The notes under the pieces: generated by a model
Seen by the model: the letters and a program-made list of their open reading frames with translations, nothing else
Told to the model about the DNA's origin: nothing
The model's database searches: none
From: Bacteroidota bacterium
GTDB taxonomy: Bacteria; Bacteroidota; Bacteroidia; 2-12-FULL-35-15
Reading direction: 5' to 3'
Assembly (NCBI GenBank): GCA_025963725.1
Contig: JAOQAE010000002.1
Span: 695,221 to 759,220, forward strand
DNA length: 64,000 nucleotides
Shown: positions 1 to 64,000 of the stretch, in pieces
How the letters are laid out: every line of letters starts with the position of its first letter
Numbering within the stretch: the first letter of the stretch is position 1
Made by a program: the position numbers and the translations under genes

Positions 1-1751
1 AAATAAAGGGTGATCATTTCCATCATCAGCTTAGGATCTGATTTTGTTCTTCGCGACAAATTACTTAGGTCAACGAATTTTAAGGTGCCGCCCTGGGTGT
101 AAACATTTTCGCCTGGCTCTTTATCTTTTTCAACTGCCGGCCGCTTTACGAATTCAATTATTTTACTGTACAGCAGCTTGTCGTCAACAGGCTTTGAAAG
201 ATAGTCATTCATGCCCACCGACCTGCATTTTGCCAGGTCAACCGTAGTAACATCCGCAGTTAATGCGATGATAGGAATTTTGGAATTCAGCTTGTTACGG
301 ATATATTCCGTCGTTTCAAATCCATTCATCTCCGGCATTTGCAAGTCCATCAGGATTATATCGTACACATTGCCCTTAAGCTTCTCAATCGCGATCCTAC
401 CATTAGAAGCTACATCATTTTCAAATCCATACTCATTCAAAATGGTTTTCATCAATAATTGGTTGAGAGGAATATCCTCCACTACCAATACTCTTATATT
501 TTCAGTTTCGGCACATGCTTCTTTTACGTTATCATCTGCTATAGCTTTTTCCAGCGTTTTCTTAAAAGGAAGAACAACGCTGAAAGTAGTGCCTTCGTTA
601 ACTTTGCTTCTAACGCTGACAGTACCGCCCTGCGGCTCCACCAGCTGCTTCACAATGGCAAGCCCTAATCCTGTTCCGCCGTACAACCTGGAGGTGCCGC
701 TTGAGGCCTGCTGGAATACCTCGAAAACCGTTTCAATTTTATCTTCGCTTATGCCGATCCCCGTGTCGCTGATTGCAAATTCAATGTTTACATGTTCGTG
801 ATCCTCATCCAGGATCTTAACACCTACTGTGATCTTTCCTGCAGACGTAAATTTCACCGCATTGCTCACAAGGTTTAAAACGATCTGATGAAGCCGTACA
901 GGGTCACCGATCAATACTTCAGGAATATTCTTGTCATATATCCGTATAAGCTCTAAATTCTTTTCCAGGATCTTTATTTCAAACAAATGAAGCATCGCTG
1001 CCAGCGAGGTTTCCATTTTAAATGGAATTTGCTCAAATGTCATTTTGCCCGAATCCACCTTTGCCAAATCAAGAATATCGTTGATCAGCACGGTTAAAGC
1101 CTCGCCGCTATCTTTTATAGCGGACAAATATTCCATTTGTTTGTCGGTCATCTCCGTTTTCAGGAGCACTTTTGTAAACCCGATGATCGCATTCATAGGT
1201 GTGCGGATCTCGTGGCTCATGTTTGACAGAAATTGCTGCTTGGCATTCATTGCAACTTCTGCAATACGTGTTGCGTCCTCGGCTGCCTTCGTCGCTTCTT
1301 CCGCTTTATTCTTTGCTGCTTCCGCGATTTCGCTTGCCAGCTCGGCAAACACTTTTGCTTCAGTTAATTCTGCAGCAATTATTTTCTGATCCGTAACATC
1401 CCTTGCTACCATTACAGCCCCGAGCACTTCCCCCGAATGATCCTTATAAACAGAAGCATTGAACGACACATCGGTGAGTTTCCCCTGCTTGTGGCGGATC
1501 GTGAGCAGCCGGTTAACTACAGAAGTTTTCTCAAAAACGTCAAGGCAAACTTCCCGCGCCTTTTGCGGCTCGGTGAAATAATCGAAAAGATCGGAACCGA
1601 CCAGATTTTCACGCGACAGGCCTGTTATAATAACCGATGCATTATTCAGGTCAGTGATCTTTCCGGCAAGGCTGATAGTAAAAAGAGGGTCGGGACTGGC
1701 TTCTATCAGGCTTCTTGCATATTGAGTTTCCTGTGCTATTATTTTCTCCAT
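1..1751 (-). CDS. Hybrid sensor histidine kinase (PAS-HisKA-HATPase-REC-HPt), C-terminus cut by window edge
   Basis: A minus-strand reading frame starts at ATG 1749-1751 and stays open to base 1, so about 583 residues are visible and the C-terminus is missing. Order of domains: PAS (about 10-122), an Ala/Glu/Lys-rich coiled-coil linker (about 125-170), HisKA with phosphoacceptor His180 in NMSHEIRTPMNAIIGF, HATPase_c (about 285-410; NLVSNAVKFT N-box, SDTGIGI, GGTGLGLAI), and a receiver (about 430-545) with the aspartate in ILMDLQMP and the lysine in YLSKPVD. The last visible residues (VDLSNLSRRTKSDPKLM) look like the opening of an HPt domain, so this is probably a complete intramolecular phosphorelay. 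It has no membrane segment and should be cytosolic. The signal is unknown. The domain reading is secure. Confidence 0.95.
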   Translation of the reverse strand, partial: MEKIIAQETQYARSLIEASPDPLFTISLAGKITDLNNASVIITGLSRENLVGSDLFDYFTEPQKAREVCLDVFEKTSVVNRLLTIRHKQGKLTDVSFNASVYKDHSGEVLGAVMVARDVTDQKIIAAELTEAKVFAELASEIAEAAKNKAEEATKAAEDATRIAEVAMNAKQQFLSNMSHEIRTPMNAIIGFTKVLLKTEMTDKQMEYLSAIKDSGEALTVLINDILDLAKVDSGKMTFEQIPFKMETSLAAMLHLFEIKILEKNLELIRIYDKNIPEVLIGDPVRLHQIVLNLVSNAVKFTSAGKITVGVKILDEDHEHVNIEFAISDTGIGISEDKIETVFEVFQQASSGTSRLYGGTGLGLAIVKQLVEPQGGTVSVRSKVNEGTTFSVVLPFKKTLEKAIADDNVKEACAETENIRVLVVEDIPLNQLLMKTILNEYGFENDVASNGRIAIEKLKGNVYDIILMDLQMPEMNGFETTEYIRNKLNSKIPIIALTADVTTVDLAKCRSVGMNDYLSKPVDDKLLYSKIIEFVKRPAVEKDKEPGENVYTQGGTLKFVDLSNLSRRTKSDPKLMMEMITLY

Positions 1752-1955
1752 TTTATTGAATTATACTGTTGTAAATATGAACGGATCGGGTTCAGTCAGC
1801 CTTAAAATTATATAAATACTGCAGGGGGACTGTTACATGATTTTGGAATTTAATTACATAATTCACATATTTACAGCCTGGATCAGGCATCTAAACCGCA
1901 AATTGAGAAACTTTCCCGGTAATCAGGCATCCGGGTACAATTAAAAAAAATTCCT

Positions 1956-2525
1956 ATGAGAATTTATGTAAGGAACATGGCTTGTGAAAGCTGTAAAGTT
2001 GTAGTCAGAAGTGCTTTGGAAAAGCTCAACCTGCCTGCAGTGAAAGTGGAATTGGGTGAAATTGTAACAAAAGAAGATATAACAGATGATCAAAAGAAAA
2101 AATTAAATGACCTGATCAAAAAAGCGGGATTAGAATTGCTTGAAAGAAGACAAGGGATCCTGATCGAAAAGATCAAGAAGAATATGATCGAATATGTTTA
2201 CAGCCCGGCGCCAAAACCGGCGGGCAAATTTTCTGCCTGGTTAAGCAAAAAGCTTGGCCACACCTATGCTTACCTGGCTAATTTTTTCTCTGAGGTAGAA
2301 GCGACAACAATAGAGCAATACCTGATCGCCTTAAAGATCGAAAGGATCAAGGAATTAATTATTCTTGAAGAATGCTCGCTTTCGCAAATTGCAGATAAGC
2401 TTCATTACAGCAGCATTGCCCACATGTCCAATCAATTTAAAAAAGTAACCGGCTTATCCCCCTCACATTTTAAAAAATTAAAAAAGAAAAGACGGATCAC
2501 CATACAGGATTTAGCCAAACATTAA
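1956..2525 (+). CDS. AraC-family regulator with N-terminal HMA-like CxxC domain
   Basis: The protein has 189 residues. The N-terminus (MRIYVRNMACESCK) carries a MxCxxC motif at Cys10/Cys13, followed by a short region spaced like a heavy-metal-associated (HMA/CopZ) ferredoxin-like fold. The C-terminal half (about 110-185) is an AraC/XylS helix-turn-helix: ECSLSQIADKLHYSS is the first recognition unit and MSNQFKKVTGLSPSHFKK the second. AraC proteins are transcription factors; the N-terminal domain normally binds the effector. The inference is a metal- or redox-responsive regulator. No efflux ATPase or metal chaperone lies next to it, so the target is not given by context. Divergently placed from the kinase at 1-1751. 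The HTH is certain; the HMA assignment rests on the motif and size. Confidence 0.88.
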   Translation: MRIYVRNMACESCKVVVRSALEKLNLPAVKVELGEIVTKEDITDDQKKKLNDLIKKAGLELLERRQGILIEKIKKNMIEYVYSPAPKPAGKFSAWLSKKLGHTYAYLANFFSEVEATTIEQYLIALKIERIKELIILEECSLSQIADKLHYSSIAHMSNQFKKVTGLSPSHFKKLKKKRRITIQDLAKH

Positions 2526-2573
2526 ACAAATGCCCGCAAGCAGGGATAAGTATGTTGTAAGGCAAACAGTAGA

Positions 2574-2774
2574 TCAGTTATTGGAATTATTACCGGAAAA
2601 AGAAGCTTGATCATTGGAGCTCTTTTCATTACCACCCGAATACAGGGAGCTTGAATAAACCGTACATCCACAGGATGCGCAGATCTTGCCCCTGCCTTCC
2701 ACTTCTTTTAGATCGGGATGGTGACAAGTTTTGCCTGATTTCTCTTCGTTATTGTTGGTATTGATCGCTTCCAT
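2574..2774 (-). CDS. Small Cys-rich protein, possible zinc ribbon
   Basis: 66 residues from ATG 2772-2774; a TTG six codons upstream is less likely. The centre holds CHHPDL then KICASCGCTVY, so potential metal ligands Cys/His-His and Cys-x-x-Cys-x-Cys sit about 20 residues apart, as in a small zinc ribbon. The tail is Ser/Asn/Gly-rich and probably disordered. It sits alone between the AraC-type gene and the response regulator. I do not recognise the family. It could be a chance frame, but the organised cysteines and the fitting start argue for a real gene. Confidence 0.45.
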   Translation of the reverse strand: MEAINTNNNEEKSGKTCHHPDLKEVEGRGKICASCGCTVYSSSLYSGGNEKSSNDQASFSGNNSNN

Positions 2775-2885
2775 TGCTTTACAAACACTCAAAATTATGC
2801 CAATGGAGGGGGTTACCCGGAGATTTTAGCCCAAAAGGCAATTTTAATAGCCGAAAGGGATTCCCCGCTTTATTATAGTTCAGAT

Positions 2886-3332
2886 CTAAATGCTTTTCGG
2901 ATGGATACAATTCGTCCAAAGGTTAAAGATGCACGTTAAGCTTAATTCGGTTCCCACGATGGAGCTTGCTTTTTGAAAATAGCCCTGAACGTTCAATGAA
3001 TAAGCAGCGCTGATCTCAGTCTCACTGGCACTGCTTGTATGATAAAAGAAAGGGATCGCCTTTAATTTGATCTCGGGTGTGATATCCATTATCCTCTTCA
3101 AGGCGAGGCCGTCCATCCGCGGCATATTCATGTCGCAGAGGATCATAAAGATCCTGTCATGTGTACTTTTCAAATACTCTAATGCTTCCAGACCGTCAAA
3201 ACAGGAAACGATCTTGTTATTTAAACCCATGGCTTTAACCGTGAGCGTTAATAATTCGTGCTCGCCTTTATCATCATCAATAAAAACGAACACGCCCTTT
3301 GGCTTTTTTAATAGTTGTAATTTGGTTTCCAT
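2886..3332 (-). CDS. Single-domain response regulator
   Basis: 148 residues forming one receiver domain with a short C-terminal extension. Acidic pocket at Asp19-Asp21 (VFIDDDKGEHE), phosphoacceptor Asp67 in ILCDMNMPRMDG, switch Thr/Ser about 99-100, and conserved Lys121 in GYFQKAS. There is no output domain, so it probably shuttles phosphate or acts by protein contact, like the CheY/Rcp1 group. It lies 75 bp downstream of the GAF-PAS protein on the same strand and is likely co-transcribed with it. Confidence 0.92.
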   Translation of the reverse strand: METKLQLLKKPKGVFVFIDDDKGEHELLTLTVKAMGLNNKIVSCFDGLEALEYLKSTHDRIFMILCDMNMPRMDGLALKRIMDITPEIKLKAIPFFYHTSSASETEISAAYSLNVQGYFQKASSIVGTELSLTCIFNLWTNCIHPKSI

Positions 3333-3407
3333 ACGTTTGTATTGTAAAAAAACAAACCACCAAAAATCCCGTACTAATTCTTTGAATTCCGGGAACGAAA
3401 AGTCCCT

Positions 3408-4547
3408 CTAATGAGTGGAAGTATCAATTCCTGTTTTCTTCTTATGCAGAAAGTCTGTTAATTCACGGACGTAAATATCAAGCTCTTCAGTGGCTGTTTT
3501 AAAACGAAGGAGGTATTCTGCAATCACTTTTTCCGTAACAGACTGCTCATGCTCGAATACGCTGCTCAGGCCGAGGATGGTTGCAACCGGCCTCCGAACC
3601 TTGTGTGAGAGGGCAAAAAGCATTTCTTCAAGCGCATGAATGTATTGCTCCCTGTTTTCTTCAGCCGCCTTTCTTTCTGTGATATCCAGCATAGTCCCTT
3701 TAAGGATCGTATTTTCCCCTTTGGCATTAGCGGCCACCGTACCCATTCCAAGAAGCCAGACCATTTCGCCATTGGGTTTTATTAACCTGAATTCATGCGG
3801 ATCAAGCTTGCCTGTTTTAAGGGCCCTTGCAATATTGTCTTTAGTTCCCGCAAGATCTTCCGGGTGAACTAATTTTTCCCATGAGTCCATAATGATCTTT
3901 TCGTACCGGGGAAGACCGAAAAGATTATACATTTCGGGCGAGCTGAAATACTCGTTCTTTTCCACATCCCATTCCCAGCTTCCAATATGTGCAATATGCT
4001 GTGCTTCCAGCAGCCTCGCCAATGTTGTCCTCAGCTCGTTCTCTGATAAGGCGATCTGCTTTTTCGCTATAATACCTTCTTTACGCGATTCAAGCAGTTT
4101 GATCACTTTACCCGCAAGGATCTTAAGGATCCGGGCTTGCTCTGAAGTAAATGTCCTGGGCTTGCTGTCAAGCACGCACAATGTTCCCAAAGCATGGCCT
4201 TCTGCACTGATCAAAGGTGCGCCTGCATAAAATCGTATGTGTTGATCTCCTGTTACTAATGGATTATTAGCAAACCTTTCATCATTAAGCGCATCGGGAA
4301 CAACCATTACTTCATCGGGATGCTGGATCGCATGAGCGCAAAAAGCGTGTTCGATCGGAGTCTCATCTTCTTCAACCCCTTTCCTGGCCTTAAACCACTG
4401 GCGCTTGGAATCCAGCAAAGTTATAAGGGAGATGGGAGTTCCACATATCTCTGATGCGATATCGACAATATCATTAAATTCTTTCTCCGGGAGGCTATCA
4501 AGAACTTCAAGCTCTTCAAGTGTTTTTATTCTATGTTTATTATGCAT
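3408..4547 (-). CDS. GAF-PAS sensor protein ending in a HisKA-like domain without ATPase
   Basis: 379 residues from ATG 4545-4547; a TTG four codons earlier is the alternative. GAF domain at about 15-155 (the bilin/cyclic-nucleotide-type fold common with LEELEVLDSLPEKEFNDIV starts), PAS at about 180-295 with a PAC tail (ILKGTMLDITERKAAEE), then a dimerisation/histidine segment with His315 in FALSHKVRRPVATILGL. The protein ends about 60 residues later with no N-, G1- or G2-box, so it has a phosphoacceptor-type helix pair but no kinase ATPase domain. It may be phosphorylated in trans or act as a non-catalytic partner. The response regulator at 2886-3332 follows it directly. Confidence 0.88.
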   Translation of the reverse strand: MHNKHRIKTLEELEVLDSLPEKEFNDIVDIASEICGTPISLITLLDSKRQWFKARKGVEEDETPIEHAFCAHAIQHPDEVMVVPDALNDERFANNPLVTGDQHIRFYAGAPLISAEGHALGTLCVLDSKPRTFTSEQARILKILAGKVIKLLESRKEGIIAKKQIALSENELRTTLARLLEAQHIAHIGSWEWDVEKNEYFSSPEMYNLFGLPRYEKIIMDSWEKLVHPEDLAGTKDNIARALKTGKLDPHEFRLIKPNGEMVWLLGMGTVAANAKGENTILKGTMLDITERKAAEENREQYIHALEEMLFALSHKVRRPVATILGLSSVFEHEQSVTEKVIAEYLLRFKTATEELDIYVRELTDFLHKKKTGIDTSTH

Positions 4548-4649
4548 GAGGCCGTACAATTAAGGACCACAAAGGTACGGCAGGAATTACTACATTATTT
4601 CCTGCATATATAAATTGGTGATAATTCTTCGAACCTTGCAGACACAAAA

Positions 4650-4675
4650 AAGCCCGTTGTTTTATCAACGGGCTT
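4650..4675 (-). terminator. Rho-independent terminator after tRNA-Ser
   Basis: A perfect 10-bp stem (AAGCCCGTTG / CAACGGGCTT) with a 6-base loop. Read on the minus strand it follows the tRNA and runs into a stretch of T residues. It ends the tRNA-Ser transcript. Confidence 0.8.
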
Positions 4676-4718
4676 CTATTTGATTTTAATAGTGAATAGG
4701 ACTTATTTCACTTACTTG

Positions 4719-4805
4719 CGGTGAGGGAGGGATTCGAACCCTCGGTACAGTTACCCGTACGCCAGTTTAGCAAACTGGTCCTTTCGGCCTCTCAGGCACC
4801 TCACC
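4719..4805 (-). tRNA. tRNA-Ser (anticodon GCT)
   Basis: The minus strand folds as a class II tRNA of 87 nt. The 7-bp acceptor stem GGTGAGG/CCTCACC pairs fully, with G as discriminator. The anticodon GCT (complement of 4769-4771) lies in a loop closed by CCAGT-type pairing, a long variable arm is present, and the T-arm reads GAGGGTTCGAATCCCTC. The CCA end is not encoded. It decodes AGC/AGU serine codons. The terminator at 4650-4675 follows. Confidence 0.96.
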
Positions 4806-4946
4806 TTTACCTTTTGTTTTAAAGGACTGCAAATGTAGAAAAAGATTCTTTAATCCAAAACAAAAAAACATAAAATCGGCTGCGGGTTGCAAAGCCCGCA
4901 TTCCCAACATTTATTAACTTTTATAGTTTAAATCGCCGGTGAATAC

Positions 4947-4954
4947 TATATTTG
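4947..4954 (+). promoter_or_regulatory. Bacteroidota -7 element (TATATTTG) for the ABC importer operon
   Basis: TATATTTG matches the TAnnTTTG consensus of the Bacteroidota primary sigma factor and lies about 43 bp before the ATG of the binding-protein gene at 4997. The upstream -33 element is weak. Confidence 0.6.
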
Positions 4955-4996
4955 TGATGAATACAGGAACATCACTAAATAACAGGTTTTTAGCCC

Positions 4997-6880
4997 ATGA
5001 GCATAGTAAAGACAGCCCGGATCTTTTTTCCAGTTCTATCACTTTCAGTATTAGCTGCCTGCGGAAGCGGCAACTCCTCCTCCACTTCACAAAACAACGA
5101 TTCTCTCAACAAAAAGGTAAATGTTACCGATGTTAAATACATAAAGCTGGATGATGCAAAGGAATTTCTTCCCTCATGGTCAAAAGAAAATGTGCTCATC
5201 TGTCATGACATTATAGACCCCGATGACATGCATCCCTGCAACGGGCTCAGCGTTTCACGCAGCGAACGCATGCGCTATACGCAGGTATACATCATCGGGA
5301 TCGACTACCAGAACCTGCAGCCCCGCCCTATCTGCGTAAAGTCGCTGCCCGAAATTTCGGCTAACGGACTGGATTACACGTATGAGCTGAGGGATGATAT
5401 CACCTTCGATGACGGCTCCCCGATCACCGTGGAAGACATCATCTATACCTTCAAAGCCTGCAAGTGCCCGCTTACCAACAATCCGCATGCAAAGCCTTAC
5501 TTAGAGATCCTCACGGACATCATCCCGGATAAATCGAACCCGAGAAAGTTCACCATGAAGCTCGGCCGCAAATACATCCAGAACATTGTGTTCCTCGCCG
5601 ATTACCCGATCATGCAGCGTACCTTCTTCGATAAGGGAAATGTAATGGCGAAATACACGTTCCAGCAATTTGACGACCCTAACTTTAAGGCTGACAAGGA
5701 AAAAGACCTCGTAGCCTGGGCTGCGGAGTTCAACAGCGCCAAATACGGCCGCGACCCGAAATACCTTGTGGGTGCAGGCCCTTATTACGTGGAAAAATGG
5801 GATGCCGGACAAAGCATGATCCTCACCCGCAAAAAGAAGCACTGGAGCTTTGGCTCCAACAATATGTATGAAAGCTCCTATCCCGATAAGATCATTTTTA
5901 AGCTGAACAAGGACCAGAACTCACAGATCCTCGAATTCAAATCGCAGGCGCTCGATGCCTCCACTTCCATCTCTACCAAAACACTCATCGAGCTGCAGAA
6001 GGATGCTGAATTCGATAAAAATTACAATTCCCGCTTTACCGATACCTACAATTACGGCTATATGGTGATGAACGAAAAGCCCGATGGCATTAAGCACAAG
6101 CCCGTATTCACCGATAAAAAGGTAAGGCGCGCTGTTGCGATGCTGGTGCCGCTCGACGACATCAACAAAGTGATCAACCGCGGAAAGAACAAGCGCGTGG
6201 TAGGGCCGGTATCGCCGCTGAAGCCGGAATATAACTCCGACCTGAAGCTGATCCCTTTCGATATTGAAGGTGCAAAAAAACTGCTGGATGAGGCGGGATG
6301 GAAAGATTCCGACGGCGACAACATCCGCGACAGGATGATCGACGGGGAAAAGGTGAAATTCGAATTTACCCTCAACTATTCCACCTCGGACGTTGCCTGG
6401 AAGGACATTGCACAAATGACCTCCGAAGCGATGTACAAAGCAGGCATTAAAGTGAACATGAACCCGCTCGATTTCGGGCCGCTGTTCGAGAATGCAAAAA
6501 GCCACGACTTTGATATGATGATCGCTTCCTGGGGCGGAACATTTGCGCCGGAAGATTATACACAGATCTGGCATACCTCCGCATGGGCTTCCAAAGGCTC
6601 CAACTACGGCGGCTTCGGGAATGCCGAATCGGATGCGCTTATCGACTCCATCAAGTATGAGCTCGATGATGCAAAACGCATTGCAATGATCAAACGGTTC
6701 CAGGTAATGGTGTACGACGAGCAGCCTTACGTATTCATGTTCTCTTCCCTGAGAAGGAATGTGATGCATAAGCGCTTCGGAAACCAGGAAATGTATTTTG
6801 AAAGCCCGGGCAACTGGCTGCCCAACCTGAAGCTGCTGAATTCAGGCACTATGATGAAGCCGGTTGCCACTGCCAATTAA
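4997..6880 (+). CDS. Peptide/oligopeptide ABC transporter substrate-binding lipoprotein (SBP family 5)
   Basis: 627 residues. A type II signal sequence ends in a lipobox with Cys22 (SVLAACGSG), so the protein is lipid-anchored in the periplasm. The body is the bacterial SBP_5 fold of DppA/OppA: YTYELRDDITFDDGSPITVEDI near the N-lobe, GAGPYYVEKW in the middle and KKLLDEAGWKDSDGD toward the C-lobe. It captures peptides or similar oligomers and delivers them to the two permeases that follow at 30 bp spacing. It is longer than the roughly 540-residue enteric proteins. No ATPase gene is in this cluster, so the ATP-binding subunits must be encoded elsewhere. The substrate cannot be read from sequence. 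Confidence 0.93.
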   Translation: MSIVKTARIFFPVLSLSVLAACGSGNSSSTSQNNDSLNKKVNVTDVKYIKLDDAKEFLPSWSKENVLICHDIIDPDDMHPCNGLSVSRSERMRYTQVYIIGIDYQNLQPRPICVKSLPEISANGLDYTYELRDDITFDDGSPITVEDIIYTFKACKCPLTNNPHAKPYLEILTDIIPDKSNPRKFTMKLGRKYIQNIVFLADYPIMQRTFFDKGNVMAKYTFQQFDDPNFKADKEKDLVAWAAEFNSAKYGRDPKYLVGAGPYYVEKWDAGQSMILTRKKKHWSFGSNNMYESSYPDKIIFKLNKDQNSQILEFKSQALDASTSISTKTLIELQKDAEFDKNYNSRFTDTYNYGYMVMNEKPDGIKHKPVFTDKKVRRAVAMLVPLDDINKVINRGKNKRVVGPVSPLKPEYNSDLKLIPFDIEGAKKLLDEAGWKDSDGDNIRDRMIDGEKVKFEFTLNYSTSDVAWKDIAQMTSEAMYKAGIKVNMNPLDFGPLFENAKSHDFDMMIASWGGTFAPEDYTQIWHTSAWASKGSNYGGFGNAESDALIDSIKYELDDAKRIAMIKRFQVMVYDEQPYVFMFSSLRRNVMHKRFGNQEMYFESPGNWLPNLKLLNSGTMMKPVATAN

Positions 6881-6910
6881 AAGTCAACGTCTTCACCGGA
6901 TTGAAAAAAA

Positions 6911-8383
6911 ATGCTGAGATACATTCTTAAACGAATTTTCCTTTTCATTCCAACGCTTATAATCATCACCCTGCTGGGTTTTATTATAAGCATCAATGCA
7001 CCGGGCGACCCTGTTGAACGTATGGTATCCTCTGCCCAGTCGGGCGGCGAGATCGGCACGCAAAGCGTCAGCCAGGTGCAGGACAAGATCTTCTGGCGCA
7101 AAAAGCTCGGCCTCGACCTCCCGGTGTTTTACTTTTCACTCACCTCGCTTTCACGTCCCGATACACTTTACAGGATCTACGACCGCAGCGAACGTGAGGC
7201 CCTCGACAGGCTCATCAGCCGGTACGGCAACTGGGAGCAGATCCAGCAATATGAGCAAGGCCTGGTATCGTTTTACAGCTCGCTCATCGCGTTCACCCCC
7301 GACAGCAGCCAGCTGCAGCAATACAACAAAAACACGATCAGGGAGCACATGAACTGGCTCAAGTCCGAATCCCTTGCTCTCCGCTCCTCTTACGAGGAAA
7401 ATATTATCGCAGCCAAGCTCGGCAAGATCAGCGGCATTCTTTCCCAATATCCTTTCCTGGCTTCGTTCCGGCCAGCTTTCAGCCGGATAAAGAACGATTA
7501 TGAAAGCATTAAGGCAAACGCTTCCGCCTGGAAGAATTACATTCCGCGCCTTGCCTTCTACAAAACACAGAACCAGTATCACCGCTGGCTGTTTGGCGAC
7601 GGCGAGTTCTCACAGGGCCTCGTTCGTCTCGACTTCGGCACTTCCTATACCACAAAGCAGCCTGTCTCCGATGTGATCTTTTCCCGGATCGGCTGGTCGA
7701 TGTTCTTTGCGATGCTTTCCGTACTTCTCGCGTATCTCATCAGCATCCCGCTTGGCGTGAAGGCCGCAGCGCGCAGGGGCTCCCGCTTCGATAAATATTC
7801 CTCGCTCCTTCTTTTTATGCTCTATTCCATGCCTTCCTTCTGGCTGGCGACGCTGCTGCTTATGACATTTGCCAATACCGATGTGCTCCACTGGTTTCCC
7901 GCTTCGGGCGTTAAGCCGCCAATGGGTTACCCCGATGCCGCAGGCTTCTTCGATAAGGTAAAGCTTTCGTTGCCGTATCTCATCCTTCCTGCCATTTGCT
8001 ATACGTACAGCTCATTTGCATTTTTATCGCGCACCATGCGCGTATCTATGATCGATACCATCGGGCAGGATTACATCCGCACGGCGCGCGCAAAAGGGCT
8101 GCCGGATGACAAAGTGATCTGGAAGCATGCCTTCCGCAATTCGCTGCTGCCGATCATTACCGTGTTCGCAAATATTTTTCCGGCTGCCATCGGCGGCTCG
8201 GTGATCATTGAAAGCATCTTCACCATTCCCGGGATGGGCTATGAAACCTTCCTCGGCATCCAGAACAATAATTATCCGATGATCATTGCCGTGTTCACCA
8301 TCACCGGCTTTCTAACGCTGCTGGGCTACCTGGTGTCGGATGTATTGTATGCGCTTGTTGACCCACGGATCTCCTATAAATGA
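6911..8383 (+). CDS. ABC transporter permease, DppB/OppB type
   Basis: 490 residues. TM1 is at about 8-30, then an unusually long extracytoplasmic stretch to about residue 250, then the BPD_transp_1 core with about five more membrane helices. The cytoplasmic coupling (EAA) loop is visible as DYIRTARAKGLPDDKVIWKH. Enteric DppB is about 340 residues; the extra 150 or so fall almost entirely in the TM1-TM2 loop. It pairs with the permease at 8380 (start overlaps this stop by 4 bases, ATGA) and with the binding protein upstream. Confidence 0.93.
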   Translation: MLRYILKRIFLFIPTLIIITLLGFIISINAPGDPVERMVSSAQSGGEIGTQSVSQVQDKIFWRKKLGLDLPVFYFSLTSLSRPDTLYRIYDRSEREALDRLISRYGNWEQIQQYEQGLVSFYSSLIAFTPDSSQLQQYNKNTIREHMNWLKSESLALRSSYEENIIAAKLGKISGILSQYPFLASFRPAFSRIKNDYESIKANASAWKNYIPRLAFYKTQNQYHRWLFGDGEFSQGLVRLDFGTSYTTKQPVSDVIFSRIGWSMFFAMLSVLLAYLISIPLGVKAAARRGSRFDKYSSLLLFMLYSMPSFWLATLLLMTFANTDVLHWFPASGVKPPMGYPDAAGFFDKVKLSLPYLILPAICYTYSSFAFLSRTMRVSMIDTIGQDYIRTARAKGLPDDKVIWKHAFRNSLLPIITVFANIFPAAIGGSVIIESIFTIPGMGYETFLGIQNNNYPMIIAVFTITGFLTLLGYLVSDVLYALVDPRISYK

Positions 8384-9744
8384 TGAAGGAAAGCGAAGCA
8401 CATACAGAAAAGGATTTAACCGGAACGAAGAACCACTTCAGCTTCCGGAAATATGCATGGGCGCAATTCCGGAAGAACAAGCCTGCATTTTATTCGTACC
8501 GCATTCTCATTTTTCTCGCGGCACTTGCCCTTGTTGCGCCTTTCATCGCCACCGACCAGCCGCTGTACTGCAAATACAAAGGTGTACACATGTTCCCTGC
8601 CTTTTCGCCTTCCAATAATTGTGAAGTAAAAGATCCGCAAACAGGCGAAGTGGAAAACATCCAGTACGATATTGCCGACTGGAAAAGAATGGATGCCGAA
8701 AGCATTGTGTTTGCCCCGGTTCCATACACACCGCAAAAGACCGACATTGATAATTCGGGCTATGTTGCTCCCGGCGACAAGCAATTTTTCACAACAAAGA
8801 ACGGCGAACAGGCAGAGCTTCCCACCCGCTTCCGCCACTGGCTCGGAACAAATAAAGGCGGCGAGGATGTTTTATCGGGGCTCATCAACGGCACCCGCGT
8901 TTCGCTCAGCATCGGCATCCTCTCCATGGGAATAGCATCGGTGCTGGGGTTGTTGCTTGGCGCCATGGCGGGTTATTTCGGCGATAAGAAACTACAGACC
9001 ACGCGGGGCGCATTCTGGACCTTCCTGCTCGGGATCATCTTTGCATGGTATTATGGCTTTTCAGTACGCTCCTATGCTATTGCAGACGGCTTTGCAACGT
9101 CAAGCATGGCCATGCTCGGGCAGCTGCTCCTCAGCGTTTTTATTTTCGCGCTGGTAGCGTTGCTCTTCTTTTACCTTGGTAAGCTGGCAGGAAAAATTCC
9201 TTTCTTAAGCCAGCGTGTTTTTATTCCTGTAGACTCCATTGTATCCCGCTCCATCGAAATTCTCATGTCGATGCCGATCCTGATCCTTATTATTTCCATA
9301 GCTGCCATCGCGAAGGAAAAATCGATCATCAACATCATGGTGATTATCGGCCTTACGGGCTGGACGCCCATTGCACGCCTTACACGCGCCGAGTTCCTCC
9401 GCGTTTCCAGCCTCGAATACATTCAGGCGGCAAAATCAATGGGATTCAAAGAGTTCAGGATCATCTTCAAACATGCGCTCCCCAATGCCATTGCCCCTGC
9501 CCTGGTGGCGATCGCTTTTGGTGTCGCTTCCGCGATCCTCATCGAATCATCGCTCTCCTTTCTCGGCATTGGCGTTCCTCCTTCCACCGTTACCTGGGGC
9601 TCATTGCTTAACGGCGGCCGCGAGCAGTTCAGCGCATGGTGGCTGGTGGTGTTCCCGGGCCTTGCCATTTTCATTACGGTTACCATTTACAACCTGCTGG
9701 GCGAAGGCTTACGCGATGCGCTCGATCCAAGGTTGAAACGGTAG
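8380..9744 (+). CDS. ABC transporter permease, DppC/OppC type
   Basis: 454 residues, translationally coupled to the upstream permease through an ATGA overlap; an ATG one codon later is also possible. TM1 lies at about 40-58, followed by about 100 periplasmic residues. The core permease carries the EAA loop SLEYIQAAKSMGFKEFRI and the family C-terminus GEGLRDALDPRLKR. Two extra hydrophobic helices (about 205-275) are inserted between TM2 and the EAA region, making it about 150 residues longer than enteric DppC. With the preceding gene it forms the membrane channel of the importer. Confidence 0.93.
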   Translation: MMKESEAHTEKDLTGTKNHFSFRKYAWAQFRKNKPAFYSYRILIFLAALALVAPFIATDQPLYCKYKGVHMFPAFSPSNNCEVKDPQTGEVENIQYDIADWKRMDAESIVFAPVPYTPQKTDIDNSGYVAPGDKQFFTTKNGEQAELPTRFRHWLGTNKGGEDVLSGLINGTRVSLSIGILSMGIASVLGLLLGAMAGYFGDKKLQTTRGAFWTFLLGIIFAWYYGFSVRSYAIADGFATSSMAMLGQLLLSVFIFALVALLFFYLGKLAGKIPFLSQRVFIPVDSIVSRSIEILMSMPILILIISIAAIAKEKSIINIMVIIGLTGWTPIARLTRAEFLRVSSLEYIQAAKSMGFKEFRIIFKHALPNAIAPALVAIAFGVASAILIESSLSFLGIGVPPSTVTWGSLLNGGREQFSAWWLVVFPGLAIFITVTIYNLLGEGLRDALDPRLKR

Positions 9745-10050
9745 GCTCACCACAGATTACACGGATAGCACAGATTTAATTTCTTGGAGAATGTCATCTT
9801 CTTTGCAGGGTGTCATCCTGAGCGGAACGCTTGTAGTCGAAGGATCTTTTTAATTAAACCGTACCCGTTTATAATGTGTAAGATGCTTCGTCCCTCAGCA
9901 TGACAAAACAACCTCCGCTCAATTAACTCCCTCATGTTTAAAACTTCGCTTCCCGGCATTCATTCAGCTTATATCATTTCCTAAGTTTATACAGGATTCA
10001 AAAATCCCCAATTCTAAAAATCAAAAATTTTAAAATTCTAAAATTAAATA
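9745..10050. other. Intergenic region with one repeat element and a low-complexity leader
   Basis: No coding signal is seen. It holds a CACAGATTACACGG-type phrase just after the permease stop, the GTCATCCTGAG element at 9812-9904, and an AATTCTAAAA-rich stretch at about 10000-10040 immediately before mpl. Confidence 0.5.
9812..9904 (+). repeat. Interspersed repeat, GTCATCCTGAG family, full copy with inverted ends
   Basis: Starts GTCATCCTGAGCGGAACG and ends CCTCAGCATGAC. The ends are an imperfect inverted repeat (GTCATnCTGAG). AAGGATCT and AGATGCTTCG flank an AT-rich centre. A half copy of the right end occurs at 22734-22758 and a left-end relative at 41544. Confidence 0.7.
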
Positions 10051-11421
10051 ATGAACGTACATTTAATAGCCATCGGCGGAAGCGCCATGCATAACATGGC
10101 CCTCGCGATGCATAAAAAAGGATACAAGGTAACAGGCTCCGACGATGAGATCTTTGAACCCTCCAAAACACGGCTTGCCAATGCAGGATTGCTTCCCGCA
10201 AAGGAAGGCTGGGATGTGAATAACATTCATGCAGGACTCGACGCGATCATTCTCGGCATGCACGCACGCGCCGATAATCCCGAGCTGCTGAAAGCACAGG
10301 AGCTGGGATTGAAGATCTACTCCTATCCCGAATACATCTACGAGCAAACGAAAGACAAGACCCGCGTGGTGATCGGCGGAAGCCACGGCAAAACCACTAT
10401 TACCGCCATGATCCTGCATGTGCTGGCTCATAACAAAATAGATTGCGATTACATGGTAGGCGCGCAGCTGGCCGGCTTCGACACCATGGTGAAGTTGAGC
10501 AAAGAAGCAAAAATTGCGGTGATCGAAGGCGATGAATATTTATCATCGCCGATCGACAGGCGTCCGAAATTCCATTTGTACAAGCCGGATATTGCCATCC
10601 TGAGCGGAATTGCCTGGGACCACATCAATGTATTTCCCACGTTCGAAAATTACGTGGAGCAGTTCAGCATCTTCGTAAACCAGATCAGCGCCAACGGAAG
10701 CCTTGTATACTGCGAGCTTGATCCCGAGGTAAAAAAAGTAGGCGAAGCGGCAAGGGCCGATATTCAAAAATTTCCGTACGGCATTCCCGCGCATACGGTG
10801 GTGAACGGCGTAACGCACCTCTCGGTAACGGGAGCGGCAAAGGACAGCTACGAGCTGGAGATCTTCGGCGACCACAACCTGATGAACGTGAACGGCGCAC
10901 GCATCGTGTGCAACCAGCTTGGCATAAGCGACCTGCATTTTTACGAAGCCATCAGCAGCTTCAAAGGCGCTTCAAAACGCCTGGAGCTGGTGTCAAAAAA
11001 TGCATCCACCGCAGTGTACAAGGATTTTGCACACTCTCCTTCCAAGCTCAAGGCGACCACGCAGGCTGTGAAGAAGCAGTTCCCTGACCGCAAGCTCATC
11101 GCCTGCATGGAGCTGCATACGTTCAGCAGCCTCAATGAAAATTTCCTGAAAGAGTATGAAGGATCGATGGCGCTTGCCGATGAAGCGATCGTTTACTTCA
11201 ATCCGCATACCATCGAGCACAAAAAATTAAAGCCTATCTCCGGAGAGCAGGTACAGCAGGCATTTGGCGGCAGCAACATCCGCGTGTACACCGATTCCAA
11301 AAAGCTTCTCGCCGATCTGCTCAGCATGGATTTCAAAAATAAAAACCTCCTGATGATGAGCTCCGGGAACTTTGACGGGATCGACTTTAAGGAGCTGGGG
11401 GAAAAGGTAGTTGCGAATTAG
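10051..11421 (+). CDS. mpl: UDP-N-acetylmuramate:L-alanyl-gamma-D-glutamyl-meso-diaminopimelate ligase
   Basis: 456 residues, the normal size for Mpl. It has an N-terminal Rossmann-like domain (IAIGGSAMHNMALAM), an ATP-binding P-loop GGSHGKTTITAM (about 109-120) and the Mur ligase central and C-terminal domains. The AHSPSKLKATTQAVK segment is typical of Mpl rather than MurC. It joins the recycled tripeptide L-Ala-gamma-D-Glu-mesoDAP to UDP-MurNAc in the cytoplasm, short-cutting de novo peptidoglycan precursor synthesis. It stands alone here. Confidence 0.93.
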   Translation: MNVHLIAIGGSAMHNMALAMHKKGYKVTGSDDEIFEPSKTRLANAGLLPAKEGWDVNNIHAGLDAIILGMHARADNPELLKAQELGLKIYSYPEYIYEQTKDKTRVVIGGSHGKTTITAMILHVLAHNKIDCDYMVGAQLAGFDTMVKLSKEAKIAVIEGDEYLSSPIDRRPKFHLYKPDIAILSGIAWDHINVFPTFENYVEQFSIFVNQISANGSLVYCELDPEVKKVGEAARADIQKFPYGIPAHTVVNGVTHLSVTGAAKDSYELEIFGDHNLMNVNGARIVCNQLGISDLHFYEAISSFKGASKRLELVSKNASTAVYKDFAHSPSKLKATTQAVKKQFPDRKLIACMELHTFSSLNENFLKEYEGSMALADEAIVYFNPHTIEHKKLKPISGEQVQQAFGGSNIRVYTDSKKLLADLLSMDFKNKNLLMMSSGNFDGIDFKELGEKVVAN

Positions 11422-11426
11422 TACGG

Positions 11427-11457
11427 ATCGCGAATCTGTACGAATTTACGAATCTAA
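11427..11457 (+). repeat. ACGAATTTACGAAT repeat, copy 1
   Basis: The phrase CGAATCTGTACGAATTTACG follows the mpl stop. Nearly the same phrase follows parA at about 36000-36035. A fragment of the GTCATTGCGAGG repeat (about 11460-11482) abuts it. Confidence 0.5.
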
Positions 11458-11483
11458 ACCTCATTGCGAGGAGGCACGACGAA

Positions 11484-11539
11484 CTCCCACCTCCAACCTC
11501 CCACCTCCCACCTCCAACCTCCAACCTCCCACCTCCCAA
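11484..11539 (+). repeat. Tandem heptanucleotide repeat, 8 units of CTCC[A/C]AC
   Basis: Eight consecutive 7-bp units alternate between CTCCCAC and CTCCAAC, the last ending CTCCCAA. A second locus of the same heptad lies at 41474-41515 in the opposite orientation. Confidence 0.85.
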
Positions 11540-11621
11540 AAACGCTCCTTTTGTGGAATTATTTACCCTACCCAATTAACCATCCCTTGTTAATAAAGGC
11601 TTTCCCGGACTGGCATATTTT

Positions 11622-12560
11622 ATGGAAAACAACATAAAAAAACAGCCACCCATGGAAACGTTCAACATTAAGAGAATCCTTGTTCCCATCGATTTTTCTG
11701 AAACATCATTAACAGCGCTCGACCACGCCGTGTACATCGCAAAGCTGAACACCGCCGACATCACGCTGATCAATGTAATGGAAAGCACGTATTCCTATGC
11801 GCCGTCAACCGATTACACAGCACTTACGTTCACCAATCTCGAAAGCTATGAGAAATCCGTCCTGAAGCAATCGAAAGAGCATTTGCTGAAGCTTACGCAG
11901 CGGATCAAGAAGAAGGATGGCGTGAACATCGTTGGCATTGTGAGCACCGGCTGGGTAAAGGAGGAGATCCTCGAAGCAGCCGAAAGCACAAGGGCCGATA
12001 TCATCATCATGGGCACGCACGGCGTGAAAGGATTTCGCGAGTTCATTACCGGAAGCAATACATTCCGCATAGTGAATGAAGCAAAATGTCCTGTATTATC
12101 GGTACGCAAGCAAAGCAAGGAGCCGGGATTCAAAAACATTCTCATGCCCTTCAGGGACAGGCCACATTCACGCGAAAAAGTAGATTACGCGATCAAGATG
12201 GCAGAGCTCTACGGCGCAAAGATCCATGTGCTGGGCATCGATACCGACGACGATAAAGACCATTTCAAAAAGATAGAGCTGGAAGCGGCGCAGATCAAGC
12301 GAATTATTGAGAAGCACGGAATTGCCTGCAATGTAAAGGTAAAATCATCGCCTTACCTCGCCGACAAGGTATTGAAGTATGCAAAGAAGAAGAACGCCGA
12401 CCTCGTGGTGGTGATGGCCGATCTCGACAAGATGCAGATCTCGGAATTTTTCATGGGGCCTTTCGCGCAGCAGATGGTGAACCATTCCCCGATCCCGGTG
12501 CTCAGCATCAGGCCGGCATACAATCCCGACATGATCGACCTGCACGGTTACGGCTGGTAA
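11622..12560 (+). CDS. Universal stress protein with two UspA domains
   Basis: 312 residues if ATG 11622 is used; ATG 11652 (METFNIKRILVP) is equally plausible because the domain starts right after it. The first UspA domain (about 15-160) has the ATP-binding signature GTHGVKGFREFITGS followed by CPVLSV. The second (about 168-308) ends in PIPVLSIRP but has lost the glycine pattern, so only one nucleotide site looks intact. Tandem Usp proteins are cytosolic and respond to starvation or stress, often acting by nucleotide-dependent contacts. It appears monocistronic. Confidence 0.88.
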   Translation: MENNIKKQPPMETFNIKRILVPIDFSETSLTALDHAVYIAKLNTADITLINVMESTYSYAPSTDYTALTFTNLESYEKSVLKQSKEHLLKLTQRIKKKDGVNIVGIVSTGWVKEEILEAAESTRADIIIMGTHGVKGFREFITGSNTFRIVNEAKCPVLSVRKQSKEPGFKNILMPFRDRPHSREKVDYAIKMAELYGAKIHVLGIDTDDDKDHFKKIELEAAQIKRIIEKHGIACNVKVKSSPYLADKVLKYAKKKNADLVVVMADLDKMQISEFFMGPFAQQMVNHSPIPVLSIRPAYNPDMIDLHGYGW

Positions 12561-12635
12561 AAAAACGGAACCCGGCGGCTGGCTATTAAAAATGCCCTCT
12601 TGTCGAAAGTACGGATGAAAGAGGTAAACGGCAGT

Positions 12636-12643
12636 TACTTTTG
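12636..12643 (+). promoter_or_regulatory. -7 element (TACTTTTG) for the gene at 12703
   Basis: TACTTTTG fits TAnnTTTG and gives a 5' leader of about 55 nt. Confidence 0.6.
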
Positions 12644-12702
12644 CTTCACAAACAACAAGGATATAAACAAACAAAATATAAACACTCAAAATCTAAAACG
12701 CC

Positions 12703-12966
12703 ATGTTCCAATTTTTCAAAGAAGAGATCGTAGAAGAGATCATCAAGTGTGAAGATCCAAAATCGGTGGAATCATTCATCAACAAGGAAATTACTGAACT
12801 GAAGCAAAAAGGCTACATCAATCACCTCATCATGCGTTTTGTTCAAAAGCTCGATATGAAGCTGATCACGTTCAAGCCAAGCGAGATCGCCAAAGAAAAA
12901 GCGGATAACATCCGTTTTGCACGCCAGGTGTTGCTGCACAAGATCCTTAAAGGCGTTGACGCTTAA
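12703..12966 (+). CDS. Conserved small protein of unknown function
   Basis: 87 residues, charged and predicted mostly helical (EEIVEEIIKCEDPKSVESFI ...), with no signal peptide or cysteine pair. A promoter lies upstream and a good terminator downstream (13158-13199), so it forms its own transcription unit. I do not recognise a named family. Confidence 0.7.
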   Translation: MFQFFKEEIVEEIIKCEDPKSVESFINKEITELKQKGYINHLIMRFVQKLDMKLITFKPSEIAKEKADNIRFARQVLLHKILKGVDA

Positions 12967-12972
12967 AGAAAT

Positions 12973-13110
12973 TACAGCAGCCCCGTAAGGCTGCACATTA
13001 ACACGAGCCCCGTCCCCGTAAGGACCCGGTGTGTATAAAACTACTGATCAGCAGCCCCGTAAGGCGGCAGATGTATAGCATCCCGAAGGGAGCTTAACCA
13101 CCTACATTTG
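12973..13110 (+). repeat. REP-like hairpin repeats (CCCCGTAAGG family)
   Basis: Three small hairpins share a CCCGTAAGG core: CAGCCCCGTAAGGCTG, GTCCCCGTAAGGAC and GCCCCGTAAGGCGGC, followed by a related CCCGAAGGG. They resemble the GCTCCGTAGGAGC array at 48979-49250. They lie in the 3' region of the 12703 gene before its terminator. Confidence 0.7.
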
Positions 13111-13157
13111 TATCCGGCATTCCCACAAGGGGCACACCGGATCCCAATTATAAGATC

Positions 13158-13199
13158 AGCATACATCATTTACGAATGATTGTATGCTGTTTTTATTTT
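13158..13199 (+). terminator. Rho-independent terminator
   Basis: AGCATACA-TCATT pairs with AATGA-T-TGTATGCT (one bulged T, TACG loop), followed by GTTTTTATTTT. It ends the 12703 transcription unit. Confidence 0.85.
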
Positions 13200-13230
13200 A
13201 TACAGATCCTTCTTTCTTGCTTAAAGTTTT

Positions 13231-13238
13231 TACTTTTG
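13231..13238 (+). promoter_or_regulatory. -7 element (TACTTTTG) four bases before the start codon
   Basis: TACTTTTG is followed by GAGC-type spacing of only four bases and then ATG 13242. If transcription starts at the usual distance, the mRNA would begin at or next to the start codon. Confidence 0.5.
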
Positions 13239-13241
13239 AGC

Positions 13242-13454
13242 ATGGATCCCCAGCAGCTGCTTTCTCTCGTCAAGGTTAAAATGCCTTACGGCAAATACAA
13301 GGACCGCCTCCTCTGCGACCTGCCCGTGTCTTATCTCGAATGGTTCAGCCGCAAGGGTTTTCCCGCCGGCAAGCTGGGCAGCCTTCTGCAGCTCATGCTG
13401 GAGATCAAAATGAACGGATTGGATTATCTTCTTCTTCCACTTAAGAAAAAATAG
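13242..13454 (+). CDS. DUF3820 family protein
   Basis: 70 residues from ATG 13242. The frame is open further upstream, but the -7 element at 13231-13238 lies inside that extension, so the internal ATG is the start. The sequence MPYGKYKDRLLCDLPVSYL then EWFSRKGFPAGKLG is the DUF3820 signature found widely in Gram-negative bacteria. The molecular function is unknown. A separate promoter for the next gene lies four bases past its stop. Confidence 0.85.
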   Translation: MDPQQLLSLVKVKMPYGKYKDRLLCDLPVSYLEWFSRKGFPAGKLGSLLQLMLEIKMNGLDYLLLPLKKK

Positions 13455-13457
13455 TTT

Positions 13458-13465
13458 TATCTTTG
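13458..13465 (+). promoter_or_regulatory. -7 element (TATCTTTG) for the gene at 13496
   Basis: TATCTTTG begins four bases after the DUF3820 stop and 38 bp before ATG 13496, giving the next gene its own promoter. Confidence 0.55.
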
Positions 13466-13495
13466 AGAAACCGCTCCTTAGCGCTTTCATACACA

Positions 13496-14398
13496 ATGCA
13501 CAAAATCTTCAAACTCAGCCTGCTTTTCATATTCCTCTCCGCTCCTGCTTTTGCGCAGGACTCCGAAGAAGGCGATACCCGCACTCCTTTAAAGACCAAA
13601 GGCCTTAATCTCGGCCTCTACATGGGCTGCTATTTCGCAAACAAATACACCGCAACTCTGTACGATGGCTATGGCTTCGATGTGGACGGCAAGCGGAACA
13701 CTTTCGAGAACAGCTTCATGTACCAGAAGATAGTGATGGAATACGGCGGCGGCTACGGCCAGCCCGACCTTATCGCCGAAGCGCTGGGCGTGCAGCATGG
13801 CGAATGGACCTTCGATGAAAGCGACATGCCCATCAACATGAGATACGCACCATCCTTTATGTTTGGGCTGAACGGGCGTTATTCGGTCGATAAGCACAAT
13901 GCGATCCTGCTCAACCTTAACCTCTGTAAGCTGAATGTTACCGGCAATTTCACGATCATGACCATGCCGCCCAGCAGCTCCACGCAGATCAACAAGGCGA
14001 TCAAAACCTGCGCGATCAAAGGCTCAGAGCAGCGGCTTGCTTTTCAGCTCGGCTACCAGCGATTGTTCGGTGATAACGAGCGGATCAATTTCCTTGCAGA
14101 AGGCGGGCTGCATGTTACTCTCGCTAAGTTCGACAAGAACGAGATCCTCATCGGGGATAACCTCCTGATCGACCTTACCAGCTATTACTACCAGCCGGGC
14201 TATCCTGCGTATGCCGTTAAAAAACCTGTCGGCGTGGGATTCGGCGCATTTGCGGGGCTCGGGCTCAATGCAAACGTGAACGAGCTCTGCAAGCTGCAGC
14301 TGGTTTACAATCCTTCCTATGAAGGCGTGAACATCGGCCCCGACCCAAAGTTCAAGCTCCAGCACGCTATCGGAGTAAGGATCTTCTATAATTTTTAA
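13496..14398 (+). CDS. Exported beta-barrel-like protein of unknown function
   Basis: 300 residues from ATG 13496, which places a signal peptide at the N-terminus (HKIFKLSLLFIFLSAPAFAQ, cleavage after AFA). An in-frame ATG-less extension upstream is rejected because it crosses the promoter. The mature part alternates polar and aromatic residues, with many Gly/Tyr strands and a C-terminus ending IGVRIFYNF. The terminal phenylalanine is typical of outer-membrane barrels. No family is recognised. It is probably an outer-membrane protein. Confidence 0.75.
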   Translation: MHKIFKLSLLFIFLSAPAFAQDSEEGDTRTPLKTKGLNLGLYMGCYFANKYTATLYDGYGFDVDGKRNTFENSFMYQKIVMEYGGGYGQPDLIAEALGVQHGEWTFDESDMPINMRYAPSFMFGLNGRYSVDKHNAILLNLNLCKLNVTGNFTIMTMPPSSSTQINKAIKTCAIKGSEQRLAFQLGYQRLFGDNERINFLAEGGLHVTLAKFDKNEILIGDNLLIDLTSYYYQPGYPAYAVKKPVGVGFGAFAGLGLNANVNELCKLQLVYNPSYEGVNIGPDPKFKLQHAIGVRIFYNF

Positions 14399-14443
14399 AT
14401 CGGGCATTTTCTTTTTTGCCGTAGATTCACACATTTCCAGGGC

Positions 14444-14494
14444 GTCATCCCGTGCTACGCCTGTCCCGGACCTGATCCGGGAACCGGGATCTCT
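14444..14494 (+). repeat. GTCATCCCG...GGGATCTC repeat
   Basis: Begins GTCATCCCGTGC, contains the hairpin TCCCGGACCTGATCCGGGA (14464-14482) and ends CGGGATCTC. Confidence 0.6.
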
Positions 14495-14584
14495 TCATAA
14501 TTACTGAAAGACTTTGCCGCAGATTCACAGATTTTCTTCTTGATTCCTACAGATTATCGCTTGCGCGATGGATTACCGCGCGCC

Positions 14585-14621
14585 GTCATTTCGAGTTCGA
14601 CCGAAGGGAGAGTATCGAGAA
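14585..14621 (+). repeat. GTCATTTCGAG...TATCGAGAA repeat, left half copy
   Basis: The GTCATTTCGAGTTCGACCG start and GAGAGTATCGAGAA end match the left halves of the full elements at 16403 and 38413. The right half is missing. Confidence 0.7.
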
Positions 14622-14744
14622 AGCGCGGAGGCTGAAGCATGTCATCCCGTTTTTATTTTTTTCCTTCCTCCACAATTTTAAAAAAGAGGCTCCGTTATTC
14701 TGCCGGTACCGAAACTCTCATCCCCTAAACTCAACAACCCAACC

Positions 14745-16340
14745 ATGAAATCTTCAACCTTATTGGTGATGGCTTCCCTTGCCCTCATTGCTGCTGCCTG
14801 CAACAATTCTTCTACGGAAGAAAAAGCCGACAATACACCTGTGTGCTACGATGTAACGTTACCTGCCCCATGCCTTGAGCTCTGTGCACCGTTGCCGCAA
14901 GATGAAACCGACGAAGCCTATTCGGCCATCACCGAAAACAAGTTCCACAATTCCAAGTCCGACCCGCTCTCCACCTTCTCCATTGATGTGGATGCCGCCT
15001 CCTACAGCAATGTGCGCAAAAAGCTGATGGATGGAGTTCTTCCGCCGGCAGATGCCGTGCGCATAGAAGAGTTCATTAATTATTTCAGCTACAGTTATCC
15101 AAAGCCCGCAGGCAAAGAGCCTTTTGCCATTTATACCGAATATGCCGAATGCCCCTGGAACAGCAAACATACGCTGCTGCAGATCGGCCTGAAAGGAAAA
15201 GAGATCGATGCCATGCATGCCGCTCCCAACAACCTTGTGTTCCTCCTGGATGTGAGCGGCTCCATGGATGAGCCCGACAAGCTGCCCCTGCTCAAGCGTG
15301 CATTCAGGCTCATGATCCCGAAGCTGCGCGCGGAAGACCGCGTATCCATTGTTGTGTATGCAGGCAATGCAGGGCTGATCCTCGATGGGGCCCGTGGCGA
15401 CCAGCAGGAGAAGATCATAGACGCGCTCGATAAGCTCGAAGCCGGAGGCTCAACGGCGGGCGGCGAAGGCATCAACCTTGCTTATGCAACCGCAAAGGAG
15501 CATTACCTGAAGAATGGCAATAACCGGATCATCCTCAGCACCGACGGCGATTTCAATGTCGGCATCTCTTCCGTGCCGGAGCTGGAAAAGCTGATCGCAG
15601 CGAAGCGTGAAGAAGGTATTTATTTGTCTGTACTCGGCTTTGGCCAGGGCAACCTCAAGGACAATACCATGGAAACGCTTGCCGATAAAGGCAATGGAAA
15701 TTATTATTTCATCGACAATATTCTCGAGGCGCGCAAAGTGCTGGTATCGCAGTTTGGCGGCACGCTCAGCACCATTGCAAAGGATGTGAAGATCCAGGTG
15801 GAGTTCAATCCGGCCAGGGTAAAGGAATACAGGCTGATCGGCTACGAGAACAGGATGCTGGCGGCAGAAGATTTCAATGACGACAAAAAAGATGCGGGAG
15901 AGCTTGGAGCGGGGCATTGCGTAACTGCCCTTTATGAAATTGTGCCGGCCGGCAGCTCCGACAGCAAAGCCAATGTCGACGACCTGAAATATTCCGGGCA
16001 GCCGGGCTCTTCCGGATCGCCTGACCTTGCCACCGTAAAGTTCAGGTACAAGGGCGCGAAAAAGAATGATACCACCTCCTTTTGCCTGCAAAAGGTGGTA
16101 TATCCTCTGGCTGCCCTGAAGGAAAAAAGCTCTTCCAATATGAAGCTGGCTGCCGCAGTATCGGAATTCGGGATGCTGCTGCGCGACAGCAATGAAAAAG
16201 GCGATGCATCCTATGAGGAGGCTATTACGCTTGCCTCGGCCGCAAAGGCAAATGATGAGGAAGGCTATGTTGCCGGGCTGATCGACCTGATGAAGATCGC
16301 GAAGGATCTGAAAGGTACTGCTCCGGTTACCGGGGAATAA
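14745..16340 (+). CDS. YfbK-like von Willebrand factor A lipoprotein
   Basis: 531 residues. The signal sequence ends in a lipobox with Cys19 (LIAAACNN). A YfbK-type N-terminal domain (STFSIDVDAASYSNVRKKL, then VRIEEFINYFSY) precedes the VWA domain, whose MIDAS motif DVSGSM begins at Asp169; GGSTAGGEGI and STDGDFNVG are later metal-site loops. The C-terminal third is the DUF3520-type extension. Such proteins are anchored in the envelope and bind divalent metal and partner proteins; the substrate is unknown. It is flanked by repeat clusters and appears monocistronic. Confidence 0.92.
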   Translation: MKSSTLLVMASLALIAAACNNSSTEEKADNTPVCYDVTLPAPCLELCAPLPQDETDEAYSAITENKFHNSKSDPLSTFSIDVDAASYSNVRKKLMDGVLPPADAVRIEEFINYFSYSYPKPAGKEPFAIYTEYAECPWNSKHTLLQIGLKGKEIDAMHAAPNNLVFLLDVSGSMDEPDKLPLLKRAFRLMIPKLRAEDRVSIVVYAGNAGLILDGARGDQQEKIIDALDKLEAGGSTAGGEGINLAYATAKEHYLKNGNNRIILSTDGDFNVGISSVPELEKLIAAKREEGIYLSVLGFGQGNLKDNTMETLADKGNGNYYFIDNILEARKVLVSQFGGTLSTIAKDVKIQVEFNPARVKEYRLIGYENRMLAAEDFNDDKKDAGELGAGHCVTALYEIVPAGSSDSKANVDDLKYSGQPGSSGSPDLATVKFRYKGAKKNDTTSFCLQKVVYPLAALKEKSSSNMKLAAAVSEFGMLLRDSNEKGDASYEEAITLASAAKANDEEGYVAGLIDLMKIAKDLKGTAPVTGE

Positions 16341-16352
16341 TCACTGCGCATG

Positions 16353-16467
16353 TTCTCGATACGTTTTTCTGAAGAAGAAAAACACTCGAACTGACGCAGG
16401 ATGTCACTTCGAGTTCGACCGCAGGGAGAGTATCGAGAAGTGTTGGTTGCAGAACACTCGAACTGAC
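16353..16467 (+). repeat. GTCA-TTCGAG repeat: one right-half copy and one full copy
   Basis: 16353-16395 is a right half (TTCTCGATAC ... ACTCGAACTGAC). 16403-16467 is a full element, starting GTCACTTCGAG and ending CTCGAACTGAC, so its ends are inverted. The inner block is TCGACCGCAGGGAGAGTATC. Confidence 0.75.
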
Positions 16468-16654
16468 AAAAGAAAAATGCCGCTGGCTTCCACCATGCGG
16501 CATTTTTCATTCACAAACAAAAAACTCCTCAGCAGGGCCGGTGCGGCGGTCAATTATATAGGAAACCATGGCGTTAGTTTTTATGTTAATTTTACCTGCC
16601 CGGGCACCCTGCTTTTCTCCCCTTCAAAAAATAATTTCTTATTTGCTTGCAAAC

Positions 16655-16695
16655 ATACTATAAAAAGTAGTATCTTTGTACTACAAATCGTAGTA
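16655..16695 (+). promoter_or_regulatory. Operator array over the promoter of the S24-type repressor
   Basis: Four alternating half-sites lie in 41 bp: ATACTA (16655), TAGTAT (16668), GTACTAC (16678) and GTAGTA (16690), with centres about 11-13 bp apart. Each adjacent pair is an inverted repeat. The -7 element TATCTTTG (16671-16678) sits between the second and third. The array ends four bases before ATG 16699. The arrangement suggests autorepression. Confidence 0.7.
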
Positions 16696-16698
16696 ATC

Positions 16699-17451
16699 AT
16701 GAAAGTAGCCAAAAACATTCGCATCCTGAGAGAAGAAAAAGGCTTTTCACAGGAACAGCTTGCCGAAGCGCTGGGCATTACCCGTGCACGCCTTGGAGCT
16801 TATGAAGAAAGCAGGAACCAGCCTCCCATCGAGATCCTGATCCTCCTCGCCGACTATTTCAAAATTTCAGTGGATGCCCTCATCCGGGCCGACCTGCAGC
16901 GTACCAACCCCAACTCCCTGATGAAGATCGGGAAGAACAGGATGCTGCTGCCCATACAGGTCGACCATGAGAACAACGACCTCGTGGAAGTGGTGGGCGT
17001 AAAAGCCATGGCCGGCTATCTAAACGGGTATGCCGACCCGGAGTTCATTGAAGAGCTTCCCGTAATGAACCTTCCCTTCAAGATCGTTGGCAAGCACCGC
17101 GCTTTCCCGATCAAGGGGGATTCCATGCCCCCGCTGAAGAACGGGACCATTGTAGTAGGCAGGTACGTAGAATCGCTCGACGAGGTAAAGGACGGGCAAA
17201 CCTATATTGTGCTCACCAAGAACGACGGCCTTGTGTACAAGCGCCTTTACCGCGAAAAGAAAAGGGCGCAGAATATTTTCGAGTTCCATTCCGATAACCC
17301 TTCCTACTCTCCCTATACCGTTAAAACGGACAATATCCTCGAGATCTGGAGCTTTGTATGCAGCCTCAACATCGGCGAGTTCAAGCAGCAGGAGCTCAAT
17401 ATAGATAACGTGATCCGCTTCCTGCAATCGTACCGGGTTGAAATGCGTTAA
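16699..17451 (+). CDS. HTH-XRE / S24 LexA-like transcriptional regulator
   Basis: 250 residues from ATG 16699, chosen because promoter and operators lie just before it. The N-terminal XRE helix-turn-helix spans about 5-62 (LAEALGITRARLGAYEE). The C-terminal half is an S24 peptidase-like domain with Ser in IKGDSMPPLKNGT and Lys in LVYKRLY, the Ser-Lys pair that drives self-cleavage in LexA/CI-type repressors. It may therefore be a cleavable repressor, though both residues are also kept in some non-cleaving family members. No phage genes are adjacent. A terminator follows at 17473. Confidence 0.92.
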   Translation: MKVAKNIRILREEKGFSQEQLAEALGITRARLGAYEESRNQPPIEILILLADYFKISVDALIRADLQRTNPNSLMKIGKNRMLLPIQVDHENNDLVEVVGVKAMAGYLNGYADPEFIEELPVMNLPFKIVGKHRAFPIKGDSMPPLKNGTIVVGRYVESLDEVKDGQTYIVLTKNDGLVYKRLYREKKRAQNIFEFHSDNPSYSPYTVKTDNILEIWSFVCSLNIGEFKQQELNIDNVIRFLQSYRVEMR

Positions 17452-17472
17452 TATTTTTAAACTGTTCTTTTT

Positions 17473-17510
17473 AATGCCGTTCCCCAAAAAGGGAGCGGCA
17501 TTTTCTTTTG
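17473..17510 (+). terminator. Rho-independent terminator after the repressor gene
   Basis: AATGCCG / CGGCATT with an inner CCC/GGG pair and a CAAAAA loop, followed by TTCTTTTG. Confidence 0.8.
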
Positions 17511-17592
17511 CAGGCAGTTAAATGAGTTATAAAAACTTATTCAGATGTAAGGTTTTACCCAAAATTGCATTTTGTTTTTTCGCCGATTCCTC

Positions 17593-17600
17593 TATATTTG
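17593..17600 (+). promoter_or_regulatory. Promoter of the kinase-regulator-kinase operon
   Basis: -7 element TATATTTG, with a TTTG -33 element at 17571-17574 and an 18-base spacer: the best consensus promoter in the window. It lies inside the longer reading frame from 17522, which fixes the kinase start at 17624. Confidence 0.75.
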
Positions 17601-17623
17601 AACAAAGCGAAAAACAAAAGCGG

Positions 17624-20041
17624 ATGCCTTATCAGAATATTCAATTACATCATAAATTAAGCTACTGGAGCAGGTGCCTGGCTATTTCCGTTATTGTTAT
17701 CGGCTGTCTGGTATTGCTGGGATGGCAATTCGATATCGACCTGCTCAAGCGCCCGGTGGCAAAGCTCATTGCCATGAACCCGCTTACCGCCCTGCTCTTT
17801 ATGGCTTCGGGCAGCAGCCTGCTGCTCATGGCAAAAGATAAGGAGCGGCGCTCAGCTACTGCAATGCTGCTCGCATTGCTGGTTCTTTTTGCAGGGCTGG
17901 CCGTAGTATCCGGGCTGCTTGCCGGCTTCAACCTGCACCTGGATACGCTCCTGTTCCGTTCAAAGGTAGAGCAGGACATTATTGCCAACACACCCAACAG
18001 GATGGCCCCGAACACCGCCCTTAACTTCCTGCTTACCGGCCTCAGCCTCCTGCTGATCAATTACAGGAAAGAAAAAGGGCAGGTGGCCGCACAGCTGCTT
18101 ATACTCGTCACGCTCTTCCTCGGGCTCCTCTGCCTGCTCGGGTACATTTACCAGGTGGATACTTTTTACAGCTTCAGCTGGCACATTCCCATGGCCATTC
18201 ATTCGGCCCTTACATTCATCATACTTTCCCTTTCCATGCTTTTCCTGGAGCCCGACAAAGGCATCATGCGCAATTTTACCAGCACCTATTCCGGCAGCAG
18301 CTCCGCCCGCTTCCTTGTGCCTGCGGCCATCATCATTCCCGCCATACTGGGCTATTTCCGCCTGCTGGGCGATTGGAGCGGCCTGTACTCAAAGGAATTC
18401 GGGGTAGCCATCCTTATGCTGAGCATCATTATCATGTTCCTCATCTTCATCTGGTACAACGCCGCATCGCTCAATAAAAAAGATGCATTGCGGAAGGAAG
18501 CGGAAGATAATATCAGGGCCCTGAATGCGGAGCTGGAAAGAAAGGTGGAAGAGCGCACACGGCAGGTGCTCGATACGGAAAAACGCTTCCGTGCCATGAT
18601 CGAGAATGCCGCCGATATTATTTCGCTCATCGATGAGCACAACAACATCCTTTATATCAACCCGGCGATCAATAACATCAGCGGCTACAGCGCCGGAGAG
18701 CTGAAAGACCTGGAGCGCCATGCGGTTTTAAAGCCGGAAGACAGGGAAGCTGTGAAAAGCAATTTCCGGCTGGCGCTGAACAATCCGGGCAAGCCTATCC
18801 CCGCCTCCCTCCGCATTATTCACAAGAACGGAAAGGAGATCTGGCTGGAAGGAACGGTGAGGAACATGCTGCACGATGAGAACATCCGTGCGATCGTTTC
18901 CAATTACCGTGATGTAACAGAACAGAAGGAAGCCGAAGAAAAGGCCAGCGAAAGCGAGCTGCGGATCTGGAATACGCTGGATAAAATGATGGAAGGCATC
19001 CAGATCATCGGTTCCGGCTGGAAATACCTGTATGTGAACGAAGCCGTGGCCCGGCAGGGAAAATATACAAAGGAGGAGCTCATCGGGCATACCATGATGG
19101 AAAAATACCCGGGCATCGAAAACTCCCCGCTTTTTAAAGTACTGCAGCGCTGCATGAACGAAGGCGTAAGCCAATTCATCGAGAACGAATTCCTGTACAA
19201 CGACGACAGCAAAGGATGGTTCGAGCTCAGCATCCAGCCCGTGCCCGAAGGGATCTTCATCCTTTCCATCGACATTACCCGGCGGAAAGCGGCAGAAGCG
19301 GCCATCCGCAAGCTGAATGAAGAGCTGGAAGAGCGCGTGACTGAACGTACGGCGCAGCTTACCGCAGTGAACAAGGAGCTGGAATCGTTCAGCTATTCCA
19401 TCTCGCACGACCTGCGCGCACCGCTTCGCGCGATCAACGGCTATGCCAAAATAGTGGAGGAAGATTACGCGCCGCTGCTGGATGATGAAGGCAAACGCCT
19501 GCTAAACGTGGTGCAGTACAATGCGCAGCGCATGGGCATCCTTATCGATGACCTCCTTGCCTTTTCAAGGCTGGGCAAAAAAGAGATCCTCAAATCCGCC
19601 ATCGACCCAAAGGAGCTGATCGACGGCGCCCTGTATGAGCTCGGCAAATCCATGCAGCACCATGCAGAAATTAAAACAGGCACGCTGCATAGCCTGCAGG
19701 CCGATTACGCCCTCATTAACCAGGTGTTCATCAACCTGATCTCCAATGCCATTAAATATTCGGGCAAAAAAGAAAAGCCGGTGGTGGAGATCAGCTCCGA
19801 AATAAAAAACAATGAAGTGATCTATTGCATCCGTGACAACGGGGCGGGTTTCGATATGAAATACGGGCATAAACTTTTCGGAGTGTTCCAGCGCCTGCAC
19901 AGCCACGATGAGTTTGAAGGCACGGGCGTAGGCCTCGCCATTGTTCAGCGCATTATTAACAAACACGGCGGCCGTACATGGGCAGAGGGGAAAGTAGATG
20001 AAGGCGCCGCCTTTTATTTTTCATTACCAATAGTAAATTAA
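17624..20041 (+). CDS. Membrane-bound PAS sensor histidine kinase
   Basis: 805 residues from ATG 17624. About seven or eight hydrophobic helices (residues 15-275) form an integral sensor module of unknown ligand. A coiled coil and two PAS domains follow (about 320-430 and 445-565), then HisKA with His595 in SYSISHDLRAPLRAINGY and HATPase_c (INLISNAIKYSGK, CIRDNGAGFD, GTGVGLAIV). This subfamily (DLRAPLRAI) resembles phytochrome-like kinases. It signals from the inner membrane, most likely to the response regulator that starts five bases after its stop. Operon of three with 20047 and 20492. Confidence 0.93.
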   Translation: MPYQNIQLHHKLSYWSRCLAISVIVIGCLVLLGWQFDIDLLKRPVAKLIAMNPLTALLFMASGSSLLLMAKDKERRSATAMLLALLVLFAGLAVVSGLLAGFNLHLDTLLFRSKVEQDIIANTPNRMAPNTALNFLLTGLSLLLINYRKEKGQVAAQLLILVTLFLGLLCLLGYIYQVDTFYSFSWHIPMAIHSALTFIILSLSMLFLEPDKGIMRNFTSTYSGSSSARFLVPAAIIIPAILGYFRLLGDWSGLYSKEFGVAILMLSIIIMFLIFIWYNAASLNKKDALRKEAEDNIRALNAELERKVEERTRQVLDTEKRFRAMIENAADIISLIDEHNNILYINPAINNISGYSAGELKDLERHAVLKPEDREAVKSNFRLALNNPGKPIPASLRIIHKNGKEIWLEGTVRNMLHDENIRAIVSNYRDVTEQKEAEEKASESELRIWNTLDKMMEGIQIIGSGWKYLYVNEAVARQGKYTKEELIGHTMMEKYPGIENSPLFKVLQRCMNEGVSQFIENEFLYNDDSKGWFELSIQPVPEGIFILSIDITRRKAAEAAIRKLNEELEERVTERTAQLTAVNKELESFSYSISHDLRAPLRAINGYAKIVEEDYAPLLDDEGKRLLNVVQYNAQRMGILIDDLLAFSRLGKKEILKSAIDPKELIDGALYELGKSMQHHAEIKTGTLHSLQADYALINQVFINLISNAIKYSGKKEKPVVEISSEIKNNEVIYCIRDNGAGFDMKYGHKLFGVFQRLHSHDEFEGTGVGLAIVQRIINKHGGRTWAEGKVDEGAAFYFSLPIVN

Positions 20042-20046
20042 AAGCT

Positions 20047-20484
20047 ATGGATACAGAAGTTGAAATACTACTTGTTGAAGACAATGCCGGCGATGCCGAA
20101 ATGACCATCCGCGAATTGCAACGGCACCGCATCGGCAACCACATCGTCCACCTGAAAGATGGCGCCGATGCCATTGACTTTGTGTTCGGGACGGGCATTT
20201 ATGAGAACCGGAACCGGGGCCACAAGCCGAAAATGATCCTGCTCGACCTCAGGATGCCCCGCGTAAGCGGCATAGAGGTATTAAAAACGCTGAAGTCGGA
20301 TGAGCGCAGCAGGACAATTCCCGTGGTGGTGCTCACCGCTTCGGCGGAGGATCCCGACATCCGCACCTGCTATGAGCTGGGCGTTAACAGCTATATCGTG
20401 AAGCCTGTTGGATTTGAGAATTTCACAAAGGCGATCGCCGAGCTTGGCATGTATTGGCTTCTTCTGAACAATCCACCACAGTAA
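20047..20484 (+). CDS. Single-domain response regulator, Rcp1 type
   Basis: 145 residues, receiver only. The acidic pocket is LLVEDNAGDAE, the phosphoacceptor Asp is in ILLDLRMPRVSG and the Lys in YIVKPVGF. The insert after the third strand and the VLTASAEDPDI segment are typical of the small cyanobacterial-phytochrome regulators. It sits between two kinases in an operon and has no DNA-binding output, so it probably carries phosphate between them. Confidence 0.93.
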   Translation: MDTEVEILLVEDNAGDAEMTIRELQRHRIGNHIVHLKDGADAIDFVFGTGIYENRNRGHKPKMILLDLRMPRVSGIEVLKTLKSDERSRTIPVVVLTASAEDPDIRTCYELGVNSYIVKPVGFENFTKAIAELGMYWLLLNNPPQ

Positions 20485-20491
20485 TAACGCA

Positions 20492-21970
20492 ATGAACCAA
20501 CGTATAAAAATACTCATCCTCGAACACGATGCCGACGACATCGAGTTCATCCTTCATGAGCTGAAAAAGCGCGAGCTGAGCTTTGTGCACAGCACAGCGG
20601 CGAACAGGGCTGAGTTTGAAAAAGGCCTGGCAGAGTTTTACCCCGATATTGTGCTCTCCGATTACTCCTTCCCCACCTTCAATGCAATGGATGCCTTTGA
20701 ATGGAAAAGCACGATCTGCCCGGAAGTGCCCTTCATCATTGTTTCGGGCGCTGTGGGTGAGGAAAAGGCTGTAGAGCTTATTAAGCTGGGCATCACCGAT
20801 TATGTGATCAAGGATAAGATCTTCACCCTCCCCGGAAAGATCAGCAGGGCATTGAAGGAGGTGAGATCGGGCCGTGAAAAAAAGATGACCGAAAAAGAAT
20901 TAAGGGAGATCGAGAAGCGGCTTGCCGAAGCTCAATCCATTGCGCACATCGGCAACTGGGAAGTGGAGCTCGATACGGGCAATGAATACTGGTCGGATGA
21001 GATCTACTCGATCCTCGGCCTCAAGCCGGGCGGCATAAAGCCATCGAAGGAGAATTTCCTTCACATGGTGCATCCGGAGCAGCGCAATGAAGTAAGGGCG
21101 ATCCTCGACGGGGCGGAAAAGGAGCAAAAGCCTTTCAGCTACTCCACCCGCATCCTCCAGCAAAATGGCGACATACGCTATGTGTATTCGCACGGCAAGC
21201 ATGTGTTCAATGCCAAAGGCAAGGCGCTGCGCCAGATCGGGATCCTGCAGGATGTAACCGAAACAAAAAGAATGGAAGAAGAGCTGAAGGTGCTGAACAA
21301 AGAGCTTGAAACATTTATATACCGTGCTTCCCATGACCTGCGCGGGCCCCTGAGCTCCATCATCGGCCTCACCAATGTGAGCAAGTCGGAGATAAAAGAT
21401 GAAGCCTCAAAGAAATATTTCCAGATGGTGGAAGCCTCCGCCCAAAAGCTGGATTGCACGCTGATCTCGCTGGTGCAAAGCATGACCATGCGCGACATGG
21501 CAGTGAACCTTGAAGACGTCGACTTTGATGAGCTTGTGAAGGAAACACTTGCACAGCTGAAATATCATGAGGGCTTTTCCAATGTGGAGATCAGCGTAAA
21601 GAACACCGTGAAGGACGTGTTTAAATCGAACAAGCTGATCCTCACTTCGGTATTTCAGAACCTGGTCCAGAATGCCATTAAATACCAGGATTACCATAGC
21701 GGGCAGTCTTACCTGAAGATCCTGATCAGCCGTAAAAATGGTGGTGTTGAAATTGTTTTTGACGATAACGGGATCGGAATAGATGAGCACCTGCAGGAAA
21801 AGATCTTCGACATGTATTTCAGGGGCACCTCAGCCATCAGCGGAACAGGGCTCGGCCTGTACATTGTAAAGACCGGCATAGAAAAATTAAAAGGGAACAT
21901 CCGCTTCAAAAGCACCAAAGGCGTGGGCACACGTTTCACCGTATTCCTTCCCGGAACCGACAAAAATTAA
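20492..21970 (+). CDS. Receiver-PAS-histidine kinase, cytosolic
   Basis: 492 residues, seven bases after the upstream regulator. An N-terminal receiver (about 5-120) with Asp57 in VLSDYSFP starts ILEHDADD, so the acidic site is kept with Glu/Asp. A PAS domain follows (about 140-258), then HisKA with His281 in YRASHDLRGPLSSIIGL and HATPase_c (NLVQNAIKYQ, FDDNGIGID, GTGLGLYIV). With the receiver at the front, the kinase is probably controlled by phosphorylation from another kinase. Its stop overlaps the convergent minus-strand gene by four bases. Confidence 0.92.
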   Translation: MNQRIKILILEHDADDIEFILHELKKRELSFVHSTAANRAEFEKGLAEFYPDIVLSDYSFPTFNAMDAFEWKSTICPEVPFIIVSGAVGEEKAVELIKLGITDYVIKDKIFTLPGKISRALKEVRSGREKKMTEKELREIEKRLAEAQSIAHIGNWEVELDTGNEYWSDEIYSILGLKPGGIKPSKENFLHMVHPEQRNEVRAILDGAEKEQKPFSYSTRILQQNGDIRYVYSHGKHVFNAKGKALRQIGILQDVTETKRMEEELKVLNKELETFIYRASHDLRGPLSSIIGLTNVSKSEIKDEASKKYFQMVEASAQKLDCTLISLVQSMTMRDMAVNLEDVDFDELVKETLAQLKYHEGFSNVEISVKNTVKDVFKSNKLILTSVFQNLVQNAIKYQDYHSGQSYLKILISRKNGGVEIVFDDNGIGIDEHLQEKIFDMYFRGTSAISGTGLGLYIVKTGIEKLKGNIRFKSTKGVGTRFTVFLPGTDKN

Positions 21971-22728
21971 TTGAGCTGCTCAAGGTGTTTCTTCGCTTCG
22001 GCCTTTAAATACTCATCCTCCAGCAGCAGCTCCTTTCGTGAAGGAAACTTCAGCACCAGCTGAAAATAGATCCTCGCTTCCGCCTTTTCACCATTCTCCA
22101 TCAATGCTTCCGCGTAATAAAAATTATTGGAAAGGTCGGCCGGAAAGTATTTCAGCGATTTGCGAAGCAGCCGCTTCGCTTCCTCTTTATCCGGCCAGCT
22201 CAGCACCAGCGGGATGGAAGGCGTTTTATAATTCAGGATGCCGAGCACTTTCCAGCCGGCGCAGTAATGGTACATAGAATCGGTTTTGATCAGCGCCTGC
22301 GAATGCATCAGCATCTGTTGTAATACACCATTCTCCGCACTTTTCAGCACGCCGTTGATCTCGGCCAGCAAGCCGATGGAAGTGATAAGCGAAAAACGGA
22401 TGGCTGCGCTGGACGGATAACGCCTGATGAGCTCATTGCCTTTTTTGATAGCGGTGCTGAAGATCGCTTTCTTATCGGCAATGCTGATCACCACGAAGCG
22501 CCCTTTGTAATTAAGTGCTTCGAGGTAATAGAATCCGGCCGTTTCCGTATTCCTGTTCAGCGCCAGCTCGCCTTCAAAGATCTTTAACGCTTTGTCGATA
22601 TTGCCGCCGTCCGACTGCAGGCCCTTTACAGCGGCAGCCCGCGCATTGAAATAGCGGATGCCGGTTTGCAGCTCATCCGGCTGGAAAGCAGCGCACAGAA
22701 ATAATATGATGAATAATCTTGTTATCAT
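21967..22728 (-). CDS. Exported TPR-like protein
   Basis: 253 residues from ATG at 22728. The reading frame continues upstream, but the extension is only the translated repeat at 22734-22758. The signal peptide is MITRLFIILFLCAAF. The rest is helical with TPR-like spacing (ALKIFEGELALNRNTE; YYAEALMENGEKAEARIYFQ). TPR proteins are scaffolds. It lies downstream of the Rieske oxygenase on the same strand with a half repeat between. No enzymatic motif is seen. Confidence 0.75.
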   Translation of the reverse strand: MITRLFIILFLCAAFQPDELQTGIRYFNARAAAVKGLQSDGGNIDKALKIFEGELALNRNTETAGFYYLEALNYKGRFVVISIADKKAIFSTAIKKGNELIRRYPSSAAIRFSLITSIGLLAEINGVLKSAENGVLQQMLMHSQALIKTDSMYHYCAGWKVLGILNYKTPSIPLVLSWPDKEEAKRLLRKSLKYFPADLSNNFYYAEALMENGEKAEARIYFQLVLKFPSRKELLLEDEYLKAEAKKHLEQLN

Positions 22729-22733
22729 AAAAT

Positions 22734-22758
22734 GAGATGCTTCGTGCCTCAGCATGAC
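22734..22758 (-). repeat. Half copy of the GTCATnCTGAG repeat
   Basis: GAGATGCTTCG followed by GCCTCAGCATGAC equals the right half of the 9812-9904 element. Confidence 0.65.
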
Positions 22759-22780
22759 ATACTTATTATCACGCTTCACA

Positions 22781-23782
22781 TCAATAAAACTGCTTCGCCC
22801 ACTGCCTGTACTTCCCTATCGGCCCATCGCCTTTTGCCAGCGCGGGATGATCCATGTACACCTTATTCTCCCAGATCTTAAAATCCTGGCTCACATCATG
22901 CGCGTAGCCGCTGAATGCCTTATTCAGCAAAAAGCGGGTGAGGAATCTTCGTGGCACAACGCTCAGCACCGGGTGGATCTTCGATGCTTTGTAATTCTTG
23001 TTCACGCTCATCCCGATCTTCAGGTTGATCCTGTTTTCGTCGATCGGGGTTGGAAAAACATACTGCCGCGTTTTCAATTGCATTTCGGGAAGGTCCACCT
23101 CCACAAACGAGTACCCGAGCCCATGCACATGAATGTCGATCTCCGCCTTGATGCCTTTTGTTCCGGCGCCAATGAGCCCTTCCGGCGCCCGGTTGAAGCC
23201 GTACGATGCATTTAAATACGCGCCGTTCGTACTCAGCTCTTTGAGGTCTGTAATATTGGTGTATTTGTGCACTACGGAAAAATGTCCTACATCCACGCTG
23301 TTCTCGGTGGTTTCCTGCGGATGGGAATTGAGCACGTAATCTGCCGTCATGATCTCGGTCCAGCCATCATGGTCCGCCACGGGCACTTCCCAGGTTGGCG
23401 CTGCTCCATCCTTGTGATGCCAGTAAAGGATAAAGCCGTTCACTTCCTTCAGCGGGTAGGTCTTTAATATGGCTTTGGGCGGCGGCTTGGTTCCGTACCC
23501 TGTTTTTGTGCAGGTTCCTTTTGTGTCGAAGCAAAAGTAATGGAACGGACAAACGATCGTTTCACCTTCCACATGGCCTCCATGGGCAAAATGTCCGCCA
23601 AGGTGCGGACAATAAGCATCCGCAAGGCATGCTTCGCCGGCTGCCGTGCGGAACAATACGAGCTCCTTCCCGGCGATGCGCTTATTCAGCAGCTGCAATG
23701 GCTTTAGCGCCGCTGAACTTTCGATCACATACCAGCTGTTGGGGTAAGGAAATAATTTTGAAGGAGTCGGTAACTGTTCCAT
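22781..23782 (-). CDS. Rieske oxygenase, Neverland/DAF-36-like
   Basis: 333 residues. The Rieske [2Fe-2S] cluster ligands are Cys58-Pro-His60 (AYCPHLGGHF) and Cys78-Pro-Phe-His81 (VCPFHYF). The mononuclear iron site is ENSVDVGHFSVVH (Asn161, Asp164, His167, His172), with a likely later ligand in SQDFKIW. The linker segments (GFILYWHHKDGAAPTWEVP) look more like the cholesterol 7-desaturase family Neverland/DAF-36 and steroid hydroxylase KshA than like aromatic-ring dioxygenases. No dedicated reductase is adjacent; the ferredoxin at 25109 is not a typical partner type. A sterol, steroid or other lipid substrate is an inference from family resemblance. Confidence 0.85.
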   Translation of the reverse strand: MEQLPTPSKLFPYPNSWYVIESSAALKPLQLLNKRIAGKELVLFRTAAGEACLADAYCPHLGGHFAHGGHVEGETIVCPFHYFCFDTKGTCTKTGYGTKPPPKAILKTYPLKEVNGFILYWHHKDGAAPTWEVPVADHDGWTEIMTADYVLNSHPQETTENSVDVGHFSVVHKYTNITDLKELSTNGAYLNASYGFNRAPEGLIGAGTKGIKAEIDIHVHGLGYSFVEVDLPEMQLKTRQYVFPTPIDENRINLKIGMSVNKNYKASKIHPVLSVVPRRFLTRFLLNKAFSGYAHDVSQDFKIWENKVYMDHPALAKGDGPIGKYRQWAKQFY

Positions 23783-23824
23783 CTGGAAAATTATGAATGT
23801 TGCTAAGAAAAATGCAGTTGTTAT

Positions 23825-23904
23825 GTCAGTTCGAGTTTTCGCCTTTTTAGGCGAAAGTATCGAGAACTGGTCTACTTCTCGATACGCTGCGCACTCGAAG
23901 TGAC
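23825..23904. repeat. GTCA-TTCGAG repeat, full copy with nested hairpins
   Basis: The ends GTCAGTTCGAGT and ACTCGAAGTGAC are inverted. Inside are two hairpins: TTTCGCC...GGCGAAA and TATCGAGAA...TTCTCGATA. Confidence 0.75.
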
Positions 23905-23950
23905 TCAGTTATAAAAATTGCAGTAACATTTTTCCCAATTACTTTTAAAA

Positions 23951-25018
23951 TTATAATTCGGTTAGGAATTTCATCGTGTCAACGCCATCGGCATAATCCG
24001 CCAGCGCCGGGCATTGCGCGGTGCCGAACGGGATCGCGCCGGTTATGGCGCTGCTGCCCGAAACAATGCATTGGATCTGCGCGCGTTCATTCTGCAGGCG
24101 CGTGTTCAGCACATTCACATCATCATAATATTCATAGAACAGCATTCCTACCGGTGATGCATACGAAGCATCCTCTTTCAGCAATAAAAAATTATTATCG
24201 AGCAGCGTGGGGTCGCTGCTCATCAGGTATACGGTGCGGTTGTACTCGTAGTTGTTCATGTACTTGTTATTTTGCACCACACTGCCAAAGTCCACAATGG
24301 AGCTGTAAAACACATCGAAATCATAACCCGCGGGCACGAAGATCTTGGATACATTCCTGCATCCCAGCCCGAAGTATTGAAACACATCGTTGCCAAGGCC
24401 TCTCAGCTCTGCAACGCTTTCCTTACCGGTAAGCACGGCAACGGAATTCCTGTTCTTGCGAATGATATGCGGGTATTTCCCGAAATAATAGTCGAAGTAC
24501 CGGGCCGAATTATTGCTCCCGGTAGCGATCACGGCATCTATGCCTTTCAGCCTCTCTTCCGTAAATTCAATATAACCGGCAAAAGCAGGCTGTATGCTGA
24601 TCAGCACTTTTGAAATGAAAGGCAGCAGCAGCTTATCATCGGATGATAGTTTTCCGCAGAACTTATTGCCCGAGACCAGCACGCAGAGCATATCGTGAAA
24701 GCCTACCATCGGGATGTTCCCTGCCATGATCACCGCTACTCTCAATGGCTTTTTCACAGCCAGCTGCTTCCTGTAGGGCGCTATCCACTCCTCCAGCTTC
24801 TGCTTCTCAAGATTTTTAGCCACGGCGGCCATTGCGGTCCTCACATTTTCGGGACTGAACCAGGGATTGTAAATATTGACCGTTTCGATGAGCTGCTGCA
24901 GGTCGTCGTAATACTGCGCATTCCAGGGGCTCTCCTCCCGCTCTCCTCCCGCTTCAGAAAACTGCCCGAGGAAGCTCCCCAGCTCTGCCAATGCACCTAT
25001 ACGCTCGTCCGTTGTCAT
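23951..25018 (-). CDS. LuxC-type acyl-CoA reductase
   Basis: 355 residues. The aldehyde-dehydrogenase-like fold of LuxC is seen as VAVIMAGNIPMVGFHD (cofactor region), ATGSNNSARYFDYYF and the catalytic Cys220 in FQYFGLGCRNVSK. LuxC-type enzymes reduce activated fatty acyl groups to aldehydes with NADPH. In Bacteroidota this gene is commonly found divergent from a two-cluster ferredoxin, as here (25109). It is somewhat shorter than Vibrio LuxC (about 480). The physiological product (wax, alcohol or polyene aldehyde) cannot be told. Confidence 0.88.
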   Translation of the reverse strand: MTTDERIGALAELGSFLGQFSEAGGEREESPWNAQYYDDLQQLIETVNIYNPWFSPENVRTAMAAVAKNLEKQKLEEWIAPYRKQLAVKKPLRVAVIMAGNIPMVGFHDMLCVLVSGNKFCGKLSSDDKLLLPFISKVLISIQPAFAGYIEFTEERLKGIDAVIATGSNNSARYFDYYFGKYPHIIRKNRNSVAVLTGKESVAELRGLGNDVFQYFGLGCRNVSKIFVPAGYDFDVFYSSIVDFGSVVQNNKYMNNYEYNRTVYLMSSDPTLLDNNFLLLKEDASYASPVGMLFYEYYDDVNVLNTRLQNERAQIQCIVSGSSAITGAIPFGTAQCPALADYADGVDTMKFLTEL

Positions 25019-25060
25019 TAATTTATAATTATTCTAAACCGCTATTTAACGGCTTTGTGT

Positions 25061-25068
25061 TATATTTG
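25061..25068 (+). promoter_or_regulatory. -7 element (TATATTTG) for the ferredoxin gene
   Basis: TATATTTG about 40 bp before ATG 25109, in the 90-bp divergent gap shared with the acyl-CoA reductase gene. Confidence 0.65.
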
Positions 25069-25108
25069 CATCGATTTTTTACAAAACTAACAAAAACAAA
25101 ATACTATT

Positions 25109-25456
25109 ATGGCAATTAAAATTACGGAAGAGTGCATTAATTGCGGCGCCTGTGAACCGGAATGCCCTAACAATGCAATCTATGAGGGAGGAAACGAATG
25201 GCGTTTTGCGGATGGAACTACCTTAAAAGGCACTTTCACCTCTAAAAGCGGCATTACTGCCGATGCTGAAGCGCCTCATGCACCAGTAGCGATGGACCTT
25301 TACTATATTGTCTCCGATAAATGCACCGAATGCGTTGGCTTTCATGATGAGCCACAATGTGCGGCGGTTTGCCCTGTTGACTGCTGCGTGGATGATGAGA
25401 ACTGGAGAGAAAGCAAAGAAGAGCTGCTCGCCAAGAAAGCAAGTTTGCACGTATAA
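25109..25456 (+). CDS. 4Fe-4S dicluster ferredoxin
   Basis: 115 residues. Cluster one is bound by [12 protein letters not shown] near the N-terminus. The second set is CTEC, then eight residues on [10 protein letters not shown], with an insert of about 40 residues between the sets. This is the YfhL/Allochromatium-type ferredoxin pattern with a C-terminal helix. It is a low-potential electron carrier in the cytosol and is divergent from the acyl-CoA reductase. It has its own promoter and a terminator (25478). Confidence 0.93.
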
Positions 25457-25477
25457 GATTCATTTCATTTTCTAAAA

Positions 25478-25508
25478 AAAAGGCTGTCTTTGACGGCCTT
25501 TTCTTTTT
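25478..25508 (+). terminator. Rho-independent terminator after the ferredoxin gene
   Basis: AAAAGGCTGTC / GACGGCCTTTT with a TTT loop and one T-G pair, followed by CTTTTTT. Confidence 0.85.
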
Positions 25509-25641
25509 TATACGCAGCAGGCAGTGTAGATAATTTTGCCCAACACGCTTACATATTAACAATACCTCCCCGTGGTTTCCTTTTTTAATAATTTTGCTGC
25601 AACCCGAATCATTTACCCATAGCAATAGCTTAATACTTTCT

Positions 25642-26022
25642 ATGTTGTATAAAAATTTAATGCTGATCGATGATGACGATGATGACCAGGAAATTTTTCT
25701 TACAGCTGTGAAAGCAGTATCAGATAAAGCCACCTGCTCATCTTTCTTTAACGCGGAGGAGGCCTTAAAACAGCTCATCTCAGGCAGGGAGGAACCGGAA
25801 GTTATTTTCCTTGACCTTAACATGCCCGTAATGAACGGACAGCAGTTCCTGATCGAAATAAAAAAGATCGACAAGCTGAAGGCGATCCCGGTAATTATTT
25901 TTTCAACATCCTCCCATGCGCCTACCATCCAGGCAACAAAAGATCTGGGCGCCAGTGATTTTATAACCAAGCCGGCCAGCTTTGATGCCTTAAAAGAGAT
26001 TCTTAAACAGATCATTGCCTGA
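25642..26022 (+). CDS. Single-domain response regulator
   Basis: 126 residues from ATG 25642 (MLYKNLMLIDDDDDDQE); an upstream in-frame ATG at 25594 adds a non-domain tail. The receiver has the acidic run IDDDDDD, phosphoacceptor Asp in IFLDLNMPVMNG, FSTSSH as the switch Thr/Ser and Lys in FITKPAS. It ends 17 bases before the kinase at 26040 and is likely its operon partner. Confidence 0.92.
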   Translation: MLYKNLMLIDDDDDDQEIFLTAVKAVSDKATCSSFFNAEEALKQLISGREEPEVIFLDLNMPVMNGQQFLIEIKKIDKLKAIPVIIFSTSSHAPTIQATKDLGASDFITKPASFDALKEILKQIIA

Positions 26023-26039
26023 CCATAAACATTTCGATT

Positions 26040-28850
26040 GTGAGAACAAAACCACAGAGTACACATTATTTTTTGCAGGGCGGCGGAGAAATGGGCGCGC
26101 TTATGCGGCATACCGACTGGATAAAAACAGGCCTGGGCGAGCCGGAAGAATGGCCGCAAAGCCTGCAAACGGCCGTGTCGATGATGCTCGAAAACAAAGT
26201 AGGCATGTACATCGCCTGGGGACAGGATTTTATACAATTGTACAACGATGCATACCGCCCTATCCTTGGCTCCACCAAGCATCCGCAGGCATTGGGCATC
26301 AGCTCCCGTGAAACATTCATTGAGATCTGGCACATCATCGGGCCCATGTTCGAGGATGTAATGAAAGGCAAAGCGGTAGGCTTTCCGGATTTTATGCTTC
26401 CCCTGAACCGCGAAGGCTTTGTTGAGAAATGTTATTTTGATTTTTCCTATAGCCCTCTCCGTAAGGAAGACGGTGAAGTAGGCGGCGTATTGGTTACGGT
26501 GATCGAGACCACCCAAAGAAGAAAAACGGAAGATGAGCTGAAAAAGAGTGAAGAGCGCTTTCGCACGATGGCCGATAACATCCCGAACCTGGCATGGATG
26601 GCTGATTCGGAAGGATGGATCTTCTGGTACAATAAAAAATGGTACGAGTATACAGGCACTACGCCACAGCAGATGGAAGGCTGGGGCTGGCAGTCGGTAC
26701 ATGATCCGGCAGCGCTCCCTTTCGTGATGGAACGCTGGAAGGCATCCCTTCAAACAGGTAATCCTTTTGAAATGGTGTTTCCTATGAAGGGCGCCGATGG
26801 GAAATTCCGGCAGTTCTTAACGCGCGTTTTGCCCGTGAAAGATGCGGAAGGCAATATTTACCAATGGTTTGGCACCAATACAGACATCAGCCTCCAAAAT
26901 GAAACGGAAGCGCTGTTAAAGGAAAGCGAGGAAAAGATCCGGAGCATTGTTCAAAGCGCCCCTTTTCCGATAGGCGTTTACAAAGGCGAAGATCTGATCA
27001 TCGAGCTCGCCAACCCGAGTATCATTGAAACCTGGGGCAAGGGCAATGATGTGATCGGGCGGTCTTATAAAGAAATTTTACCGGAGCTTGATAACCAGGA
27101 GATCTTCAAACAGCTGAGCGATGTTATAAAAACAGGAATAGCCTTTCATGCAAAAAACCGGAGAGTAGACCTCGTTGTAAATAATAAATTGCAATCCTAT
27201 TATTTTAATTACAGTTTTACGCCCCTGTTTGATGCTTCAGGCAAAGTGTATGGCGTAATAAATACAGGAGCCGACGTTACCGACCTTAACCTTGCCAAAA
27301 TCAAGCTGGAAGAGGCCCAGGATAAAGCGCAGCTCGCAATCGACTCCGCGCAGCTGGGCGTATATGAAATTATTTACGCCACCGATGAGATGTTTACCGA
27401 CAGGCGCTTTAAGGAGATCTGGGGTGTAGGCCCTACGGTAAAAAGGCATGAGTACGCTGCGGTGATTCATCCCGATGACCTGCCTGTGCGCCGGAAGGCC
27501 CACGATGACTCGCTCAAAACAGGCAATCTATATTACCAGGCGCGGGTGATCTGGAAAGACCATTCCGTTCACTGGGTAAGGGTAACAGGTAAAATAAGTT
27601 ACAATGACAATAAGCAGCCGGAAAAGCTGCTGGGTGTAATACAGGATGTTACCAGCTATGTGCTGGCACAGAAGCAGGCCGAAGAAAGCGAGCGGAACCT
27701 CCGCCAGACCATTCTGCAGGCTCCGGTAGCCATGTGTATTTTAAGGGGCCCCGACCATGTGGTGGAGCTGGCCAATGACCGCATGTATGAGCTGTGGGGC
27801 AAGCCGGCGGCGGAATTAAGCAACAAGCCGATCTTTGTAGGCTTGCCGGAAGCGAAAGACCAGGGCTTTGAGAAACTGCTTCACGATGTTTACACTACCG
27901 CCGTTCCGTTCTTTGCCAATGAAGTTCCCATTAATTTACCACGCGCCGGGGAGATAAAGCAGATCTATATTAACTTTTTATACGAGCCTTATCATGAAAC
28001 CGACGGTACCGTTTCGGGCGTAATTGCCGTGGCCGTGGATGTGACCGAACAAACGAACGCCACAAAAAAAATAGAGCAAATGGTGGCGGAGCGTACCAGC
28101 CAGCTTGCCACGGCAAATCAGAAGCTTCAGAAATCAAATGAAGAGCTGGCGCAGTTTGCCTATATCGCTTCACACGATCTGCAGGAGCCCCTCCGCAAAA
28201 TAAGCACCTTTACACAAATGCTGGAGAACAGCATTGGCGATAAAATTGATGAGCACACAAAAAATTATGTTCACAAAATAATAACCGCTTCCAACCGGAT
28301 GAACACGCTTATCCGCGATGTGCTGACCTATTCGCAGCTGGTAAAGGAAAATGAGCTGTTTGAGCCTGTGAACCTGAATACGGTTATTGAAAGCATTATA
28401 ACCGATTATGACCTGCTGATCGAACAGAAAAAAGCTACCATTGAATTTAACGGCCTGCCTGTTATAGAAGCGGTGCCAATGCAGATGGCGCAGCTGTTTG
28501 GCAACCTCGTGGGAAATGCGCTTAAATTTACAAGAGCGGATGTAAATCCCCTGATCAGAATAACAGCTGAAAAAGTAAGCGAAGAAGAAATAAAAAGCCT
28601 GGGCCTGGCAGCCGGGCTTGATTATTACGGAATTAAAGTAAGCGATAACGGCATCGGGTTTAAGCCGGAGCATGCGGAACAGATCTTTAACATCTTCCAG
28701 AGGCTTCACCGCAAATCGGAATTTGAAGGCACGGGAATTGGCCTTGCCATGTGCAAAAAAATAGCATTGAATCATAAAGGCAACATTAATGCAAACGGCA
28801 GCAGCGCAAACGGCGCCGTGTTTACTGTTTTCTTACCTTTAAAACAATAA
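26040..28850 (+). CDS. Multi-PAS sensor histidine kinase
   Basis: 936 residues from GTG 26040; ATG 26088 is an alternative that would clip only 16 residues. It has no membrane helix. Five PAS-like domains stand in series: the first (about 20-155) is of the TDWIKTGLGEPEEWP type, the others at about 160-285, 290-415, 420-550 and 555-680. A coiled coil leads to HisKA with His712 in AYIASHDLQEPLRKI, then HATPase_c (GNLVGNALKF, VSDNGIGFK, GTGIGLAMC). It is flanked by a receiver (17 bp upstream) and an H-NOX protein (44 bp downstream), which suggests a soluble kinase whose activity is set by heme-bound gas. Confidence 0.93.
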   Translation: MRTKPQSTHYFLQGGGEMGALMRHTDWIKTGLGEPEEWPQSLQTAVSMMLENKVGMYIAWGQDFIQLYNDAYRPILGSTKHPQALGISSRETFIEIWHIIGPMFEDVMKGKAVGFPDFMLPLNREGFVEKCYFDFSYSPLRKEDGEVGGVLVTVIETTQRRKTEDELKKSEERFRTMADNIPNLAWMADSEGWIFWYNKKWYEYTGTTPQQMEGWGWQSVHDPAALPFVMERWKASLQTGNPFEMVFPMKGADGKFRQFLTRVLPVKDAEGNIYQWFGTNTDISLQNETEALLKESEEKIRSIVQSAPFPIGVYKGEDLIIELANPSIIETWGKGNDVIGRSYKEILPELDNQEIFKQLSDVIKTGIAFHAKNRRVDLVVNNKLQSYYFNYSFTPLFDASGKVYGVINTGADVTDLNLAKIKLEEAQDKAQLAIDSAQLGVYEIIYATDEMFTDRRFKEIWGVGPTVKRHEYAAVIHPDDLPVRRKAHDDSLKTGNLYYQARVIWKDHSVHWVRVTGKISYNDNKQPEKLLGVIQDVTSYVLAQKQAEESERNLRQTILQAPVAMCILRGPDHVVELANDRMYELWGKPAAELSNKPIFVGLPEAKDQGFEKLLHDVYTTAVPFFANEVPINLPRAGEIKQIYINFLYEPYHETDGTVSGVIAVAVDVTEQTNATKKIEQMVAERTSQLATANQKLQKSNEELAQFAYIASHDLQEPLRKISTFTQMLENSIGDKIDEHTKNYVHKIITASNRMNTLIRDVLTYSQLVKENELFEPVNLNTVIESIITDYDLLIEQKKATIEFNGLPVIEAVPMQMAQLFGNLVGNALKFTRADVNPLIRITAEKVSEEEIKSLGLAAGLDYYGIKVSDNGIGFKPEHAEQIFNIFQRLHRKSEFEGTGIGLAMCKKIALNHKGNINANGSSANGAVFTVFLPLKQ

Positions 28851-28894
28851 TTAAAAAAAACAATTCAATAAAGCTCTTTTAATAGATCAGGGAT

Positions 28895-29455
28895 ATGGAA
28901 TCTACTTCACCTCGCGTACACGGCTCTATCTTTTTTTTACTGAAAAAATTTGTCGACCAGAATTTACCGGCAGGTACCTGGGCGAGGCTCAACGAAGGGG
29001 CAGGCACTTCGCCCGAATCCTTTGAAATGACCAAAAACTACCCTGTAAGGGATATTAATGCCATTGTGGACGAAGCCTCCAAACTCACCGGCACTCCCGT
29101 GAATGTGCTGAAAGAAAAGTTCGGCGAGTACCTGGTGCCCGACCTCTTCCTGCTGTATTCCAGCTACCTTCAGCCGCACTGGAAAACCTTCGAGGTGCTG
29201 GAAAACACCGAGCTGGTGATGCATGGCGCCGTACGCAGGCTCAACAGCACGGCCAACCCGCCCATCCTCAATGTTACCAAAGTGAATGATAAGCTCCTGA
29301 TGATCGATTACTTTTCACACCGGAAAATGGGTTGCCTCGCAGTAGGCATTATCAAGGGAATTGCATGGTATTACAATGAAAGCGACACTGTAACGGTTAC
29401 TCCCGCCACGGATCCGGATGCAGAGCGCGTGCAGATCAAAGTGGAATTCAAATAA
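28895..29455 (+). CDS. H-NOX (heme nitric oxide/oxygen-binding) domain protein
   Basis: 186 residues, the size of a stand-alone H-NOX. The start RVHGSIFFLLKKFVDQNLP fits the family opening, and the mid-region FGEYLVPDLFLLY fits its helical part. The candidate proximal heme ligand is His110 (TELVMHGAVRRL). The diagnostic YxSxR heme-propionate motif is Tyr139-Phe-Ser141-His-Arg143 (MIDYFSHRKMG), followed by GIIKGIAWYY. Bacterial H-NOX proteins bind NO and inhibit a partner histidine kinase or cyclase encoded next door; the partner here would be the kinase at 26040. The ligand (NO only, or NO and O2) cannot be decided without the distal-pocket structure. Confidence 0.85.
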   Translation: MESTSPRVHGSIFFLLKKFVDQNLPAGTWARLNEGAGTSPESFEMTKNYPVRDINAIVDEASKLTGTPVNVLKEKFGEYLVPDLFLLYSSYLQPHWKTFEVLENTELVMHGAVRRLNSTANPPILNVTKVNDKLLMIDYFSHRKMGCLAVGIIKGIAWYYNESDTVTVTPATDPDAERVQIKVEFK

Positions 29456-29508
29456 TCAGGTTCCGGGGGCGGAACAATAATCCATTTTCCTTTCCGTTTA
29501 ATAATCCT

Positions 29509-29516
29509 TACTTTTG
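29509..29516 (+). promoter_or_regulatory. -7 element (TACTTTTG) four bases before ATG 29521
   Basis: Same TACTTTTG-N4-ATG geometry as at 13231; suggests a leaderless or near-leaderless message. Confidence 0.5.
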
Positions 29517-29520
29517 AGTA

Positions 29521-30546
29521 ATGAAAAAGCCCCTGGCCTTATTGATCCTGTTTTGCACCCTGGGCATTTTTGCGCAAACCTCCGTAGAAAAGCCATCTAA
29601 ATGCGGTTCGCAAAAAGTAGAGCAGCTCCTGGAAAAGCTTTCCATTACCTCCAATGAGCTTGAGCTGAAGGTTCTTTGCCATAAATTATTTCATGAAGGG
29701 AAGAAAGATGCCGAAAAGCAGGCCTTCAACCGCGAGCTGCTGAAAAAATTCGAGGCAGTGCTCAGTGAGCCGGGCTCCTTTGAAAACTACCAGTTTGATT
29801 CGCTGAAGAACGACATCGGCATCCTCACCTCGCCCGACGGCAAGTTCAGGATCATTCACTGGAATGTTCCCGCAGAGGATGGCAGCCAGGAATACTTCGG
29901 CTTTCTCCAGGAACATTTCTCCGAAACTATAAAACACGGCTTTTTCAAAAGGTCCCGGATCGACAGCATGCAGCTCTATCCACTTATAGATAAGTCGGCG
30001 GAAATAAAAAATCCGGAGAATGCCATTACCGATAACAAAAAATGGTTCGGGCTGCTTTACAACCGGATCATCATCAAAAAAGTAAAATCAAAAACCTATT
30101 ACACGCTGCTCGGCTGGGACGGCAATGATAAGTTCTCCCAGAAAAAGGTGATCGATGTGCTAACCTTTGATAACAAAGGCGTTCCGCATTTCGGCGCCGA
30201 CATTTTCAGCTACCAGAAAAAATACCCGAAGCGCATTATCTTTGAATATTCGGCCACCTGCAACATGTCGCTCCGCTACAGCAGCAAAAAGGACTCGATC
30301 GTTTTCGGGCACCTTGCCCCTATCCAGCCCAAGCTGGAAGGCCAGTACCAGTATTATTGCAGCGACATGAGCTTCGATGGCTTTGGCTTTAAGAAAGGCA
30401 AATGGAACTATGGTATGGATGTGAATGCGGTGAACGAAAGGGATGAAAATGACAAGTTTTACCGCGACCCGCACGACCGTACCACCACCAATAACCAAAG
30501 CAATAAGGTGGTTGACCGGAAGAAAAAGAAGAAAAAAGCACAGTAG
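29521..30546 (+). CDS. Exported protein of unknown function
   Basis: 341 residues. Signal peptide MKKPLALLILFCTLGIFAQ, cleaved after the Ala-Gln junction. The mature protein is rich in charged and aromatic residues (PDGKFRIIHWNVPAEDG, YYTLLGWDGNDKF), suggesting a beta-rich soluble domain. The C-terminus is a lysine run (RKKKKKK-type). It has its own promoter and no obvious partner. I do not recognise the family. Confidence 0.75.
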   Translation: MKKPLALLILFCTLGIFAQTSVEKPSKCGSQKVEQLLEKLSITSNELELKVLCHKLFHEGKKDAEKQAFNRELLKKFEAVLSEPGSFENYQFDSLKNDIGILTSPDGKFRIIHWNVPAEDGSQEYFGFLQEHFSETIKHGFFKRSRIDSMQLYPLIDKSAEIKNPENAITDNKKWFGLLYNRIIIKKVKSKTYYTLLGWDGNDKFSQKKVIDVLTFDNKGVPHFGADIFSYQKKYPKRIIFEYSATCNMSLRYSSKKDSIVFGHLAPIQPKLEGQYQYYCSDMSFDGFGFKKGKWNYGMDVNAVNERDENDKFYRDPHDRTTTNNQSNKVVDRKKKKKKAQ

Positions 30547-30680
30547 CAGGAGCCTTCCTGAAAAAATATTCTGCCTTTCTTTATTCTGCCGTTTAAATAA
30601 TTGCTAATTTCGTATATGCAATTGCTGAATCATATCCCAGTCCCGCATCACTATCTTCCGGACACTAAAAAATTACATAT

Positions 30681-31769
30681 ATGCTAACCAAAGAAATGAT
30701 CAAAGTGCACAATTTCAGTGCCGGCCCGGGCATATTGCCTGCGGAGGTTTTACAGCAGGCGGCAGAGGCCTGCATTAATTTCGACGGCCTTAACCTTTCC
30801 CTGCTGGAGATCTCCCACCGCAGCAAGAACTACGAAAAGGTAATGGACGAAGCCCGCAGCCTGGTAAAAGAGCTGCTCGGCCTCAGCGACAACTACAAAG
30901 TATTGTTCCTTGGCGGCGGCGCAAGCCTCCAGTTTGCCATGGTGCCGTACAACCTGCTGCGCACCGAAGGAACCGCAGGCTATGTAAATACCGGCGTGTG
31001 GGCAAGCAAGGCAATTAAGGAAGCGAAGCTCATCGGCAATACCGAAGTGCTCGCCTCTTCCGAAGATAAAAAATTCACTTACATCCCGAAAGGCTACGAG
31101 ATCTCCTCCAGCCTCGACTATCTTCACATCACCTCCAACAATACCATTTACGGTACGCAGATGAAGCAGTTCCCGAAAACATCGGTTCCGCTCGTATGCG
31201 ATATGAGCAGCGATATTTTCAGCAGGAAGGTGAACGGCAATGATTTCACACTGATCTATGCCGGCGCACAAAAGAACATGGGCCCTGCAGGAGCAACGAT
31301 GGTAGCGGTGGATGAAACCAGATTAGGAAAAACAGGCCGCAAGATGCTTTCGATGCTGGATTACCAGGTACACATCAAAGGCGACAGCATGTATAACACA
31401 CCGCCGGTGTTCCCGATCTACGTAAGCATGCTTACCATGAGATGGCTGAAGGACAATGGCGGCATTCCATGGATCGAAAAGCTGAACCAGCAGAAAGCGG
31501 ATGCCATTTACGGGGAGATCGACCGTAACAGCCTGTTCAAAGGCACAACGGCAGTGGAAGACCGCTCCAATATGAATGTCACGTTCGTAATGGAAAAGCC
31601 CGAGCTGGAGCCTGAATTCGATAAGCTCTGGAAGGAAGCCAATTTAAGCGGGCTTCGCGGACACCGCGATGTTGGCGGCTATCGTGCTTCCCTCTACAAT
31701 GCACTGCCGCTCGAAAGCGTGCATGCGCTCGTGGAAGTGATGCAGGCTTTTGAAAAGAAATTCGCATAG
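30681..31769 (+). CDS. serC: Phosphoserine aminotransferase
   Basis: 362 residues, the family's normal length. The N-terminus NFSAGPGILPAEVLQQA is the SerC hallmark, FLGGGASLQFAM binds the cofactor phosphate, and Lys198 in YAGAQKNMGPAG forms the PLP Schiff base. GLRGHRDVGGYRASLYNA is the conserved C-terminal block. It converts 3-phosphohydroxypyruvate and glutamate to phosphoserine in serine synthesis (and the matching step for pyridoxal phosphate). ATG 30696 is an alternative start five codons in. No serA is adjacent. A terminator lies at 31883. Confidence 0.96.
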   Translation: MLTKEMIKVHNFSAGPGILPAEVLQQAAEACINFDGLNLSLLEISHRSKNYEKVMDEARSLVKELLGLSDNYKVLFLGGGASLQFAMVPYNLLRTEGTAGYVNTGVWASKAIKEAKLIGNTEVLASSEDKKFTYIPKGYEISSSLDYLHITSNNTIYGTQMKQFPKTSVPLVCDMSSDIFSRKVNGNDFTLIYAGAQKNMGPAGATMVAVDETRLGKTGRKMLSMLDYQVHIKGDSMYNTPPVFPIYVSMLTMRWLKDNGGIPWIEKLNQQKADAIYGEIDRNSLFKGTTAVEDRSNMNVTFVMEKPELEPEFDKLWKEANLSGLRGHRDVGGYRASLYNALPLESVHALVEVMQAFEKKFA

Positions 31770-31793
31770 CCAATACTTCCGACCGCAGTGTTC

Positions 31794-31821
31794 GTCATGC
31801 CGTGCTCCGACACGGCATCTC
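31794..31821 (+). repeat. GTCATGCCGTG...CACGGCATCTC repeat
   Basis: A short element with a GCCGTG/CACGGC hairpin, downstream of serC. Same GTCAT...ATCTC frame as other elements in the window. Confidence 0.6.
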
Positions 31822-31882
31822 TACGCAATGTCAAGGTTAGCAGATTTCTAACGTTAGATCTTAATACTATACTCACACATTA

Positions 31883-31918
31883 ATCGCCTGTCCGGCTCAC
31901 CGAACAGGCGATTTTTTT
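31883..31918 (+). terminator. Rho-independent terminator after serC
   Basis: ATCGCCTGT / ACAGGCGAT, 12-base loop, followed by a run of seven T. Confidence 0.85.
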
Positions 31919-31926
31919 ATAAATAC

Positions 31927-32535
31927 ATGAAAAAGCTCCTCTTCCTTTTATTCCTCATCAATCACCCTGCTTCCGCCCAGGATTGCTTCAAAAGCTGCCG
32001 GGAACGCTCCACCGCATGCTGGGAAAGCCTGAAAGCGCGCGGCATCACCGCCACCGATTCGGCGCTCGAATGCGACAATAAGATAATCCGCGATCTGAAA
32101 GGCTGTGCATTCCCCGGGATCACACTCGATAAATACGAAGGCGGGAAATTTAAGATCGGCGAATTAAAGGGCAATGTGGTGTTTGTGCATTTCTGGTTTA
32201 CCACCTGCGCAACCTGCATTGCGGAAATGCCTTCCATCACAAAGCTCTCGCAGGAATATAAGAACCAGCCGGTGAAATTCCTGGCCATTTCCTTCAACGA
32301 TCCAAAAACATTGCAGGCCTTTTTCAAAAAGAGAGGCAGCTTCGGGTCGATCCAAACGTCTCTGGATCAGAAAGCCATCGAAGCTGAATTTTGTCTCCTC
32401 AGCGGTTACCCGATGAACCTGGTGCTCGATAAGGATGGAAAAGTGCTGGAAGCTTGGATAGAGGAAAATCCGGAGGCCGGCAGGCAGGAAGGCTTTTATA
32501 ACAAAGTGAGGTTACTTATAGAAGGCTGTTTATAA
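31927..32535 (+). CDS. TlpA-like exported thioredoxin
   Basis: 202 residues. Signal peptide MKKLLFLLFLINHPASAQ. The thioredoxin fold starts at about 60 (FPGITLDKYEGGKF) and carries the redox pair Cys94-Ala-Thr-Cys97 in HFWFTTCATCIAEMP, with the cis-proline in GYPMNLVLD. Extra cysteines in the N-terminal segment (Cys20, Cys24, Cys31, Cys49, Cys60) are unusual and may form structural disulfides. It acts in the periplasm as a thiol oxidoreductase. Its stop overlaps the next start by one base (TAATG), so the two are probably co-translated. Confidence 0.9.
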   Translation: MKKLLFLLFLINHPASAQDCFKSCRERSTACWESLKARGITATDSALECDNKIIRDLKGCAFPGITLDKYEGGKFKIGELKGNVVFVHFWFTTCATCIAEMPSITKLSQEYKNQPVKFLAISFNDPKTLQAFFKKRGSFGSIQTSLDQKAIEAEFCLLSGYPMNLVLDKDGKVLEAWIEENPEAGRQEGFYNKVRLLIEGCL

Positions 32536-33548
32536 TGCAAAAGATTGCTTTTATCCTGTTACTTTTTATTTCCGCCACTTGCTGCGCACAGCTCCGCAGC
32601 GGCTTTTATTCCAACTTCACGATTCATAACAAAACAGATGATACGCTGAAGCTCATTGAAAAAAAGCTGGTGCAGAGCCTTGAAGCGGCAAAGAAATCAA
32701 ACAAATACCCGCCTTTTAGAGTTTACAGTTATTATCCCGGCTGGCGCATGGAGCTTACGCTAAGTGAGATCAGCCTGAATGGCAATGCAGAGGCTACGAA
32801 TGATTATAGCCTTTCCATGCAATGGCAGGATCAGAATATTGATTCCGGTTTTGTTACGGGCTATTCAAAGATCTACCGTTGGGAAGCACAAACTCCCGAA
32901 GGCAAAAAGGAAACAATGGCCTATCCCCTTCGCACAATAGCCCTGGGAGATTATAGGAAGTTTGTTACTGAGAAGGAATACATAGCGCTGTTCCGCACCA
33001 TGCGAACGGACCTCATTCAAAAGCTAAAATTACAGCCTGCCGGGCAAAGCTACATTTCCACGGCTGTCATCAGCCTCCGGGATCCTCTAAGCCAATACAA
33101 TACTGTTCTTCTTACAGCCATAGCCAAAAATTTTCTTTACCGTGACATGCGTTTTTACGGAACACCGCTCTTATCGGATCCCTTAAACAGGGCTGAAATA
33201 GATGCGCTGATCGTTTCCACCGATACCGTTAAAAGTGACAGTCCGGGAGTTTACGCAATTCTGACAGATCATATAGAGCCGCGCGCATTTGAAGTGGTAA
33301 CTACATGGGAAATAAGCATCGCTGGAACGATTCCCGGAAAACACACCTCTGATATCACAGGAGGATTGGTGATCACACGGAAGATCTCGGCGGTAGGAAT
33401 TGTAGCAGGGAAGAAAAAAGCGTATTGCAGGTATGAGGATTTCAAAAGGCTTTGTGAATCAAGCGGGCTGGATTTTAATAGTTACAACCAGCTTTTCAAT
33501 GCAAGGATAATTGATGAGATGGAAATAAATCCCACTATTGACAATTAA
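32535..33548 (+). CDS. Exported protein of unknown function
   Basis: 337 residues. Signal peptide MQKIAFILLLFISATCCAQ. The mature region has no motif I recognise; it contains several beta-like stretches (FEVVTTWEISIAGT) and is Tyr-rich near the front. The start is shared with the thioredoxin stop (TAATG), and coupling suggests it may be a substrate or partner of that oxidoreductase. It has few cysteines in the mature part (about Cys302 and Cys309), so a disulfide is possible. Confidence 0.75.
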   Translation: MQKIAFILLLFISATCCAQLRSGFYSNFTIHNKTDDTLKLIEKKLVQSLEAAKKSNKYPPFRVYSYYPGWRMELTLSEISLNGNAEATNDYSLSMQWQDQNIDSGFVTGYSKIYRWEAQTPEGKKETMAYPLRTIALGDYRKFVTEKEYIALFRTMRTDLIQKLKLQPAGQSYISTAVISLRDPLSQYNTVLLTAIAKNFLYRDMRFYGTPLLSDPLNRAEIDALIVSTDTVKSDSPGVYAILTDHIEPRAFEVVTTWEISIAGTIPGKHTSDITGGLVITRKISAVGIVAGKKKAYCRYEDFKRLCESSGLDFNSYNQLFNARIIDEMEINPTIDN

Positions 33549-33555
33549 TTTGCTA

Positions 33556-34077
33556 TCAATAACTTACCGCGTCCATTGCATGTTTTTCTATAGCCTTTAG
33601 CGTACCTTCATCCTTTATTTTTCCTTCAGCATCCAGCAATGTCAGCACGCTTGAAACAGGCAGCTTGTTCGGGTGAACATGCATGCCAAGGTAATTGAGA
33701 ATGCCGGTGAGGTGCTCCATTCCCCTCAGGTTCCCGGCCCGGCCGCTGGAAACTCCTAAAAGCATTGTTTTTTTGCCGCGGTTTACCTCCGGCTGCACGG
33801 CATCCAGGAATACTTTGAGAATTCCCGGAAAGCTGCCGTTATATTCCGGTACCACCAGCACAAACTTTTGGGCCGGAATGATGAATTGGTTGAGCAATTG
33901 TTGAAAATTTTCTGATCTTTTGTTGAAAACTTCATTAAATGCGAGATCGTGCGGTAAATCCCCGAAAGAAAAGAGTAGCGCCTTAACTCCTTGTTTTTCC
34001 AGCACTTGCACATAGTGTTCTGCTATCTTCAGGGTATTGCTGTTTGCGCGGTTGGTGCAGGAAATAACTGTGATCAT
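33556..34077 (-). CDS. NADPH-dependent FMN reductase family protein
   Basis: 173 residues from ATG 34075-34077; the frame extends further but only the internal ATG precedes the flavodoxin-like first strand MITVISCTNRANSNTLK. VPEYNGSFPGILKVFLDAV and the GVSSGRAGN loop bind FMN in this family. It reduces flavin, quinone or azo compounds with NAD(P)H in the cytosol. It stands alone, divergent from the UPF0173 gene. Confidence 0.9.
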   Translation of the reverse strand: MITVISCTNRANSNTLKIAEHYVQVLEKQGVKALLFSFGDLPHDLAFNEVFNKRSENFQQLLNQFIIPAQKFVLVVPEYNGSFPGILKVFLDAVQPEVNRGKKTMLLGVSSGRAGNLRGMEHLTGILNYLGMHVHPNKLPVSSVLTLLDAEGKIKDEGTLKAIEKHAMDAVSY

Positions 34078-34246
34078 GCAAATTATTATTAACAAAAAAG
34101 TGTTTAAAAATCCGTAATAAGTTTTAGGGCTCAAACTGGCCAAAAATCGTAATTTTATACCCATAAGCTCTGAACAAAAAGGAGCTTTTATTTTTTTATA
34201 CAGGCCTCATCACAGGGGCACAAAGTAAAGCATTTTCGATCAATCT

Positions 34247-34933
34247 ATGAATATAACATATTACGGGCATTCTTGTTTTGGAGTTGAGGTGAATGGAAAG
34301 CATATTTTATTCGACCCCTTCATTACACCCAATTCCCTCGCGAAGGATATTGATGTAAATTCAGTGAAGGCAGACTATATTCTCATTACCCACGGGCATG
34401 AGGACCATATTGCAGACGCTGTAAGCATCGCAGCCCGCACAGGCGCCAAGGTCATCAGCAGCTTTGAGATCTGCGAATGGCTTAAAAAACAAGGAGTTAC
34501 AAACACACAGGGCATGAACATCGGCGGAAAGATAAAGTTCGACTTCGGCAATGTGAAATGCGTAGTGGCCATCCACTCCAGTGCCATGCCGGACGGCACT
34601 TATGGCGGTAACCCGATGGGATTTGTAGTGGAGACCAGCGGCGGCAACTTTTACTATGCCGGCGATACGGCCCTCACTTACGATATGAAGCTGATCGGCG
34701 ATTACAGGAACGTGGATTTCGCCTTTTTACCGATCGGCGATAATTTCACCATGGGGGTCGACAATGCCATCATTGCAAGCGAGTTCATCCGCTGCCGCAA
34801 CATCATCGGCATGCACTACGATACCTTCGAGGCGATCAAAATTGACAGGGCGCTGGCAAAACGGAAGTTCGACAATGCTGGCAACACCCTCACACTGTTC
34901 GAGATCGGCGAAACAAAAGAGTTCGGAAGCTAA
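34247..34933 (+). CDS. UPF0173 metal-dependent hydrolase (metallo-beta-lactamase fold)
   Basis: 228 residues. Zinc ligands in HGHEDH (His49-His54), His at AIHSSAMPDG, Asp in YAGDTALT and His in GMHYDTF. The opening ITYYGHSCFGVEVNGK is the UPF0173/YtkL family start. The substrate is unknown. It is followed by a cluster of short repeats. Confidence 0.92.
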   Translation: MNITYYGHSCFGVEVNGKHILFDPFITPNSLAKDIDVNSVKADYILITHGHEDHIADAVSIAARTGAKVISSFEICEWLKKQGVTNTQGMNIGGKIKFDFGNVKCVVAIHSSAMPDGTYGGNPMGFVVETSGGNFYYAGDTALTYDMKLIGDYRNVDFAFLPIGDNFTMGVDNAIIASEFIRCRNIIGMHYDTFEAIKIDRALAKRKFDNAGNTLTLFEIGETKEFGS

Positions 34934-34934
34934 G

Positions 34935-35064
34935 GTCATTGCGAGGGAACGTCATTGCGAGGGAAGTATGACCGAAGCAATCTTTTTATAGTAGGCAACA
35001 GGCAATTGTAAGTAGAGACAAATCGCGGAACGTCATTGCGAGGGAAGTATGACCGAAGCAATCT
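34935..35064 (+). repeat. GTCATTGCGAGGGA...AAGCAATCT repeats, three copies
   Basis: A truncated copy at 34935-34950, then copies at 34951-34983 and 35032-35064, each starting GTCATTGCGAGGGAAG and ending CGAAGCAATCT. They are separated by a unique 48-base stretch. A fragment of this family also occurs at 11460. Confidence 0.8.
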
Positions 35065-35177
35065 CTCAAAGAGAACCGTAACCGCAATATGAATACAAAT
35101 TTGAGTAATTTAATTTATAAATAAATCCGTGAACCTGTGGCTAACGCAGGGCACAACAAAATCAACAATAAACAGGG

Positions 35178-35993
35178 ATGGGAAAAATAATCGCAATTGC
35201 AAATCAGAAAGGTGGAGTTGGAAAAACAACAACAGCGATCAACCTGGCCGCCTGCCTGGCAGTACTGGAATTTAAAACCTTACTGATCGATGCGGATCCG
35301 CAGGCAAACTCTACATCCGGCGTCGGATTCGATCCGCGCAACATCAAAACCGGGATCTACGAATGCATCATCGACGGTGTGGAGCCGAAGGATATCATCC
35401 TCCAGACCGAAACGCCGAACTTATTCTTATTACCCGCACACATCGACCTTGTGGGCGCCGAGATCGAGATGATCAACCTCCCGAACCGTGAAAAGATGAT
35501 GAAGCTCGCGCTCGACAAGATCAAAAGCGAATACGATTTCATCATCATCGACTGCTCGCCTTCACTGGGGCTTGTGACCGTAAACGCATTAACCGCTGCC
35601 GATTCGGTTCTGATCCCTGTTCAGTGCGAATATTTCGCGCTCGAAGGGCTCGGAAAGCTGCTCAACACGATCAAGATCGTGCAAACGCGCATGAACCCCG
35701 AGCTGGCCATCGAAGGCATCCTGCTCACCATGTACGACATGCGCCTCCGCCTCAGCAACCAGGTGGTGGAAGAAGTAAAAACACATTTCCAGCAAATGGT
35801 ATTCGATACCATCATCCAGCGGAACACCAAATTAGGGGAAGCGCCAAGCTTCGGGCAAAGCATCATCATGCACGATGCAAGCGGTAAAGCGGCGATCAAC
35901 TACCTCAACCTCGCCCGCGAGATCCTCCAGAAGAACGGCCTCACCCGCCTGAATGATTCGGAGAAATTTATTAACGTGGAAGAAGAAAATTAA
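35178..35993 (+). CDS. parA: Chromosome partitioning ATPase ParA/Soj
   Basis: 271 residues. Deviant Walker A KGGVGKTTTAINLA (11-24), Walker A' in IIIDCSPSLGLVT and the QCEYFALEGL segment are standard for chromosomal ParA. It binds DNA and ATP and moves the ParB-parS complex to segregate the origin region. parB follows 106 bp downstream, with repeats in the gap. Confidence 0.95.
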   Translation: MGKIIAIANQKGGVGKTTTAINLAACLAVLEFKTLLIDADPQANSTSGVGFDPRNIKTGIYECIIDGVEPKDIILQTETPNLFLLPAHIDLVGAEIEMINLPNREKMMKLALDKIKSEYDFIIIDCSPSLGLVTVNALTAADSVLIPVQCEYFALEGLGKLLNTIKIVQTRMNPELAIEGILLTMYDMRLRLSNQVVEEVKTHFQQMVFDTIIQRNTKLGEAPSFGQSIIMHDASGKAAINYLNLAREILQKNGLTRLNDSEKFINVEEEN

Positions 35994-35998
35994 TCAGC

Positions 35999-36083
35999 GA
36001 ATTACGAATCTATACGAATTTACGAATTACGAATCATATCAAACAAGCAGTATCCATTCCCCTTGAGGGTTAGGGGTGTGTAA
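35999..36083 (+). repeat. ACGAATTTACGAAT repeat copy 2, then a CCCCTTGAGGG element
   Basis: CGAATCTATACGAATTTACG at about 36005 matches the phrase after mpl. TATCCATTCCCC and GGGTTAGGGGTGTG (36051-36083) match the CCCCTCTTGAG elements at 57821 and 59164. Both lie between parA and parB. Confidence 0.55.
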
Positions 36084-36099
36084 ATAAATAAAAATTAAG

Positions 36100-37014
36100 A
36101 TGTCAGTCAAAAGAAACGCATTAGGAAAAGGATTAAGCGCATTGCTGGAAAATGCAAATACAGATATAACCAGCAACAAAACCAAGCTGGAAGGTGAAGG
36201 AAAAGTAGTAGGCGCCATTGCCAACATCGAGATCGCACAGATCGAAACCAACCCTTTTCAGCCCCGCACACAGTTCGACGAGGATGCGCTGAACGAGCTC
36301 GCAGGCTCCATCAAAGAGCATGGCATCATCCAGCCGATCACCGTGCGCAAGCTTGGTTACGATAAGTTTCAGCTGATCTCCGGCGAAAGGCGCTTCCGCG
36401 CATCACAGATCGCCGGCCTTACCAGCGTTCCTGCATACATCCGCATCGCCAACGACCAGGCCATGCTTGAAATGGCGCTCGTGGAGAACATCCAGCGCGA
36501 GCAGCTCGACGCCATCGAAGTAGCCATCTCCTACAAGCGCCTGATCGACGAGTGTAACTTAACCCAGGAGCAGCTTTCCCAAAAGGTTAGCAAGCAGCGC
36601 TCTACCATCACCAATTATTTACGGCTGCTGAAGCTTCCGGTGGAGATCCAGCTGGCGCTCCGCAACGGCGACCTTACCATGGGCCATGCACGTGCCCTGA
36701 TCAACATCGAGAACGAAGACAGGCAGCTTGACATTTATAACCAGATCGTGCTGAACGACCTTTCGGTACGCGATGTGGAAGACCTTGTGCGCGGCGTAAA
36801 GACCGAGATCTCAAAGCCGGCTTCCGGGAAAGCAAAAAAGGAAAGCGACAAAGCTGAACTGACCTTTGAGCAGAAGCAGGTAATGGAAGACCTCCGCGCC
36901 GTTTTCAATACGAAAGTTGTGATCAACCGGGATGAAAAAGGCAAAGGAAAGATCGTGATCCCATTCCGGTCCGACAATGACCTGAAACGTATCCTCGACC
37001 TGCTGGATGCATAA
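36100..37014 (+). CDS. parB: Chromosome partitioning protein ParB/Spo0J
   Basis: 304 residues. The opening RNALGKGLSALL is the ParA-stimulating N-terminus. NPFQPRTQFDE, GERRFRASQIAG (CTP-binding) and ENIQREQLDAIE lead into the HTH (LTQEQLSQKVSKQRSTITN), and the C-terminus has the dimerisation region. It binds parS sites near the origin. No parS palindrome was found in this window. Confidence 0.95.
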   Translation: MSVKRNALGKGLSALLENANTDITSNKTKLEGEGKVVGAIANIEIAQIETNPFQPRTQFDEDALNELAGSIKEHGIIQPITVRKLGYDKFQLISGERRFRASQIAGLTSVPAYIRIANDQAMLEMALVENIQREQLDAIEVAISYKRLIDECNLTQEQLSQKVSKQRSTITNYLRLLKLPVEIQLALRNGDLTMGHARALINIENEDRQLDIYNQIVLNDLSVRDVEDLVRGVKTEISKPASGKAKKESDKAELTFEQKQVMEDLRAVFNTKVVINRDEKGKGKIVIPFRSDNDLKRILDLLDA

Positions 37015-37645
37015 TATATTTCCTACATACACCGCTGTTTCAAACAGGTTATTCCAATGCATTGTTGGAGTAACCTTTTTGCTTTTGGCATCCGCCGAAT
37101 GCCGGGCCCAGGCGAAGAACGATACTGTCCGTACAACGGGCACTGTCTTTAGCGATACCACGAAAGCGGCTGTAAAAAAAGCACCGGGAAAATACCATTC
37201 GCCTAAAAAAGCGGCAGCCTTCTCGGCAGTTGTTCCCGGCGCCGGACAAATCTACAATAAGAAATACTGGAAGCTCCCGATCATCTACGGCGGATTTGCA
37301 GGCCTTGCCTACTCTTTCCAGTTCAACCAGTCGCGCTACGTAAAATACCGCGATGCGCTTAAATACCGCCTCGACGAGGATGCATCAACCGTTGATGCCT
37401 ATACCGACATTTATGATAACGATGATCTGACCAGGCTTTTCGAAGGATACCGCCGTTACCGCGACCTCACCGTGATCGGCGGAGTGGCGCTTTACCTCCT
37501 GAACGTTGTGGATGCCGCAGTGGATGCGCATTTGTTCACCTTCAACGTGAGTGACGACCTTTCACTCAACATTCATCCTGCCCTCATCAATACGGCAGGC
37601 AGAAATCCGTACACCACAGGCATCGGGTTCAATATTAAATTCTAA
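37007..37645 (+). CDS. DUF5683 exported protein
   Basis: 212 residues, start overlapping the parB stop by eight bases. A signal-like hydrophobic segment (FQCIVGVTFLLLASAECRAQ) is followed by the conserved block KKAAAFSAVVPGAGQIYNKKYWKLPIIYGG, given here as SVVPGAGQIYNK-type core, then a second hydrophobic helix (LTVIGGVALYLLNVVDA). DUF5683 is a fixed neighbour of parB in Bacteroidota, but its role is unknown. Located in the envelope. Confidence 0.85.
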   Translation: MHNIFPTYTAVSNRLFQCIVGVTFLLLASAECRAQAKNDTVRTTGTVFSDTTKAAVKKAPGKYHSPKKAAAFSAVVPGAGQIYNKKYWKLPIIYGGFAGLAYSFQFNQSRYVKYRDALKYRLDEDASTVDAYTDIYDNDDLTRLFEGYRRYRDLTVIGGVALYLLNVVDAAVDAHLFTFNVSDDLSLNIHPALINTAGRNPYTTGIGFNIKF

Positions 37646-37672
37646 TTTTACGCGCATCAAACAGATCCCTAA

Positions 37673-38392
37673 ATGAATATTGCACTTATCGGTTACGGGA
37701 AAATGGGAAAAGAGATCGAGCAGATCGCCATTTCACGCGGGCACAGCATCACTTTAAAGGTGGATGTTACCAATGCTTCCAGCTATACCATCGAAGAGCT
37801 GAAAAAAGCGGATGTCGCTATCGAATTCAGCACCCCCGAATCGGCCATCAATAATATTTACAAATGCTTTGAGGCGGATGTTCCCGTAGTGGTGGGCACC
37901 ACAGGCTGGCTGCACCGGCTGGATGAAGTAAAGAAGGCCTGCACCGATAAAAAGCAGGCCCTGTTCTATGCATCCAATTACAGTATCGGCGTTAACCTTT
38001 TCTTTAAGCTCAACGAGTACCTTGCGAAGCTCATGAACGGACAGGCTGCTTACAATGTTTCCATGGAAGAGATCCACCACGTGCACAAGCTCGATTCGCC
38101 AAGCGGTACAGCCATTTCGCTGGCCAACCAAGTGATCGCGAATATGGAAGGCAAGGAAAAATGGGTGAATGCCGCCACAGAGAACAAAGCCGAGCTGGGC
38201 ATCATTTCAAAGCGCATCGATGAAGTTCCCGGAACACATACCGTTACCTACGGCTCGGAAGTGGATGAGATCAGCATTACGCACATTGCACACAGCCGGA
38301 AGGGATTTGCGCTTGGCGCAGTGATCGCCGCCGAATGGGTAAAAGGGAAAAAAGGCGTGTTCGGGATGGGTGATTTAATGAATAATTATTAA
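37673..38392 (+). CDS. dapB: 4-hydroxy-tetrahydrodipicolinate reductase
   Basis: 239 residues, the short DapB form of Bacteroidota. Dinucleotide-binding IALIGYGKMGKEIEQIA at the N-terminus, VVGTTGW in the middle, and the catalytic signature EEIHHVHKLDSPSGTA with the general-acid His pair and Lys. It reduces the DapA product with NAD(P)H in lysine and diaminopimelate synthesis, feeding peptidoglycan. It lies 27 bp after the DUF5683 gene. Confidence 0.96.
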   Translation: MNIALIGYGKMGKEIEQIAISRGHSITLKVDVTNASSYTIEELKKADVAIEFSTPESAINNIYKCFEADVPVVVGTTGWLHRLDEVKKACTDKKQALFYASNYSIGVNLFFKLNEYLAKLMNGQAAYNVSMEEIHHVHKLDSPSGTAISLANQVIANMEGKEKWVNAATENKAELGIISKRIDEVPGTHTVTYGSEVDEISITHIAHSRKGFALGAVIAAEWVKGKKGVFGMGDLMNNY

Positions 38393-38412
38393 AGTGTAAA
38401 TATCCGTGTGAA

Positions 38413-38494
38413 GTCATTTCGTCCCGATAGCTATCGGGATCGACCGAAGGGAGAGTATCGAGAAAGCGCGCTCGTACCTCGCACTCGAACTGAC
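38413..38494. repeat. GTCA-TTCGAG repeat with an internal perfect palindrome
   Basis: Starts GTCATTTCG and ends CACTCGAACTGAC. The left arm is interrupted by the 18-bp palindrome TCCCGATAGCTATCGGGA, then the shared block TCGACCGAAGGGAGAGTATC follows. Confidence 0.75.
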
Positions 38495-38627
38495 GCCAAT
38501 AAAATTACGAATCTGCGTTTATCAGTCTTCACAATAATTAACAAGCGCCAAACAATTTAAAATCCGATATTCGTTCACCAAAGCCTTTTTGACTTTTGAT
38601 TTTTGACTTAATTCTTTAATTTAAAAT

Positions 38628-40355
38628 ATGGATACTTCCTACATTCTGCTCATCCTCTTCTCGGTCACCACCATCATCGCGCTCTGGAAATTATTTCCGC
38701 TTGCCGGCGAAGCAAACTGGAAAGCCCTTGTGCCCGTTTACAATTTTATCGTATGGCTGAAGATCATCAAAAAGCCATGGTGGTGGATCTTCCTGATCAT
38801 TACCCCGGGCGTGAACTTCCTGATGTACGGCATCATGAGCCTGCTGCTGGCGAAATCCTTCAACAAGCGCAGCTTCCAGGAGCAGGCGCTTGCATTCCTT
38901 GCCGGCTACATCTATCTTCCCTACATCGCTTTCAGGGAAGATACAGTGTACGTTGGCCCGGAAGACATGAGCAAAAAGAAGCCCTCGTATGTGCGCGAGT
39001 GGACCGATGCGATCGTGTTCGCGGTGATCGCGGCCACAGTGATCCGGACATTCTTCCTCGAAGCATTCACCATTCCTACTTCTTCCCTTGAAAAATCGAT
39101 GCTCGTGGGCGATTACCTCTTTGTAAGCAAAGTAAGCTTCGGCGCGAAGATCCCGAATACACCGCTTTCATTTCCATTTGCACATCATACCCTCCCGGGC
39201 ACCAACAGCAAATCATACCTCGAATGGTTCAAGCTGCCTTATTTCCGCCTTCCGGGATTAGGCTCCGTAAAAAATAACGACATCGTGGTGTTCAACTATC
39301 CCGACGGCGACACCGTTGCGCTGGGCGAAACGCAGGAAGACCAGGGCATCAGCTATTACCAGCTCTGCCGCTCATTCGGATGGAAACTCGTAAACACGCC
39401 CGATGCGATCAATCAATACACCGATCACCGCTTCGGCGAAGTGACATACCGCCCGCCCGATAAGCGTGAGAATTACGTGAAGCGATGTGTTGCCATCCCG
39501 GGCGACACATTAAAAATTGTTAACAGGAAATTATACATCAACGGTAAAGAGTCGTTCGTCGCGCCTACCATGCAGTATCATTACACTGTAATCACAGACG
39601 GCACCTCATTCTCTCCCGGCCTGGTAGAAAAGCTTGACATTACCGATACGCCTGAAGGCATAAAGCTTCTCGGCTACGATTCGCTGCACAATGCCGTATA
39701 TACTATGAATCTGCCTTTCAACAAAGTGGACGTTGTGAGGAAGATGAGCTTTGTAAAATCGGTGGAACCGGATATTGCTTCTGCCGGAAAATTTGAACCG
39801 ACCATTTTCCCGCATGATCCGCAGATCAAATGGAACAACGACAACTTCGGGCCTTTGTATATTCCCAAAGCAGGTGTCGCTATCCCGGTCAGCACAAAGA
39901 ACATTTCTCTCTATTCCCGCCTGATCATTAATTATGAGGGCAATACCATGGAGGTGAAAGGTGATAAGATCTTTATCAACGGACAGGAAGCTACTTCCTA
40001 CACACCGAAGCTCGATTATTATTTCATGATGGGCGATAACCGCCACAACTCTGCCGATTCACGCGCATGGGGCTTTGTTCCGGAGGACCACATTGTAGGG
40101 AAGCCTGTGTTCGTATGGATGAGCATCAAGGAAGACAACCCGAACATAGGAGGATCACGGAACCCGAGCGGCTTCCTGAAAAAGCTGAAGCGCTCATTGT
40201 TTGATGATCCGGCGCGCCGTGCACGCTTCTTCACGTTTGTGGGTGATAATGGCCTGTCGCGCTCTTACCTCGTGCACTTCATTGTCATCGTGGCCGGCAT
40301 TAGCGGCTTTGTATATTTCCGTAACAAACGCAGGGAAAAGAACGTAAAGAAATAA
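38628..40355 (+). CDS. lepB: Signal peptidase I (long Bacteroidota form)
   Basis: 575 residues. The first 100 residues hold three or four membrane helices of the DUF5684 type (WWWIFLIITPGVNFLM). The peptidase follows: TM helix, then catalytic Ser about 153 in FTIPTSSLEKSMLVGDYLF, the general-base Lys in YVKRCVAIPGD, and the C-terminal box MMGDNRHNSADSRAWG. A long insert of about 150 residues lies between the Lys box and the last box. A final TM helix ends the protein (LVHFIVIVAGISGFVYF). It cleaves signal peptides at the outer face of the inner membrane. A second copy follows. Confidence 0.94.
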   Translation: MDTSYILLILFSVTTIIALWKLFPLAGEANWKALVPVYNFIVWLKIIKKPWWWIFLIITPGVNFLMYGIMSLLLAKSFNKRSFQEQALAFLAGYIYLPYIAFREDTVYVGPEDMSKKKPSYVREWTDAIVFAVIAATVIRTFFLEAFTIPTSSLEKSMLVGDYLFVSKVSFGAKIPNTPLSFPFAHHTLPGTNSKSYLEWFKLPYFRLPGLGSVKNNDIVVFNYPDGDTVALGETQEDQGISYYQLCRSFGWKLVNTPDAINQYTDHRFGEVTYRPPDKRENYVKRCVAIPGDTLKIVNRKLYINGKESFVAPTMQYHYTVITDGTSFSPGLVEKLDITDTPEGIKLLGYDSLHNAVYTMNLPFNKVDVVRKMSFVKSVEPDIASAGKFEPTIFPHDPQIKWNNDNFGPLYIPKAGVAIPVSTKNISLYSRLIINYEGNTMEVKGDKIFINGQEATSYTPKLDYYFMMGDNRHNSADSRAWGFVPEDHIVGKPVFVWMSIKEDNPNIGGSRNPSGFLKKLKRSLFDDPARRARFFTFVGDNGLSRSYLVHFIVIVAGISGFVYFRNKRREKNVKK

Positions 40356-40413
40356 ACGCAGGACTTTGTTAGCAGGAACAGCCGCATCACCGGATGAGCG
40401 CGGCCGGCAAAAC

Positions 40414-41472
40414 GTGAAAAAAAAATCGACCATAAAAGAATGGATCAAAGCAATTGCTTTTGCTTTTGTCACCATCGTTCTGTTCCGCATCTTCTGCTTC
40501 GAGGCATTCACCATCCCTTCGGCATCCATGGAGAAATCGCTGCTCACCGGCGATTACATCATCGTAAGCAAGCTCAGCTACGGCCCGCGCATCCCGAATA
40601 CGCTGCTGTCGTTCCCCTTTGCGCACCAGCGCCTGCCTTTCACCGAAAGCACCAACTCGTATCTCGACTGGATCAGCCTGCCCTACATGCGCCTGTTCGG
40701 TGCGCCGGATATTGATCACAACGATGTGGTGGTGTTCAACTACCCGATGGAAGACGACCGGCCGGTTGACCAGCAAACCTATTACATCAAGCGCTGCGTG
40801 GGCATTCCGGGTGATACGCTGGAAGTGCGCGACGGACAGGTGTACATCAACGGAAAATATTCCGATGAGCCCGAAAAGCTGCAGTTCAACTACCGCGTTC
40901 AGGCCGATGCCGATACGCTCAACTCCGACAGCATCAGCAGCCTCGGCATCACCGAAGGCGGCAAAATGAGGAACAAGGGTGAATACTGGTTCACCCTGGA
41001 TATGGAAAATGTGGAGAAGATCAAAAAAGTGCAACACGTGGTGAATGTGTCTCCCCTCATTGACAAGAAAGGAAGCTACAGCGATTACATGTTTCCCGAG
41101 AACGAACACTTCCTGTGGAATGTTGATTTCTTCGGGCCCCTCTATATTCCGAAGGCCGGCGATTCGGTAAAGCTCAGCATCGACTCTCTCCCACTCTACG
41201 AAAGGATCATCAGCGTATATGAAAAGAACGAATTAAAGACCAGCCACGATTCCATCTTCATCAATGGGAAACTGAGCACGCATTACACCTTTAAAATGAA
41301 TTACTTTTTCATGATGGGTGATAACCGTCACAACTCAGCCGATTCACGCTTCTGGGGTTTTTTGCCGGAAGATCACGTGGTGGGGAAAACGGTGCTGGTG
41401 CTCATGTCGATCGACAAAAGCGATGGCGGAAGCCAGATTCGGAGCGACAGGTGGTTTAAGTCGGTAAGGTAG
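40414..41472 (+). CDS. lepB: Second signal peptidase I
   Basis: 352 residues from GTG 40414 (VKKKSTIKEWIKAIAF); a TTG at 40366 would add 16 residues of non-conserved sequence. There is one N-terminal TM helix, then catalytic Ser in FTIPSASMEKSLLTGDYII, Lys in YYIKRCVGIPGD and MMGDNRHNSADSRFWG. It lacks the N-terminal DUF5684 helices and the C-terminal TM of the first copy but keeps a shorter version of the same insert. It lies 58 bp downstream on the same strand, a tandem duplicate with diverged ends. Confidence 0.93.
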   Translation: MKKKSTIKEWIKAIAFAFVTIVLFRIFCFEAFTIPSASMEKSLLTGDYIIVSKLSYGPRIPNTLLSFPFAHQRLPFTESTNSYLDWISLPYMRLFGAPDIDHNDVVVFNYPMEDDRPVDQQTYYIKRCVGIPGDTLEVRDGQVYINGKYSDEPEKLQFNYRVQADADTLNSDSISSLGITEGGKMRNKGEYWFTLDMENVEKIKKVQHVVNVSPLIDKKGSYSDYMFPENEHFLWNVDFFGPLYIPKAGDSVKLSIDSLPLYERIISVYEKNELKTSHDSIFINGKLSTHYTFKMNYFFMMGDNRHNSADSRFWGFLPEDHVVGKTVLVLMSIDKSDGGSQIRSDRWFKSVR

Positions 41473-41473
41473 A

Positions 41474-41515
41474 TTGGAGGTTGGAGGTTGGAGTTGGGAG
41501 GTTGGAGTTGGGAGG
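41474..41515 (-). repeat. Tandem heptanucleotide repeat, 6 units
   Basis: TTGGAGG, TTGGAGG, TTGGAGT, TGGGAGG, TTGGAGT, TGGGAGG. The reverse complement gives CCTCCAA/CCTCCCA units as at 11484. It starts two bases after the lepB stop. Confidence 0.85.
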
Positions 41516-41543
41516 CTGCAGAATGGAGGGTCGGACGCGGCTT

Positions 41544-41581
41544 GTCATTCTGAACGCAGCGCAGCGAAGTGAAGAATCTCT
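41544..41581 (+). repeat. GTCATTCTGAAC...AGAATCTC repeat, partial
   Basis: Starts GTCATTCTGAACGCAGCG and ends GAAGAATCTCTT; related to the GTCATCCTGAG family. It marks the last core-type sequence before the AT-rich island. Confidence 0.6.
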
Positions 41582-41756
41582 TAAGGAGATTGAAATTTCG
41601 ATTAAAGAAGATCAAGCTCTTGCCCGGGATGACGCATTTTAGCCTCCAACTATCAGGCTAATACAAACGAAAATCAATAGCTTAGCCTGATATTGTCAGG
41701 AGTATAAACAAGTTATGGGCAAGGCTAAGATGATATCAAATATAAAAAAATGAGAC

Positions 41757-42368
41757 ATGGACTTTTACGAAAAAAATCGACAAGCTTGGATTGATATTCA
41801 AAACAAAATATTTCCGACAGGAATTCCCAAGCATTGCGAATGGACAAAATTAAAAGACATTATATCGGTTCTAAATACCATCGGTTCAGTTGATAACTCT
41901 AATCACATGTTCTATCCGACTGGTGGTGGTTTAGACGTGGAATCATCTAAGTTATCTGTCGAGAATAACTGTATTGAAATCTTCACTGGATTAACAGACA
42001 TTCTCAAACCAAAACGGTTGACATTCGAATCATTCGCTGACCCAATTTGGAACTACTTTAGAATTGAGACTTCAGAACTTGAGCCATCAGGAGTTTACAA
42101 AGAAAAAGATTACCCAAGCGAGGAATTAACTGAAATAGAAACTGGTAAATACATCAATAGAAGTTACTGGGACGAAGGAAAATACCAAGGACAAAAACTT
42201 CCAAAGTCGGCACGAGTATTAACAAGACATCTTAAAGGAGCATTTGTAATTTTCGCAAAGTCATCATATTACAACAGAAATTCTAGCACTTATGATGCAA
42301 GACACAATAAAATGACTTCGGATGAATTCAGAGAATATATTGAAAAAGTTATAAAAAATGGCTGGTAA
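41757..42368 (+). CDS. Unknown protein coupled to an HNH nuclease
   Basis: 203 residues, AT-rich codon use unlike the neighbouring core genes. No signal peptide or membrane helix. It has a Trp/Tyr-rich middle (FESFADPIWNYFRIETSEL) and ends SDEFREYIEKVIKNGW. No family recognised. Its last eleven bases overlap the start of the HNH gene, so the two are translated together and probably act together. A toxin-immunity or defence pair is possible but is only inference. Confidence 0.7.
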   Translation: MDFYEKNRQAWIDIQNKIFPTGIPKHCEWTKLKDIISVLNTIGSVDNSNHMFYPTGGGLDVESSKLSVENNCIEIFTGLTDILKPKRLTFESFADPIWNYFRIETSELEPSGVYKEKDYPSEELTEIETGKYINRSYWDEGKYQGQKLPKSARVLTRHLKGAFVIFAKSSYYNRNSSTYDARHNKMTSDEFREYIEKVIKNGW

Positions 42369-43098
42369 AATTGGTAGAACAATTCCCGACCATATATACA
42401 GAGCTTTACTTGCTCGGTCTGGAAATAAATGTGCGTATCCCGGTTGTCCTCGACCGATAGTAAATACCAAAAATATTTACGAAGCACAGCTTTGCCATAT
42501 CGAATCGGTATCCCACAAGAAACAACGCTACAACCCTAAGTTAACGCAGGAACAGGTAAATGACTACGACAACTTAATGTTCATGTGCTTAAAGCATCAT
42601 GTGGAAACAAATGATGAAAACGTTTATACTGCTGACGTTCTAAGAAAAATGAAATATGAGCATGAGTCGAAACACATTGAAAACCCCTTCAATATTGACA
42701 TGTCTCATATCTACGCTTTAAAAAAAGAAGCAGAGGAATATTGGCAAAAAGTTGAAAATGCTAATAATAACGAGCATGAATTTCCTGACTTAAAAGTTTC
42801 CATCAATACGAGAGCAAACTACAATGAATTAAGTGATGAAGTAAATGAAACACTTGATGCTATTGACAAATTAATTGCGGTAATAGACAAACAAGACCAA
42901 GATAAATACTGGGAAATATTTAAAATGGGGTTTCCGAATCATCTAAATAAAATCAGAATTGTAATTGAGCATATGACTATTAAATATTTGGAAGCACATG
43001 TTGCAAGTAACCCCCAAGACATGGCGACAAAAGCTAAGCTAGACAGTTTGCGTAAAGACTTTTTAGAAACATCAAAAACATCAGCACATGCGGACTAA
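42358..43098 (+). CDS. HNH endonuclease-like protein
   Basis: 246 residues. The N-terminal third is an HNH/ββα-metal domain with a zinc-knuckle setting: Cys25...Cys30 (NKCAYPGCPRPIV), His47 (AQLCHIESVSHKKQ), Asn72 (DYDNLMFMC) and Cys77...His80-His81 (CLKHHVETND). The C-terminal part (about 115-246) is helical with acidic coiled-coil character and has no known domain. Such CAYPGC-type HNH proteins are common in defence islands. Start ATG 42358 overlaps the upstream gene by eleven bases. It is the last gene of the first cassette; CCATAAC follows at 43125. Confidence 0.8.
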   Translation: MAGKIGRTIPDHIYRALLARSGNKCAYPGCPRPIVNTKNIYEAQLCHIESVSHKKQRYNPKLTQEQVNDYDNLMFMCLKHHVETNDENVYTADVLRKMKYEHESKHIENPFNIDMSHIYALKKEAEEYWQKVENANNNEHEFPDLKVSINTRANYNELSDEVNETLDAIDKLIAVIDKQDQDKYWEIFKMGFPNHLNKIRIVIEHMTIKYLEAHVASNPQDMATKAKLDSLRKDFLETSKTSAHAD

Positions 43099-43124
43099 TA
43101 AAAACGGCAAGCAACGAAGCCCAG

Positions 43125-43247
43125 CCATAACGCACCTACCCAAAAGGCGGGAGTTCGATTTCCAAAGACAATTTTGTGGTTAATCAAACATGTTTTTCAA
43201 ATCAAGTTTTAAAAGTCCCACCCTTCGATAGCCGCAAACCGTTAGCA
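43125..43247 (+). repeat. attC-like imperfect palindrome, site 1
   Basis: Runs from CCATAACG to CCGTTAGCA. TAACG...CGTTA are the outer arms, and GGCGGGA (43146-43152) opposes TCCCACC (43216-43222). The central CAAAGACAATTTT and GTTAATCAA phrases recur in the site after 45378 (CAAGACAATTTT, GTTAATTAA). The spacing of about 120 nt fits long attC sites. Confidence 0.5.
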
Positions 43248-43265
43248 GCAATGCAACAACAACAC

Positions 43266-43628
43266 ATGACTGTTAAACATTTATTTCGACTTCTATTTTT
43301 AATTTGTCTTTATAGTTGTTCAGACAATTCAGACAACCATGTATATATAGCAGACCAAAAGCGATTTAGGCTTAATTCTGAAAATGATCCAAGACAAGGA
43401 TTTCAATATCACTACCCACCAATCAGTGCAGGAGGATACAATGACTTTTTTGTTTCCCATACATCAAGGTACTTCAAATTTGGGCTTTTCATTGAAAATG
43501 GTCCAAGACAAGGAATCCAATACTTTGATTCTTTGGGAGAATATAATTATAGAAATAATACCATAACAATTTCGAACGACTCGACAGTTGCAATTCAACT
43601 AGAAATCGGTTTTTCAGAGGTGGGATGA
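43266..43628 (+). CDS. Small lipoprotein, possibly the front half of a frameshifted gene
   Basis: 120 residues from ATG 43266; ATG 43251 is also possible. Lipoprotein signal with Cys in FLICLYSCSDNSD. The rest is beta-like and contains two similar phrases (NDPRQGFQYHY and NGPRQGIQYFD), a short internal repeat. It ends QLEIGFSEVG, and the next gene starts inside the stop (ATGA). The two products read as one continuous beta-sandwich in which a -1/+2 shift would join them, so this may be an inactivated or sequencing-split gene. Confidence 0.6.
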   Translation: MTVKHLFRLLFLICLYSCSDNSDNHVYIADQKRFRLNSENDPRQGFQYHYPPISAGGYNDFFVSHTSRYFKFGLFIENGPRQGIQYFDSLGEYNYRNNTITISNDSTVAIQLEIGFSEVG

Positions 43629-43984
43629 ATTTGAAAGATAGTATTAGGTCTAAAATTATTTTATTACCAAGACACTTGACACCTAACGAGAAAGACTTTT
43701 ACACAGGAGAAATGTCGCAGAATCTAAAAGAATTAAAGGAATTAAAAAGGTTTCTTGGTTTTGAAATTGACCACCCTGTGCACTTGAGCAAAGTATTAAA
43801 ACCGAGAGAAAAATGCGTTTTGACCTTTGGTGTTCTGACCCACACAAAATATTTAGATCCGACAACTCCTTTTGGAACTGAACTTCTTACTTCACATGAA
43901 AGCTTATCCACAATATCTTTAAAGCTTAAAATAAACGACACATTAATAATTCCATGCGGACAAATTTCGTATATGAAACAATAA
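43625..43984 (+). CDS. Unknown protein, possibly the rear half of the same gene
   Basis: 119 residues with no signal of its own. It contains RSKIILLPRHLTPNEKDF and CVLTFGVLTHTKYLDP, which look like later strands of the exported fold begun upstream. The ATG overlaps the upstream stop by four bases, which fits either translational coupling or a frameshift. A cytosolic protein with such strands directly behind a lipoprotein would be odd. Confidence 0.5.
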   Translation: MNLKDSIRSKIILLPRHLTPNEKDFYTGEMSQNLKELKELKRFLGFEIDHPVHLSKVLKPREKCVLTFGVLTHTKYLDPTTPFGTELLTSHESLSTISLKLKINDTLIIPCGQISYMKQ

Positions 43985-44138
43985 GCACAATTGCGGCCTT
44001 CTGCAAGTTCTCAAATTCAAATTTGGTTGCTTCGCGAAATTTCTGGCATTTGCGCATTTCCTTTTGTACTTTTAATCAACTTTATCGGTATAGACAGCTT
44101 TGCTTTTCAAATCCGCAACTGATGCCTAGCCGGAAAAC

Positions 44139-44152
44139 GTTAGTGGTAATGC
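44139..44152 (+). repeat. Cassette boundary motif GTTAGTGGTAATGC
   Basis: The right end of the intergenic site spanning about 43985-44152. Its reverse complement recurs at 45378-45391 (13 of 14 bases) and in part at 44525-44534 (10 of 10). Confidence 0.55.
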
Positions 44153-44178
44153 TCAGAACGACATAAACGAATAATCGA

Positions 44179-44481
44179 ATGGCAAACATTATTGAAATTA
44201 AAACTAACAAAAGTGTATTCGACTTTGCCACGATTTTTTTAGACCAGACTGATATAGAAATTATTCGTGAATTTGACAGCGCGAATTATGGAATCGGCTA
44301 CGACCTTATTGTACGACACGCTGCATGCAGACTTTTTGACGGTTTAGACACTCAGGACGAAAACGACCCGACTCTATACCTGGAAATCGATAGAGAGAAT
44401 ATACTGTCTCCAACCGCCTTAAGTGCAGTAGTCGTTTATTTGTCAAGTATACTTAAACGAAAAGACTTTATTATCGCTTAA
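44179..44481 (+). CDS. Small hypothetical protein
   Basis: 100 residues, acidic, no signal peptide. Contains IFLDQTDIEIIREFDSA and a hydrophobic C-terminal helix (SPTALSAVVVYLSSILKR). No family recognised. It lies between the boundary motifs at 44139 and 44525, so it could be a complete one-gene cassette. Confidence 0.6.
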   Translation: MANIIEIKTNKSVFDFATIFLDQTDIEIIREFDSANYGIGYDLIVRHAACRLFDGLDTQDENDPTLYLEIDRENILSPTALSAVVVYLSSILKRKDFIIA

Positions 44482-44524
44482 CTAACTCATGAGACAGTTG
44501 AACAATTCATGAATAAGTAACAAA

Positions 44525-44534
44525 TACCACTAAC
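44525..44534 (+). repeat. Inverted boundary motif TACCACTAAC
   Basis: Exact reverse complement of GTTAGTGGTA at 44139-44148. It closes the unit holding the 44179 gene. No matching right core is seen before the next gene 30 bp on. Confidence 0.5.
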
Positions 44535-44564
44535 ATCACCTTACGTAACCAAAAACACAAATAA

Positions 44565-45374
44565 ATGCCAATATACGACCATCCTTATCACATTAAAATC
44601 GAAGACAATGCAATTCTCTGGAGATACATGTCGTTCGAAAAATATAAATCGTTATTGGCAGACAAAGCATTATTTTTTTGTCGCGCGGACAAATTTGCAG
44701 ATCCCTATGAATGCTCAATTCCCCAAAAGGAATTCGACTACAGGATATCTGAAGCTAAGTTTGCGAAAGAAGAAGCAGGGTTCGGCAGGTTTGACAGTAA
44801 ATTTGATGTCGGCCTGGCAAAGAAAAAGGCAGAAGGTGTTGCTTTTACTCATAAGAAAGTTAGGACTGCGACCACAGTGAATTGTTGGCATATTAACAAT
44901 AATGAATCAGATGCAATGTGGCAATTATACTTAAAGGACAACGAAGGTGTTGCCGTGAAAACAAGCAAGGAAAAATTATTTGTTGCAATTCAAGGAGCAA
45001 AAGAAGACATAAGTGTTTCAAAGGTGAGATATATAAATTATGAATCGGACATTTGGTATAATCCTCAAGACTTCCCAATTGACGGTTATAATTTTCTTAC
45101 TCCTTTAATTCACAAAAGAGTTGAGTTCGCTCACGAAAAAGAACTCAGGTTATATCACCACGACAGCAATCGCGAGAAAGAAGGGTATTGGGAAAGTCAA
45201 TCCAACCAAATTGGTGAATTAATAAATATTGACATAAATACTTTAATCGACAGTGTTGTGTTTCATCCTACTTCGGACAAAACAACTAAAGACAAAATTA
45301 TTGCATTGACAAGGGCTTATGCATATGATTTCAAGTTTGAATTATCACGACTTTCGACAGAGCCATTATACTAA
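44565..45374 (+). CDS. DUF2971 domain protein
   Basis: 269 residues. DUF2971 landmarks are WRYMSFEKYKSLLADKALFF, ADKFADPYECSIP and NCWHINNNESDAMWQLY, with KVRYINY later. The family is widespread in accessory and defence regions; the biochemical role is unknown. AT-rich like its neighbours. TAATAAGCACTACCACTAAC follows its stop. Confidence 0.85.
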   Translation: MPIYDHPYHIKIEDNAILWRYMSFEKYKSLLADKALFFCRADKFADPYECSIPQKEFDYRISEAKFAKEEAGFGRFDSKFDVGLAKKKAEGVAFTHKKVRTATTVNCWHINNNESDAMWQLYLKDNEGVAVKTSKEKLFVAIQGAKEDISVSKVRYINYESDIWYNPQDFPIDGYNFLTPLIHKRVEFAHEKELRLYHHDSNREKEGYWESQSNQIGELINIDINTLIDSVVFHPTSDKTTKDKIIALTRAYAYDFKFELSRLSTEPLY

Positions 45375-45377
45375 TAA

Positions 45378-45475
45378 GCACTACCACTAACAGCGGTCTG
45401 GCGTCATTTGGGCATTTCGCTTCGCAAGACAATTTTAGTTAATTAATTAGGGCTTCACTATAATTAACTCAGCAG
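45378..45475 (+). repeat. attC-like site 3 (end of the islet)
   Basis: Starts GCACTACCACTAACAGCGG, then TCTGGCGTCATTTGGGC and CAAGACAATTTTAGTTAATTAA, which resembles site 1. No clear right core is seen before ATG 45476, so it may be degenerate. Confidence 0.45.
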
Positions 45476-45784
45476 ATGACCGAAAACGAGACACCTAAAG
45501 AAACAAAAATAAAGAACGCACGACTTCTTACGACAATTCTACTTATTATCCCAACCTTGCTTCTGATTCTAATCCCTGTCAACGCTTTCTTTTGGCCGCT
45601 ATTTTGTTTTACATTATTTCCTTTCTCAATAATAATACTGACTGTTCACTATTTTATAGGCCAAAGCCGACGGAAAAACAATCTGAAAATAAATGAGTTC
45701 GATAACGTAAAAATTTATTTGGGATCCGCAGGTTTAATAGCAGGAATAACTTTGTGGGGCATTTTATATGTCGTTACTCACTAA
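45476..45784 (+). CDS. Small membrane protein
   Basis: 102 residues. Two strong hydrophobic segments (LLTTILLIIPTLLLILIPV and LFCFTLFPFSIIILTVHYF) and a third weaker one at the C-terminus (AGLIAGITLWGILYVV), with a basic linker (QSRRKNN). No family recognised. Last AT-rich gene of the islet. Confidence 0.6.
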   Translation: MTENETPKETKIKNARLLTTILLIIPTLLLILIPVNAFFWPLFCFTLFPFSIIILTVHYFIGQSRRKNNLKINEFDNVKIYLGSAGLIAGITLWGILYVVTH

Positions 45785-45906
45785 AGTGCTCTTACCTTTC
45801 ATTATAGCCACTGAGCATTAAACTTTCAATTCGCCGAAATTTTGCGACCTTTGCAATACCGCTGCTCCGCGACTTTGCGTCTTTGCGGTAAAATTGCAAG
45901 AAAACC

Positions 45907-46524
45907 ATGAACCAAACCGCCATACTCCCCACTGCATACCTCGGCCCGATCCAGTATTACCAGAAGCTGCTTACCTACCCGGCATGCATCATCGAGCATC
46001 ACGAGCATTTCATCAAGCAGACCTTCCGCAGCCGCTGCGAGATCTATTCGCCAAACGGCGTGCTTACCCTGAGCATCCCGCTGGAGAAGCGCAACAAGCG
46101 GCAGGCGGTAAAAGATGCACGCATCTCCTACGAATACAACTGGCAGATCCTTCACTGGCGCTCACTCGAATCCAGCTACAGGCGCTCGCCTTTCTTCGAA
46201 TACTATGAAGACGACCTCTGGCCTTTTTTTGAAGATAAAAAATATGATTTCCTGGTCGATTTCAATGAGGCCATCCAGCAGGAAGTACTGGGCCTGCTCA
46301 AGGCTAAGCCAGGCTATACCTTCAGCACGGAATACAAGAGCAATTACGAAAATGCGGATGATTTCCGGCAGCTGATCTCCCCGAAGGAAGCACCTGCTGC
46401 CGATCCGGCCTTCGAAGCCAAACCCTATTCTCAGGTGTTTGAGCCCCGGCATGGCTTTCTGCCCAACCTGAGCATTACCGACCTCCTGTTCAACCAGGGC
46501 TCCCGGGCGGCAGATTACATCTGA
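45907..46524 (+). CDS. WbqC-like family protein
   Basis: 205 residues. The opening ILPTAYLGPIQYYQKLL, then EHHEHFIKQTFRSRCEIYSPNG and LSIPLEKRNKRQ are the WbqC family pattern. WbqC proteins occur in surface polysaccharide and envelope contexts and are a usual neighbour of lepB in Bacteroidota; the reaction is unsettled. The upstream gap (45785-45906) carries the common CTTTGCGTCTTTGCGGTAAA phrase. Confidence 0.88.
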   Translation: MNQTAILPTAYLGPIQYYQKLLTYPACIIEHHEHFIKQTFRSRCEIYSPNGVLTLSIPLEKRNKRQAVKDARISYEYNWQILHWRSLESSYRRSPFFEYYEDDLWPFFEDKKYDFLVDFNEAIQQEVLGLLKAKPGYTFSTEYKSNYENADDFRQLISPKEAPAADPAFEAKPYSQVFEPRHGFLPNLSITDLLFNQGSRAADYI

Positions 46525-46554
46525 TGGAATTGAACCTCATAACCATTTTGTTGT

Positions 46555-46562
46555 TATATTTG
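46555..46562 (+). promoter_or_regulatory. -7 element (TATATTTG) for the carboxylase gene
   Basis: TATATTTG about 57 bp before ATG 46619. Confidence 0.6.
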
Positions 46563-46618
46563 AGCCCGGCAAAGCATGTCGGAATACCATTTTTGACCTA
46601 ACCCTTTTGATGTAAATT

Positions 46619-48247
46619 ATGGATTTAGAATTTAACAAGAACGAAGACAAAATGAACCTGCTGATCTCCGCTATGGAGCAGAAGCTTGCCAAAATATACC
46701 TCGGCGGCGGAAAAAGCAGGATCGATAAGCAGCACGAGCAGGGCAAGCTTACCGCCCGCGAGCGCATCGAATACCTGCTCGACAAAGATTCCAAAACTAT
46801 TGAGATCGGCGCATTTGTAGGCGAGGATATGTACAAGGAGCATGGCGGCTGCCCTGCGGGCGGCGTTGTGGTTGTGATCGGCTATGTAAGCGGAAAGCAA
46901 TGCATCGTTGTGGCAAATGACGCTACCGTAAAAGCAGGCGCATGGTTCCCGATCACCGGGAAAAAGAACCTGCGTGCACAGGAGATCGCGATGGAGAACC
47001 GTTTGCCGATCATTTACCTTGTCGACAGCGCAGGAGTGTACCTTCCTTTGCAGGACGAGATCTTTCCTGACAAAGAGCATTTCGGAAGGATCTTCCGCAA
47101 CAATGCCGTGATGAGCAGCATGGGAATTTTACAGATCGCCGCCGTAATGGGCAGCTGTGTTGCCGGTGGAGCGTACCTCCCGATCATGAGCGACGAGGCC
47201 ATGATCGTTGATAAAACGGGAAGCATCTTCCTTGCAGGATCGTATCTTGTAAAAGCCGCGATCGGCGAGAACATCGACAATGAAACACTCGGGGGCGCAA
47301 CTACTCATTGCGAGATCTCGGGGGTTACCGATTATAAATGCAAAGATGATAAGGACTGCCTTACCCGCATCCGCAACATCATGAGCAAGGTGGGCGATTT
47401 CGACAAGGCCGGGTTCAACCGCGCCGAAGCCAAAGCGCCGAAGAAAGACCCGAAGGAGATCGTTGGGATCATCCCCGATGCACGCGACAAGCAATATGAT
47501 ATGTACGAGGTGATCGACCGCCTGGTGGATGACTCCGATTTTGAGGAATACAAGGAAGGCTACGGACAATCGATCATCTGCGGACTTGCGCGCATCGAAG
47601 GCTGGAGCGTAGGAATTGTTGCCAACCAGCGCAAGGTGGTGAAAAGCAAAAAAGGTGAAATGCAGTTTGGCGGCGTGATCTACAGCGACAGCGCCGATAA
47701 GGCCGCACGCTTCATCATGAACTGTAATCAAAAGAAAATTCCATTAGTGTTCCTGCAGGATGCAACCGGCTTTATGGTAGGCTCCCGCTCCGAACATGGC
47801 GGAATCATTAAGGACGGCGCCAAGCTGGTGAATGCGATGAGCAATTCGGTGGTGCCGAAGTTCACGATCATTATCGGGAACTCTTATGGCGCAGCCAACT
47901 ACGCCATGTGCGGAAAGGCATACGACCCGCGCCTGATCGTGGGATGGCCAACCGCACAGGTTGCCGTAATGGGCGGCGCGCAGGCGGCGAAAGTGCTGGT
48001 GCAGATAGAAGTGGCTTCCCTGAAAGCCAAAGGGGAAGAGATCACGCCGGAGCGCGAATCGGAACTGTTCAATAAGATCAAGGACCGCTACGACGTGCAG
48101 ACAACGCCATATTACGCAGCATCGCGCCTGTGGCTGGATGCGATCATCAACCCGCTGGATACCCGCAAATGGATCTCCATGGGAATTGAAGCCGCTAACC
48201 ATGCGCCTATCACAAGGCCATATAACGTTGGAATTCTTCAGACATAA
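46619..48247 (+). CDS. Acyl-CoA carboxylase, carboxyltransferase (beta) subunit
   Basis: 542 residues, a normal length for PccB/MmdA-type subunits. N-terminal KLTARERIEYLLD, the oxyanion-forming GGGCPAGG-like (HGGCPAGGVV) and SAGVYLP segments, and a second half with NSYGAANYAMCGKAYDPR and GGAQAAKVL. It moves CO2 from carboxybiotin to an acyl-CoA such as propionyl- or methylcrotonyl-CoA. No biotin-carboxylase gene is adjacent, so the alpha subunit is elsewhere and the substrate is not fixed by context. Confidence 0.92.
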   Translation: MDLEFNKNEDKMNLLISAMEQKLAKIYLGGGKSRIDKQHEQGKLTARERIEYLLDKDSKTIEIGAFVGEDMYKEHGGCPAGGVVVVIGYVSGKQCIVVANDATVKAGAWFPITGKKNLRAQEIAMENRLPIIYLVDSAGVYLPLQDEIFPDKEHFGRIFRNNAVMSSMGILQIAAVMGSCVAGGAYLPIMSDEAMIVDKTGSIFLAGSYLVKAAIGENIDNETLGGATTHCEISGVTDYKCKDDKDCLTRIRNIMSKVGDFDKAGFNRAEAKAPKKDPKEIVGIIPDARDKQYDMYEVIDRLVDDSDFEEYKEGYGQSIICGLARIEGWSVGIVANQRKVVKSKKGEMQFGGVIYSDSADKAARFIMNCNQKKIPLVFLQDATGFMVGSRSEHGGIIKDGAKLVNAMSNSVVPKFTIIIGNSYGAANYAMCGKAYDPRLIVGWPTAQVAVMGGAQAAKVLVQIEVASLKAKGEEITPERESELFNKIKDRYDVQTTPYYAASRLWLDAIINPLDTRKWISMGIEAANHAPITRPYNVGILQT

Positions 48248-48252
48248 ATCAT

Positions 48253-48285
48253 ACCCCTGTCAGGGTTTCAAACCCTGACAGGGGT
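48253..48285. repeat. 33-bp perfect palindrome after the carboxylase gene
   Basis: ACCCCTGTCAGGGTTT, one C, then its exact complement. A 16-bp stem with a single-base centre would form a cruciform or a transcript hairpin; as RNA the loop must open some pairs. It lies six bases past the stop and may act as a terminator or repeat element. Confidence 0.8.
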
Positions 48286-48321
48286 CTATAAAAACAAATT
48301 CACTTTTTGATTAAAAAGCCG

Positions 48322-48329
48322 TACTTTTG
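48322..48329 (+). promoter_or_regulatory. -7 element (TACTTTTG) for the DUF6580 gene
   Basis: TACTTTTG 22 bp before ATG 48351; fixes the start at 48351. Confidence 0.6.
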
Positions 48330-48350
48330 TACCACCAATTATTGCACGTT

Positions 48351-48896
48351 ATGACAAACAAATTATTCACACCACGTTTTATATTTATCGCTACAGCCAT
48401 CTTTGTAGCTGCGATCAGCCGCTTATTTCCGCACATTCCGAACTTCACTCCCATTGCTGCAATGGCATTGTTCGGCGCAGTGTACTTTGAGAACAAGGCT
48501 ACAGCGATCTTCGTACCGCTTCTTACCATGATCCTGAGCGATGTGGCGCTGGAGCTTCTCACCGGCTGGGGCTTTCACAACACCATCATTTACGTGTATG
48601 CAAGCTTTGTGCTTACCTCGCTCATCGGCTTATGGGTAAAGCGCAACACCACCATTCAAACCATCGCGATGGGCTCGGTTGCTTCTTCCGTGCTTTTCTT
48701 CATCATCACCAACTTTGGCGTATGGGCTGCCTGCGGATTTACAGGCGGCATCAGCGGACTGAACCTCACGTATGTAATGGGAATTCCTTATTTCGCACCA
48801 ACACTGCTGGGCGACCTTTTCTTCAACGCATTCCTCTTCGGTACCTTCTACATGGTGCAGCGCAGGTATCCTGCCCTGATCAGGATCAAAAAATAA
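48351..48896 (+). CDS. DUF6580 family membrane protein
   Basis: 181 residues from ATG 48351. Five or six membrane helices; RLFPHIPNFTPIAAMALFGA and ILSDVALELLTGW are the recognisable DUF6580 segments, and the protein ends near FGTFYMVQRRYP. The family looks like small ECF-type substrate-binding membrane proteins, possibly for a vitamin or metal, but no function is shown. It stands alone, and a terminator follows. Confidence 0.82.
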   Translation: MTNKLFTPRFIFIATAIFVAAISRLFPHIPNFTPIAAMALFGAVYFENKATAIFVPLLTMILSDVALELLTGWGFHNTIIYVYASFVLTSLIGLWVKRNTTIQTIAMGSVASSVLFFIITNFGVWAACGFTGGISGLNLTYVMGIPYFAPTLLGDLFFNAFLFGTFYMVQRRYPALIRIKK

Positions 48897-48914
48897 TCAA
48901 CCGCTTAAATCAAA

Positions 48915-48945
48915 AAAATCCTTCGTTACTGAAGGATTTTTTGTT
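48915..48945 (+). terminator. Rho-independent terminator
   Basis: AAAATCCTTC / GAAGGATTTT with a 6-base loop, followed by TTGTTTT. Confidence 0.85.
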
Positions 48946-48978
48946 TTCTATAATTTGCTTTTATTAAACATCTCAAAT

Positions 48979-49250
48979 CCTGTACAGGCCGCTCCTACGG
49001 AGCTTGAATGGTATGTTATCTGAACATTCTACAAACAAGGACGCCCCGCTGGGGCTGATATACAACCTGTAGAGCCTATATGCCCTCGAGGAAATTTAAT
49101 ATAAGTAACATACATTCTCAAGCTCCATAGAAGTGTCCTTTTTTGTAACAAGCCGATACAACCTTTTCTCGAGCTCCGGAGGAGCGACCTGTTTATAACA
49201 CAAGCGCACCGTCATTTTTCAAGCTCCGTAGGAGCGGCCTGTTATTACAC
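48979..49250. repeat. REP-like array, GCTCCGTAGGAGCGGCCTGT family
   Basis: The gap 48946-49274 holds no gene. Copies: inverted at 48979-49008 (GGCCGCTCCTACGGAGCTTG); degenerate at about 49112-49146 (AAGCTCCATAGAAGTG); 49167-49200 (GAGCTCCGGAGGAGCGACCT); 49218-49250 (AAGCTCCGTAGGAGCGGCCT). A related GCCCCGCTGGGGC hairpin lies at about 49042. Each core is a short hairpin (GCTCC...GGAGC) followed by CCTGT and an AT tail. Confidence 0.8.
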
Positions 49251-49274
49251 AGCCAAATTGTATTGTTGATTGCA

Positions 49275-50141
49275 TTAAAACCGCATCAGCTGGTTTTGTT
49301 TGAATGTCCACTGCGGCGTTTCAAGATCTCCGTTGAAATTAACGCTGTACCATGGAGAAAGCCCGGCATTCATGTAATTCTTCAGGATGTGGATCTCCTG
49401 CGCAGGCATGTAGCTTTGCTGGATCATAAATAATTTTTCACCCGTAGCCTTGTTCTCGCACACATCCACCACCAGCACCGCATGTCCGGGGAAAGCTCCC
49501 ATAATAAATACATCGCCAATCTGTACATCTTTCACATTCGCTACCGGCTTCATTTCCTTGCTCAATGAAGAAGTGCCTGCATACGTGAATACCGTATTAC
49601 AATAGCTTTTGAAGGTTTTATAATCGCCGCCGGGAGCAGCGCTCTTCACCCAGCTTACTTTATTTCCTTTTATCATCGTGCGGTATCCTTCCGACCATTT
49701 CTTAAATCCCACGGAAGTTCCGTTGGTGAAATTAAAATGAAGGTGCTCATCATCTTTTACCGAATAAAGATATTCCGCTCTCATCCGCATCACAGCATCC
49801 GCGCACTGCTGCAGGTCGGTGCTGCCCACATCAATATCCACCACGGCATAATGCACCTGCTGATCGGCTTTTAATTTCCCGTTGTACAAATGCACCTGCG
49901 GCCGGCCGGGCTTTAAGGGCAAATGCCGCAGCCAGTCGGCGAAAGAGCCTTTGGCCACTTCCACTCTTTTAAATCCGGCAGGTACCGCGATCCTTTCGGC
50001 GATGCACTGCTTCGGATCATAGCTGCTAACAAAATTGTAGGTATTGACGGGAGACTGCGTAATAATTCTCTCTGCGTGCGTATCACTGCAGGAATAATGC
50101 AGGCAGGGAAAAAGAAGAAGGAGGAGAAATACTTTTTTCAT
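49275..50141 (-). CDS. DUF4846 exported lipoprotein-like protein
   Basis: 288 residues from ATG 50139-50141 (KKVFLLLLLFPCLHYSCS), giving a signal with a possible lipobox Cys; upstream extension overlaps the next gene and is rejected. DUF4846 landmarks: WLRHLPLKPGRPQVHLYNG, DIDVGSTDLQQCADAVMRM and RAEYLY. The C-terminal GDVFIMGAFPGHAVLVVDV has the Cys/His-type arrangement of NlpC/P60-like folds. The function is unknown. It is the last gene of a four-gene minus-strand operon (25 bp gap). Confidence 0.85.
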   Translation of the reverse strand: MKKVFLLLLLFPCLHYSCSDTHAERIITQSPVNTYNFVSSYDPKQCIAERIAVPAGFKRVEVAKGSFADWLRHLPLKPGRPQVHLYNGKLKADQQVHYAVVDIDVGSTDLQQCADAVMRMRAEYLYSVKDDEHLHFNFTNGTSVGFKKWSEGYRTMIKGNKVSWVKSAAPGGDYKTFKSYCNTVFTYAGTSSLSKEMKPVANVKDVQIGDVFIMGAFPGHAVLVVDVCENKATGEKLFMIQQSYMPAQEIHILKNYMNAGLSPWYSVNFNGDLETPQWTFKQNQLMRF

Positions 50142-50166
50142 TTTCCGAAAGGGCGGTAAGACTTGA

Positions 50167-50814
50167 TTATTGCTGAGCTTCTTTCCTGTGAAAGAATACC
50201 TGGTAAGTCCTGATGGGCGAATATTTAAGTGAAAGCTGGAATACCCCGAAATTCGGCTCATTCTTCTGAAAGAATGTGGATGCCGAGATGGAGTACCGCG
50301 CGCTCACTGCGATCTCCTTCGAAATATCAAATTCCAATCCGCCAAGGAAGCCGTAGTCCGTCTGCTTCAGCGCATTGATATTGATCGCATTCACACCGCT
50401 GGCCTTTGAAGGATCGATCGTTACCATTTGTGAGTTGGTTGCGATTGAATACTGGACACCGGCATTCACGCGGATGCTGCCCCCGAGCTTCAGCTGGAGG
50501 TACAGCGGAATGTCGACAAAGTAGTAACGGTACTTGATGATCGGCGATTCATTTTTAAAAGCCTTGCCGGTGTATTGCAGCTCGATCCCCGCATTCAGCT
50601 TTTCGTTCAGCATCAGCGCGTAGGCAAGTCCGCCATGGAACAGGATGCCCGGCTTAAAATGAATGGAATCGTTCAGCAGGTTGGAGCTGGTGACACCCGC
50701 CGTAAAGGAAAGGATGGAAGATTCTTTATTCGAATAGGTTTGTGCGGAAAGTGTGGCGCGGCCAGGCAATAAGAGAAAAAGGCCGATCAATGCTGTTTTA
50801 AAAGGAATCTGCAT
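50167..50814 (-). CDS. PorT-family outer-membrane beta-barrel protein
   Basis: 215 residues. The signal peptide ends at RATLSAQ. The mature sequence is a small barrel of the PorT/OMP_b-brl_2 type: KLNAGIELQYTGKAF, YVDIPLYLQLKLG-like strands, and FQLSLKYSPIRTY near the end. It is probably an outer-membrane channel or scaffold. It follows the gene at 50824 by nine bases and precedes the DUF4846 gene. Confidence 0.82.
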   Translation of the reverse strand: MQIPFKTALIGLFLLLPGRATLSAQTYSNKESSILSFTAGVTSSNLLNDSIHFKPGILFHGGLAYALMLNEKLNAGIELQYTGKAFKNESPIIKYRYYFVDIPLYLQLKLGGSIRVNAGVQYSIATNSQMVTIDPSKASGVNAININALKQTDYGFLGGLEFDISKEIAVSARYSISASTFFQKNEPNFGVFQLSLKYSPIRTYQVFFHRKEAQQ

Positions 50815-50823
50815 AATGTTTAA

Positions 50824-51834
50824 TTACTTCAGGGCGATCTTTACGGTGTAGCTTCCGCTGTTGGCGGCATTGTAAACGGTTTCATAAACCGAGATATAAA
50901 GCATGCCGTTGGCTGCGGCAGTACCGCTGAACTTAGCGCCGGCCTTCAGTGCCTGCGCGGAGTTCTCCCCTATCTTGTAAACTACATTTCCATACGTTGG
51001 ATAGGTGGCGCCGCTGCCATAGCTGTCGTACATACCGGCTTCCACCGCTGCCGTTGAGCCTGCAATGCTGCCATCCGGCTTGTAGGCGCTGCCCGAAAGG
51101 CTTGCAAAGGTGATCTCGCCGCTTGCGCTGATGTTCAGCTTCTGTCCGGCCTTTACCATGATGCCCGTTTTCAGCCATCCGCCGTTGGGATTGGCGCTGA
51201 TGTGCTTTGAGCCCATGAGCTTGAACGTAAGCTCGCCGTTACCGCTTCCGCCTGAATACAGCACATCGATGTGCCTGATCTTTTCCTTAGGGATGCTCAG
51301 CGTGCCGTACTCTGTTTTCAGTTCTATCTTTGTAAAATCATACACCCCGCCGATCGTGTATTCATAATCGATGGAGATCACATCCTTTGAGGAGAAGCCG
51401 CTGTCGACGCCGTATTTGGATTCCAGCTCCGACAATGCCGCATCTGCGGTATAATCTGTAAATGTGGAAGGTTCGTAGCCGGCTGAGCTGATGAGGTCGG
51501 AGATGGTGACAATGGCTCTGATGTCCGACTGTACCAGCTCATCATAAGCGCTTTTGCGGAGCTTTTCATCGGAGTTGGAGAGCTGCTTCACGAGGCTGGC
51601 GATCTTTGCAGCGCCCGGCTTATCGGAAGAAAGGCCGAGGTCGAGCGAAGTCACATTCTTTAAAGGGATCTCGAGCTTTCCGTAATCGGTAACGAGCACA
51701 ATGTTGCTGATGCGGGAAGTGCCGCTTACCACATTGCCATCGCGCAGCGTAAGCTTCAATTCAACATCATTGCCCTGTGCAATCCCGCAGAGCGCGGCGA
51801 AGCAAAAAGCGGCCGAAAAAAGAATGTTCTTCAT
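50824..51834 (-). CDS. Exported protein with a C-terminal LecA-like beta-sandwich
   Basis: 336 residues. Signal peptide ending AALCGIAQ. The N-terminal part has two copies of a small motif about YGKLEIPLKNVTSLDLG and YGTLSIPKEKIRHIDVL (SHOCT/LSM-like strands seen in exported regulators). Between them lies a helical stretch. The C-terminal 120 residues (GGWLKTGIMVKAGQKLNISASG and PDGSIAG) match the pattern of PA-IL (LecA)-type galactose-binding sandwiches. It lies nine bases after the giant repeat protein and is in the same operon. Confidence 0.7.
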   Translation of the reverse strand: MKNILFSAAFCFAALCGIAQGNDVELKLTLRDGNVVSGTSRISNIVLVTDYGKLEIPLKNVTSLDLGLSSDKPGAAKIASLVKQLSNSDEKLRKSAYDELVQSDIRAIVTISDLISSAGYEPSTFTDYTADAALSELESKYGVDSGFSSKDVISIDYEYTIGGVYDFTKIELKTEYGTLSIPKEKIRHIDVLYSGGSGNGELTFKLMGSKHISANPNGGWLKTGIMVKAGQKLNISASGEITFASLSGSAYKPDGSIAGSTAAVEAGMYDSYGSGATYPTYGNVVYKIGENSAQALKAGAKFSGTAAANGMLYISVYETVYNAANSGSYTVKIALK

Positions 51835-51843
51835 AACAATGGT

Positions 51844-54800
51844 TTATTGTTGAGCAACCTCAGTATCCCTTGAAAATTCCTGCTCCGTAATAGGCACATC
51901 GTCCTTGAAGTAATACACCGGGCCGAAGCTGGTTTCCTTCTTCACATACATGTGGCCTTCCTGTCCTTTTACCACGATCCTGCGCGTTACTTTTGCGTTG
52001 TTCTCGCGTGCAAGCTCTTCCGTGATGCCTTCCGGGTATTTCTTGGCTAGCTCGCTCTTGAACTCATCTTTATTGTTCACGGCGGCAACGGTTGTGGTTG
52101 CGCCGTTCTTATTTTTCGCCAGCTTGTCGATCTCAGCGATCTTATCCTTCGGATATTTCTCAGTGGCCCTGATCAGCAATGCATCCTGGTAGGTGCTTCT
52201 TGCAAGCTTGTAATCCTTGGTGCCAAACAGCTTATCAGCTTTGGCGATCAGGTCGGTGTACTGCTTGTCTTTTTCCTTTGCGCGCGATTGTGCATCGATC
52301 AATTTATTGATCTCCGAGATCTTGTTCGCCGGGTAAGGCTCATTTGCCTTGATGGCCTGCGCTTCCTTGTATGCAGCGATCGCCTCATTGTATTTCTGGG
52401 CGGCAAGCAGGTCGTCGGCCTTTTTAGCGGCAGCATCGTATTTTTCCTGCACAGCCCTGTTCTTTGCAAGGTCGGAGATGAATGCGTTCACCTTTGCCAG
52501 CTGGTCTTTCGGATACTGCTCCGAAGGCTTTAAGCCGGACGCTTCCGCATAAGAAGTTTTTGCGGAAGGATAATCCTTTGCGGTAAATGCTTCATCAGCC
52601 TTCGCGATCGCGGCTTTGTATTTCTCTTCCGTTTCTTTTGCACCCGCATCTTTCGCGATCAGCGCATCGATCGCGGCAAGCTTATCCTTCGGATATTTTT
52701 CGGCAGGCTTGAAGCCCAGCGCTTCGTTGTAGCCCGCTTTGGCGCCATCGTAATCCTTCGCTGCAAGCGCAGCGTCGGCTTTGGTGATGGCGGCATTGTA
52801 TTTTTCCGCGAGGGCTTTGCCGGCGGCATCCTTGTTTGCCAGCTCGTCCATGATCCGGTCGATCTCGGCGATCTTATCCTTCGGGTACTGCTCTGCCGAC
52901 TTCACTCCCAACGCCTCGTTGTATGCGCCTTTTGCAGCGTCATAGGTCTTCGCGGCAAATGCCTTGTCGCCTTTCGCTATTGCAGCTTTGTATTTTGCCT
53001 CGAGCGCCGCCTTCTCCTTTTCGGAAGATGCATCCGCAATTAATTTTTCGATCTCGGAAAGCTTGTCCTTCGGATACTGTTCCGCAGGTTTCACTCCCAA
53101 TGCTTCGTTGTACGCGCCTTTTGCAGCATCATAGGTCTTCGCGGCAAATGCCTTGTCGCCTTTCACAACGGCTGCGGCATACTTTGCTTCGAGCGCTTTT
53201 TGAGCTGCATCCTTGTCTTTGGCAGCCGCGATCGCAGCAAGCTCCTTCTCCACTTCCGCCAGCTTATCCTTCGGATACTGCTCTGCCGGCTTCAATGCAA
53301 GCGCTGCGGTATATTGTGTTTTTGCGGCAGAAAAATCTTTTGTGCCTAAAGCACCATCGCCTTTCGCAATTGCTTCGGCATATTTTTTCTCCAGCTCCTT
53401 CGCGCCCATTTCTTTTGCAAGGATCGCATTGATCTCGGCGATCTTGTCCTTCGGGTATTTTTCGGAAGGCTTCAAACCGGCAGCTTCGTTATACGATGCT
53501 TTCGCGCCGTCATATTCCTTCTGCCCGAGCGCAGCATCCGCTTTTGCAATAGCGGCAGCATACTTTTCAGCAGTTTCTTTTTCTTTCGCTAAGCGATCCT
53601 GCTCTGCCTTATCCTTCGCGGCAAGGTCGGCCAGCGCTTTGTCGATCTCCGCCAGCTTTGTCTTCGGATATGCCTCCGCAGGCTTAAAGCCCAGCGCTTC
53701 GTTGTAGCCCGATTTTGCTTCCTCGTAGCTTTTTGCCTTTAATGCGGCATCGCCTTTCGCCACAGCGGACTTGTATTTATCATCCAGCTCCTTTGCACCC
53801 ATTTCCTTCGCGATCAGCGCATCGATCTCTGCGATCTTGTCTTTCGGATACTGCTCTGTTTCTTTCAGCGCAAGGGCATCGTTGTATGCGGTTTTGGCAG
53901 CGGGATATGTTTTTGCCTTCAATGCGGCATCGCCTTTGGCAATTGCAGCTTTGTATTTGGCATCCAGCTCTGCAAGCTTTGCCTGGCGGTCTTTTTCAGC
54001 GCCGGCATCGGCCAGCGCCTTGTCAACTTCCGCCAGTTTATCTTTCGGGTATTGCTCGCCGGGCTTCAGGGCAAGCGCATCGGAATAGCCTGTTTTTGCG
54101 GCGGTGTAATCTTTTTTGCCAAGCGCGGCATCGCCTTTTGCAAGGGCAGCGGCATATTTTTCCTCGAGCGCTTTGGCTCCCATTTCTTTGGCAACGATCG
54201 CATCGATCTCCTTGATCCGGTCTTTCGGATATTGCTCAGTGGCTTTCAGGGCAAGCGCTTCGGTGTATGCGGTTTTGGAAGCGGTATAATCCTTAGAGCC
54301 GAATGCGCCGTCAGCTTTGGCAATAGCCGCTTTGTATTTTTCCTCCAGCTCTTTTGCTTTCGCCAGCTTGTCCTTTTCCGCGGCATCCTTTGCAGCGATG
54401 TCCGCAAGGGTCTTGTCGATCTCCGCCAGCTTTGTTTTCGGGTAGGCTTCGGCAGGCTTCACGCCCAATGCCTCATTGTAGCCGGCCTTTGCCTCATTAT
54501 ACGTTTTTGCCGCAAGCGCTTTATCTGCCCTGGCAACAGCGGCATTGTACTTATCGTTCAACTCCTTGGCCGCAGCATCTTTCGCCAGCAGGCCATCGAT
54601 CTCGGCAAGCTTGTCCTTCGGGTACTGCTCCGACGATTTCACAGTCAACGCTTCGTTGTAGCCCGCTTTTGCGGCATCATACGTTTTCGCCTTCATAGCG
54701 GCATCCGCTTTTGCAATTGCAGCTTTGTACTTTGTCTCCTGCTCTGCGGTTTTGGAAGCATCCGCCATCGCTTTGTCGATCTCTGCTAATTTATCCTTCG

Positions 54801-56487
54801 GGTATTGCTCGGCCGATTTCAGCGTATTTGCTTCGGTGTAGCCGGCCTTGGCAACGGCATAATCCTTCTTCGCCAGCGCAGCATCTCCTTTGGCAATGGC
54901 TGCCTGGTATTTTGCATCCAGCTCTTTTTCCTTTGCCAGCCTGTCTTTTTCAGCTTTGTCCTTCGCGGCAAGCTCTCCAAGGATCTTCTCGATCTCAGCG
55001 ATCTTATCCTTCGGGTACTGCTCCGCCGATTTTAATCCCGATGCTTCGCTGTAACCGGCTTTGGCTGCAGGATAATCTTTTGCAGCTAATGCCTTGTCGC
55101 CTTTTGCAATAGCGGCGGTATATTTTTCGTTCAGCTCTTTTTCCGCTTTTTCCTTTGCGGCCATGTCGCCCATCAGCTTATCGATCTCCGCAAGCTTGGT
55201 TTTCGGATAGGCTTCCGCCGGCTTTAACCCGGAAGCTTCTGTATAGCCTGCCTTTGCTGTGGGATAATCTTTTGCTGCGAGCGCCTTATCGCCTTTTGCG
55301 ATGGCTGCATCGTATTTCGCGGCAAGCTCCTTTTCTGATTTTTCTTTATTCGCAAGCTCCGCGAGGGCTTTGTCGATCTCCGCGATCTTGTCCTTCGGAT
55401 ATTTTTCAGCGGCCTTTAAGCCAAGCGCTTCGGTATACCCTGCTTTTGCGGCATCGTAGGCCTTTGCCGCAAGCGCCTTGTCCGCTTTCGCGATGGCTGC
55501 TTCATACTTTGCATTCAGCTCTTTTTCACCGGCAAGCTTTGCCAGCGCGGCATCTATCTCTCCAAGCCTTGTCTTCGGGTAGGCTTCTGCCGGCTTCAGC
55601 TTCAAGGCATCGTTATAGCTTGTTTTTGCATTCGTATAATCTTTGGAAGTGAATGCTGCATCCGCTTTTGCGATAGCGGCTTTGTAATCATTCTCCAGCT
55701 GAGCATTCTTCTGCGCATCCGCCAGCAGCTTCTCGATCTCCACGATCTTTCCTTTCGGATAAGCTTCTCCAACCTTGATGCTCAGCGCCTCTTCGTATGC
55801 GGCCCTCGCCGTTGTGTAATCTTTTTTTCCGAATGCCGCATCGCCTTTTGCAATGGCTGCATCATATTTGCCCGCTGCCGCGCTTTCCAGCTCCTGCTTT
55901 TGCTTGACCTCTTCCTCCGCCTTCTGGTTCGCCTCTTTCTCAATCTGGTTCAGCTTTGCAAGCGCATCCAGCATCGACTGTGAGTAGGCTTTGTCGAAAT
56001 CGATCTCCTTGATCTTGTCATCGTAATAGAATTTCGCCATTGGCTGGCTGAGGATGCTGTTGATCTGCGATACAACGCCGGGATCTTTCGGCATTTCAAA
56101 AATGCTCACCTCTATGTCCTGCCCGCCAAACTCTTCCTTGGCGCGCTCATCAGGGATGCCTTTTGTATTGAAATAGAACTTTTTAGTGATGTGTCCCGGC
56201 TTGGAAATGGTGAGCGTGTACTCGGCATTGAGGTCCATCTTAACATTGAAGCGGCCGTTGGAAGTGGTGACCACCTGCTGCACCTGCGTGGAGCCGCGGT
56301 AGAGGCTTACAACAGCGCCTTCCACTTTTTTCTTGTTTTTTTTCACCGTCCCGTTCACATCGTAGATGTTCTGCGCGATTGCAGTGCCCGCAGACAGGGC
56401 AATGAACAGCATTGCCATCAGCAAGCCCGACAGAAATTTCGCAGGCCTGTTACAGCCCGGATCCTTGCTCCAAAAAATCATACGCAT
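51844..56487 (-). CDS. Giant exported protein with 20 TPR-like repeats
   Basis: 1547 residues. Order: signal peptide (FLSGLLMAMLFIALSAGTAIAQ region), carboxypeptidase-regulatory-like beta domain (about 40-135; VNGTVKKNKKKVEGAVVSLY), a helical linker, then 20 helical repeats of about 60-70 residues (about 205-1470), each built as YKAAIAKGDAAL...DY..AK.GYNEAL.LKP.E.YPKDKIAEID. Linkers between repeats are Ala/Lys/Glu-rich and vary in length. The C-terminus is a conserved non-repeat tail (EEGHMYVKKE-like, GHMYVKKETSFGPVYYF). A two-helix unit with the YPK turn is TPR-like. Scaffold or periplasm-spanning rod is the inference. First gene of the minus-strand operon. Confidence 0.85.
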   Translation of the reverse strand: MRMIFWSKDPGCNRPAKFLSGLLMAMLFIALSAGTAIAQNIYDVNGTVKKNKKKVEGAVVSLYRGSTQVQQVVTTSNGRFNVKMDLNAEYTLTISKPGHITKKFYFNTKGIPDERAKEEFGGQDIEVSIFEMPKDPGVVSQINSILSQPMAKFYYDDKIKEIDFDKAYSQSMLDALAKLNQIEKEANQKAEEEVKQKQELESAAAGKYDAAIAKGDAAFGKKDYTTARAAYEEALSIKVGEAYPKGKIVEIEKLLADAQKNAQLENDYKAAIAKADAAFTSKDYTNAKTSYNDALKLKPAEAYPKTRLGEIDAALAKLAGEKELNAKYEAAIAKADKALAAKAYDAAKAGYTEALGLKAAEKYPKDKIAEIDKALAELANKEKSEKELAAKYDAAIAKGDKALAAKDYPTAKAGYTEASGLKPAEAYPKTKLAEIDKLMGDMAAKEKAEKELNEKYTAAIAKGDKALAAKDYPAAKAGYSEASGLKSAEQYPKDKIAEIEKILGELAAKDKAEKDRLAKEKELDAKYQAAIAKGDAALAKKDYAVAKAGYTEANTLKSAEQYPKDKLAEIDKAMADASKTAEQETKYKAAIAKADAAMKAKTYDAAKAGYNEALTVKSSEQYPKDKLAEIDGLLAKDAAAKELNDKYNAAVARADKALAAKTYNEAKAGYNEALGVKPAEAYPKTKLAEIDKTLADIAAKDAAEKDKLAKAKELEEKYKAAIAKADGAFGSKDYTASKTAYTEALALKATEQYPKDRIKEIDAIVAKEMGAKALEEKYAAALAKGDAALGKKDYTAAKTGYSDALALKPGEQYPKDKLAEVDKALADAGAEKDRQAKLAELDAKYKAAIAKGDAALKAKTYPAAKTAYNDALALKETEQYPKDKIAEIDALIAKEMGAKELDDKYKSAVAKGDAALKAKSYEEAKSGYNEALGFKPAEAYPKTKLAEIDKALADLAAKDKAEQDRLAKEKETAEKYAAAIAKADAALGQKEYDGAKASYNEAAGLKPSEKYPKDKIAEINAILAKEMGAKELEKKYAEAIAKGDGALGTKDFSAAKTQYTAALALKPAEQYPKDKLAEVEKELAAIAAAKDKDAAQKALEAKYAAAVVKGDKAFAAKTYDAAKGAYNEALGVKPAEQYPKDKLSEIEKLIADASSEKEKAALEAKYKAAIAKGDKAFAAKTYDAAKGAYNEALGVKSAEQYPKDKIAEIDRIMDELANKDAAGKALAEKYNAAITKADAALAAKDYDGAKAGYNEALGFKPAEKYPKDKLAAIDALIAKDAGAKETEEKYKAAIAKADEAFTAKDYPSAKTSYAEASGLKPSEQYPKDQLAKVNAFISDLAKNRAVQEKYDAAAKKADDLLAAQKYNEAIAAYKEAQAIKANEPYPANKISEINKLIDAQSRAKEKDKQYTDLIAKADKLFGTKDYKLARSTYQDALLIRATEKYPKDKIAEIDKLAKNKNGATTTVAAVNNKDEFKSELAKKYPEGITEELARENNAKVTRRIVVKGQEGHMYVKKETSFGPVYYFKDDVPITEQEFSRDTEVAQQ

Positions 56488-56645
56488 TACTTGATTATCA
56501 GTTACTTATTAATAGTTTTATCCCGTATGTAGCAAATATCGTGAAAAAAAGCATATTCCGCGCTATTGTTGACAATTACTTTGGAGGCCTCCGGGCCTAT
56601 GGCAGCAGCCGGAAACGCTGCATTTGTTTTCTTCTTTATTTTCGA

Positions 56646-56653
56646 TACTTTTG
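56646..56653 (+). promoter_or_regulatory. -7 element (TACTTTTG) for the FAD oxidoreductase
   Basis: TACTTTTG 15 bp before ATG 56669; rules out the upstream in-frame start. Confidence 0.6.
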
Positions 56654-56668
56654 GAGCTTACAGAACAA

Positions 56669-57805
56669 ATGATGAACTTAAGTTTTTGGGAACAGGAAAC
56701 ATTCTTTAAGAATGTGGACGTAGCTGTGGTGGGAAGCGGGATCGTGGGGCTGAATGCGGCGCTTTCACTAAAAAAAAAGAACAGGAAGCTGCGCATCGTT
56801 GTGCTGGAAAGAGGAAGCCTGCCCAGCGGCGCCAGCTCCAAAAATGCAGGATTCGCCTGCTTCGGAAGCGCAAGCGAACTTTTAGATGACCTCGATAAAT
56901 ATTCTGACAATGAAGTAATTACCACTGTAGAAAAACGATGGAAGGGATTGGAGCGCTTACGCAAAAACCTCGGCGATAAAGCCATCGATTTTCACAACTG
57001 GGGCGGCTACGAAATTTTTGATACGGAAGATGCTTTCCGGAGATGTGAAGGGCAGCTGGCTCATCTCAACAGATCGCTTTCGGGCATCACAGGTAAAAAA
57101 ACAACCTACAAAAAAGCGGATGAAAAGATCAATGCATTCGGGTTTAAGAATGTAAGGCATATTATTGCCAACACCGCCGAAGGACAGCTGGATACGGGCA
57201 AAATGATCGGCGCGCTGATCGCGAAAGTGCGGGCGGAAGGCATTGAGATCCTCAATGGTTTCGGCGTACAGAAGCTGGAGGACGAAGGAAAACAAGTGCG
57301 CATTGTTTCCGACAGCGGCATTTACTTTTACAGTAGAAAGGCCATCGTGGCCACCAACGGCTTTGCGCAGCAGCTGCTTCCCGACTACGATGTTCAGCCT
57401 GCAAGGGCGCAGGTGCTGATCACCACTCCAATAAAAGGCCTGAAGCCGAAAGGCACATTTCATTACGACAGCGGCTATTATTATTTCAGGAACATCGGCG
57501 ACCGGATTCTCCTGGGCGGCGGGCGCAACCTCGATTTTAAAACAGAGGCCACCTCTCAATTCGGCCTTACACAGCTTGTGCAGAACAGGCTGGAAGGCCT
57601 GCTGCGGGATGTGATCCTGCCGAAGCAGCGTTATGAGATAGAGATGCGCTGGAGCGGGATCATGGGTGTTGGCCCCGCCAAAAAAAGCATTGTGAAAGCA
57701 GTCAGCAAAAATGTATTCTGCGCGGTACGCATGGGCGGAATGGGTGTTGCGATCGGGAGCCTTGTGGGGGAAGAAGTGGCGGGAATGGTTGGGGAGAGTT
57801 TGTAG
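56669..57805 (+). CDS. FAD-dependent oxidoreductase (DAO family)
   Basis: 378 residues from ATG 56669 (or 56672). Dinucleotide-binding VAVVGSGIVGLNAALSL, then the RGSLPSGASSKNAGFAC flavin loop; the C-terminal WSGIMGVGP and VRMGGMGVAIG complete the DAO fold. It oxidises an amine or amino acid (glycine oxidase/sarcosine oxidase type) with FAD in the cytosol. The substrate is unknown. It is the last clearly core-type gene before the second accessory patch. Confidence 0.9.
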   Translation: MMNLSFWEQETFFKNVDVAVVGSGIVGLNAALSLKKKNRKLRIVVLERGSLPSGASSKNAGFACFGSASELLDDLDKYSDNEVITTVEKRWKGLERLRKNLGDKAIDFHNWGGYEIFDTEDAFRRCEGQLAHLNRSLSGITGKKTTYKKADEKINAFGFKNVRHIIANTAEGQLDTGKMIGALIAKVRAEGIEILNGFGVQKLEDEGKQVRIVSDSGIYFYSRKAIVATNGFAQQLLPDYDVQPARAQVLITTPIKGLKPKGTFHYDSGYYYFRNIGDRILLGGGRNLDFKTEATSQFGLTQLVQNRLEGLLRDVILPKQRYEIEMRWSGIMGVGPAKKSIVKAVSKNVFCAVRMGGMGVAIGSLVGEEVAGMVGESL

Positions 57806-57820
57806 TTTCAATCAGTGGTT

Positions 57821-57851
57821 ACACACCCCTTACCCCTCTCAAGAGGGCAAT
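57821..57851 (+). repeat. CCCCTCTCAAGAGGG element
   Basis: ACACACCCCTTACCCCTCTC and AAGAGGGCAAT; inverted relative of 59164-59196. Confidence 0.55.
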
Positions 57852-57889
57852 CACTACTAATCCTGACCCAAATATAAGGTTAAAATCAG

Positions 57890-57897
57890 TACATTTG
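57890..57897 (+). promoter_or_regulatory. -7 element (TACATTTG) of the small-peptide transcript
   Basis: TACATTTG places the transcript start at about 57901, right at the 5' hairpin. A second match, TAACTTTG at 57952-57959, lies four bases before the peptide ATG. Confidence 0.55.
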
Positions 57898-57901
57898 TAA
57901 A

Positions 57902-57936
57902 ATGGTTAGGGAGCTCTGAGTGCTGACCCTAACCAT
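57902..57936 (+). promoter_or_regulatory. 5' leader hairpin
   Basis: ATGGTTAGGG pairs perfectly with CCCTAACCAT across a 15-base loop. It would sit at the very 5' end of the message and could protect it or control translation. Confidence 0.6.
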
Positions 57937-57963
57937 CTAAGTTTAACCTAATAACTTTGAGAA

Positions 57964-58044
57964 ATGACTGTACTGTCAATAATCATGTCATTAGTTTGTC
58001 TTGTTGAGGCTTTGACTAAACTGGTGAACGCTATCAAGAAGTAA
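57964..58044 (+). CDS. 26-residue hydrophobic peptide
   Basis: ATG 57964 to TAA 58042-58044 encodes 26 residues: a hydrophobic core (SIIMSLVCLVEALTKLVN) with a basic end (AIKK). Size, single helix and basic tail resemble type I toxins and other small membrane peptides. The frame is bracketed by a promoter and 5' hairpin upstream and a terminator 20 bp downstream, so it is a self-contained unit of about 195 nt. No antisense RNA promoter is obvious, and the transcript could instead be non-coding. Confidence 0.5.
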   Translation: MTVLSIIMSLVCLVEALTKLVNAIKK

Positions 58045-58063
58045 ATCTTCAACAAGAACCAAG

Positions 58064-58095
58064 ACCCCTACTGACAACAGTGAGGGGTTTTGTAT
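58064..58095 (+). terminator. Rho-independent terminator of the peptide transcript
   Basis: ACCCCT-ACTG / CAGT-G-AGGGGT (one bulge), ACAA loop, followed by TTTTGTATTTT. Confidence 0.8.
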
Positions 58096-58164
58096 TTTAA
58101 TCTCTTTATTCCTCATTGGCAAGCAACACAATTAAACTGGTTTTTAAATCAGTTTTAAAAGCAT

Positions 58165-58172
58165 TATATTTG
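58165..58172 (+). promoter_or_regulatory. -7 element (TATATTTG) of the structured RNA
   Basis: TATATTTG about 8 bp before the 5' arm of the closing stem of the RNA at 58178-58353. Confidence 0.6.
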
Positions 58173-58177
58173 CAATG

Positions 58178-58353
58178 ACATTATAGCGTTAGCTATTCTC
58201 TGTGTGGTCAGAAACTTGGAACTTTCATAAACACACGTCAGAGATAGATTATAGACTAATGCTCACGATTAGCGTGGGTATGTAGGCTTTTCTATTCTGA
58301 CGTGGGTATCCAAGTACCTTGACCAATGGAACTGCTGAAACCCACGCTATTAA
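58178..58353 (+). ncRNA. Rod-shaped structured RNA, 6S-like candidate
   Basis: Non-coding stretch of about 176 nt with nested long-range pairing. The closing stem TTATAGCGT (58181-58189) pairs with ACGCTATTAA (58344-58353). Then comes a large internal bubble, TGGTCA (58205-58210) with TGACCA (58320-58325), CTTGGA (58215-58220) with TCCAAG (58309-58314), and CACGTCAGA-G-ATAGA (58234-58248) with TCTAT-TCTGACGTG (58291-58304). A small apical hairpin CTAAT/ATTAG completes it. Length, rod shape, central bubble and own promoter fit a 6S RNA. A competing 9-bp pairing, AGCGTGGGT (58271-58279) with ACCCACGCT (58340-58348), would open the closing stem. The 6S label is inference; the pairing is seen. 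Confidence 0.6.
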
Positions 58354-58398
58354 TTTAATATACATCTCTGTGGGTTTGGAGATATAAACTCTAAGCCC

Positions 58399-58779
58399 AT
58401 GAGATATATTGTATTATTCTTGCTTCTTCCCCTATTTTCCAAAGCACAATTAGGTAATAGCTATAACTATGTCTTAAAAGACTTAGAATCAACTAATAGC
58501 CATCATGAAACAATTAAAAATGATAGCAACTATTGTATTATGTCTATACAGCCTTTAAACAGTAGTTTAGGAGCTGTATATTACTACTTTGATTATAGTG
58601 ACAACATTTGTTATCTCGTTGTATTTGCCTATCCTATATCATCTATAAATACCCTTATTCAGCTAATGAATGAGAAATATGTAAAAGAAGGTAATTTGCT
58701 TTGGAAGGACTATTCTCAGGATGTTTACTATGAGATTGATAAAGATGATAAATTAGTATTCTTAAGAAAGTATCAATAA
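58399..58779 (+). CDS. Small secreted protein of unknown function
   Basis: 126 residues. Signal peptide RYIVLFLLLPLFSKAQ. The mature part is Tyr/Asn/Ser-rich with a central YYYFDYSDNICYLVVFAYP and ends KDDKLVFLRKYQ. AT-rich codon use unlike the core genes. Two or three cysteines (about 46 and 71) could pair. No family recognised. It starts 45 bases after the structured RNA and has no clear own promoter. Confidence 0.7.
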   Translation: MRYIVLFLLLPLFSKAQLGNSYNYVLKDLESTNSHHETIKNDSNYCIMSIQPLNSSLGAVYYYFDYSDNICYLVVFAYPISSINTLIQLMNEKYVKEGNLLWKDYSQDVYYEIDKDDKLVFLRKYQ

Positions 58780-58797
58780 AACTCTATCCAATTTCAC

Positions 58798-58805
58798 TAC
58801 CTTTG
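58798..58805 (+). promoter_or_regulatory. -7 element (TACCTTTG) of the tRNA-like gene
   Basis: TACCTTTG 13 bp before the tRNA-like sequence; implies it is transcribed. Confidence 0.5.
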
Positions 58806-58817
58806 TATTATTAAAAT

Positions 58818-58891
58818 CTTGGGGTAGCTTAATTGGATAGAGCGGCCTTTTTGCGAAAGGTCAGGTGTGGGTTCAAATCCCACTCTCATTT
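58818..58891 (+). tRNA. tRNA-like cloverleaf, anticodon position TGC (Ala), degenerate acceptor stem
   Basis: 74 nt with standard spacing: TA at 8-9, D-stem GCTT/GAGC with GG in the loop, anticodon stem GCCTT/AAGGT and loop TTTGCGA (TGC at 58852-58854), a 5-base variable loop and a perfect T-arm GTGGG-TTCAAAT-CCCAC. The acceptor strands CTTGGGG and TCTCATT pair in only five of seven positions with two wobbles, and the top two pairs are mismatched. There is no G3-U70 pair, the alanine identity element. It is therefore a pseudo-tRNA or an altered tRNA. The IS remnant begins three bases after it. Confidence 0.55.
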
Positions 58892-58893
58892 TT

Positions 58894-59112
58894 TTAAAAT
58901 AATGTCAAGGATTTGTCCTTAATCAAATCTTTGTACTTTAGCCTACATTCACACTGCTTCAGCAGCTTATCAAATCTCTCTTGATTTGAGAGATTGCGTG
59001 TATTATATCTAAATTGAACTTCTGTGCAATATGCTTGAAGGTGTTTAGGGCTTAATTGGTGATAAGTGCCCTCAAGAGGGGATTTGATCCTGCAATCATT
59101 TAAAAAGATCAT
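58894..59112 (-). pseudogene. IS1595-family (ISXO2-like) transposase, C-terminal remnant
   Basis: About 72 residues, only the end of the DDE transposase. GTYHQLSPKHLQAYCTEVQF and RYNTRNLSNQERFDKLL match the conserved tail of ISXO2-like transposases (usual form GTYHxVSPKHLxxYxxEFxFRYN). The N-terminal zinc ribbon and catalytic residues are absent, and upstream sequence is unrelated. It is a decayed insertion-sequence fragment. Confidence 0.82.
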
Positions 59113-59163
59113 TTTTCATTACTGTTTCTGCATTAACTACTCATACCTTTATTTCAGCACTAT

Positions 59164-59196
59164 CCATTCCCCTCTTGAGAGGGGCCAGGGGTGTGT
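59164..59196 (+). repeat. CCCCTCTTGAGAGGGG element
   Basis: CATTCCCCTCTTGAGAGGGG then CCAGGGGTGTG. Related copies are at 36051 and 57821. Confidence 0.65.
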
Positions 59197-59219
59197 TCGT
59201 ACGAGATGATGTAAGAAGA

Positions 59220-59918
59220 TTATAAGAGTTCACAAAACCAGAACCCTTTCGTTTCTCCTGCGTCACCATCAGCAGTTTTCAGCTCCAGCGGACGGTACAC
59301 TTTCTCTCCAATGGTAAAATCCACAGGCGCTTTAAACACCGGCCCTGCAAAGCAAAAAGTATGGTACTCGCCATTCTCGCCGCAGGGATCTACATTGGCA
59401 GGAAGCGCTTTTATAAACTCCTGGCTCAGCTCCGCTCCTGCACTTTCTTCTCCTAAATATGCATCGTTCACACAGCAGATGACGGTACGAAAGCCCAGCG
59501 AAAAGAACTCGCCGATCAGTTGGGCCGTGTCCTCTTTCCACAAAGGGAATTCCGCAGTAATCCCCACTTTACTTAAGTTCTGCTCACGGTAAGCGCGCAG
59601 GTCTTCCAGGAAAATATCCCCGAAGATGACCTTTGAAACACCCTTCTCCTTGTATTCACTCAGCAGGGCTTCCATATTTTTTTCATACTCGGCGTTGCTT
59701 CCTTCAGCCACAAACATTTTTATGAGCGGCAGCCCGATGGATTGCGCCTGCCTGTCGAGCAGCTCTTCCCTTACGCCATGCATGGAGATGCGCCTGAAGG
59801 TTTGGTTCAGCGTGGTAAGCAGCGCAACGATCTCGAGCTCCGGATCCTGCAGCGCCCTGTAGAGCGCGAGCGAGGAGTCCTTCCCGCCGCTCCAGCAAAA
59901 AATGGCTTTGGCTTTCAT
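59220..59918 (-). CDS. Dph6-like ATP-pyrophosphatase (adenine nucleotide alpha hydrolase family)
   Basis: 232 residues from ATG 59916-59918; the upstream open extension overlaps the divergent gene and is rejected. PP-loop FCWSGGKDSSLALYRAL (residues 7-23), RISMHGVREELL and the VIFGDIFLEDLRAYREQ segment match the MJ0570/diphthine-ammonia-ligase family. In eukaryotes and archaea this family amidates diphthine on EF2, which bacteria lack, so the bacterial member must have another amide- or thiol-forming role. It is divergent from the pseudouridine synthase with 54 bp between. Confidence 0.88.
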   Translation of the reverse strand: MKAKAIFCWSGGKDSSLALYRALQDPELEIVALLTTLNQTFRRISMHGVREELLDRQAQSIGLPLIKMFVAEGSNAEYEKNMEALLSEYKEKGVSKVIFGDIFLEDLRAYREQNLSKVGITAEFPLWKEDTAQLIGEFFSLGFRTVICCVNDAYLGEESAGAELSQEFIKALPANVDPCGENGEYHTFCFAGPVFKAPVDFTIGEKVYRPLELKTADGDAGETKGFWFCELL

Positions 59919-59972
59919 TGCGTGCAAATTAATAATAAATCCGGCAGAGCGAAAACAAATTATCTTTACGGA

Positions 59973-60509
59973 ATGAACCAGTTCGACACGCATACATACA
60001 TTGCATTCAACAAGCCAAAAGGGGTGATCTGCACCACGGAAAAGATCCCCGGTAATATTATTGACGCGGTGGGCTCCGAAAAGAAGCTGCTGCCGGTGGG
60101 GCGGCTCGATAAGGATTCGGAAGGGCTGATCCTGCTCACCGACAATGCCTCCATCATCAACCGGATCATCCATCCCGATTTCAGGCATGAAAAGGAATAT
60201 CTCGTAACACTGAACCTGCCTTTGCGGAACCAGTTCTTAAAGGACATGGCAAGCGGCGTAGACCTTGGCGAAGCTGTTACAAAGCCCTGCAGGATCAGCG
60301 CGGAGCCGGGCACACGCCGGGTGTTTCGCATTGTGCTCACGCAGGGGCTCAACAGGCAGATCAGGAGAATGTGCGCGGTGTACGGCTACCAGGTGATCAG
60401 GCTTCAGCGGGTGCGGATCATGCATATACGGCTGGGAAACCTGAAAGAAAGCGCATGGCGGGAACTGAGCAACGATGAGCTGGAGCGCCTGTTCGCCGAA
60501 TGCATGTGA
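59973..60509 (+). CDS. rRNA pseudouridine synthase, RluF/RluE type
   Basis: 178 residues from ATG 59973, just behind a TATCTTTA promoter-like element. There is no S4 domain. YIAFNKPKGVICTT opens the catalytic domain, the catalytic Asp46 is in PVGRLDKDSEGLILLTDN, and LTQGLNRQIRRMC is the RluF-type block. It isomerises uridine in 23S rRNA; U2604 is the E. coli RluF site. The absence of the S4 domain fits short Bacteroidota forms. Confidence 0.9.
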   Translation: MNQFDTHTYIAFNKPKGVICTTEKIPGNIIDAVGSEKKLLPVGRLDKDSEGLILLTDNASIINRIIHPDFRHEKEYLVTLNLPLRNQFLKDMASGVDLGEAVTKPCRISAEPGTRRVFRIVLTQGLNRQIRRMCAVYGYQVIRLQRVRIMHIRLGNLKESAWRELSNDELERLFAECM

Positions 60510-60523
60510 GTGATGGCAAAAAA

Positions 60524-60546
60524 AACGCCCCGTTGCCGGGGCGTTC
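60524..60546. terminator. Bidirectional terminator hairpin
   Basis: AACGCCCCG / CGGGGCGTT with TTGC loop. On the minus strand it runs into eight T residues, so it mainly ends the gene at 60567; it also faces the convergent RluF gene. Confidence 0.85.
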
Positions 60547-60566
60547 TGAATTTTAAAAATTTATTT

Positions 60567-61391
60567 TTATTCTGTCATGATAGAGCCGTCAACAGAATAT
60601 TCTGCGCTTGTGGTCACATCCATGATCTTTGCATCGCTCTGAAGTGAGAATTCCGAATCAGAAACATCAATGTGTCCGCCTGCGGTCACATAAATAGTTC
60701 CGCTCGTTCCCATTCCCGACAATGTAGTGCCGTCAGGGGCGCTGCTCAGGTCAACAATTTCGCCAAGGCCATCGGAAAGCGAAGGAGAATTGCTTCCGAA
60801 ATCGATCAGCTTATACGTTCCTGAACCACCTGTGGTGGCAACAAAAAAGAAAGCAATGTTCTTGAGTGTAAAATCACTGTCGGTCAGCTCACCGTCGATC
60901 GCAACAACGCCTCTCAGGTCGCGGCCATTGAAAAAGCCGGTCCATGCCGGATCATTTTCGGAAGCTTTGATAGAGAGCACATAATTGTAATTGAAGCTTT
61001 TGCCATTGTAGGCAAGCTGTCCGAAGCCGCTTCCGCCGCTTGATTCAGACAGGGTAAATGTTGTTCCCGTAGAAGGGTCGCTCCAGCTGTAAACTGTTCC
61101 GCCCGAAGTGGTATACGTGGTGAAGTTTGCGGCAGGATCAGAAAAAACACTGCTTCCACCGCCTGAAGTGGTGCTAACCGAAGAACCTCCGGCAGTTCCA
61201 ACAGCAAAATCACGCAGCACTTTAGCTACCGACTTATGCATTTTTACAGACCTTTCCGATTCAGCATGCTGGCAGGAAGGTTTTCCCATGCCTTCTTTTT
61301 TCTGACAGGAACCCAGGCTGAATACTGCCGCTAAAGCAGGAACAAGAAGTATTCCCGCCGTTTTTTTTGATGTTAATGAGATCTTTTTCAT
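60567..61391 (-). CDS. Exported lipoprotein of unknown function
   Basis: 274 residues. Lipoprotein signal with Cys29 in VFSLGSCQKKEG. A Ser/Gly/Thr-rich linker (about 65-120) precedes a beta-rich domain (FNYNYVLSIKASENDPAWTG; DFTLKNIAFFFVATTGG). No family recognised. It may be surface-exposed. It lies 60 bp downstream of the barrel at 61451 on the same strand, with a good terminator after it. Confidence 0.75.
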   Translation of the reverse strand: MKKISLTSKKTAGILLVPALAAVFSLGSCQKKEGMGKPSCQHAESERSVKMHKSVAKVLRDFAVGTAGGSSVSTTSGGGSSVFSDPAANFTTYTTSGGTVYSWSDPSTGTTFTLSESSGGSGFGQLAYNGKSFNYNYVLSIKASENDPAWTGFFNGRDLRGVVAIDGELTDSDFTLKNIAFFFVATTGGSGTYKLIDFGSNSPSLSDGLGEIVDLSSAPDGTTLSGMGTSGTIYVTAGGHIDVSDSEFSLQSDAKIMDVTTSAEYSVDGSIMTE

Positions 61392-61450
61392 GGCTCGTTA
61401 AATTAATATGAGAGAGCGATCTGCTCTCTCATAATTTGGATGAAATTTTC

Positions 61451-62188
61451 TTAAAAAATGAACCCTAAACGGATCGCGCTGTTGAAATTCGGACCAACAT
61501 TTATTTCAGAGCCCTGGTTTGTATCTTCTGGATTGCCCGGATCAGGAACACCAGGAGCTGGAGTGAAGCCTGACGGATATACTGTTGACATTTTGTAGTC
61601 GCTGTATTTCACCATCTGGAAACCAAAGCCAAGCTCTGTTCCAAGGTACAGGTGCTTTGTGATGTAGCAGTCGAAACCTGCAAGCGCATTCACACCAACA
61701 CGGAAGAATCCGCCATTGCTCTTGTTTTTCTCTGTTCTGATAAAGAACTCATCTGTTGCGTTGGTTGCGTATGGAGTAACTTCTTTGGAAGTTTGTCCGG
61801 CAAGATCAAGCTCTGCACCAATATACGGGCTCAGGCGGTTAGTTCCGGCGAAGTGTTTTTCATATCCCGGCTTGATGTTCCATCCCATTTTGCTCATTTT
61901 ATAATCGGAAGAAACAGTTTTGCCCGGGGTTACATTAGAGTTGAAAACAGAATCTGCTTTGGAAGAAGCATAGCTGATGCCGATACCTAAACGGAATGCG
62001 GTCATATCAGTTAAAAACCTCCTGTAGCGAATGTATGTTAGTTGAATTGGCTTTCCATTCAAAGGAACAAAATTTAATTCTAAATTGTTGGCTCCTTTAA
62101 CTGGTTTTAGATCATTTGCAGGCTCCTGTGCAATAGCAGCAGTGAATGAAAGGATCAGCAATGAAGCTGAGACAAATTTTTTTTTCAT
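61451..62188 (-). CDS. Outer-membrane beta-barrel protein
   Basis: 245 residues. Signal peptide ending FTAAIAQ. Strands such as IQLTYIRYRRFLTDMTAFRL, YLGTELGFGFQMVKYSD and the C-terminal SAIRLGFIF with terminal Phe give a typical small barrel. It has the same general plan as the protein at 62333 (shared motifs Y.GTELG / GAEYGLGLG near the end), so the two may be distant paralogues. The ligand is unknown. Confidence 0.8.
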   Translation of the reverse strand: MKKKFVSASLLILSFTAAIAQEPANDLKPVKGANNLELNFVPLNGKPIQLTYIRYRRFLTDMTAFRLGIGISYASSKADSVFNSNVTPGKTVSSDYKMSKMGWNIKPGYEKHFAGTNRLSPYIGAELDLAGQTSKEVTPYATNATDEFFIRTEKNKSNGGFFRVGVNALAGFDCYITKHLYLGTELGFGFQMVKYSDYKMSTVYPSGFTPAPGVPDPGNPEDTNQGSEINVGPNFNSAIRLGFIF

Positions 62189-62332
62189 AATAATTTTGTT
62201 TGGTTGGTTTAGGGTACAAAAGTCAATATTTTTTCCAGAACAGCACTGCTTTTTTTTCTTAATTCTTACTAAAATAGTAACAGCGGGCTGTTAATAATTA
62301 ATGCTTGCTTCGCTTTAAAACCGGGAGGTTTC

Positions 62333-63286
62333 TCAAAAATGAAAGGTGATCTTTAATGATGCTGTTCCTGCATTGTTGAAGCCAAAGATCTTTCCCTGGT
62401 TCATGTCGGTATCGAAGCCGAAGCTTGATGAGCCCGCCACTTCGTAATCAAGGTTTGCAACCTGCAGCGGAGAGCCGCCCTGTTCCTGCACTTCCATTCT
62501 TCCCTTGCCTGCTACCTGGTAGCCGAGCCCTAACCCGTATTCCGCACCGATGGCGATCTTTGGAAAAATAAAATACTCCACGCCAATAAATCCCCTCAGG
62601 CCTATCCCGAAAGTTTTTCCTGATTTGTTCTGCACGATCCTGCTTGTGCGCGCCCCTACACTATCCGCCATCCCGAAATTTGCGCTGTCGGGATTTGTAT
62701 ACCATACCGTTGTGGTAGGCGTTGTGGTGGTTGATCCGCCGCCTGCGGAAGCATTGCTGGTGTTCGACATCTGGTTGCCGTACGTGAATTTATCTTTGGA
62801 GCTTCCCATCCAGAGCATGATGTCGGCGCCGTAATATCCCTGCAGGCGCGTTTTTCCTTTTCTCCACTCTTTGCCGGCGCCAATGCAGAGGTTCATATTG
62901 CTGTGCCTGTACTTATCCTCTACCTGTCCCTGCTTTTCAGGGAAATTAAAAACGGTCCCGAATTCGGCATCATTCGTCACCATATTCCTGAACGTTTGAT
63001 TCACAAACCCGATCCTCAGCATTACGCGGTACGCCGTTTTTTCATTAATGAACCTTTTTCCGATAATCGTATGTGATGAGCTGAGCCAGCCGGTGTTGGC
63101 AGCATTGTTCTTTGTATTGGCGTTGAAGGCATTCCCGATGAACTCGAAGATAGGGTCGGCATTCATGCTGATGGCCCAGTCATCGGCTTCGGGCAGGATG
63201 GGCTCGCCTTTTTTTGAGGTGAGGTCCTGGGCAAACAGTGCGCCTGCGCCTAATAAGAAGGAAAGGGAAAGAAGGTATTTTTTCAT
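62333..63286 (-). CDS. Outer-membrane beta-barrel protein
   Basis: 317 residues. Signal peptide ending GAGALFAQ. The mature part begins with a Bacteroidota-style ADDWAISMNADPIFEFIGN segment and contains a Thr/Ser-rich loop (about 180-200) and barrel strands (RGFIGVEYFIFPKIAIGAEY) ending SLKITFHF with terminal Phe. Probably an outer-membrane protein. Separate promoter region; 145 bp from its neighbour. Confidence 0.82.
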   Translation of the reverse strand: MKKYLLSLSFLLGAGALFAQDLTSKKGEPILPEADDWAISMNADPIFEFIGNAFNANTKNNAANTGWLSSSHTIIGKRFINEKTAYRVMLRIGFVNQTFRNMVTNDAEFGTVFNFPEKQGQVEDKYRHSNMNLCIGAGKEWRKGKTRLQGYYGADIMLWMGSSKDKFTYGNQMSNTSNASAGGGSTTTTPTTTVWYTNPDSANFGMADSVGARTSRIVQNKSGKTFGIGLRGFIGVEYFIFPKIAIGAEYGLGLGYQVAGKGRMEVQEQGGSPLQVANLDYEVAGSSSFGFDTDMNQGKIFGFNNAGTASLKITFHF

Positions 63287-63389
63287 GGTCGGTTATTTTG
63301 GGACGAGATATCGCATTGCAAGATAAATCCGTTTAAAGGCCGGGGTGATGTTCAGGCGGCTTCAATTACAAACCTCCGCCTGTTAATAA

Positions 63390-64000
63390 CTACGCGCCCC
63401 ATTCCTTGTCTTCCAGCAGCGGCACAAATTTAAATTCGCCGTACTCTATTTTTTCAAATTTCCGTTCTGCTGTTTTTTTCAGCAGGGTCATGGTTTGCAC
63501 GGTATCGCCGAGCGGGATCACCATGATGCCGCCCACTTTCAGCTGGTCGAGCAGGTCGTTCGGAATTGAGGGAGCGCCGGCTGTAATGATGATCTTATCA
63601 AAAGGTGCGAATACGGGAAGGCCTTTGTAGCCATCGCCGTAAAAGAATTTGGCGGAGCCGTAGCCGATCTCCGGCAGGAATTTCTTAGTGGTGTCGAACA
63701 GCGCTTTTTGGCGCTCGATGGTAAATACCTTTACGCCCATTTCTATGAGCACGCTGGTTTGGTAGCCCGATCCCGTGCCGATCTCCAGCACCTTCTCCCC
63801 CCTTTTGAGCTGCAGCAGCTCGGTCTGGAATGCCACGGTATGCGGCCGGGAGATGGTCTGGCCCGAGCCGATCGGGAAGGCGATATCCTCGTATGCCCTT
63901 TCAATAAAGGAGCTGTTCAGGAACAAATGCCTCGGCACCGCTTCTATCGCTTTTAACACTTCCGCGCTTACTATGCCCTTCTCTCTTAACAAGGCTGCCA
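63390..64000 (-). CDS. pcm: Protein-L-isoaspartate O-methyltransferase, N-terminus cut by window edge
   Basis: About 203 residues are visible; the frame is open to base 64000 and the true start lies beyond. PCMT landmarks are AVPRHLFLNSSFIERAYED, IGSGQTISRPHTVAFQTEL, SAM-binding VLEIGTGSGYQTSVL and IIITAGAPSIPNDLLDQL. It methylates abnormal L-isoaspartyl residues to start protein repair, using S-adenosylmethionine in the cytosol. Confidence 0.94.
   Translation of the reverse strand, partial: AALLREKGIVSAEVLKAIEAVPRHLFLNSSFIERAYEDIAFPIGSGQTISRPHTVAFQTELLQLKRGEKVLEIGTGSGYQTSVLIEMGVKVFTIERQKALFDTTKKFLPEIGYGSAKFFYGDGYKGLPVFAPFDKIIITAGAPSIPNDLLDQLKVGGIMVIPLGDTVQTMTLLKKTAERKFEKIEYGEFKFVPLLEDKEWGA

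Follow-up and report, generated by a model that had tools for sequence, protein, structure and literature searches.

The RNA at positions 58178-58353 of the window (the whole 64,000-nt stretch of DNA analyzed here) probably belongs to a family of cis-acting leader RNAs, spread across the Bacteroidota, whose members switch the downstream gene. Its structure is conserved and includes three overlapping helices supported by covariation, it occupies a leader position, and it is carried by a transposon. From the overlapping chain of helices, A:B:C:D(:E), we infer an attenuator-like logic in which the helices would alternate in the cell, the switch would act in the direction proposed below, and a ligand or a protein would be the partner.

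The 176 nt of the leader core (plus strand) fold into a nested rod at -62.4 kcal/mol, compared with -38.3 ± 4.0 kcal/mol for dinucleotide shuffles (z = -5.99; 0 of 200 shuffles were as stable), and score 106 bits against the covariance model R2 described below. The structured rod with nested helices described in the first-pass annotation is thus real, and the promoter that it had placed directly upstream is present: TATATTTG, a Bacteroidota-type TAnnTTTG element, lies at 58165-58172 (plus strand) and is also kept in a second copy of the RNA. The outer rod helix joins 58205-58211 to TTGACCA at 58319-58325; in the family alignment 95.1% of its cells are paired and double changes occur at all pairs. 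The core helix, ACTTGGA (58214-58220) with TCCAAGT (58309-58315), is supported by covariation in the same alignment, with 99.8% of cells paired and individual pairs showing double changes in as many as 57 sequences. The rod contains two conserved internal loops, which are a candidate sensor. The conserved GUACC (58314-58318), which faces the left-strand GAAA(A)C across an internal loop, is a candidate recognition core.

A BLAST search of the genome and 58 relatives turned up a single further copy, at G000:C7:1106986-1107213 (minus strand) of this genome, which is 83% identical to the window copy over 226 query bases. The two are alike over the entire stretch between the promoter element and the start codon of the following ORF, both included, and the second keeps the rod and helices by paired, compensatory changes. 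Compensatory changes in relatives, which the first-pass annotation had proposed to look for, are therefore present here as well as across the family alignment. The ORFs behind the two copies, of 126 and 137 aa, both begin with signal peptides and have little in common beyond their first residues, MRYIV.

A model built from the two local copies (R1) gave matches that were weak yet plausible, located near related transposases, one of them in a genus-mate. The exact pattern from these copies had no match in the viral or genome collections, and phage and plasmid records, searched by BLAST with the element or with individual leader copies, contained no match to the RNA; only short pieces were hit, one of them under an IS1595 transposase. 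The search motif GCGTGGG-(31-38)-GTACC-(21-25)-CCACGC drew members from Odoribacter, Chryseobacterium, Epilithonimonas, Dysgonomonas, Butyricimonas, Paludibacter, Belliella and viral contigs. This pattern, looser than the exact one, returned true members amid many coding coincidences in GC-rich genomes, and these were sorted using R1 and R2, the latter a covariance model built from a 24-sequence alignment. Based on R2, the family is present in 109 of 395 Bacteroidia genomes (~28%), representing 66 of 196 genera, and in 11 sampled genomes from other classes of the phylum. R2 matched none of 56 non-Bacteroidota loci containing the seed motif. In Prevotella jejuni it caught a further true copy, which lies on the other strand from the motif hit that had first been used. 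Twelve genomes, chosen as positive and searched more deeply, contain 2-14 copies each. The distribution is patchy, and some loci from the viral collection carry the leader.

None of the family members tested matched Rfam 15, either at the gathering score or at permissive E-values; within the window, Rfam matched two tRNAs and no other family. No description of the family was found in a search of openly accessible journal papers. The family looks undescribed in Rfam 15 and in the literature searched; an earlier description may exist elsewhere, such as in subscription journals or preprints. The 14 copies in one 1.9 Mb genome (G323; loci L352-L365) precede unrelated ORFs, and this genome is suited as a model for the study of a regulon.

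Five strands, all read on the plus strand, make up the chain. Strand A (GCTCACG, 58261-58267) is the 5' arm of the apical hairpin and pairs with strand B (TAGCGTGGGT, 58270-58279), which can pair with A or with strand C (AAACCCACGCTA, 58338-58349). Within C, CCCACGC pairs with B and AAACCC pairs with strand D (GGGTTT, 58372-58377). D is either the pseudoknot partner of C or pairs with strand E (CTCTAAGCCCA, 58389-58399), which extends to the A of the start codon. B:C is the competing pairing of the first-pass annotation; it is exact at 10 of 10 bp (58270-58279 with 58340-58349), one pair longer than had been claimed, and it is conserved across the family.

The structure statistics are based on 96 aligned members, most of them recovered from whole genomes with the model; in some of the earliest members, parts of B and C had been set by the seed pattern. 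Across the rod helices, 95.8% of cells are paired and 474 are double-change cells, compared with 141 after shuffling. The covariation score of the rod is 0.653 and falls to 0.07-0.10 when the strands are slid, at which point the signal vanishes. In the apical hairpin A:B, 97.8% of cells are paired and 15 double changes occur, and in B:C 98.4% are paired and 13 occur; for each, 0 of 500 shuffles reach the observed value, a count that carries less weight than the slid controls and the independent lineages, as shuffles remove sequence relatedness only partly. At 90.0% of cells paired, the rod's closing stem (5' AGCGU with 3' ACGCU) has weaker support than B:C. Matched changes in B and C are seen in individual members, such as GGGGUGG/CCACCCC (L285), GCAUGGG/CCCAUGC (L297), GGUGCGGG/CCCGCACC (L336) and GGCACGGG/CUCGUGCC (L341), and strand B thus stays complementary to both A and C.

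The chain extends beyond the rod. C (NNNNCCC) is complementary to D (GGGNNN), which lies a median of 22 nt before the start codon (interquartile range 20-24.5), and the matched-pair score of C:D is 14.9, a value reached in none of 200 permutations (12.1 ± 0.3). In G323, many of the 14 copies show the same C:D complementarity, AAGTCCC/GGGACTT. D:E has a mean score of 9.2 vs 8.0 ± 0.3 permuted (0 of 500) and is confined to a subset of loci, with a score of 12 reached in only 9 of 49 (18%, compared with 8% permuted). It comprises 10 bp in the window copy and in its sister, the second copy of this genome. Together, these comparisons point to conservation in the family of competing helices that link the core to a terminator or to the start codon.

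When B:C is forced, the nested fold of the window leader lies ~7 kcal/mol above the best fold, in a calculation that ignores pseudoknots. A ligand, a protein or co-transcriptional folding could surmount this predicted cost. B:C and the rod could also coexist as a pseudoknot, in which case mutual exclusion is strict only at the overlapping strands: A and C exclude each other on B, and B and D exclude each other on 2-3 nt of C.

The position of the RNA is that of a leader. In 68 of 90 unique loci, a same-strand ATG opening at least 45 codons lies 20-75 nt downstream, whereas such a start is found on the opposite side in 6 of 90 and at 15% of random positions; about a quarter of the copies are without an obvious nearby start codon. 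A same-strand ORF start at a short, constrained distance and a covarying structured core are both expected of a cis-regulatory leader of the riboswitch or attenuator type, and both are seen in the family. The TAnnTTTG promoter element is found upstream of most copies. Runs of at least five T follow strand C in 69 of 90 loci, compared with 10% expected, and are absent in both copies of this genome, the window copy and its sister. Thus, termination is not general.

Having a promoter of its own and, in most copies, a U-run after the 3' strand, the RNA could instead be a trans-acting sRNA of ~165 nt, terminating at the U-run, with the ORF reached by read-through or transcribed separately. We consider this distinctly unlikely, as the RNA is linked by the covariation of C:D and D:E to the start region of the neighboring ORF, the spacing to the start codon is fixed, and the window copy is without a U-run.

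The first-pass annotation had compared the rod to 6S RNA. The RNAs of RF00013 (6S) and RF01685 (6S-Flavo) are rods of similar length, and a ~176-nt rod behind a promoter, in a genome in which a search for another 6S gene recognized none, would suit a 6S RNA, or another RNA that acts as a 6S-like decoy for RNA polymerase. However, the search of Rfam 6S models that the annotation had suggested, 6S-Flavo included, gave no match to the RNA. Genome searches for 6S and 6S-Flavo were also negative; for RF01685 this is weak evidence, given that the model matched no control genome. Unlike 6S RNA and 6S-Flavo, the family is patchy and multi-copy, and its members are placed as cis-leaders whose pseudoknot reaches the start region. 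A single housekeeping gene in most genomes, as which 6S was considered, is contradicted by the 109 of 395 genomes and by the 2-14 copies in 12 positives. The 6S identity is thus not upheld, and we regard it as highly improbable.

The cis-acting leader in the window lies inside a 1225-bp element (57846-59070) that is flanked by the 8-bp target duplication CTCAAGAG at 57838-57845 and 59071-59078 and has the ends GGCAATCACTACTAATCC / GGCACTTATCACCAATTA. Its cargo comprises the leader RNA, a small secreted-protein gene and a tRNA-like gene. The protein gene (58399-58779, plus strand) encodes 126 aa beginning with a signal peptide (MRYIVLFLLLPLFSKAQ...), belongs to no Pfam family, and is presumed to be the gene regulated by the leader; no viral relatives of the small protein were found. 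The tRNA-like gene (58818-58891, plus strand) was called as tRNA-Ala TGC. The transposase is cut down to its C-terminal DDE part (58894-59112, minus strand; PF12762, E = 3.9e-07), in a reading frame that opens just outside the element, and shares 53% identity with the sister element's intact transposase (DDE_Tnp_IS1595, E = 2.5e-37). The sister element (2412 bp; L005:7629-10040) has the target duplication CCTTTTAG and the ends GGCACCTAYATACAA. Both elements have 8-bp target duplications and GGC-type ends, and a third, cargo-free element (L013) has GGCA ends. By transposase, duplications and related ends, these are IS1595-family transposons. Given the duplications and ends at both copies, the accessory patch is a transposon and the leader RNA is its cargo. 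The second reading offered by the first-pass annotation, a regulator on a mobile region beside a small ORF and a tRNA-like gene, therefore holds. IS1595-family transposons with passenger genes likewise combine DDE_Tnp_IS1595, 8-bp duplications and GGC ends; the difference lies in the passengers, here a regulatory RNA, a secreted-protein gene and tRNA-like genes.

As both copies in this genome lie inside such elements, the hairpins might act as DNA, in a recombination site or transposon end. The chance of this is very remote. An IS1595 transposase is near only 7 of 93 loci, some of which were found through that gene, and a general association of the family with IS1595 was rejected on the same count. 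Many G-U pairs on one strand, a promoter upstream and an ORF downstream also argue against a DNA-level element.

We propose that in such a leader the rod, with its candidate sensor loops, would control strand C at its 3' end. In the state with B:C (58270-58279 with 58340-58349), the apical A:B hairpin would be opened and D would be free. In most members, where a U-run follows C, B:C may then act as, or help, a terminator; in the window copy, which is without the U-run, the free D would pair with E and the start codon would be folded away. In the other state, A:B would form, C:D would form the pseudoknot, E would be freed and the gene would be expressed. Carried on an IS1595-family transposon, the leader would bring its own regulation to the small secreted protein.

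The trp attenuator follows the logic 1:2, 2:3, 3:4. Attenuators and riboswitch expression platforms, like the family described here, run an overlapping-helix chain from a structured leader to a terminator or start codon. Unlike them, the present chain reaches a site ~22 nt upstream of the start codon through a long-range pseudoknot, and the genes behind it are without a common function. The downstream ORFs are mutually unrelated, with no family found in more than three of 72 proteins. By a simple score, 49 of 94 have a hydrophobic N-terminus resembling a signal peptide or that of a lipoprotein; others are DNA methyltransferases, type IIG/III restriction-modification enzymes and response-regulator-like proteins. 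Even within the single genome G323, the leaders precede unrelated genes, among them WD40 and BspA-repeat proteins and membrane proteins. Since the controlled genes have no function in common, they suggest no ligand.

RfaH/JUMPstart (RF01707) leaders and put antitermination RNAs place one leader type before varied accessory or horizontally acquired operons. The present family also precedes varied accessory genes, and differs from them in that Rfam gave no JUMPstart match and in that its overlapping helices reach the start codon. It could nevertheless be a leader that enables RNA polymerase or ribosomes to work on genes acquired horizontally, either by binding them directly or via a protein, and without a ligand-driven switch. 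The presence of one leader family before unrelated genes within one genome, and the wide range of genes behind it, many encoding secreted or surface proteins and some encoding restriction-modification enzymes, would fit such an aid. We consider it rather unlikely, as the conserved overlapping A:B, B:C, C:D and D:E exceed what a static binding site needs. Like Flavo-1 and other Bacteroidetes motifs (Weinberg et al. 2010, PMC2864571), the family is an orphan structured RNA of this phylum; none of the Rfam models of those motifs (e.g., RF01705, RF01692-RF01694) matches it.

A switching leader of this kind may also have a wider role, which we put forward tentatively: a phylum-wide, horizontally spread RNA whose five-strand refolding chain (A:B:C:D:E) plugs unrelated accessory genes into one common signal. 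These genes would include secreted proteins, restriction-modification enzymes, and phage and transposon cargo, and newly acquired genes would come with a ready-made switch. Presence in ~28% of the sampled Bacteroidia genomes, with up to 14 copies in 1.9 Mb, would imply a shared regulatory input for many unrelated genes. Because cultured strains carry the family (Chryseobacterium piscicola DSM 21068, Odoribacter lunatus DSM 112344, Prevotella jejuni DSM 26989 and Belliella kenyensis DSM 46651), the switch and its signal are open to direct testing.

Several further observations were made at these loci. Five leaders (L172, L286, L299, L307 and L313) precede probable DNA methyltransferase or restriction genes and show a different, short form, in which a U-run and an A-run surround a GTGG..CAC hairpin directly before the ATG. 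Both elements of this genome contain tRNA-like genes, one in the window and two in the sister element (L003 956-1073 and 1905-1977), and one of the latter can be read only by allowing for a 23-base intron-like insert. These are possibly transposon-borne tRNA relics. A link of the RNA family to accessory tRNAs was rejected, as a tRNA is near only 4 of 127 family loci; the tRNA-like genes thus belong to the element. Between the leader RNA and a tRNA-like gene, the sister element also has a 40-aa lysine-rich ORF (MEKKKKVVKKKKKKAKEKPLKVDMPFEQLVEKMFKTRPKK; L003 1781-1903). Both elements lie in or beside palindromic CCCTC..GAGGGG intergenic repeats that are REP-like (57821-57851 and 59166-59196 in the window; 7340-7640 and 10040-10130 in L005), which suggests a target preference. 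Elsewhere in the window, 51844-56487 (minus strand) encodes a 1547-aa protein of many near-identical repeats of ~60-70 residues (YxAAIAKGDxAxxxKxYxxAKxxYxEA).
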